Shown here: in pieces, positions 1 to 31,251 of the stretch
How positions within the stretch are numbered: position 1 is the stretch's first letter
Layout of the letters: every line of letters begins with the position of its first letter
Origin: Candidatus Termititenax sp.
GTDB taxonomy: Bacteria; Margulisbacteria; Riflemargulisbacteria; GWF2-35-9; DYQY01
Length of the DNA: 31,251 nucleotides
Direction: 5' to 3'
Assembly: GCA_020719045.1 (NCBI GenBank)
Contig: DYQY01000012.1
Location: 1-31,251, forward strand
Made by a program: the position numbers and the translations under genes
The notes under the pieces: generated by a model
What the model was told of the DNA's origin: nothing
The model's input: only the letters and a program-made list of their open reading frames with translations
Database searches by the model: none

Positions 1-3000
1 CATCTAATGTTAATGGAGTTGTAGATTTACAAGAAGGTAGACATGTTGGTGAAGGTAATGTTGGAATAACCTGGCCAAACACAGATAATTTAACATTAAG
101 AGGACAAGGGGCTGAATTATCAGTGTTAGATGCTGAGCAAGTAACAAGGCATATATTGGTTACACAGGCTGTTGGCTTGAGGCTTGAGGCTATAGCCTTA
201 ATAAACGGTCGTGTAAGTAACGATACTGTAGCCTATAACGGTGGAGCTATTTGGATGAATGTAAGTGCAAGACTGACGATGGATAGTTGTATTGTTAGTG
301 GGAATACAGGATACAACGGTGGTGCTTTTTATACTTTTTATAACGGTATAATAATTATTAATAATTCAGAGATACATAATAATATTGCTGCAAACACAGG
401 AGGTGCATTTTATAATGCACAAGCGTCCTTAACAAATTGCCGTTTATATTATAACAGCGCTTTTTCTGGTGGTGGTTTTGCTTATGGAACAAACATTTTA
501 ACAAACAGCAGTGTATATAAAAACAGTGCCATTACTGGTGGTGCTTTTACTCATGGCACAAATACCTTAATAAATGTGCTTGCCTATAATAATAGTGCTA
601 CAAATGGTTCAATTTTTAGAAGAGGAGATAGTAAGTTAGTTAATTGTACAATAGTATCCAACAGCGGAGATACCTATTATGATGATAGTGCAAGCGCTGG
701 AACTGATGGTGAATTAGAAGCATATAACACTATATTTGTTGGAGATTTCAACGGTGGGGGAGATTCAAATTTCAATACATGTACAGTAAATAACAGCATT
801 TTTACCGATACTGCGCTTCCAGAACAATATTGGATAGCTAATCAGGTAATAACTGGGGCAGTTACTGCCGATTTATTTATGAATTATGAGTTAGGAGATT
901 ATAGTTTAAGGTACGATAGTAAGGCAGTTAATTTTGGTTCTATTAATCTATGGAATGCTAATTCTAATAACATAACTACAGATATTCTTGGTGGTGCAAG
1001 AATGGTAGATGTATCAATAGATGCTGGTTGTTATGAGTTTGTTGGACTAACGGTAATAACACCATCATTTATGATTTTATACGATTTAGATAGTATTAAT
1101 AATAAGTATGCTAATGATAAAAAGGTTGGAGTGCAAATCGATGCAGACAGTAGAGCAGGTTACTGGCTATTAACAGAAGAAGCAGTAACTCCATCAGTAA
1201 CAAATAACCTATGGTCAACAGTGAGACCAGCAACTTTTATCTTTAAGAACACAGTTAATGAACTTAAGACAGTTTATCTATGGACAAAGAATTGGTATGG
1301 TCAGATAGTTAATAGCGTTGTTGTAGCTACAATTAATTATGATACAACAATGCCTGCAATATCATCAGTTCAACTCTTAAACTCTTCAACTCATCAACTA
1401 GGCAATGGTGAAGCTATCAACAGAGTAGGGACATATAATGTAACTTTCAATATGGGTGAAGAATTAGTGCTTACTCCAGAGATAACGTTAGTTTACAACT
1501 CTTCACTTTTCACTGTTCACCCATCACTAATAAGAGTTAACGGCTCCACATATACAAGTGAGATATATGTTAGCGCTAACTGGTTGCCAGTGTCTTATAA
1601 TTGGAGTTTAAGTGCAATAGATAATGCGGGGAATGTAGTTAATGATACTCAAAGTACTTTAGGGTTTACACTAAAGACTACAGCGAAGATTTCCTCTAAG
1701 AATTATTTTACAATCCAACATGCTTTAAATAGTGCCAATATAGGCGAGATTGTTGATGTTCAGGCAGGAACTCATGTTGGAGCAGGCAATGTTGGAATAA
1801 CTTGGCCAAATGTAAACAATATAACTTTACGCGGAGTAAGTTCAGTAGATACCATTCTTGATGCAGAACATGTGACTAGACATATTTTAGTTACTCAGTC
1901 TTTAGTTTTTAACCTTTCGTCTTTAACCTTAATTAATGGAAAGGTTGGAAGAGGTTCGGCATATGGAGAACCAACTGAAAATGGAGGATGCATTTATATA
2001 GGAAGTGTTTCATATGTAACTATTAATTTATTAGATGTTATTTTGAGTGGTAACACTGCTTATACAGGTGGTGGGTTTTATAAAGCTAACGATAGTTATC
2101 GTGTGAGTTTTATTAGGTCCAGTATGTTTGGTCATTCCGTTGAGAATCACCCCGCTGGGGGAGGTTCAATTGTTTATAATGGCAATGTTTATTTGAAAGA
2201 TTCTTTAGTTCAGAATAATGGTTTTAGTCGGGGCGTAGGTGGTTTTGCTTATACTGCTAGCTTTGAAGCCGATAATACTGTTTTTGTTAATAATAGATTC
2301 CAATACGGTTTTATGAACACAGTTGGGGTTGTTAGTATGAACAATTGTTTAATAAGTGGTAATTATGCTACCGATGGAGCAGTTTTTAGGGGACCATCAT
2401 CTGGTAGTGTAAAAAATTCAATCATTATTAATAACACAGCTTCTTTTAGAGGGGGTGTAAGGTGCGACTATTGGTCAAATCAGATTATGAGATTTATTAA
2501 TGTACTAATGAAAGGTAATCGCTCTCTCCAAGCTTCTGGTAGGTCTGGAGCTGTTTTTAGTTTAGGTAATAATATACTTGTTAACTGTACGCTTATTGAT
2601 AACTTGCCTTATGCAGTAGATTCATACTTTTATGATAATGGCGACTATTCTATGAGAGGTTTAGAAATATATAACTCGATTATTGTTGGAAAATTTGCTG
2701 GTGATTTAGACCAATATTATAATGTTGTTACAGCAAATAATTCTATTTTCACTGATACAAATTTACCAGAAGCAACTTGGCATGCAGAGAATATAATAAC
2801 TGGAGCAGTAACAGCTGATTTATTCATGGATTATGCAAATAGTGATTATCGTCTCAAGTATAATAGTAAAGCGGTAAACTTTGGTTCAAACGCATTATGG
2901 AATGCAAATTCAAATAATATTACCACAGACTATACCTCTAGCCCTCGAATCATCGATACCTCTATTGATGCTGGCTGTTATGAGTTCCAGAAGCTTACAA

Positions 3001-6000
3001 CACTTAAACCAGAGTTCTATTTATATGATTTAAGAACAGGTTCAAGACGTTATATGACACAACAAGAAGTTGGTGTCAGTATTAGTGGCGATAACATCGC
3101 TACCCATTGGTACCTGTCCGAGTCGTCTGCAACCCCCGCTGTGGGCGACCTGGGCTGGGCGGTAGGACGTCCAGTCGCTTATAGATTTGTAAGTAAAGTA
3201 AACGAGAAGAAGAATGTTTATATGTGGACAAAAGATGAGTTTAGTAGAGTTATCAAGGTTAGTTCAGATGTTTCCTTTGAAGGAGTAACCTTAGACAGCG
3301 TAGCGCCATTTATTGCGATTATTACTTTTGATAAGAAACCTTATATAAACTCAAATGCAACAGTAAATGTGACATTTAGTTATAATGAGGCACTTGCAAT
3401 TACTCCAAGTATCGTGCTTATAAAATATGGCCAATCAATTGTAAACATTACTCTCAATAATTTAGTTAAAGTTGATGAGTATTCTTATTCAACTCAAATA
3501 ATTGTAACTGCTGGTGTAACAGATGGCGTATTCGTTATTTCAAGTACTGCAACAGATAATGCTGGATTTGTTGGAACTGGAAATGCTGATACAGCTGTAA
3601 TTGTTATCGATAGAGTAGCAAATATGCCAAAAAACTTTGCAATCTATGACTTAGATGATGGGGCAAGCATTGAGACTGGTGATAGAGTAGTTGGAGTTAG
3701 ATATGATTATGACTCCGACCATGTAGCATGGATAATAGGTGAAGGATTAACTTATGCAAATAAACCACAAAGTAACAGTGAATTGTGGAGTGTTAGAAGA
3801 CCAAGAGAGTATACAATTAAGGATTATGCTTTTGGTGATAAGACAGTTTATCTTTGGGTTAAAGATAATGCTGGTAATGTTTCAGATATTCCAGTAGTTG
3901 ATGGAATAGAGTATAAACCAAAAGGTTTTACAACTAGAGATTACCTCGTGGTTGATATTCCTAATACATATATGCCTGCTGGCGAATTTACAATAACAGT
4001 TAATTTTGATGATGCTGGAGTTGTAACTCCTGAGGTTTGGATGATCCTTTCAAATAATACCATGTTGTCTTTAAATTTCTTTGCTGTTACGTATAGCAGT
4101 GAGCTTGGAACAAGCTATCTGGCAACAATGAATATCCCAACAGATAATAGCTATGATGGTCAGAGTAAGTTTGAACTTAGAGCAACTAAATCTAATGGCA
4201 TTGAACTTGAGTATATTGGCATTGCATATATTGGCATCGGCGGGGATAGGGATTTCGTGATTGATACTTATATTGAGAATCCAATTAGCTTAGACTTAAA
4301 GGATAAGGACGAGTTAAGTTTAGAGGCTTCATATACAAATGACTTTATAGTTAATGTGTATATGAAATATAACGTAGATCATTCTGAATGGTTGATAGGT
4401 GAGGAATTAGTGTCGCAACCATTAGCATCTGACGTTCGTTGGATAAATGTTCAGCCAGCGGAATATATGTTTTCAGATATGATCAGAGGCAGAAAAATAA
4501 TCTATGTTTGGGCAAAAGACAAAGCAGGAAATATTTCTGAAGAGCCAGCAACGAAGACAATTCTTTATATGCCAGAAAGACATGATAAAGCCTATGTTGG
4601 TGTTTATCCAGAAAGAATCTATATGTCCAATGGTACATTCAATGTAACAGTGAATGTGCTTGAGGGTGATTCGTCAACGCCAGATGTTTGGTTATATCTA
4701 GATGCACTTGATACAAGAATTACTTTAAATATTATTAGCAAAACAGTTGATTTGGCTGATGGTGCATTCTTTAACACACAACTGTTTATTAATTCTGCAA
4801 ATAACTATGATGGAAATGCTCACTTTGAGGTATTGGTAACTAATAGTAGTGGTACTGTAATTAAATTCTTGAGTTACAACTATGCTGTAATGGACGGATA
4901 TCCAGATGTGGTTATCGATACTTTGATTACTACATCAAGGTTTGAAATGTTTGATGCTGATACAAATAGAACTGATTATACAAATGATTTAGCTGTAAGT
5001 CTCAGGATTAGTAATGATTCTGATGTTATCAGTTGGTTGATAGGTGAGACTGCAATAGCTAAGCCAACCTTGAGTGATGCTCGTTGGCAAGATGCAGTTC
5101 CTGCCTTATATGTATTTAAGAGTGTTATAGAAGCAGAGAATACAGTATATTTATGGGTAAAGGATAGGGCTGATAATATTTCATTAACCTCTGCATCAAA
5201 ATCAATAGTCTATGATATTACTGCTCCAGCTGTTTCATTCTATGAACTATGGAATAGACAGATTAGCAGCAATTATTTAGTTACATTAGAAGTTAATGAA
5301 AATATCGATAATATGCCAAGGCTGATCTACTCAATTAATGGTGGTGTTACATCAGGAGTAGTTGAATTAAATAAGATTAATAGTAATGTTTGGACTGGAG
5401 TAATTGAAGCTTCTTCATATTTTATTAATACAATTAACTGGGCTGTTGTTGTTACAGATAATGCTGGTAACGAGCAGACTCAATTCTTCAGAAGATACGA
5501 TGCTTCCGACAGATGGTATGATAGTTCAGGAATTTTAAGAATTGATACTATTAATGACTATATGGATGCTGGTCAGCATAGAGTAAGTTTGAATGTTAGC
5601 GTTGATAAAGTATTAATAGATACTCCTAATATTATGATTAGACATTTATCATCTAACACATTAATCGTGTTAACTGTTGATAGTGTAAGTATAAATAATT
5701 TTGGAGTATTTTATGGTTTCACAGTGAATGTTCCTACCAGTGGATTGTTGGATGGGACTATTAATTTTGAGATAACAGTTACTTCTGATAGTGATTATGT
5801 TTTAAGAGTTACTTCTGATGATAGTATCTATTTTGATAGTAGCATTTCTGTGCCACGAATAACGTTCTATGATAGAGTCACGGGAATTGAGCGTTTTGTG
5901 AAAGGTATTCATCCATATGTAGAGATTAGCTCTGATTTAGATGTTATTGGGTGGCTAATAGCTGAACAAGCAGCAACACCATCGATATTATCACCTGCGT

Positions 6001-9000
6001 GGAAAACAGATAAGCCAACAACTTATTTGTTAGAAAATGATAGGGAAGAAGATAAAACAATATATCTGTGGGTAAAAGATAGAGCTGGTAACTTAATAGG
6101 GGCAACATCAAGTGTTGTATACGATGCGTCAGTTCCTTCCTTGTCATCAATTCAACTCATCAACTCATCAACCCTTCTACCTATAAACAGTGTCGAAGAC
6201 ACTTACTATTTAAAGGTTGGAACATATAATGTGACTTATAACTTCAATGAAGAAATGATTATTACTCCTACTGTAACTATTGGAAACGGAATAGCCTCCC
6301 TCATTGAGGGAGGTGTCTTGACCAAAGGGCAAGACGGAGGGAGTTATTATCTACAATATGTTATCACTTATGGAACAACAGAGGGTACATATAATGTTTA
6401 CTATAGCGCAACAGACAACGCGGCAAACGCTTCAACCCTTCAACTCTTCAACTCTGCCTTAGTAGTTGATTTACAAAAGCCAACTGTTAACTTGGAGATA
6501 CTAGATGTAGATACTCTCAGTGCTCTGTATACAAATAGTGTAAACGTTAGATTGAGTATAAATGTTACAGAGCCTGTTCAGTTCTATGTCACAGAAAACC
6601 TTGGATTTGAGTATTCAACTTCTCACTTCTCACTTTTCACTTCTCACGAACCAATAACTTACGATTTCTCTACGTTGGTTGCAGAGTCTAAGTCGTTAAA
6701 GTTATTGGTTATGGATAGAGCTGGAAATATTGGAAGCAGGAATTCAAGTATCTTGTTTGATAATGTTGCACCAACAGCAATGATAGAAATTGTTAGTACA
6801 GGTGATAATCTTGTTGAGGGTGAATATATTGTTACGGTTCATGTTAGAGAAAATGGAAGTGGATTATCTGGTACTCCTAACATCGTATTTGTTCCAAGCA
6901 GAACATCATCCATTCCACTCACTCTTCACGCTTCACCATTCACTGGAATTTATACCAGCACCCTGGATATAAATTCCTTTACTGGCGACGGATTAGCTTC
7001 ATTTGTTATTTCAGCAGTTGATAATGCTGGTAATTCTTCTGATAGGTTAAGCTGCTTAGTTTACTTTAATGGTGAGATTACATCTAATGTGTATATAAGT
7101 ACAAATATAAAATTGCCAGGACTAGAGGTGTTCGATATTGACACCTTAAGTACAAGAAACGTAAATGACCAAACAGTCGGAGTTAGGATAACAAATGATA
7201 GCAGGGCTACTGGCTGGTTAATTAAAGAAGATTCCAGGAATCCAGAAGCCATTGATCCACTTTGGCAGAATGTAAGAATCAATGTATTTAACTTGAGAAC
7301 GAAGATTAATGGTGTTAGGTCATTATATTTATGGTTAAAAGATGATGAAGGTAGGGTTGTAACGTCACCAGTAGTTGCAATGTTTAACTTTGATAATGTG
7401 AATCCTTCAATAATAAGTGCAGAAGTAACTAGATTTAGTGGCGAGGTAGTAAGTGCAATAAATGGATCTTCATATATAAAGGTAGGAACATATAATATTA
7501 CAATTGATTTTAATGAAGAGTTGCTATCTACACCAACAGTCTGGATTGAACATATAACTGAGTTTGAGGTTTATGATTTAGTTGTTACTAGGGAATCAAA
7601 TTCCAGATACTCAGCAGGCTTTTTTATATCGTCTAGTACAATAGAAGGAACATACAATATTTATTTTAGTGCCACCGACAATGCAGGTAACACTGTTCAC
7701 GGTTCACTGTTCACTTCTCACCTAATAGTGGATACAACAAAACCGACTGTGAATTTAGAGATATTAGATCTGTATACATTAAGCAATAGCTATACAAATA
7801 GTAGAAATGTAGCCCTAAGCATAAATGTAGTGGAAGCTAATATGTTTGGGTACTATGTAACAGAGAACTTAGGGTTTGAGTATTTAGCTTCTCACTTCTC
7901 ACTTCTCACTTCTCACGAACCAATAACTTATAACTTTTCTACGACAGAAGCAGAACATAAGAGCTTAAAGTTATTAGTTATTGATTTAGCTGGAAATATT
8001 AGCTCAACAAATGCAAGTATCATATTAGATGATGTTATTCCAACTGCGACAGTAGTGTTCTCAGTTTCTCCTGATAACGTGGATGTCGGTGCGTACAGAT
8101 TAACCTTAAATGTAACAGGCATATTTAGTGGACTAGCTTCAACGCCTAGCTTATTGTTTGTTCCAAACAACAAACCATCAATCCCATTAACTCTTCAACT
8201 TTTAAACTCATCAACTTATCAATCAACACTGGATATAGATTCCTATACAGGAGACGGAGCTGGTTATTTTAGATTATTCGCTACAGATAATGCGTTGAAC
8301 GTAGCAAATAGTATTAATTGTGTGGTTTCTTATAGTGGGGTAACTACTTTTGGTATTATCATTAATACAACGGTTAAGACCCCTAGTTTCAATGCATATG
8401 ATTTTGAGTTGGGTGAATTATCAGAATTCACTAATGATAATATTTTGAAAGTAACTATCTCTGCTGATGAACAAGCTTATGCCTGGATGATTACAGAGGT
8501 ATACTCTTCAGCTCCATCAGCATCTAGCACACTTTGGTTAGATAGTAGACCAGTACAGTATAGATTATTAAGCAATCTAAATGAAATGAAGACCTTGTAC
8601 TTATGGATAAAGAATGCGAACGGATACATTAACAGTGTTCCAGCGATAGTAACGGTTAACTATGATAGCGTTAACCCATTGTTAGTTAGTAAAGTGATAA
8701 CAAGAGTGACTGGCGATGAAGTGAATGTAATCGATAACCACACATATTTGAGAGCAAGTACTTATAATGTTACATTTAACTTTAGTGAGTTTATTCAAAT
8801 TACTCCAGAGGTAAGGATTGTAGGTAGCGCAGAAGTCTTTGAACTTGGCCAAACACTGTCATTAGTTAGAGTTAGTTCTGGAGTTTATACTACTGAATAC
8901 GTTGTAACCGCTGGAATGATGGAATCTACATACAATATATATTATACCGTAACCGATAATGCTGGGAATTTAACCTATAGACAATTATTCCCAGCTAATG

Positions 9001-11960
9001 GATTAGTTATAGATTTAACAGTTAACAATCCAGCGGTTATGGCATATGACAAAGATAATAATAATGATTTAAGGACATATGATTTTATTGTAGGTTTAAA
9101 TGTAACTAATGATGCAGATGTTGTTGCTTGGTTGGTTAGTGAAACAGATAAGCATGCGTTTGTTCCATCTTCAAATGATCCATTGTGGTCATCAGTGAAG
9201 CCTTATGAACATAGATTTAAGAATATTCAATCTGGTCTTAGAACAATTCATGTTTGGGTTAAGGATAAAGCAGGAAACATAAGTAGTGTTGATGCTTATG
9301 CATTTATTATGTTTGATTCATCAGAGTTAGAAGCAAAAAGCTATGCAAATATTTATGTTGATCAAGGTACAGTTGTTCTTCCTGGTAGGATGGATCTAAC
9401 CTTGAATGTTATTGAGCAATTAAGGGTAACTCCAAGTTTGGAACTAAGATTAGAAAATGGTAACAAGGTTCCAGTAAGCTTGAATTTTGTTTCAACCAGC
9501 GATAAAAACGGTATTTACTATAGTGCGGTAATTGATATTCCAGAAATAGCTAGTTGGTCCGGTGAGGCTTACTTTGAATTGGTTGCTACTAGAAATAACT
9601 TTACAAGATTTATTGCAACTTCTAATAGAACAATTGTTGGATTAATTGGAGGTCAGCCTAAAATCAATATTGCTATTCCATTATATAGAATAGTTTCTGT
9701 GAACCAGAACTTAACAGCGCTAGAGCTAGGAGCTAAAGATCAGGTTGTTATTAGTTTTAATTTTGGAAGTGATTCTTCTGTAGTATCGATAGAGAAAATA
9801 AGAGTTGTTCTTAGTGGAAATATTTATGATCACGAGATTTCTGAAATATACTTTGCTTATCCAAAATATGGTGGATATAAAGAACTTACTGAAAGGTCTA
9901 AGATAAAGGATAAAGAAGTAATCTTGAATTTCTATAGTGCTGATAAGTATTTTAGAGGAACAAAGGATATTGTTCTAATTATGAGTATTTCAGAGAAAGC
10001 TGTTATCGATTCTAGCTTCCAAATTGTTATACAAACAAGTGATGTTGTTCTTGAGCAAGGACAGGTAATTAGTAGAAATAATTTACCATTTGTTGGTAAT
10101 CAGACAGTGATAATTAAGAAAACAAATAGAGTATTGGTTCAGCCTGTTGCATTGCCAACTTTGGATATAAGACTTGGTCAAAAAGATGTTGTGTTGTTTG
10201 ATATTACCTTGCATGTAAATAATGATGGTAGCTCTTACTTATCTGGATTATCAGTTAGAAAGTCTGCAGATATTCCAGATAGTGCTCTTTTTAACCTAAG
10301 GTTATTAAGAAAGAATGAGATAGACACTCCACATAGCCTAACAAGAGACCAGCTGATGGAAACTGGACTTAACTTTGTTAATGGATACATGCATGTTAAC
10401 CTTAATCCATTCTACAAGATTACTGATGTAATGGCGTTGTTCTATGTTATCGGCGATATTGAATATGTTTCTGGTGGTGCTCGAGAGTTCAATATTGGTA
10501 TTACATCAACAAGCTCTTTCCGTTTAGATAGTAAGAGTGCTATGTTGCCAGCAAATATTGATCAATTAACCAATACATTTAATGTAGGTGCTTATATTCC
10601 AGTTGTTGTTGCTAGTGCAAATAAAGCAATTGATGATGCTTTATTTGCAGTTGTAGAAAACAGGAAGGTAATAGAACTTAATGTTAAGACTGATCATGAT
10701 GCTACAACTATGGATATGGTTAATGTGAATGTATCGCTTGTTGGAAATAATGGTCTTTCAATCGGTTTGATGGATAGTGATAATAATGTATTAGCTAACA
10801 AGACAATGGTGAATGGTACAAATAACTTAATATTAGCAACTCCATTAGTAGTTACTGAGCAAATACAAAAACTTTATGTTTATATCAAAGTAGATAGTTA
10901 TTTAGAGGAAGGTTCTGTGAGGTTAGTCGTAACAGGTGATAGCTTAAGAGTGTCTTCAGATAAGATGATTATTTCTAATTATGACACTGGCACCATTAAT
11001 ATTAAGTCTTCTAGCCATCCTCGTAAGCTAAGATTATATTCTAGTAAGGATTATGTTAATAATTTTATTAGTACTAACCTTGTGTTAACGGTTGCAACAG
11101 AAGATATTGGTAATATTAATGTGCTTTATAAAATACAAGAAACACAAACTGGTAGAATAGTTGTTTCTTGGTCAGCTGTAAAAAATGTTGTAACAGTTAC
11201 AGTCAATCAATCAGTTATTCAAGTTGAGCTTGATAGCTTACCGTTAACTCATAATGTAAATTATGATTTTGCAATAAAGGCTGTTAAAGCAAGTTTAGAA
11301 AGTGATGTAACAACATGGTCTGTTAGGACAGATTTTACTAAGCCAAGATTTGTCAAAAACAAGATAGAAGTTTCTCAGATTAGCTATGAAAATCTATTGA
11401 AACATATCTTATATCTAGGTGAAGCAACTGATGACGTATCATCCATAGATGAAATTGAGATTTATAACAGAACAGGTAATGAGCCTAAATGGCAGCTGAT
11501 AAAGGTTGTTTCTGCAGATAAGCAAAGAGTTGAGGTGTCTGATCTTCAGCAATTAAGAACATATTTTTATAAAGCGATAGCTAAGAATAATGCTGGCTTA
11601 AGCTCAGTTGAAATAACTTCGGATGCTGGTATTTCAACAGGTTTTGATGGAACTGTATTATCTAGACTATCTAATTATCCAAATCCATTTAAGTCTGCTG
11701 AAACAGATACAACTATTTATTATTACTTGAACCAAAATATGGACATTACCATTAAGATATACAATGTTTATGGCAAGAAAGTATATGAGATAAATTGTTT
11801 CGCAGGGGAAAAAGGTGGAACATCAGGAGCAAATGAGATTAAATGGTCTGGTGTTGATCAATCAGGAAATAAGCTACCAATGGGTAGTTATCCAATGGTA
11901 GTTTATGAAACTGATACTAAACAAATACTAGAACAGAGAGTTATTGGAGTAATCCATTAG
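1..11960 (+). CDS. Giant secreted beta-helix / Ig-repeat protein with FlgD-like C-terminus (5' partial)
   Basis: The frame is open from the window edge (first full codon at 3), so the start lies upstream; the visible part is about 3985 residues. Order: beta-helix module A (3-1045) with GGAF/GGGF and N-x-S repeats resembling Chlamydia Pmp repeats; one Ig-like unit (1076-1690); beta-helix module B (1700-2990); then tandem units starting near 3019, 3643, 4291, 4941, 5864, 6492, 7122, 7754, 8388 and 9038, each with a W-L-x-x-E core, a YLWVKDxAGN core and usually a GTYNVTF..E...TP domain. From about 9640 come less repetitive beta domains, then fibronectin-like domains (about 11050-11640). The last 100 residues hold NYPNPF and a FlgD-like Ig fold, common at the C-termini of secreted giant proteins. 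There is no C-terminal membrane segment or LPxTG. It is probably an extracellular adhesin or surface polymer. No frameshift is seen across 12 kb. The role is inferred from architecture only. Confidence 0.88.
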   Translation, partial: SNVNGVVDLQEGRHVGEGNVGITWPNTDNLTLRGQGAELSVLDAEQVTRHILVTQAVGLRLEAIALINGRVSNDTVAYNGGAIWMNVSARLTMDSCIVSGNTGYNGGAFYTFYNGIIIINNSEIHNNIAANTGGAFYNAQASLTNCRLYYNSAFSGGGFAYGTNILTNSSVYKNSAITGGAFTHGTNTLINVLAYNNSATNGSIFRRGDSKLVNCTIVSNSGDTYYDDSASAGTDGELEAYNTIFVGDFNGGGDSNFNTCTVNNSIFTDTALPEQYWIANQVITGAVTADLFMNYELGDYSLRYDSKAVNFGSINLWNANSNNITTDILGGARMVDVSIDAGCYEFVGLTVITPSFMILYDLDSINNKYANDKKVGVQIDADSRAGYWLLTEEAVTPSVTNNLWSTVRPATFIFKNTVNELKTVYLWTKNWYGQIVNSVVVATINYDTTMPAISSVQLLNSSTHQLGNGEAINRVGTYNVTFNMGEELVLTPEITLVYNSSLFTVHPSLIRVNGSTYTSEIYVSANWLPVSYNWSLSAIDNAGNVVNDTQSTLGFTLKTTAKISSKNYFTIQHALNSANIGEIVDVQAGTHVGAGNVGITWPNVNNITLRGVSSVDTILDAEHVTRHILVTQSLVFNLSSLTLINGKVGRGSAYGEPTENGGCIYIGSVSYVTINLLDVILSGNTAYTGGGFYKANDSYRVSFIRSSMFGHSVENHPAGGGSIVYNGNVYLKDSLVQNNGFSRGVGGFAYTASFEADNTVFVNNRFQYGFMNTVGVVSMNNCLISGNYATDGAVFRGPSSGSVKNSIIINNTASFRGGVRCDYWSNQIMRFINVLMKGNRSLQASGRSGAVFSLGNNILVNCTLIDNLPYAVDSYFYDNGDYSMRGLEIYNSIIVGKFAGDLDQYYNVVTANNSIFTDTNLPEATWHAENIITGAVTADLFMDYANSDYRLKYNSKAVNFGSNALWNANSNNITTDYTSSPRIIDTSIDAGCYEFQKLTTLKPEFYLYDLRTGSRRYMTQQEVGVSISGDNIATHWYLSESSATPAVGDLGWAVGRPVAYRFVSKVNEKKNVYMWTKDEFSRVIKVSSDVSFEGVTLDSVAPFIAIITFDKKPYINSNATVNVTFSYNEALAITPSIVLIKYGQSIVNITLNNLVKVDEYSYSTQIIVTAGVTDGVFVISSTATDNAGFVGTGNADTAVIVIDRVANMPKNFAIYDLDDGASIETGDRVVGVRYDYDSDHVAWIIGEGLTYANKPQSNSELWSVRRPREYTIKDYAFGDKTVYLWVKDNAGNVSDIPVVDGIEYKPKGFTTRDYLVVDIPNTYMPAGEFTITVNFDDAGVVTPEVWMILSNNTMLSLNFFAVTYSSELGTSYLATMNIPTDNSYDGQSKFELRATKSNGIELEYIGIAYIGIGGDRDFVIDTYIENPISLDLKDKDELSLEASYTNDFIVNVYMKYNVDHSEWLIGEELVSQPLASDVRWINVQPAEYMFSDMIRGRKIIYVWAKDKAGNISEEPATKTILYMPERHDKAYVGVYPERIYMSNGTFNVTVNVLEGDSSTPDVWLYLDALDTRITLNIISKTVDLADGAFFNTQLFINSANNYDGNAHFEVLVTNSSGTVIKFLSYNYAVMDGYPDVVIDTLITTSRFEMFDADTNRTDYTNDLAVSLRISNDSDVISWLIGETAIAKPTLSDARWQDAVPALYVFKSVIEAENTVYLWVKDRADNISLTSASKSIVYDITAPAVSFYELWNRQISSNYLVTLEVNENIDNMPRLIYSINGGVTSGVVELNKINSNVWTGVIEASSYFINTINWAVVVTDNAGNEQTQFFRRYDASDRWYDSSGILRIDTINDYMDAGQHRVSLNVSVDKVLIDTPNIMIRHLSSNTLIVLTVDSVSINNFGVFYGFTVNVPTSGLLDGTINFEITVTSDSDYVLRVTSDDSIYFDSSISVPRITFYDRVTGIERFVKGIHPYVEISSDLDVIGWLIAEQAATPSILSPAWKTDKPTTYLLENDREEDKTIYLWVKDRAGNLIGATSSVVYDASVPSLSSIQLINSSTLLPINSVEDTYYLKVGTYNVTYNFNEEMIITPTVTIGNGIASLIEGGVLTKGQDGGSYYLQYVITYGTTEGTYNVYYSATDNAANASTLQLFNSALVVDLQKPTVNLEILDVDTLSALYTNSVNVRLSINVTEPVQFYVTENLGFEYSTSHFSLFTSHEPITYDFSTLVAESKSLKLLVMDRAGNIGSRNSSILFDNVAPTAMIEIVSTGDNLVEGEYIVTVHVRENGSGLSGTPNIVFVPSRTSSIPLTLHASPFTGIYTSTLDINSFTGDGLASFVISAVDNAGNSSDRLSCLVYFNGEITSNVYISTNIKLPGLEVFDIDTLSTRNVNDQTVGVRITNDSRATGWLIKEDSRNPEAIDPLWQNVRINVFNLRTKINGVRSLYLWLKDDEGRVVTSPVVAMFNFDNVNPSIISAEVTRFSGEVVSAINGSSYIKVGTYNITIDFNEELLSTPTVWIEHITEFEVYDLVVTRESNSRYSAGFFISSSTIEGTYNIYFSATDNAGNTVHGSLFTSHLIVDTTKPTVNLEILDLYTLSNSYTNSRNVALSINVVEANMFGYYVTENLGFEYLASHFSLLTSHEPITYNFSTTEAEHKSLKLLVIDLAGNISSTNASIILDDVIPTATVVFSVSPDNVDVGAYRLTLNVTGIFSGLASTPSLLFVPNNKPSIPLTLQLLNSSTYQSTLDIDSYTGDGAGYFRLFATDNALNVANSINCVVSYSGVTTFGIIINTTVKTPSFNAYDFELGELSEFTNDNILKVTISADEQAYAWMITEVYSSAPSASSTLWLDSRPVQYRLLSNLNEMKTLYLWIKNANGYINSVPAIVTVNYDSVNPLLVSKVITRVTGDEVNVIDNHTYLRASTYNVTFNFSEFIQITPEVRIVGSAEVFELGQTLSLVRVSSGVYTTEYVVTAGMMESTYNIYYTVTDNAGNLTYRQLFPANGLVIDLTVNNPAVMAYDKDNNNDLRTYDFIVGLNVTNDADVVAWLVSETDKHAFVPSSNDPLWSSVKPYEHRFKNIQSGLRTIHVWVKDKAGNISSVDAYAFIMFDSSELEAKSYANIYVDQGTVVLPGRMDLTLNVIEQLRVTPSLELRLENGNKVPVSLNFVSTSDKNGIYYSAVIDIPEIASWSGEAYFELVATRNNFTRFIATSNRTIVGLIGGQPKINIAIPLYRIVSVNQNLTALELGAKDQVVISFNFGSDSSVVSIEKIRVVLSGNIYDHEISEIYFAYPKYGGYKELTERSKIKDKEVILNFYSADKYFRGTKDIVLIMSISEKAVIDSSFQIVIQTSDVVLEQGQVISRNNLPFVGNQTVIIKKTNRVLVQPVALPTLDIRLGQKDVVLFDITLHVNNDGSSYLSGLSVRKSADIPDSALFNLRLLRKNEIDTPHSLTRDQLMETGLNFVNGYMHVNLNPFYKITDVMALFYVIGDIEYVSGGAREFNIGITSTSSFRLDSKSAMLPANIDQLTNTFNVGAYIPVVVASANKAIDDALFAVVENRKVIELNVKTDHDATTMDMVNVNVSLVGNNGLSIGLMDSDNNVLANKTMVNGTNNLILATPLVVTEQIQKLYVYIKVDSYLEEGSVRLVVTGDSLRVSSDKMIISNYDTGTINIKSSSHPRKLRLYSSKDYVNNFISTNLVLTVATEDIGNINVLYKIQETQTGRIVVSWSAVKNVVTVTVNQSVIQVELDSLPLTHNVNYDFAIKAVKASLESDVTTWSVRTDFTKPRFVKNKIEVSQISYENLLKHILYLGEATDDVSSIDEIEIYNRTGNEPKWQLIKVVSADKQRVEVSDLQQLRTYFYKAIAKNNAGLSSVEITSDAGISTGFDGTVLSRLSNYPNPFKSAETDTTIYYYLNQNMDITIKIYNVYGKKVYEINCFAGEKGGTSGANEIKWSGVDQSGNKLPMGSYPMVVYETDTKQILEQRVIGVIH
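3..1045 (+). repeat. Beta-helix module, copy A
   Basis: This coding module is homologous to copy B at 1700-2990. Both begin with a VGxGNVGITWPN..N.TLRG segment, continue with LDAE.VTRHILVTQ, and end with ITGAVTADLFM, KAVNFGS, LWNANSNNITTD and SIDAGCYEF. The left end is cut by the window. Between the conserved ends are GG-A-F beta-helix rungs that differ between the copies. Confidence 0.85.
1368..1399 (+). repeat. Period-7 repeat a (TTCAACT class)
   Basis: About four heptads of the form CTTCAAC/CTTAAAC are translated as VQLLNSSTHQ at the junction between two Ig-like domains. The DNA period of 7 is out of phase with codons. Confidence 0.7.
1497..1529 (+). repeat. Period-7 repeat b (TTCACTN class)
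   Basis: Four heptads, CTCTTCA CTTTTCA CTGTTCA CCCATCA, are translated as SSLFTVHPSL inside an Ig-like domain. Confidence 0.7.
1700..2990 (+). repeat. Beta-helix module, copy B
   Basis: This is the second copy of the module seen at 3-1045. It is about 250 bases longer than the visible part of copy A because of extra beta-helix rungs. Conserved start and end blocks flank a diverged middle, as expected for an old intragenic duplication under selection on the fold rather than on surface residues. Confidence 0.85.
6150..6179 (+). repeat. Period-7 repeat c (TTCAACT class)
   Basis: Heptads TTCAACT CATCAAC TCATCAA are translated as IQLINSSTLLP. The location, just after the P-x-x-S-S that ends a unit, matches repeat a. 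Confidence 0.7.
6295..6343 (+). repeat. In-frame double-hairpin palindromic element
   Basis: A GC-rich 49-base block contains CCTCCCTCATTGAGGGAGG (9-bp arms, one-base centre, 6295-6313), then GTCTTG and CAAGAC arms (6315-6335), then GGAGGGAG, which can also pair with the first arm. It is translated in frame as part of an Ig-like domain (SLIEGGVLTKGQDGGS). From memory, the arrangement resembles small dispersed double-hairpin repeats (CTCCCT..AGGGAGG, inner hairpin, GACGGAGGGA) found in many bacterial genomes. That similarity is not verified here. Confidence 0.6.
6431..6455 (+). repeat. Period-7 repeat d (TTCAACT class)
   Basis: Three heptads, TTCAACC CTTCAAC TCTTCAA, are translated as TLQLFNSA. 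They sit directly before the conserved L-V-V-D-x-x-K-P-T-V-N-L segment, the same module position as repeat g. Confidence 0.7.
6614..6647 (+). repeat. Period-7 repeat e (TTCTCAC class)
   Basis: Four heptads, CTTCTCA CTTCTCA CTTTTCA CTTCTCA, are translated as TSHFSLFTSHE. They lie at the same module position as repeat h, 1.27 kb downstream. Confidence 0.8.
6911..6945 (+). repeat. Period-7 repeat f (TTCACTN class, degenerate)
   Basis: The heptads are degenerate: CACTCTT CACGCTT CACCATT CACTGG. They are translated as PLTLHASPFTG and lie at the same module position as repeat i, which is of the other class. Confidence 0.6.
7691..7721 (+). repeat. Period-7 repeat g (TTCACTN class)
   Basis: Four heptads, CACTGTT CACGGTT CACTGTT CACTTCT, are translated as TVHGSLFTSH. 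They occupy the module position that repeat d occupies one supra-unit earlier. Confidence 0.75.
7888..7917 (+). repeat. Period-7 repeat h (TTCTCAC class)
   Basis: Four perfect CTTCTCA heptads followed by C are translated as ASHFSLLTSHE. This is the most regular array in the window. Confidence 0.85.
8187..8227 (+). repeat. Period-7 repeat i (TTCAACT class)
   Basis: About five heptads of the form CTTCAAC/TTTAAAC/CATCAAC are translated as PLTLQLLNSSTYQST. This is the longest array in the window. Confidence 0.75.
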
Positions 11961-11988
11961 TTTTACAGTTATTTTGACTATTTAAGTG

Positions 11989-12017
11989 TTGCAAACATTA
12001 TGGTCAGCTTGTATAAT
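11989..12017 (+). promoter_or_regulatory. Sigma-70 type promoter of the tRNA operon
   Basis: TTGCAA (11989-11994), a 17-base spacer and a perfect TATAAT (12012-12017) lie about 70 bases before the first tRNA and just after the giant gene ends. Confidence 0.8.
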
Positions 12018-12087
12018 TCTATAGCTTTCTTTTGAAGAGAGTTTTGACTTTTATGGTCATAGAGTTTGTAATTGTGGTGTTCTTTTT

Positions 12088-12163
<76 letters not shown>

Positions 12164-12164
12164 T

Positions 12165-12240
<76 letters not shown>

Positions 12241-12254
12241 CCTTTTCAATCTTT

Positions 12255-12280
12255 AATTGATTTTTTTTAGAAAATCAATT
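12255..12280 (+). other. A/T hairpin between tRNA-Phe and tRNA-Gly
   Basis: AATTGATTTT (12255-12264), a six-base loop TTTTAG, and AAAATCAATT (12271-12280) form a perfect 10-bp stem. It has no GC core and no following U-run, so it is more likely a processing or partial-termination element in the tRNA precursor than a strong terminator. Confidence 0.45.
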
Positions 12281-12295
12281 ACATTTATCATGTAA

Positions 12296-12371
12296 GCGGG
12301 AATAGCTCAGTTGGTAGAGCATAACCTTGCCAAGGTTAGGGTCGACGGTTCGAACCCGTTTTCCCGCTCCA
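12296..12371 (+). tRNA. tRNA-Gly (anticodon GCC)
   Basis: A 76-base cloverleaf: acceptor GCGGGAA/TTCCCGC, anticodon stem TAACC/GGTTA with loop TTGCCAA (anticodon GCC), T-arm GACGG/CCGTT, discriminator T and encoded CCA. It is the third gene of the tRNA operon. Confidence 0.97.
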
Positions 12372-12440
12372 TTTAAAGACGTATAATCACGACATCAATG
12401 AAATCAAGTTATAAGATGTGCATTTTTAATAAAAGTATTT

Positions 12441-14720
12441 TTAAGGTACTTCGTTAACAAAATTTAATAAGTCGTTGAGCCTACTACCAATAATTCTTCT
12501 TATTGCTGTTTCAGTTTCACTATAATATCTTTTTCTTGTAAGTTCGATATTTTTTAAGTCTTCTTTAGTTTTAAGTTCAGCAAACTCATGACGATATTCG
12601 CCATCTTTTATAATAACGCCAGTTGGTAAATTCGAGCCTAATAGGTCATCAATGCCTAGGTGAAACTGTAAAACCCAATGATCATCAACAGGATTCTTTA
12701 CCTCAAGATCAGGGACTAGACCTTTTAAAATATGCTCAGTGATAAGTTTACGAATCTCATCTTTAGTAAGTAGTAAAAACTCTTCCTTTGATACCTTCAT
12801 ATGTTTAAGTAGATTATTAATGTTTAATAAACATTGGCAGGTGTGTTTGTAGCTCATTGGTAAGTCTGGTCTCCAGCTTTTTCTTAGTATAGAAGGTTTG
12901 CCATCAACCAGCGCTAGTCCACCACCTGAATTGACAGTATTCTCAATAAAGCTAAAATACAAGGCCTTATCACCATGGTAAACAAATTTTATTAAAGGCA
13001 TGTTTAGTCTATTACCAATTTCCTCAAGTGAATTGATATATACAACGTTTACCTTATTACTTATATCTTCTTGCATTTTATGTAGTATGTAATCAGTAAG
13101 AGCATGAATGTGGCCTGGTGGTTGAAAACTTGCCTCACCGTTAATAGTTTTAATCTTGAAACTATCAGTAGAAATTCTTTTCGCCTCATTGCTAACGATT
13201 AGTCCCCTGTTTTCACAGTATTGTTTAAAAGCTTCTGATCGAATAAGGTCATTATAATATGGTTCCATACGTGGTATCAGAGATGGATTCAAGGTTGATG
13301 TTACTCTTAAAAGCGTTGCTAGATTGCTAACTCCCATAAGTCTATCAAGAATTCTTTCTATTAGATTATGTTTACTTGATGTAAGCAGATGAAGACCATG
13401 AATAGGAAAATATGAGAGTGAATCAGAAAAATAGAATAATTTAATTAGTAATGGATTAATAGCAGGATGCTTGTCTTTGGCAAGAGGGTATACGCACTTG
13501 GAAGCTTTTTCTTCCATCCCTGGCATTAGTCTACTTCCAGAACCTGAGCCAGTTCCAACAATGGAAATGTTTGGAGTATAGTTATTAAAATTCATTGCAG
13601 CAATATTGCTCATGGTTGTTACATTTGGTACTAGTCCTGCATTAACTGTTTCTGTTGTGACTGCTGAAATTACAGCATTTCTTTTGAATGGTGCACCTAA
13701 ACAATATTTTTCAACACCTTCAGTCCATTTCATCCATACTTCAGGTGCAATGGATGATGCTTCTGATGAGGTAGGAACTAGTCCTGGGAAAAAATTTTTT
13801 ACAATTTCAAGAGCTCTTTCACCAGGTCCTCTTGCCGAAAGAACATTATTCAAGACCGTAGGTGGTGCCTTTATTGAAAGCGAATGAGTAGTGTTATTGT
13901 TATTAACAAGTTGACCTCTTAAGCTATCACTGAATGCTAAGTTGGGATCCGTATTACCAATTAGATGTGCATCATCATAAGATTTGTCTTTATCACTTTC
14001 AAAGATAAAGAATGGTATTTTTTGATTTTTTCTGAGGAAGCCTTCCATTAATTGATGTACATAGCCATTAATTAAGATGATTGGTTTGTTTTCTCCTATC
14101 CTTTCAAGCAGTGCAGTGTCATCAATAATGCAGCCTTTAAGCTTCCCAACCTTGCTTTTTGAGATATTTGAAGTATTTATTTGTTTAACTTTGTTGTTCG
14201 TAACATTATCTTTCCATAATGTTGCAAGTTCTGTTCTCGAAAATCCTTTTTCAAGTAGTTTTTCAGCATGAATGAATCTGTATCCGGATGCTTCATTTCC
14301 TAAATTTAATCTGATAATACTGAAATCTTCCTCATCTAGGACAGAGGATAAATCGTCATATCCTTCACCTAAGAAAGATGTTTCAAAAAGTTGTTTTACT
14401 GCAGTTTCGTCTATATCTGTTCCTGTTACTATTCTTACAGCTCGTAGATTCCAACCTGTTTCGTTCATTTTATTAAGGATAGCAAGCACATTTTCTTCAG
14501 TAAGATTTGTATCGTTTGGATCAAAATTAGTCTGTCCTTCGTTAAAAATTGGCCTTATGTATAATGTGAAGAAATTTTCTTGCATAAGCATTATGGACCC
14601 TGTCCCATTATAAATTAATTCAGAAGAAGTAATTGAATTTGCGTGTGCGACTATATTTTTTGCTAGAGTCGCAAGTTTTTGCATTGCATTTGATGTTGTG
14701 CTTATTATTTTAAAAAACAT
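12441..14720 (-). CDS. Putative NDP-kinase-like / UDP-sugar-pyrophosphorylase-like fusion protein, 759 aa
   Basis: I do not recognise the whole protein; two parts look familiar. Residues about 45-312 follow NDP kinase order: FTLYIRP (for IIKPD), then NKPIILINGY, then LIGNTDPNLAFSDSLRG (for the MGATNP...TIRG block), then NVLSARGPGERALEI (for NVIHASDSPEEAEREI). In that last block the catalytic His is Ser295; His279 is the nearest alternative. Residues about 386-640 resemble the UDPGP nucleotidyltransferase family: GTGSGSGSRL (390-399) with SKC (K408), HLLTSS (444-449), PPGH (534-537), GGGLALVDGKPS (599-610) and LLNINNL (631-637), like FNTNNLW of UGPases. There is no signal peptide or membrane segment. 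The start has a GTAGGGA ribosome site. It is the only minus-strand gene and has no partner. Both family calls are by eye; the UDPGP part is the firmer. Confidence 0.5.
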   Translation of the reverse strand: MFFKIISTTSNAMQKLATLAKNIVAHANSITSSELIYNGTGSIMLMQENFFTLYIRPIFNEGQTNFDPNDTNLTEENVLAILNKMNETGWNLRAVRIVTGTDIDETAVKQLFETSFLGEGYDDLSSVLDEEDFSIIRLNLGNEASGYRFIHAEKLLEKGFSRTELATLWKDNVTNNKVKQINTSNISKSKVGKLKGCIIDDTALLERIGENKPIILINGYVHQLMEGFLRKNQKIPFFIFESDKDKSYDDAHLIGNTDPNLAFSDSLRGQLVNNNNTTHSLSIKAPPTVLNNVLSARGPGERALEIVKNFFPGLVPTSSEASSIAPEVWMKWTEGVEKYCLGAPFKRNAVISAVTTETVNAGLVPNVTTMSNIAAMNFNNYTPNISIVGTGSGSGSRLMPGMEEKASKCVYPLAKDKHPAINPLLIKLFYFSDSLSYFPIHGLHLLTSSKHNLIERILDRLMGVSNLATLLRVTSTLNPSLIPRMEPYYNDLIRSEAFKQYCENRGLIVSNEAKRISTDSFKIKTINGEASFQPPGHIHALTDYILHKMQEDISNKVNVVYINSLEEIGNRLNMPLIKFVYHGDKALYFSFIENTVNSGGGLALVDGKPSILRKSWRPDLPMSYKHTCQCLLNINNLLKHMKVSKEEFLLLTKDEIRKLITEHILKGLVPDLEVKNPVDDHWVLQFHLGIDDLLGSNLPTGVIIKDGEYRHEFAELKTKEDLKNIELTRKRYYSETETAIRRIIGSRLNDLLNFVNEVP

Positions 14721-15027
14721 TTTTTCCCTACAATTTATTTCTATCTTTTAAATATCGTTATATATGTTGGTATGTCCTAGTTATTTTTTATGATTTACAT
14801 CGAAAGATTCTGGTTGGATTTTATCTGAAAGCACCATAAATTCTTAATACATAAAAAGCCAGTTTTATGGCGATATTAGTAGTGATACAAAATAAATACA
14901 CGGAAGGGGGACAGTATCCAAAAAAGAAAGCTAGAAGTCCAATAGTTTTCTCGCTCTGATACCTGATGATAGAAGAGTTCTTTATGGCTGATCAAATCTA
15001 AACATAAAAGAAAAAGGGGGAATTAAA
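14721..15027. other. Divergent intergenic region
   Basis: About 300 bases separate two divergent genes. On the plus strand I see TTGGAT (14814-14819), 17 bases and TAAATT (14837-14842) as a weak promoter candidate, and an inverted repeat CCATAAA (14834-14840) / TTTATGG (14864-14870). A GGAAGGGGGACAGTATCC block (14902-14919) looks like a ribosome site but no start follows. ATG at 14983 opens only a five-codon frame (MADQI). No tRNA or known riboswitch is recognised. Confidence 0.35.
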
Positions 15028-15948
15028 ATGAGTGCAAATTATTCATTCGTAGGAGAGGTTAATAGAAACAATGCAATGGGTGCCGTAGCTGACACCATGA
15101 ACGAGTTGAACTTAGATATTCTAAAGGCAACTATGGAAATGGGTGGTAAACAGGTCGTTGAAAAAGATGGTAAAGCCTATGCATTAGAAAGACTAGATAA
15201 TAGTGAAGTTAAAGATTTAAAAGATAAAGTTACTGCTACCAATAGTGGTAAATATACCGTTGGCGAAGAGACGAATTGTACTAAAGGTGCAAACGGTCAG
15301 TTTTACACAAGCGCTAATCCTGGTGTTCCCATTCCTGCGGTTACTGTTGGTTCAACAGTATTTACATTTAATACTACTTCAGGGAAATATGAAGCACCAG
15401 TTACTATAAATACTGTTTCTCCAGCCGTTTTGCCTGCTTCTGCAACCCCTGAAAGAATTGATTATTCGGTAACAGAAATAACCAATACTGATACAGCCGC
15501 TGCAATTTTTGATATTCTTGGTATTGATCCTTCTTCTGATATAAGCGATAAACTAGCTGGTAATAATTGGAAGATAACGATGACTACTGATGGAGATAGT
15601 GTTACCATGAAAGTTGCTTATGTAGATGCAAATACTGGTGACACAATGGCAATGGCGGTTAGATTGAAAGATAATGGAGAGTGTACTGGGTTAAGTGAGT
15701 TAAGTAATAAAGCTAATTCTAGCTTAGATGAAGCAATAGTTTCTGATGCAGAAATTATTGATGTAGATGGTGGAGGACTTCTAAAATCATGGGGAATTAG
15801 TAACCCAGAAGAACTACAACCTGGTGACCTTTTCTTAGTACAACAGAAACTACAGATTATTAAAGATACTGTAAGTGCTGTCCATACAACAGGTAAGACA
15901 CAAGGCGATATCATGAGGGAAGCAACACAAAAATTCGCTCAAGGATAA
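15028..15948 (+). CDS. Hypothetical protein, 306 aa
   Basis: I do not recognise this protein. It has a strong ribosome site (AAAGGGGGAATTAAA) before ATG. There is no signal peptide and no membrane segment. An N-terminal helix (residues 10-42, NAMGAVADTMNELNLDILKA) and a C-terminal helix (about 265-306) flank a beta-rich, Thr/Ser/Ala-rich middle (about 70-215). That plan (helical ends, variable beta middle, no Sec signal) is also found in proteins exported by flagellar-type secretion, but no flagellin or hook signature is present, so this is only a suggestion. It is probably monocistronic: a good terminator hairpin follows 29 bases after the stop. Confidence 0.75.
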   Translation: MSANYSFVGEVNRNNAMGAVADTMNELNLDILKATMEMGGKQVVEKDGKAYALERLDNSEVKDLKDKVTATNSGKYTVGEETNCTKGANGQFYTSANPGVPIPAVTVGSTVFTFNTTSGKYEAPVTINTVSPAVLPASATPERIDYSVTEITNTDTAAAIFDILGIDPSSDISDKLAGNNWKITMTTDGDSVTMKVAYVDANTGDTMAMAVRLKDNGECTGLSELSNKANSSLDEAIVSDAEIIDVDGGGLLKSWGISNPEELQPGDLFLVQQKLQIIKDTVSAVHTTGKTQGDIMREATQKFAQG

Positions 15949-15977
15949 TCAGTCAACGAATAATTGTAATGGATATA

Positions 15978-16010
15978 AGAGGGGGAGCAGAGATGCTCCC
16001 TCTTTTTTTT
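15978..16010 (+). terminator. Rho-independent terminator that also contains a start site
   Basis: The arms AGAGGGGGAGCA (15978-15989) and TGCTCCCTCT (15994-16003) form a 10-bp stem with a two-G bulge and a GAGA loop, followed by a T-run ending at 16010. It would end transcription from 15028-15948. The same hairpin holds a GGGGGAG ribosome site and the ATG at 15993 of the next gene. Confidence 0.75.
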
Positions 16011-17276
16011 GCTCTCATGCAGGTTGATAGTGTACAATTAGTTCCAGAGGGAGAGGGTGTTGTGCTTTTTTTAAAGACTACAGAAGATATTAAAGTAGTT
16101 CCTTATTTGGATTATGATAAAAGCGGACTGTTTCGTGAGCGAGAGTTCACTGATGAGCACTATGTTTCATTATATAAAGATAAGACATATGTTTCCGATT
16201 ACAGACATGCTTTGTTTTTGATGGTGAATGATGTAAAGAATAATAACATGATGGGCAGGATTAATACCTATCAGAGCATTAATATTCCTTCAGGTTTGGA
16301 GTTACCAGTAGATTTGAGTAGTCGAGAACAGTTTATTCCTTTGTCAGAGAGACTCAAAAATATAAAGAAAGATAATGTGAGGATAGCTTTGTTAGGAGGG
16401 TTTGGTCCAGCGTATGGTGATAATATTTGTGGATTAACAACTTTAAGGATATTAAATGAAGAATTTAAAAAACATTTCAATGGTTTTGAGTTAGATATTT
16501 ATCATGTTCAAAGTTATAAATTCATAGACTTATACCAGTGCGAAGGAATTAATCTATTACAGGAACCACTCGAGCTAGAGAAGTTTTGCGAGTATGATTA
16601 TTATTATGATATTACATCAATTAACTCAATAACTGGTTACTATAAACGCTCTATTGTTGATAATTTTTTATTTATGTTTTCGGTAGATAGTAAGAATATA
16701 CCAAAAGAATTGAAGCGAAATAGGTATATTTTAAAACACATAGGAACCTGTATTAATGAGATATTAGAAGCAAAGGGCAGAAAGGGTAAAAATGTTTTAT
16801 TCCACTCAGATTCCGTGCAAGACTGTAGAAGTATTCCTGATGATGTTTCTCGTAACATAGTCAATAAAATATTAGAAACCACTGACATGCATCTGTTTAC
16901 AGTTTCTGAGCTTAATTTTGACCATCCAAGGTTCCATAATTTAAAAAACATCTCAAACTCCTTTGATGATTTTGCAGAAATAGTTTCGTTGATGGATAAA
17001 ATAATAACAGTTGATACTTCTACTTATCATTTATCAGATGCCTTTTCTATTTCAACTTTAGTTATTTTTACTAATGCGGGTATTGGACGTATTGCGGATT
17101 ATCCAACAGTAGTTGGTTATGAGTTAGAGGTTTCGTTTAAGGAACAAATAGAGATAATTAGACAAAGATCTAATAGTCAGGCTGAAGAAGATGAGTTTAT
17201 TCGGAATAATCTGCCCTTAGTTTGGGAGAGGTTGGATATTAATAGGATTATTGATTTTTTACTTGCAACAGAATAA
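15993..17276 (+). CDS. GT9-like (heptosyltransferase-type) glycosyltransferase
   Basis: A cytoplasmic sugar transferase of the GT-B fold is suggested. Counting from ATG 15993 (427 aa), an N-terminal segment ALLGGFGPAYGDNICGL looks like the nucleotide-independent half, and the C-terminal half has FHSDSVQDCRSIPDD and ITVDTSTYHLSDA, matching the GT9 pattern of D-T-x-x-x-H-L near the donor-sugar site. ATG 15993 is chosen because GGGGGAG lies five bases before it; ATG 15969 (MDIRGG) has no ribosome site and ATG 16017 is also in frame. The start lies in a terminator-like hairpin, so expression may depend on read-through or unfolding. The acceptor is unknown; glycosylation of surface or flagellar protein would fit the window but is inference. 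Confidence 0.6.
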   Translation: MLPLFFALMQVDSVQLVPEGEGVVLFLKTTEDIKVVPYLDYDKSGLFREREFTDEHYVSLYKDKTYVSDYRHALFLMVNDVKNNNMMGRINTYQSINIPSGLELPVDLSSREQFIPLSERLKNIKKDNVRIALLGGFGPAYGDNICGLTTLRILNEEFKKHFNGFELDIYHVQSYKFIDLYQCEGINLLQEPLELEKFCEYDYYYDITSINSITGYYKRSIVDNFLFMFSVDSKNIPKELKRNRYILKHIGTCINEILEAKGRKGKNVLFHSDSVQDCRSIPDDVSRNIVNKILETTDMHLFTVSELNFDHPRFHNLKNISNSFDDFAEIVSLMDKIITVDTSTYHLSDAFSISTLVIFTNAGIGRIADYPTVVGYELEVSFKEQIEIIRQRSNSQAEEDEFIRNNLPLVWERLDINRIIDFLLATE

Positions 17277-17320
17277 GTACGTTTAATTATTTAGAAGATA
17301 TGGTTCATAATTGATAGGCT

Positions 17321-19531
17321 ATGGACAATAATTCAGATATTTTTTTCGAAGGGTTAAATCCACAACAAATTGAAGCAGTTAAATATACTGATGGCCCTTT
17401 GCTTATCATGGCAGGTGCAGGTAGTGGAAAGACAAAGGTTTTGACCCACAAGATTGCTTATTTGAACCGTGAGTTTAATGTTCCACTTTCCAATATTCTT
17501 GCTGTAACTTTTACAAATAAAGCTGCTGCTGAAATGAAGGAACGTGTTCAGAACTTAGTTAATCCAGCTGCAAAGTCGCATGATAATTGGATTCTTACTT
17601 TTCATTCCTTTGGATTTAAGATGCTAAAGATGTACGCTGATAAGCTTGGTTATGATAAGAACTTTGTGGTTTATGACTCAAGCGACCAACTAGCACTTGT
17701 TAAGCAAATAATGGCTGATTTTGAGATTGATGTTGAGCAGTTTAAACCAAAGTCTATTTTGTATCAGATTAGTAAAGCAAAGAATTCCTTTGATTTACCA
17801 GAGCAGTTTTTGCAAAGAGCTAATACTGATGTTCTTCAGGTGGCTGCAAAGGTTTATGCAGAGTATCAGATGAGGCTTAGACAAAATAATGCAATGGATT
17901 TCGATGATTTACTTTTGAATATGGTACTACTTCTTAAGCAAGAAAAAGAGATTTTAGAAAAATATCAAAATAAGTTTGAGTTTATACTAATAGATGAGTA
18001 TCAGGATATTAATATGCCTCAATATCATATTAGTTATATGCTATCAGCAAAGCACCGAAGAATGTTTGTTGTAGGTGACACAGACCAGAATATTTATTCT
18101 TGGAGAGGTGCTAATCTTCAGAATATTTTGAATTTTGAAAAAGATTTTCCAGATGCCAAAGTAATACTACTTGAACAAAACTATCGCTCTACTTCAAATA
18201 TATTAGATATAGCAAATAGCGTAATCATTAATAATAAGCTAAGAAAGAAAAAGAATCTTTGGACTAACCAAGAAAAGGGCGATGAAGCTTGTTTTTTTAT
18301 TGCTCAAAATGATTACGATGAAGCAGAGAACGCAGCAAAGAAAGTTAAAGCTTTAATTGAAAAAGGTTCAACCTTGTCAGAGATAGCCTTCTTGTATAGA
18401 ACTAATGCTATGAGTCGAGTTATTGAAACAATTTTACTTCAACATAATATTAAATATAGGATATACGGTGGGTTAAGGTTCTATGACCGTAAAGAAATTA
18501 AAGATGTCATGGCTTATTTGAAGCTTATTCTGAACTACAAAGATGATGTTGCTTTTCAGCGAGTTGTTAATGTTCCATCAAGGAAAATAGGTAAATTAAC
18601 TTTGTTAAAGGTCCAAGAGAAGGCTTTAGAAAAAGGTGTTTCTTGCTTTGAAGCAGTTGATTTGCTAGAGGAAGTAAGAGGCCATGCTGCGTTACTTAGC
18701 TTTAAAGAGCTTATTGTTTCATTTCAGCAGGATTATGCTCAAGAGGAACTGTCAGCTGCAGAGATTATTGATAGAGTGATAAACCGAACTGGTTATAAAG
18801 AGATGCTAATGGCTGAAAGTAACTTAGAAGCTAGAGCGAGGATAGAGAATCTCGATGAGCTTAAGAAGTCAGCTGTTGAACAGAATTATTCTTTAGATGA
18901 TTTCGTTTCTATGAGTACTCTTTTGACAAGCCAAGATGAGACAGGTGATGTTGAGGATGTTCTTACACTCATGACTATGCACACTGCAAAGGGGTTGGAG
19001 TATGATCATGTTTTCCTTTTTGGTCTTGAAGAAGGTGTTTTGCCACATGTTCAGTCAATGGATGCTCCAGATGAAATAGAGGAAGAGCGCAGGCTTTGCT
19101 ATGTTGCAGTGACAAGAGCGAGAAAGAAGCTTTTCTTGTCTGCTTCCAGTAACCGTGGATCATATGGGTCTACAACTCCAAAGGAACTGAGTCGTTTTTT
19201 TTATGAAATGCCAGCAGAACTGCTTAAAGTTGAGTTTAGTGATAGGTTAAGTGGTTTTAATCATATAGTTGAGAAGCTTTCAGCTAAGCCAGAATATAAT
19301 CTTACTGCACCAGACAGAAAAGGTACTTTCTTTACAAGAGACTATGAGGATGAGAGTAGTAAAAAGGTTGTACTTGATTACAAGGTTGGTGATATTGTTC
19401 GTTCAGGAGCTTTTGGTGATGGTGTGGTTGTACAAGTTTTTAGCTCTGGCAAAGATATGTCGCTTCAGATACGCTTTGGTAAGGAAATGAAACTTGTAAT
19501 GCCAAAGTATGGTAAATTAGAAAAAGCTTAA
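17321..19531 (+). CDS. pcrA: UvrD/PcrA-family superfamily 1A DNA helicase
   Basis: An ATP-driven 3'-5' DNA helicase for repair and for clearing replication and transcription conflicts. The full motif set is present in order: Q motif LNPQQIEAV (12-20), Walker A AGAGSGKT (31-38), motif Ia VTFTNKAAAEM, Walker B region LIDEYQD, motif III GDTDQNIYSWRGA, motif IV LEQNYRST, motif V MHTAKGLEYDHVFL, motif VI YVAVTRARKKL. The last 50 residues (YKVGDIVRSGAFGDGVV..) form the PcrA-type Tudor-like tail known to contact RNA polymerase, which favours PcrA over Rep. The length of 736 aa is normal for the family. It is followed after three bases by queE. The ribosome site is weak. Confidence 0.95.
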   Translation: MDNNSDIFFEGLNPQQIEAVKYTDGPLLIMAGAGSGKTKVLTHKIAYLNREFNVPLSNILAVTFTNKAAAEMKERVQNLVNPAAKSHDNWILTFHSFGFKMLKMYADKLGYDKNFVVYDSSDQLALVKQIMADFEIDVEQFKPKSILYQISKAKNSFDLPEQFLQRANTDVLQVAAKVYAEYQMRLRQNNAMDFDDLLLNMVLLLKQEKEILEKYQNKFEFILIDEYQDINMPQYHISYMLSAKHRRMFVVGDTDQNIYSWRGANLQNILNFEKDFPDAKVILLEQNYRSTSNILDIANSVIINNKLRKKKNLWTNQEKGDEACFFIAQNDYDEAENAAKKVKALIEKGSTLSEIAFLYRTNAMSRVIETILLQHNIKYRIYGGLRFYDRKEIKDVMAYLKLILNYKDDVAFQRVVNVPSRKIGKLTLLKVQEKALEKGVSCFEAVDLLEEVRGHAALLSFKELIVSFQQDYAQEELSAAEIIDRVINRTGYKEMLMAESNLEARARIENLDELKKSAVEQNYSLDDFVSMSTLLTSQDETGDVEDVLTLMTMHTAKGLEYDHVFLFGLEEGVLPHVQSMDAPDEIEEERRLCYVAVTRARKKLFLSASSNRGSYGSTTPKELSRFFYEMPAELLKVEFSDRLSGFNHIVEKLSAKPEYNLTAPDRKGTFFTRDYEDESSKKVVLDYKVGDIVRSGAFGDGVVVQVFSSGKDMSLQIRFGKEMKLVMPKYGKLEKA

Positions 19532-19534
19532 GTT

Positions 19535-20182
19535 ATGCATTTAAGTGAAATTTTTTCTTCTATTCAAGGCGAAGGTATTTATTTAGGATACAAACAGATA
19601 TTTATCAGAACAACTGGTTGTAATATATCTTGTGACTATTGTGATGAGAATATTGATAATGGACGTTACTTCAAGCCAGAGGAAATAATCTCTACTGTAA
19701 AAGAACTTAACAAAACTTGGCATCATTCAATATCTTTAACAGGCGGTGAGCCACTTTTGCAAGTTAATGATTTTTTGAAAATATTACCTGATTTACCACT
19801 TCCTGTGATGCTTGAAACTAATGCAACGTTACCATCTCACTTAAAAGAAGTTATTGGTAAGGTATCTATCTATTCCATGGACTATAAACCTGGCTATGAG
19901 TCAGAGTTTGCTGAGTGTTTGAACCTTGTTAAAGATGAAGACCTATATGTTAAGTATGTCCTTTTGCCGGATACAAAAATATTTGAAATACGAGAGTTTG
20001 GAAAGTTAATGAAAGGCATAAGCAAAGATATTCCGCTTATACTTCAGCCGGTTACTCCTTGTAGGAAAATCAAACACTTCCCAACAGAAGAACAAATAAT
20101 CAACGCATATAATATATTAAAGAAAGATCTAAATGACGTAAGAGTTATCCCTCAGACACATAAGATAATCGGAGTAAAGTGA
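19535..20182 (+). CDS. queE: 7-carboxy-7-deazaguanine synthase (radical SAM)
   Basis: QueE converts 6-carboxytetrahydropterin to 7-carboxy-7-deazaguanine, a step in queuosine and other 7-deazaguanine pathways. The N-terminus has EIFSSIQGEG (5-14), typical of the family, then C29-x3-C33-x2-C36 for the [4Fe-4S] cluster and LTGGEPLLQ as the SAM-binding GGE motif. The C-terminus has the LQPVTP segment. At 215 aa it has the usual length. No other queuosine genes are in this window. It is probably co-transcribed with pcrA (three-base gap) and overlaps the next gene by four bases. Confidence 0.92.
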   Translation: MHLSEIFSSIQGEGIYLGYKQIFIRTTGCNISCDYCDENIDNGRYFKPEEIISTVKELNKTWHHSISLTGGEPLLQVNDFLKILPDLPLPVMLETNATLPSHLKEVIGKVSIYSMDYKPGYESEFAECLNLVKDEDLYVKYVLLPDTKIFEIREFGKLMKGISKDIPLILQPVTPCRKIKHFPTEEQIINAYNILKKDLNDVRVIPQTHKIIGVK

Positions 20183-20880
20183 TACATAAGTTTAAGCATA
20201 AGTTTGCATTATTTTTTTTAATCTTTAGTCTTTTGTCTTTCATCTTTCCTTATAATCCAGATGGGATGCCAACAGACTTTAAAACAAACAAGAAACAAGT
20301 AGTTTTAACTTTTGATGATGGTCCATCCTATCTTTATACAGATAAAATATTAGATATTTTGAAGAGTAACAATGTAAAAGCTTCATTTTTTTTGATTGGC
20401 TCGCGTATGATTGAGTATCCAGATTTAGTAAGAAGAATAAGTCGTGAAGGTCATTCGCTCGGCAATCATACTTATAACCATATTAGGCTTGATCAATATG
20501 TTGGTCAGCGGGTAGATGATGAGATAGCTGAGACTAGTCGAGTTTATGAGAATATTCTTGGTTTTGTTCCGAAGTATTTTCGTCCTCCAGGTGGAAGGAT
20601 GAATAAAACAGTTCTTTCAACTGTAGCTAGTCATAAACTTATTCCTATTGGGTGGTCAATTAATGCTAATGATTTTCTTTATCGAGACCAACAGCTAGAT
20701 ACTGAGATGATAGCCAAGAAAGTCTCAGCGGTGATGTCGCATATAGAAAGTCAGCTTAAGCCAGGAGCAGTAATTTTGATGCATAATGGCAACGAGGTTT
20801 CGCTTGCTGTCTTGCCAAAGGTAATCGCCTATATTCATTCAAAAGGTTATACGTTTGTAACTTTGTCACAAGTTATGTAG
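20179..20880 (+). CDS. Membrane-anchored or secreted polysaccharide deacetylase (NodB fold)
   Basis: A metal-dependent carbohydrate esterase (CE4) acting on peptidoglycan or chitin-like polymers outside the membrane. The N-terminus (residues 3-24, basic then hydrophobic) is a signal peptide or membrane anchor. NodB motifs: TFDDGPS (D46, D47), HTYNH (H97, H101), RPPGG and late LMHNG. The GTG start overlaps the queE stop as GTGA, so translation is likely coupled. The length (233 aa) fits a single catalytic domain. The substrate cannot be told from sequence. Confidence 0.88.
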   Translation: MIHKFKHKFALFFLIFSLLSFIFPYNPDGMPTDFKTNKKQVVLTFDDGPSYLYTDKILDILKSNNVKASFFLIGSRMIEYPDLVRRISREGHSLGNHTYNHIRLDQYVGQRVDDEIAETSRVYENILGFVPKYFRPPGGRMNKTVLSTVASHKLIPIGWSINANDFLYRDQQLDTEMIAKKVSAVMSHIESQLKPGAVILMHNGNEVSLAVLPKVIAYIHSKGYTFVTLSQVM

Positions 20881-20887
20881 TTTTTTT
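20858..20887 (+). terminator. Weak terminator-like hairpin at the end of the deacetylase gene
   Basis: TAACTT and AAGTTA (20858-20863, 20870-20875) form a six-bp stem that overlaps the last codons, followed after TGTAG by seven T. The stem is short and AT-rich, so termination would be inefficient. Confidence 0.3.
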
Positions 20888-20909
20888 GCTTCTGAGCAAC
20901 TTATCTCTG

Positions 20910-20918
20910 TGCTATAAT
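20910..20918 (+). promoter_or_regulatory. Extended -10 promoter of trpS, no 5' leader
   Basis: TGC followed by TATAAT (20913-20918) is an extended -10 element; the -35 region (TTCTGA at 20890) is poor. Transcription should start about 7 bases after TATAAT, which is at the ATG (20925). No ribosome site lies between. Confidence 0.55.
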
Positions 20919-20924
20919 TTTTTT

Positions 20925-21902
20925 ATGAAAAAACGGTCACTTAGTGGTATTCAGGCAACAGGTAAAATCCATCTTGGAAATTATTTTGGAGCAGTTAAGA
21001 ATTGGGTGGATTTGCAGAACGAGTATGATGCATACTATTTCGTAGCAGATTTGCATGCGTTAACAACAGCTTATGAGCAGTCAATCAGCATTAAAGAGAA
21101 TACCTATGAAGTTGTAGCTGACTTGATAGCTGCGGGGATTAACGTTAACGAATCAACGTTGTTTGTACAGTCTTATTTGCCAGAACATGCAGAACTTCAT
21201 TTAATTCTATCGATGATAACTCCACTACCTTGGTTAGAAAGAGTTCCAACCTACAAGAGTAAAATGGAGGAACTTAAAGGTAGAGACTTAAATACTTACG
21301 GATTCTTGGGATATCCTGTTTTGCAGGCAGCAGATATCTTAATGTATATGGCTGATGCAGTGCCAGTAGGTAAAGACCAAGCTCCACACCTAGAACTTAC
21401 TAGGGAGATTGCAAGAAGATTTAATTTTCTTTATAAAACTAACTTCTTTAAAGAACCGGAAGATTTATATACGGACGTTCCTGTTTTGCCAGGTACAGAT
21501 GGAAGAAAAATGAGTAAAAGCTACGATAATGCTATTTTCTTAGCAGATGATGAAGATACCATTGTAAAGAAAATTAAAACCATGTTTACTGACCCTCAGA
21601 GGTTAAGACGAACTGACCCTGGGAATCCAGATGTTTGTGGTATTTTTGCTTTTCAGAAGATTTTTGGTCAGGGTGCGAAAGTTGAGCAAGGATGTAAATC
21701 AGCGGCTATTGGATGTGTTGATTGTAAGAAGGAATTACTTGAAGCATTGCTTGCTTTTATGAAGCCAATCAGAGAGAAGAGACAAGAGCTGATTTCAGAC
21801 AAAGCAGAGCTTGATAAAATTATTCTTCTGGGAAATGAGAAAGCAAGAAGAGTAGCAACCAAAACGCTTGATGATATAAAGAAAATCATCAGAATTAATT
21901 AA
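20925..21902 (+). CDS. trpS: Tryptophanyl-tRNA synthetase, Fe-S cluster type
   Basis: TrpRS charges tRNA-Trp with tryptophan. The 325-aa protein is a class I synthetase with TGKIHLGNYFGA (HIGH-type HLGN at 16-19) and GRKMSKS (KMSKS at 195-199). C238, C257, C264 and C267 have the spacing C-x18-C-x6-C-x2-C, close to the C-x22-C-x6-C-x2-C that binds a [4Fe-4S] cluster in Thermotoga maritima TrpRS. I chose ATG 20925; a TTG 39 bases upstream is in frame but adds a non-family hydrophobic stretch across the promoter. The stop overlaps the next start (TAATG). Confidence 0.95.
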   Translation: MKKRSLSGIQATGKIHLGNYFGAVKNWVDLQNEYDAYYFVADLHALTTAYEQSISIKENTYEVVADLIAAGINVNESTLFVQSYLPEHAELHLILSMITPLPWLERVPTYKSKMEELKGRDLNTYGFLGYPVLQAADILMYMADAVPVGKDQAPHLELTREIARRFNFLYKTNFFKEPEDLYTDVPVLPGTDGRKMSKSYDNAIFLADDEDTIVKKIKTMFTDPQRLRRTDPGNPDVCGIFAFQKIFGQGAKVEQGCKSAAIGCVDCKKELLEALLAFMKPIREKRQELISDKAELDKIILLGNEKARRVATKTLDDIKKIIRIN

Positions 21903-22612
21903 TGTCGGAAGTAAGACTCCAGAAATTTATGGCTGAATCTGGTATCGCTTCAAGGCGAAAGTGTGAAGAATTTATTCTTGGTGGATTAGTTAGCTTAAAC
22001 GGTAAGAAGGTAACTGAACTTGGGGTGAAGGTTGATCCTGCTAAAGATAAAGTTGTTTATCTTAACTCTAGAGTTAGAGCAGACTTAAAGAAATATGTTA
22101 TTTTAAATAAACCCAAAGACTACATTACAACCAGAAACGATCCTAAATATAGAAAAACAATATATGATTTATTGCCAGAGCAGTATGAGTCCCTACACGC
22201 AGTTGGCAGACTTGATAGACTAAGTACAGGTTTACTAATATTAACAAACGATGGTGAACTAACCAATGCTCTTATCCATCCTAAGAGCAAGATAGTGAAG
22301 ATATATCGCGTTACAATCGATAAGCCACTTGATGTAAAGTCACACGAGGCTTTTGAAGCTGGTGTGTTGCTGGAAGGGAAGATTACTGTGCCAGCAAAGT
22401 GTTTTGTGTTGGACAATAGTGGTATGATTTTGGAGATTCATTTAAAAGAAGGCAGAAATAGACAGATTCGAAAAATGTTTGAACAATTAGGGTTTGAGGT
22501 AACTAGGCTTAAACGAATAGAGATTGGTCCTATTAAGCTTGGTAAGCTTAATCTTGGTGCGTACAGAGAACTTACTGCTATTGAGGTTAGTAAGTTGAAG
22601 GCTTTAAAGTAG
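21902..22612 (+). CDS. RsuA/RluB/RluE/RluF-family rRNA pseudouridine synthase
   Basis: It isomerises a uridine to pseudouridine in ribosomal RNA. An S4 RNA-binding domain at residues 4-55 (RLQKFMAESGIASRRKCEEF) is followed by the catalytic domain with GRLDRLSTGLL (catalytic Asp105) and a late GRNRQIRKM motif. The length (236 aa) and domain order fit RluB or RsuA; which rRNA site it modifies cannot be decided from sequence. It is coupled to trpS through a TAATG overlap and is followed after four bases by a radical SAM gene. Confidence 0.9.
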   Translation: MSEVRLQKFMAESGIASRRKCEEFILGGLVSLNGKKVTELGVKVDPAKDKVVYLNSRVRADLKKYVILNKPKDYITTRNDPKYRKTIYDLLPEQYESLHAVGRLDRLSTGLLILTNDGELTNALIHPKSKIVKIYRVTIDKPLDVKSHEAFEAGVLLEGKITVPAKCFVLDNSGMILEIHLKEGRNRQIRKMFEQLGFEVTRLKRIEIGPIKLGKLNLGAYRELTAIEVSKLKALK

Positions 22613-22616
22613 TCAG

Positions 22617-23549
22617 ATGGAAACAAAAAACAAAGCTCCAAGATACACATTTGGCCCAGTAGTTTCAAGAAGATTGGGTTTGTCGTTAGGTATAGATTTA
22701 GTGCCAAGAAAGAAGTGTAATTTAGACTGTCTATATTGTGAGGTTTGTCCAACTGATAAGTTAGACGAGGATAGAATCCAGCATGTTGATATTCAGGCAT
22801 TAATAAGTGAAATAAAGTCGCTAGATGTGGCTATAGATTATCTTACATTAACTGGTTCTGGCGAGCCTACTTTGCATAAAGACTTAGATAAGTTAATAGT
22901 CGCTCTTAAAAAAGAGTTCTCGTATCCAATCGTTATGCTTACTAATTCACTTTTATTAAGGCATGAGGAGGTTAGGAGAGAGTTATTAGGGTTAGACCTT
23001 ATTGTTCCTTCCTTGGATGCTGTATCGCAAGATGTGTTTAAGAAGATTAATAGGCCAGTCAAAGGTGTTATGGCTAGCGATGTTGTAAATGGGTTGATTG
23101 AGTTTAGAAAAATATTTGCAGGGAAAATATGGCTGGAGATTCTTTTTGTTAAGGGGATTAATGATACGGAGGAAGAAGTTAGTTTACTTGCTGATGCAGT
23201 TGCTAAAATAAAACCAGATAGAGTACAACTGAATACAGTAGCTAGACCGCCAGCATATGGTGGTACGTTTCCTTTATCTTTTGAGGAGTTGCAAAAGATT
23301 GGAAAGCAGATAACTTCTGTAGAAGTTGATATTATTGGTGTCAATAAAACAGATAAGTCAGGTGAAGTTTTAACGAAAGAAGCTGTTACTGAGTATCTTA
23401 TTAGAAGACCAGCTGGGTTTGAAGAGTTGCTTAGTGTTTTCGCAAGAGATGCAAAGGAATTAAGGGTATTTTTAGGTGACTTAGAGGATAAAGGAATTAT
23501 CTTTAAAGAAGTTCATGCTGGCATGGTGTTTTTTAAGGTAAATTGTTGA
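22617..23549 (+). CDS. Radical SAM protein (COG0731-like)
   Basis: The N-terminus FGPVVSRRLGLSLGIDLVP (12-30), then C34-x3-C38-x2-C41, marks the radical SAM family often grouped as COG0731, whose bacterial members have no settled function. A further Cys44 follows. TLTGSGEPTLH is the SAM-binding GE segment. The C-terminal 80 residues look like a small helical domain. It is the last gene of the trpS operon, four bases after the pseudouridine synthase stop. The substrate is unknown; a tRNA or rRNA modification role would suit the neighbours but is inference. Confidence 0.85.
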   Translation: METKNKAPRYTFGPVVSRRLGLSLGIDLVPRKKCNLDCLYCEVCPTDKLDEDRIQHVDIQALISEIKSLDVAIDYLTLTGSGEPTLHKDLDKLIVALKKEFSYPIVMLTNSLLLRHEEVRRELLGLDLIVPSLDAVSQDVFKKINRPVKGVMASDVVNGLIEFRKIFAGKIWLEILFVKGINDTEEEVSLLADAVAKIKPDRVQLNTVARPPAYGGTFPLSFEELQKIGKQITSVEVDIIGVNKTDKSGEVLTKEAVTEYLIRRPAGFEELLSVFARDAKELRVFLGDLEDKGIIFKEVHAGMVFFKVNC

Positions 23550-23637
23550 AATTTACTTATTGTTACTTGTTTGCATTTATGATAAAGTATACTGGTTTTC
23601 AAATTTAAGCGATACTAAATTGTAGAAGGTGTTATAA

Positions 23638-23811
23638 ATGGCTAAAAAATGTGAAGTTTGCGGAAAAGGACCAATGACAGGAAATAATGTTTCTCACTCA
23701 AAGAGAAGAACAAGAAGACGTTTCCTTCCAAACCTACAGATAAAAATAGTTGGTAACAAGAAAGTTCAAATGTGTACTTCTTGTATTCGAACAGCTGCTA
23801 AAAGTTCCTAA
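23638..23811 (+). CDS. rpmB: Ribosomal protein bL28, zinc-ribbon form
   Basis: A 57-aa protein translated from ATG at 23638 with a GAAGGTG ribosome site. [20 protein letters not shown] and the basic [12 protein letters not shown] segment are the bL28 hallmark. Four cysteines (C5, C8, C46, C49) make it the zinc-binding C+ form. It is a component of the large ribosomal subunit. It stands alone, 88 bases after the radical SAM gene; a possible promoter is TTGTTT (23567-23572), 15 bases, TATACT (23588-23593). Confidence 0.95.
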
Positions 23812-23841
23812 TTATTAATTTTCAATTTTATTTATAAATAA

Positions 23842-23873
23842 CATATTATTCCGTCTTTGGACGGTTTAATATG
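23842..23873 (+). terminator. Hairpin after rpmB, probable terminator
   Basis: CATATTA-TT-CCGTC (23842-23855), loop TTTG, and GACGG-TT-TAATATG (23860-23873) form a 12-bp stem with a TT/TT internal loop. T-rich sequence follows, with the longest run about 25 bases later. Confidence 0.55.
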
Positions 23874-23911
23874 CTTTATTGAATTATTTTTGATTATATT
23901 TTTTTGTTTTA

Positions 23912-23949
23912 TTGACTGATGAGTAGATAATTTGTAAACTTGTATCTAC
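23912..23949 (+). promoter_or_regulatory. Promoter and likely self-operator of the TetR gene
   Basis: TTGACT (23912-23917), 17 bases, TAAACT (23935-23940). An inverted repeat GTAGATA (23923-23929) / TATCTAC (23943-23949) with a 13-base gap straddles the -10 element, where a bound dimer would block RNA polymerase. The transcript would begin about 23947, just before the AGAGGAGGA ribosome site. Confidence 0.6.
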
Positions 23950-23970
23950 GTCCATAGAGGAGGATTTTTT

Positions 23971-24567
23971 TTGCCTAAGATAGTTAATAAACAAGAGAAG
24001 CGTTCGCGTCTAGTTCACGCTGCGATTCCGATTTTTGCAAAGTATACATTTAGGGAAGCGAAAATGAATGATGTCGCTATTTCAGCTGATGTTGGCAAGG
24101 GAACGCTTTATGAATATTTTGAGAGCAAAGATGAGTTGTTCTTAGAGATTTTTAAGATGTGGTTTGCTACTTTAGAAGCACAGATTCATGATGTGATTTC
24201 TGCTATTAATGATCCAGCGAAGCAACTTGCAGTGTTTTATGAGCAGTACTTCACAACTATTGAGCAATATTCAGATACTTATTTTATTTATTTTGATTTT
24301 TGGACTGAGTTAGTCAGAAATCCAAAGATAAATTCTCAGGAAATAAAAGATGTATATCAGTCGTTAAGAGGACTAGTTGCTGGTATCTTGGATGATGGAG
24401 TGCATATGGGGGTTTTTAGAAAAATGGACCCACAGGTAAAGAGCATTCAGCTATTATCGATGGTTGATGGGCTTCTTTTGCAATGGCTGATGGATAGAGA
24501 AGCATTTTCTTTAAAAGAAATAGGTACAGATTCTGTTAATATATTCATTGAATCTTTAATGCTTTAG
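23971..24567 (+). CDS. TetR/AcrR-family transcriptional regulator
   Basis: A 198-aa protein with the N-terminal helix-turn-helix of the family: AAIPIFAKYTFREAKMNDVA (17-36), then GVGKGTLYEYFESK-like sequence (VGKGTLYEYFESKDELF, 41-57). The rest is helical and should bind an unknown ligand and form the dimer. The start is TTG at 23971, with a strong AGAGGAGGA ribosome site six bases upstream; no ATG or GTG competes. Its operator candidate lies on its own promoter. The next gene, a FliK-like flagellar gene, has its own promoter, so control of flagellar genes by this regulator is not shown. Confidence 0.92.
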   Translation: MPKIVNKQEKRSRLVHAAIPIFAKYTFREAKMNDVAISADVGKGTLYEYFESKDELFLEIFKMWFATLEAQIHDVISAINDPAKQLAVFYEQYFTTIEQYSDTYFIYFDFWTELVRNPKINSQEIKDVYQSLRGLVAGILDDGVHMGVFRKMDPQVKSIQLLSMVDGLLLQWLMDREAFSLKEIGTDSVNIFIESLML

Positions 24568-24581
24568 TTGGAACTTTTTTC

Positions 24582-24611
24582 TTACTGCGTTGTCTAATTT
24601 ATTGGTATAAT
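24582..24611 (+). promoter_or_regulatory. Promoter of the fliK-like flagellar operon
   Basis: TTACTG (24582-24587), 18 bases, TGG-TATAAT with a perfect TATAAT at 24606-24611 (extended -10). A GTGGAGG ribosome site and ATG at 24645 follow. This is a sigma-70 pattern; no sigma-28 pattern is seen. Confidence 0.65.
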
Positions 24612-24644
24612 ATGCATAAGTTTTATATGTAGTGGAGGTTTTGT

Positions 24645-26840
24645 ATGGATAGCGTTGGAGCAGGTTCTGGAGGTGGAATCCACCCAGGGGCACCTATTAT
24701 ATGGCCTACTATTAAGCCAATTACGACTACTACTGAGACAGTGGAAACTGTTGATACAACTACAGAGTCTACTAGTTCAACTTCCTCAAGCTCTTCAAGC
24801 TCTTCTACATCATCTTCTTCAAGTGCTTCCAGTTCTTCTAGTTCATCGTCTGCCTCAAGTTCATCTTCAGCATCATCAGCAAGCTCTGTTATGCGTAGTT
24901 TGTCAGCACAGGATTTGTCTGCACAGCTAGTTACAATGGGGATGGCAGACTCAGCTGATAACCAATCGCTTGCAATGAAGATGTTAGAGCACGGATTGGA
25001 GCTTAGCCAAGAGAACTTTGATCAAGTATTTACTGCACTTCAATCAAAGGGTAATAGTGCATCAGCGCAACAAGCTGTTTTTACGGCGTTAGCCAAGGGT
25101 GTTGCGGGAAATCAAACTGCAGTTAATGCGTTAGATCAGTTTTTTTCTGGTCAAATGAGTTCTGCACAACAAGCGGAAAATTTAAGTCAACAGTTGCAAA
25201 ACGTGGCAAAGAGTTTGGCTAGTTCTCCAAATCTTCTTAATCAGGGATTAACTGCTAGTTTGTCATCTTTGCTGACTGAGTTCGACTCAAGGATTAAGCA
25301 AATGAACAATAAGGATAATTTGCTTAGTAAAGAAAATATAGCATTAACATCAACTCAGAAAGAAAAGTTATCTCAGTTAAATAATATTTCAAGTACACAA
25401 CAAGCAGCTTTAAATAGTGCCTTATCTAAAAACGCACCACTGTCTTCAGCACAGCAAGAAGCACTGCAACAAATGATGAATGGTTCAGTTGGTATGACAG
25501 AAGAAGATGCTAAGGCTATGCAGGACTTATTGCTTTCTAAGAACGTACTTCCAGCTAATATGAAGGATGCACTTGCTCAGGCTCTTCAAAAAGATTCATC
25601 GTTGCCAGTAAATTATAAAGAAACGCTTACTCAGTTATTTAGTTCGCAACCAAAGCTTACATCCGAGCAGAGGCAGGTTTTGCAACAGCTTCAGAGTTCG
25701 CAGAGTATTAATACTGAGCAGAAGATGTTGTTAGGAGACTTAATGAATAATAATTTTAGTAATAAAAATTTAATGGCACTTGATAAAATGGTTGCTGAGG
25801 CACCACTAAAGATGGATCAGAAGCTTTCTTTGAATAACGTGCTTCATTCTTTAGCTTCTCCAAAAGCTGATATTTCTTTTTCGAACGCTTCTAGTTCTTT
25901 TCCAAATTTATCTCAGGAAAGTATGGAGCAATTATCTCAGATGCTTTCTCCGCAATCAGGTTTACCAGCTGAGCAACGAAACTCGCTTATGAGTTTATTA
26001 TCTGGTATGGGATTAATGAATGGAACACATGTGGGAGCGATGCAGCAGCTTATTAGTAGTGGTGGATTGCCACCATCCCAAGCAAGTGTTCTACAAATGC
26101 TTCTTTCTCAACCAGGATTACTTACAGTCGATGATATTTCTGTCTTGCAGACAATTTTAGATAGTGGGCAATTAACCCAGGATCAGCTATTTTCTTTACA
26201 ACAATTATTAATGCAATTGCAGAATAAACCAATGCAGATGCCAATGAATTGGGCTCAGGACTTTAATGCATTGCAGGCGTTAATAAAGGGTATATATAAA
26301 CAATTATCTAATCAACAATTAGATGAGGGTGGCAAGGGTCTGTTGGAAGCGCTTAAGGGGCTTGAAAAGTCGCTTGTTGATAGTGTTACAAATATGACAG
26401 CTCAGGGGATATTAAGTAAGATGTCGAAGTATAATGACCCATCACTTCCAGATAAGTATTATTATTGGATGATTCCAAATCCATTTACAGAGCAAAAAAA
26501 GGATATTGAGATTTTGGTTAAAAGAGACACCTCAAAAGATGGTGCCCCTGTGAATCCGCAGAGAACACAGATAATATTAAAGACAGAGACAGAAACAATG
26601 GGAGATGTCGCTGTTATAGTAGAAATATCTGACAAAGATGTTTGGTATTTGTTTAATACGGATAGTGATGATGCAAGGCAATATATTGCTGCAAATTCTG
26701 CAATATTAAGAGACCAGATGAAGGTTCTGGATTTTAATGTGCAGGGATTTCAATCACAAGTTAAGAAAATTAACATAAATAAGATATTATCGCCAACTTT
26801 AGAGTTAGATAGATTAAGACGAATAAGTGCAGAAGCCTAA
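24645..26840 (+). CDS. fliK: FliK-like flagellar hook-length control protein
   Basis: FliK measures hook length and makes the export gate switch substrates through FlhB. No signal peptide is present, as expected for flagellar export. Residues 39-80 are nearly all serine. Residues 234-526 are sixteen 17-18-residue repeats (L-S/T-x-x-Q-x-x-x-L-x-x-L). The C-terminal part (about 605-715) fits the FliK hook domain: a TETMGDVAVIVEISDKDVWY strand pair and a long helix (DDARQYIAANSAILRDQM) in the order of the LGxVxVxLxxxxGxLxVxF..LRxxL pattern. The downstream stand-alone FlhB C-terminal-like protein supports the call. At 731 aa it is long for a FliK. The match to the hook domain is by eye. Confidence 0.7.
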   Translation: MDSVGAGSGGGIHPGAPIIWPTIKPITTTTETVETVDTTTESTSSTSSSSSSSSTSSSSSASSSSSSSSASSSSSASSASSVMRSLSAQDLSAQLVTMGMADSADNQSLAMKMLEHGLELSQENFDQVFTALQSKGNSASAQQAVFTALAKGVAGNQTAVNALDQFFSGQMSSAQQAENLSQQLQNVAKSLASSPNLLNQGLTASLSSLLTEFDSRIKQMNNKDNLLSKENIALTSTQKEKLSQLNNISSTQQAALNSALSKNAPLSSAQQEALQQMMNGSVGMTEEDAKAMQDLLLSKNVLPANMKDALAQALQKDSSLPVNYKETLTQLFSSQPKLTSEQRQVLQQLQSSQSINTEQKMLLGDLMNNNFSNKNLMALDKMVAEAPLKMDQKLSLNNVLHSLASPKADISFSNASSSFPNLSQESMEQLSQMLSPQSGLPAEQRNSLMSLLSGMGLMNGTHVGAMQQLISSGGLPPSQASVLQMLLSQPGLLTVDDISVLQTILDSGQLTQDQLFSLQQLLMQLQNKPMQMPMNWAQDFNALQALIKGIYKQLSNQQLDEGGKGLLEALKGLEKSLVDSVTNMTAQGILSKMSKYNDPSLPDKYYYWMIPNPFTEQKKDIEILVKRDTSKDGAPVNPQRTQIILKTETETMGDVAVIVEISDKDVWYLFNTDSDDARQYIAANSAILRDQMKVLDFNVQGFQSQVKKININKILSPTLELDRLRRISAEA
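25344..26222 (+). repeat. Sixteen 17-18-residue repeats in the FliK-like protein
   Basis: Successive units begin LTSTQ, ISSTQ, LSSAQ, MTEED, LPANM, LPVNY, LTSEQ, INTEQ, FSNKN, LKMDQ, LSQES, LPAEQ, MNGTH, LPPSQ, LTVDD and LTQDQ. Most are exactly 17 or 18 residues; the first is 14, one is 16, and the tenth carries a linker. Pattern: L-S/T-x-x-Q-x-x-x-L-x-x-L-L/M, likely a helix and a turn per unit. Confidence 0.8.
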
Positions 26841-26869
26841 AAAGTGAGTGGTGAAAAGTGAACAGTGAA
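26841..26869 (-). repeat. Period-7 repeat j, intergenic, reverse orientation
   Basis: Heptads on the plus strand: AAAGTGA GTGGTGA AAAGTGA ACAGTGA. The reverse complement is TCACTGT TCACTTT TCACCAC TCACTTT, the same class as repeats b and g in the giant gene. It fills the gap between the fliK-like stop and the next gene and supplies that gene's GTG start. Confidence 0.75.
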
Positions 26870-27190
26870 GAAAAGAAACCGATAAAAGTAGCAGCAGCAA
26901 TTAAGTATGACCCGGAAAAAAACGTAGCTCCGATTATTTTAGCTAAAGGGAAGGGTAGTATCGCAGAAGAAATCATCAAGATAGCCGAGGAAAATGATGT
27001 TCCTTTGTATCAAGATGCAGCCTTAGCTAAGCTACTTGGCTCGCTTGAGTTAGAAACAGAAATCCCTCCTGAGATGTATTCTGTAGTTGCTGAGGTTTTG
27101 GCTTTTGTTTATAAACTTGAACAAAAAAGAAAAGGTAAAAGTAAATATGATATGGTTAGGAAAGATGATGCAATAAAGGATAAGCGATGA
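26858..27190 (+). CDS. Stand-alone FlhB C-terminal-domain protein (FhlB/YlqH type)
   Basis: 110 residues that align along their length with the cytoplasmic domain of the flagellar export gate protein FlhB downstream of its NPTH cleavage site: AAAIKYDPEKNVAPIILAKG, then AEENDVPLYQDAALAKLL, then IPPEMYSVVAEVLAFVY. There is no membrane part and no NPTH site, so it cannot self-cleave. Such short proteins (YlqH in Bacillus) are known beside FliK-like genes and are thought to act with the export switch. GTG 26858 is the first possible start: the in-frame codon at 26852 is TGA. The start region lies inside a period-7 repeat, and no good ribosome site is visible. It overlaps the next gene by ATGA. 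Confidence 0.88.
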   Translation: MNSEEKKPIKVAAAIKYDPEKNVAPIILAKGKGSIAEEIIKIAEENDVPLYQDAALAKLLGSLELETEIPPEMYSVVAEVLAFVYKLEQKRKGKSKYDMVRKDDAIKDKR

Positions 27191-27951
27191 AAAAAGTATT
27201 CAGTTTAGTCTGTAGTGTTTGTTTGTTGTCTTTTTGTTTAGCAGCAGACTATACAATTAATAATGCTTCTCAGGCTTTGTCGGTATCTGAGTTACAGCAA
27301 GGCGTGTTAATGGAAAACGCTGTAAATATTAAAACTCCAGGCTATAGAGCAGTTAAGATTGTTTCTTATTCAGATAGGAATAGTGCTGAAAAGATAGTTA
27401 GAAAAGTTAATAACTTTTCACCTGGACCGCTGGTTCTAACTAATAGGTTGCTTGATTTGGCCATAGAAGGGTTAGGGTTTTTTGCGCTTTCTGATGGAAA
27501 TGGTAGAACTTATTTAACTAGAGACGGAAGGTTTCAGGTTAATTCAGACTTGCAGGTTGTTTCTGTAGCTGGAGGTTTTATGCTTTTGGATGAAAGTGGT
27601 GCTCCTATTTCGCTTGCGAATGGCGCTGATATGAAAGTTGATAATAAGGGCTACGTATATAATTCTGATGGTTCAGTAATAGCGAGAATAAAGGTAGTGA
27701 ATGTTACGGATTATAATAAGCTTAGATCTGTTAACAATGTTGTTTTTTATTTAGAGATAGAAGATAGCGAACTTATGTATGCGTCTGATGATTTTATAGT
27801 TAGGCAAGGAAACTATGAAACCTCTAACGTTGATTATACAAAGCTAATGGTAGACTTGGCAGATAAGAGTCAATATACAGCAAATACTCAGATGATTCAG
27901 ACAAGGCTTAAGATGCTTGATTCTTTAAATGGCATAGTGAATCAAAACTAA
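27187..27951 (+). CDS. FlgF/FlgG-like flagellar basal-body rod protein with N-terminal Sec-type signal
   Basis: Rod and hook proteins of this family form the flagellar axial structure. The N-terminal domain has ASQALSVSELQQ and ENAVNIKTPGYRA (family NNLANVNTTGFKR); the middle has LAIEGLGFFAL, TRDGRFQVNSDLQVVS, as in FlgF/FlgG; the C-terminus has NYETSNVDYTKLMVDL and ANTQMIQTRLKMLDSL, the family's terminal helix. The length (254 aa) is typical. The oddity is residues 1-20, MKKVFSLVCSVCLLSFCLAA, a clear Sec signal peptide; rod proteins normally have none because they leave through the flagellar export gate. The ATG has an AAAGGAT ribosome site and overlaps the gene before. FlgF versus FlgG cannot be decided. 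Confidence 0.85.
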   Translation: MKKVFSLVCSVCLLSFCLAADYTINNASQALSVSELQQGVLMENAVNIKTPGYRAVKIVSYSDRNSAEKIVRKVNNFSPGPLVLTNRLLDLAIEGLGFFALSDGNGRTYLTRDGRFQVNSDLQVVSVAGGFMLLDESGAPISLANGADMKVDNKGYVYNSDGSVIARIKVVNVTDYNKLRSVNNVVFYLEIEDSELMYASDDFIVRQGNYETSNVDYTKLMVDLADKSQYTANTQMIQTRLKMLDSLNGIVNQN

Positions 27952-28205
27952 TGGACCCACTTATAGAAAAGCCAGAAGATAAAAACGAAGGTCCTAATAA
28001 AGAGGCTGTTAGTCTAGGTCGCTCATTGACTTTAGTGTATCAGATTGGTTTTACTATGGTTTTTTCACTATTGTTTTTCCTATTTATTGGTAATAAGATT
28101 GATGAGTGGCTTGGAACCTCGGGTTTATTTATGATTATTGGTATTGTTTTTGGTATTGCAGGTGGCGGTTATGTTGTATTTAAGGAGATAGAGAAGTTAG
28201 AATGA
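27951..28205 (+). CDS. atpZ: AtpZ-like F1F0-ATPase accessory membrane protein
   Basis: 84 residues with two membrane segments (about 30-47 and 58-76) and the family spacing SLTLVYQIGFTMV ... GNKIDEWLGTSG ... GIVFGIAGGGYVVFKEIE, typical of the small AtpZ/ATPase gene 1 group that precedes atpI in many bacteria and is linked to magnesium or c-ring handling. The ATG overlaps the stop of the rod protein gene (TAATG), and the gene overlaps atpI by ATGA, so the three are likely co-translated. Confidence 0.85.
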   Translation: MDPLIEKPEDKNEGPNKEAVSLGRSLTLVYQIGFTMVFSLLFFLFIGNKIDEWLGTSGLFMIIGIVFGIAGGGYVVFKEIEKLE

Positions 28206-28552
28206 ACGATTTAAAAGAGCATTCAGTTTTTATAGAAAGAGTTGCAATGCTTGTGTATGCTATCGCTTTGCTAATATTGTTGGTTGTTTATAGAGACTGG
28301 GTGTTAAGTGTTTTGGTTGGTGTGCTTACGGCAATTATTAATTTTCGTATCCAAATAAAGGGGCTCAAAGCTTTTGCGGAGGGCGGCAATGCACTAATTG
28401 TTACTGGTAATTTTTTCCTTAGACTTGCTATTATTGCGGCTGTACTGTTTATGGCATTTAGTAATCCAAGATTTAATGCCTATGTGGTTTTCGCCTTTAT
28501 GTTCAGTTTTCAGTTTTTCGTGGTTTTCTTAGGTATATTTAAAAGAAAATAG
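28202..28552 (+). CDS. atpI: ATP synthase subunit I (AtpI-like)
   Basis: 116 residues with four membrane segments (about 14-28, 32-48, 68-86 and 92-113) and the motif ISNFRIQIKGLK-like AIINFRIQIKGLKAF between helices 2 and 3, as in ATP synthase I chain proteins that help assemble the c-ring. In most genomes atpB and atpE follow at once. Here the gene is followed by a promoter region and an RHH gene, so the rest of the ATP synthase operon is elsewhere. Confidence 0.8.
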   Translation: MNDLKEHSVFIERVAMLVYAIALLILLVVYRDWVLSVLVGVLTAIINFRIQIKGLKAFAEGGNALIVTGNFFLRLAIIAAVLFMAFSNPRFNAYVVFAFMFSFQFFVVFLGIFKRK

Positions 28553-28594
28553 TCCACGATATACGTTGTTCCCTAAAAAAATATAATCAACAAA

Positions 28595-28647
28595 AACACT
28601 AGTCATAGTGTTGCAGTGTTGTTTTGTTGCAAAGTTGTAGTGTTGCA
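28595..28647. promoter_or_regulatory. Palindrome and 10-bp direct repeats, likely operator
   Basis: A perfect palindrome AACACTAGTCATAGTGTT (28595-28612, 7-bp arms) and two exact copies of TAGTGTTGCA at 28606-28615 and 28638-28647, 32 bases apart (about three helical turns). GTGTTGTT and TTGTTGCAA variants lie between. It sits just upstream of a strong promoter and a ribbon-helix-helix gene; RHH proteins commonly bind such short repeats. Confidence 0.5.
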
Positions 28648-28662
28648 ATGTGTTCCTATTGT

Positions 28663-28691
28663 TTGACAATGATGTTTGATTTTATTATTAT
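28663..28691 (+). promoter_or_regulatory. Near-consensus promoter for the RHH-fliE-tldD-tldE genes
   Basis: Perfect TTGACA (28663-28668), 17 bases and TATTAT (28686-28691). Predicted start of transcription is near 28698. Confidence 0.8.
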
Positions 28692-28697
28692 ATTACT

Positions 28698-28789
28698 ACA
28701 AGATTGCAACGATATATCAACGTTGTCGGGGGGCAAGAGTTGGGGAAACTGAGGGCAGACAATCGAATAGGTTGTCTGCTTTCCTTTTT
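28698..28789 (+). ncRNA. G-rich leader with terminator and alternative pairing (attenuator, riboswitch or small RNA)
   Basis: From the predicted start the RNA can form GCAACG (28706-28711) with CGTTGT (28721-28726), then a G-rich part (GGGGGG, GGGG, GGG) with AGTT/AACT, then a 12-bp stem from GAGGGCAGACAA (28751-28762) to TTGTCTGCTTTC (28772-28783), two G-U pairs included, followed by CTTTTT: a rho-independent terminator. GTTGTC (28722-28727) can instead pair with GACAAT (28759-28764), which would break the terminator. Either the transcript ends here as a ~90-base RNA or termination is controlled. It matches no riboswitch class I know. Confidence 0.5.
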
Positions 28790-28813
28790 AAAGGAGTTGC
28801 TCGGAAGGTATGG

Positions 28814-28984
28814 ATGGATAAGAAAGAGGAACGGCTTGCTATTAACGTTACTGTTTCTAGTGAAGAGTATGAGTTTGTTAGATTGCAAGCGTACTTGAAC
28901 AAAACCTCTATGTCCGCATATGTAAGAAAGTTGATTGATCAGGAGAGAAGCAAAGTTGGCAAGAAAGGCTTGCGTTTTCTGTAG
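28814..28984 (+). CDS. Small ribbon-helix-helix DNA-binding protein
   Basis: 56 residues: a beta strand (RLAINVTVSSEEYEFV) followed by two helices (VRLQAYLNKT, SMSAYVRKLIDQERSK), the usual RHH (CopG/Arc) plan in which a dimer inserts the strand pair into the DNA major groove. ATG 28814 is chosen: GGAAGG lies five bases upstream, and longer versions would begin upstream of the predicted transcription start and run through the leader. It is probably the regulator of its own promoter and of fliE-tldD-tldE. No toxin partner is next to it, so it does not look like an antitoxin. Confidence 0.75.
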   Translation: MDKKEERLAINVTVSSEEYEFVRLQAYLNKTSMSAYVRKLIDQERSKVGKKGLRFL

Positions 28985-29014
28985 TTAGCCATATAATTAT
29001 TAAAGGGGGAAAAG

Positions 29015-29314
29015 ATGGAAGATTTAGCAGTTAAGAGTGTTTTTTCAATTGGGACTATTCCTTCTTTGTCGGAAAGTAAAGTACAACCACAAGATGGTGT
29101 ATTTTCTAATTTACTAAAAAATAATATTCAGGATACTAATAATTTATTAAATACTGCAGATCAATATCAATATGACTTTACTGTGCTTAGAAATAGAGAG
29201 CTTCATGAAGTTATGATAGCTACTGAAGAGGCAAATATGGCTCTTAAGTTTACAATGCAGGTTAGAAATAAGGTTATTGAGGCGTATCAGGAACTGCTTA
29301 GAATACAAGTATAG
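29015..29314 (+). CDS. fliE: Flagellar hook-basal body protein FliE
   Basis: FliE joins the MS-ring to the rod and is exported through the flagellar gate. It is 99 residues, the normal length, without a signal peptide. The C-terminal half LHEVMIATEEANMALKF followed by QVRNKVIEAYQELLRIQV matches the family's conserved LHDVMIA..A..A..L..QVRNK..EAYQEIMRMQV end. A strong AAAGGGGGAAAAG ribosome site precedes ATG. flgB and flgC, the usual neighbours, are absent; tldD follows one base after the stop. Confidence 0.92.
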   Translation: MEDLAVKSVFSIGTIPSLSESKVQPQDGVFSNLLKNNIQDTNNLLNTADQYQYDFTVLRNRELHEVMIATEEANMALKFTMQVRNKVIEAYQELLRIQV

Positions 29315-29315
29315 C

Positions 29316-30686
29316 GTGCAGGATTTAAGCAAAGAACTCCTTAATGAAATTCTAGATACTTTAATATCCAAAAATGGTGACTATTCAGACATATATTATC
29401 AAGATGAGGATATCTTTACCTTTACAATAGAGAATAACAATGTAAAGTCTTTAAAGACTGGTTCAGAACGTGGTATTAATTTACGGTATTTCAAGGGAGA
29501 TAAAACATTTAGCTCTAGTTCAAGTGACTTTAGCGGAGATGTTCTTATGCATATGGCAAAAGAAATGCCAGCGAGTTTTGGTAGTAGTATTAGTAAATCT
29601 AAAAAGATTATTTTACCTTCTGAAGTTACTATTCAGGATAGTATTTCAAACAGTAAAAGAGAAGATCTTATATCACAATTTTTGTCATGTAATGAGGTAA
29701 TTAGGTCCAAATCCGAGAAAATAGTTCAATCAACTTTGAGGTATATGACTTCAATAAGTAATATTCTATTAGTGAATTCCAAAAATGAGATTGTGGTAGA
29801 CCGTAGAAAGTATTCGCGATTTATTGTTCAAGTAGTTGCGCAGGATGGCAGTATTATTCAGACTGCTTATGAAGGTCCAGGTATAACTGGTTGTGATGAT
29901 GTTCTAAGTATTGTTGATTTAAGTGAGATAGCAGATAGGGTTTCAGAGCGTGCGTTAATGATGCTAACTGCAAAGCCAGCTCCTACTGGAAGGATGCCTG
30001 TTGTTTTGATGGGTGAAGCTGGTGGTACTATGGTTCATGAGGCTTGTGGTCATTCTTTGGAAGCTGACTTTATCTACAAAGGCACTTCAAACCTTAAGGA
30101 TAAGATAGGTAAGAAAGTTGCCTCTGAATTAGTAACAGTTATAGATGATGCTACTGTCCCTGGTGTATATGGTTCGTATGAATATGATGATGAAGGTGTA
30201 TCAGCTAAGCGTAATGTTTTGATTGAGAATGGTATTTTGAAGTCCTATATGACAGATAGATTAAGTGCAGGATTGTTAGGTTTAGAGTTGACTGGAAACG
30301 GAAGAAGAGAATCGTTTAGGAGCAAGCCAGTCCCAAGAATGAGTAACACTTTCATTGAAGACAGACATATGTTGGCAGAGGAGATTGTGGATACAGTTGA
30401 CCATGGATTGCTAGTTAAAAAGATGGGTGGAGGACAGGTAAACATCACCAATGGTGATTTTGTGTTTGAGATTAGCGAAGGTTATTTGATTGAAAAAGGA
30501 AAAGTGCAATATCCTATCAGAGGTGCAAGTTTGATAGGTAATGGTATCGAGGTTCTGCAGAATATTGAGATGGTAGGTAATGACAAAGTGTTCATGCCAG
30601 GCATTTGTGGAAAGTACGACCATGTCCCTGTATCGGATGCACAACCAACGATGAGGATTACTGGTTTGACTATCGGGGGAAGCTAA
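29316..30686 (+). CDS. tldD: TldD-family zinc metallopeptidase
   Basis: TldD forms a complex with TldE that cleaves unfolded or modified peptides; in E. coli it matures microcin B17 and degrades CcdA. From GTG 29316 it is 456 aa, close to the family length. The zinc site is visible: HEACGH (H241, E242, H246) and C431 in GICGKYDHVP, matching the GMCGKEGQ of E. coli TldD, followed by the conserved QPTMRITGLTIGG end. GTG is one base after the fliE stop; a TTG at 29277 would overlap fliE by 38 bases. The stop overlaps the next start as TAATG. Confidence 0.92.
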   Translation: MQDLSKELLNEILDTLISKNGDYSDIYYQDEDIFTFTIENNNVKSLKTGSERGINLRYFKGDKTFSSSSSDFSGDVLMHMAKEMPASFGSSISKSKKIILPSEVTIQDSISNSKREDLISQFLSCNEVIRSKSEKIVQSTLRYMTSISNILLVNSKNEIVVDRRKYSRFIVQVVAQDGSIIQTAYEGPGITGCDDVLSIVDLSEIADRVSERALMMLTAKPAPTGRMPVVLMGEAGGTMVHEACGHSLEADFIYKGTSNLKDKIGKKVASELVTVIDDATVPGVYGSYEYDDEGVSAKRNVLIENGILKSYMTDRLSAGLLGLELTGNGRRESFRSKPVPRMSNTFIEDRHMLAEEIVDTVDHGLLVKKMGGGQVNITNGDFVFEISEGYLIEKGKVQYPIRGASLIGNGIEVLQNIEMVGNDKVFMPGICGKYDHVPVSDAQPTMRITGLTIGGS

Positions 30687-31251
30687 TGAATAACGATTTA
30701 AAAAATTTCTTTGATAATTGTTCGAGTTATCTAGATAAGCAAAAGCTTGATAGTTATGATATCTACTTGGGTACGGATAAGAGTAGGCAAATTGCTTGTA
30801 GGGAGTATCAGATAGAGGATTATAAGGAATCAGTTGAGCTTGGATATGCTATTAGGGTTATGAAGGATAGCAAGATGAGTTTTGTGTATGGCAATGAACT
30901 TTCTCCTTTTATTGTTAATAAGAAGCTTGAGGAAGTAGTTGCATTAAATAAGATTTTCCCAAGAGATAGTGAATTAAGGATGCCAATTACTGTTTCAGAT
31001 AACGTACAGAAATTTACTGTAGATAATGCTTATGAGACTATCTCTGTTAAGGACAAAGAAGAATCGCTTAAGTATTTAGAAAAACGAATCAGGGAAAAGG
31101 ATAAAAGAATAACTAATGTTGAGCATCTTGGTTTTTCTGAGAGTAGTAGTGAGTTCTTCTATAGGGTTAAAAATAGTGAAATAAAACAGCAAAAAGTAGT
31201 GTATTTTGGTTATGAAGGTGAAGTTATAGCTGAAGAAGATGGTCAGATGGA
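30686..31251 (+). CDS. tldE: TldE/PmbA-like protein (3' partial)
   Basis: The frame opens at ATG 30686, overlapping the tldD stop as TAATG, and runs off the window after 188 residues. The visible part (SYDIYLGTDKSRQIACREYQ.., ESVELGYAIRVMKDSKMSFVY) fits the N-terminal beta domain of TldE/PmbA: the E-x-x-G-x-A-I-R-V segment and the F-V-Y strand. TldE lacks the zinc site and acts as the partner of TldD. The order and overlap with tldD support the call; the C-terminal part is outside the window. Confidence 0.85.
   Translation, partial: MNNDLKNFFDNCSSYLDKQKLDSYDIYLGTDKSRQIACREYQIEDYKESVELGYAIRVMKDSKMSFVYGNELSPFIVNKKLEEVVALNKIFPRDSELRMPITVSDNVQKFTVDNAYETISVKDKEESLKYLEKRIREKDKRITNVEHLGFSESSSEFFYRVKNSEIKQQKVVYFGYEGEVIAEEDGQM

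Follow-up and report, generated by a model that had tools for sequence, protein, structure and literature searches.

The closest described counterparts of the repeats reported here are the TAACTGA heptamer direct repeats of marine Beggiatoaceae, some Cyanobacteria and Bacteroidetes (MacGregor 2015, PMC4679880), which are placed in ORFs so that they read free of stops and lie mainly at the edges of proteins or in their variable regions (PMC4679880). Among long simple sequence repeats, a unit length of 7 was found to be the commonest by Mrazek et al. 2007, as that study is related in PMC4679880, and slippage was proposed. The tandem repeats of Borgs (Schoelmerich et al. 2023, PMC9879509) have in-gene units that are perfect and divisible by three, and the Rickettsia palindromic elements (reviewed in PMC10969869) are palindromes of ~150 bp that are inserted whole and lengthen the protein.

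We analyzed a window of 31,251 bp (contig C18:1-31251, G+C 35%) from Candidatus Termititenax sp., whose genome of 1.75 Mb in 31 contigs is 99% complete. Its repeats resemble the TAACTGA repeats (PMC4679880) in having 7-nt units, which as tandem units exceed chance in five of the nine arrays of the window (the four octad arrays fall outside this class), in forming short arrays at many, mostly intergenic loci, in occurring patchily over distant phyla, and in being stop-free in ORFs (9/9 in the window). They differ in having another motif with a degenerate N position, in being clustered within a single giant gene, where they occupy equivalent positions of the domains together with octads and other families, and perhaps in lacking, in their own genome, a clear placement directly before start codons. 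The heptanucleotide repeats of Mrazek et al., as far as that secondhand account describes them, are defined by a length beyond chance, whereas many arrays here are short and imperfect. Like the Borg repeats, those described here appear to be fast-turnover tandem repeats found between genes and in extracellular proteins, but they are imperfect, with a period of 7 or 8. Like the Rickettsia elements, they are dispersed non-coding repeats that end in frame at tolerated places in proteins, but they are direct repeats of 25-45 bp, nearly length-neutral at three of the four recurrent sites described below (sites 2-4), and most copies lack a longer common element such as a palindrome of ~150 bp. The arrays, of ~3-4 imperfect units each, also differ from the long, near-perfect tracts of contingency loci. 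A literature search for the motif strings returned only unrelated papers.

The arrays lie in a giant gene on the plus strand (3..11960), defined by ORF calling, Pfam search and structure modeling. The ORF encodes 3985 aa and is open at its 5' end, the start lying outside the contig. Pfam search revealed Ig-like domains (Big_13, Big_3_2) and a FlgD_ig domain at the C-terminus. A 400-aa repeat block was modeled with a mean pLDDT of 84.7, and the nearest folds were those of giant adhesins, e.g. SiiE; the gene product looks like a giant surface protein of the adhesin type. A second ORF, C11:2-2089 on the minus strand, probably represents the N-terminal portion of this gene, because it leaves its contig just ahead of a repeat-bearing segment and its start resembles that of the homologue in a relative (G001).

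The original prediction had placed nine arrays with a strict period of 7 in this gene. Nine short arrays were indeed found in the ORF, at or a few bases from the predicted positions, but the strict period did not hold: five have a period of 7 (TTCACTN/TTCTCAC) and four, those predicted at 1368, 6150, 6431 and 8187, a period of 8 (TTCAACTC). The peptide FNSSTLQ, ascribed to a heptad motif, is a truncated form of FNSSTLQL, the product of the octad. All nine arrays are on the plus strand. In domain copy 0, an octad array (TTCAACTC) at site 1 (1369..1401) encodes VQLLNSSTHQL, and a heptad array (TTCACTN) inside the domain (1497..1529) encodes NSSLFTVHPSL. Domain copy 1 contains an octad array at site 1 (6150..6177) that encodes IQLINSSTL, another at site 2 (6426..6455) in the linker after TDNAAN, a heptad array (TTCTCAC) at site 3 (6618..6647), and a degenerate heptad array at site 4 (6913..6945; predicted at 6911). 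Domain copy 2 contains a heptad array at site 2 (7690..7723), within a 54-bp tract (7668-7721) that is matched exactly in contig C11, a heptad array (TTCTCAC) at site 3 (7888..7919), and a degenerate octad array at site 4 (8185..8222).

These arrays are real and far beyond chance. At a threshold of 3 units, the gene contains 4 TTCACTN and 4 TTCAACTN arrays. Over 300 synonymous shuffles the means were 0.09 and 0.25, respectively, and the count never exceeded 2; 300 codon shuffles gave no arrays at all. Neither protein sequence nor codon use thus yields them. At a looser threshold, no stretches of period 5, 6 or 9-13 were found in the giant gene, and only periods 7 and 8 were present. Codon choice within the arrays was distinct from that in the rest of the gene for TTC (7/7 vs 23%), CAC (8/9 vs 11%) and AAC (7/7 vs 25%). 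The repeat pattern is at the DNA level, since the periods are not divisible by three, the codons are atypical, and the heptad is scattered between genes. This bears out the original prediction of a DNA-level structure rather than a protein repeat.

Genome-wide counts were made with one genome per species and with crude ORF calls based on length, by which ~92% of the genome of the window (G000) was called coding. TTCACTN forms 29 arrays in this genome, 23 of them outside genes, the highest count among 60 permuted motifs; the heptad is a dispersed, mainly intergenic repeat. Other 7/8-mer families in the genome (AAAAGAT, AAAAGCT, AAACAAAT, AACTAATG and more) are almost all intergenic; the octads were found almost exclusively in the giant gene. 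Within the same genus or order, TTCACTN is present in G001, G003 and G004 and absent from G002, G005 and G006, and it is nearly absent from the remaining phylum sample. Elsewhere it occurs in Prevotella, cyanobacteria, Sulfurovum, acidobacteria and others, so that its occurrence is patchy over many distant phyla. In IMG/VR, at least 120 TTCACTN stretches were found vs 30 and 26 for two control motifs, a contrast that is indicative only, the first control sharing loci with TTCACTT arrays. Three intergenic arrays of G001 could be placed by synteny, and for none of the three was the same array matched in G000; at C17:38745, the G001 stretch is ~21 bp (three units) longer than that of G000, with lengths judged by eye.

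A longer mobile element as carrier of the arrays was rejected, as most intergenic copies share no flanks. An exception is a set of three near-identical heptad arrays in G000 (C3:122584, C24:138855 and C24:149118), which lie in one duplicated segment of ~0.4-0.6 kb (about 430-515 bp or more) that is 93-94% identical and adjoins a resolvase-like ORF fragment. In other phyla, the in-gene arrays lie in unrelated proteins and often outside domain cores, for instance between HATPase and DUF5113 (L218) or near the N-terminus (L325, L210), and in two cases inside a domain (L271, TonB-receptor barrel; L295, TerC). A gene with two period-7 stretches at C17:125660-126880 proved to be a peptidase U32 with a Pfam match of normal length, and the stretches look like chance or low complexity. 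Separately, an AdoCbl-II riboswitch (RF01689) was found in G000 (L099:7327-7396, contig C27). In G001 (L170:6050-6360, contig C52), ~100 bp with two inverted TTCACTN-type arrays, which form a hairpin when folded, separate the conserved flanks of that riboswitch, and Rfam fails to detect the riboswitch there.

All nine arrays of the window gene are read stop-free. By itself this orientation is uninformative, because a reverse array of at least three perfect units gives TGA in every frame and cannot sit in an ORF. Outside genes, the orientation of arrays in the own genome relative to neighboring genes is balanced (14:16 and 7:8); inside ORFs, the ratio of stop-free to stop-giving orientation is 5:1 in the own genome, 25:3 among loci of other phyla (drawn from 119 loci in many phyla), and 34:4 in viral contigs. 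In the other locus sets, arrays outside genes lean toward the stop-giving orientation (e.g. 109:74, 111:61), as expected if such arrays end ORFs. The balance outside genes and the stop-free excess inside ORFs support the earlier view that the arrays are filtered by translation. The heptad arrays of the own genome lie at gene edges and between genes, and a regulatory role deduced from their orientation near gene starts was rejected, 14:16 showing no bias.

The original prediction that the arrays are always in the only stop-free orientation is correct for the window gene, but not as a law. At site 1, both C11 (406-438) and the G001 homologue (L168:1586-1610) contain an in-frame heptad array in the reverse orientation. 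In each, the altered unit is exactly the one whose TGA would be in frame, and the alteration differs between the species (AGTTAAT in C11, CGGGAAT in G001). Reverse arrays inside ORFs are few (1, 1, 3 and 4 across relatives and other locus sets), and the stop unit was altered in both of the two that were examined.

The Ig-like domain copies carry arrays at the same few points, although paralogous copies are not independent and some of the common positions may be inherited. Octads at 1369 and 6150 and reverse heptads in C11 and G001 occupy site 1. At site 2 there is an octad at 6426, a forward heptad at 7690 and in C11, and in G001 either an AAAAGCT-like heptad or a CCCCCTTTAGGGGG palindrome. 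Heptads of two makes lie at site 3, and site 4 holds a heptad at 6913 and an octad at 8185. One equivalent linker is thus occupied by at least four repeat families (octad, TTCACTN, AAAAGCT-like and, in G001, the CCCCCTTTAGGGGG palindrome), and the peptides encoded at equivalent linkers differ, as do the motifs and orientations that give rise to them. Two domain linkers of the G001 giant gene (L168, contig C28; near 25-38 and 715-728 on the minus strand) contain the CCCCCTTTAGGGGG palindrome, which is translated there as PPLGGLGA; the sole further copy in that genome lies on C94. Mapped onto the model of copy 2, the array at site 2 makes up the last strand of a domain and the linker that follows, that at site 3 a short helix with a loop, and that at site 4 edge strands.

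With or without arrays, the linkers at sites 2, 3 and 4 have lengths of 12-13, 14-18 and 22-23 aa, respectively, and the array-free homologues in G004 and G007 have linkers of the same length at these sites, with a tolerance of ~2 residues; length is constant within about 2 aa at three of the four sites. Site 1 is ~12 aa longer in every copy of the genus than in the outgroups G007 and G004, which makes an old insertion there likely. The claim that the repeats invade the gene in frame fits site 1, but at sites 2-4 the arrays replace other sequence and the length is nearly unchanged. In the array-free homologues, conservation is at percentile 0.3 for site 2, 12 for site 3 and 3 for site 4 (p 0.0005 for the mean of the sites, in a test of only three); sites 2 and 4 rank among the least conserved segments, and site 3 is moderately variable. 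As to whether the same protein segments are conserved in homologues with unrelated DNA, the refuting condition set with the original prediction, the outcome is mixed: linker position and length are common to the array-free homologues, but the sequence is not.

We consider it probable that the arrays are heptanucleotide repeats of an ordinary, slippage-prone kind that have passed the filters of translation and of what the protein tolerates, some of them then copied by short-tract gene conversion. Short dispersed hepta- and octanucleotide direct repeats would arise and expand by a DNA process, e.g. strand slippage or template switching, and would gather mostly between genes, the others being purged by reading frame and protein function. 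Coding arrays would persist only without an in-frame stop and where the protein tolerates change. In the giant modular gene, homologous linkers and edge strands under weak constraint are numerous. Different families could be fixed there repeatedly at the same positions with domain length kept, and some arrays may later have been copied between domain copies by short-tract gene conversion. The arrays themselves, we infer, have no function. Against this explanation, equal length is not predicted by slippage alone and needs selection or template switching, and the internal heptads and octads are concentrated in one gene family, beyond what tolerance alone obviously predicts.

A less conventional reading, which we regard as unlikely, is that adhesin linkers are recurrent overwrite sites for several unrelated intergenic repeat families, with length kept like for like through template switching. 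If this were true, non-coding repeats would supply the material from which the joints of a modular surface protein are diversified. More generally, the gene is a compact and testable instance of non-coding repeats turning into coding sequence. The homologous domains serve as replicates, the same few joints having been overwritten by different repeats in either orientation, so that mutational supply (DNA repeats) can be separated from selection (for an open frame, domain length and variable position). For the TAACTGA repeats, stop-free placement in ORFs has been published before; a turnover at homologous linkers in which several 7/8-mer families replace one another at equal length was not found described in open-access text, and may be new.

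Gene conversion, the last step of the favored explanation, is suggested by the 54-bp tract at site 2 of copy 2. It is the only exact match of at least 20 bp between the window gene and the C11 piece, and consists of the site-2 array and 23 bp of left flank, amid domains that share only 59% and 74% DNA identity between these two copies. Copies 1 and 2 likewise share 88% identity at site 3 and 63-66% in its flanks. The 54-bp tract stops exactly at the array edge, and C11 breaks just ahead of a repeat-bearing segment, as would be expected if the arrays were junctions of domain recombination or shuffling, with the repeats as microhomology. The identities on both sides of site 2 show no clear switch of closest relative, however, and we find this alternative improbable.

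Targeted or programmed diversification that puts repeat families specifically into adhesin linkers would account for the four or more families in an equivalent linker, for the two of three CCCCCTTTAGGGGG palindrome copies of G001 that lie in the giant gene, and for the near exclusivity of the octads to it. We give it little credence, since the sites have no common target DNA (by eye), most intergenic copies have no common flank past the array, and the arrays of other phyla lie in unrelated proteins.

Selection at the protein level for beta-prone linkers rich in S/T/N/H/L/F, with the DNA repeats following from protein sequence, codon choice or domain duplication, is already disfavored, and its probability is similarly low. 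The arrays at sites 2 and 4 do lie on predicted edge strands, certain residue patterns, such as PLQLL at site 4 in G001, are also seen where there is no array, and the arrays at 6618 and 7888 are paralogous through domain duplication; yet synonymous shuffles fail to make arrays, the array codons are atypical, equivalent linkers encode differing peptides from differing motifs and orientations, and the heptad is dispersed outside genes. Phase variation, in which a period-7 or period-8 tract that gains or loses a unit would change the reading frame and so turn the surface protein off or on, is very improbable: the units are not multiples of three, the gene resembles one for a giant surface protein, and heptanucleotide tracts switch genes of Haemophilus influenzae (according to PMC8262952 and PMC2651432), but ~3-4 imperfect units were judged too short and degenerate for fast slippage, nine arrays spread over one gene would be an unusual design, and equivalent linkers have the same length in copies and relatives.

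Further repeats were observed elsewhere in the window. A degenerate TTTAATC array (20217-20247) lies near the start of a polysaccharide deacetylase gene, and a degenerate AGTGTTGC array (28607-28651) lies between genes. A 731-aa ORF (24645-26840), for which a Pfam search gave no match, contains a serine-rich 33-bp (11-codon) tandem repeat near its N-terminus (24776-24851). Array search and ORF calls also placed a heptad array of the same family as those in the giant gene at the downstream junction of this ORF (26840..26873, minus strand), in the stop-giving orientation. It begins at the stop of the ORF, overlaps the GTG at 26858 at which the next one is predicted to start, and may supply the start codon of that ORF.
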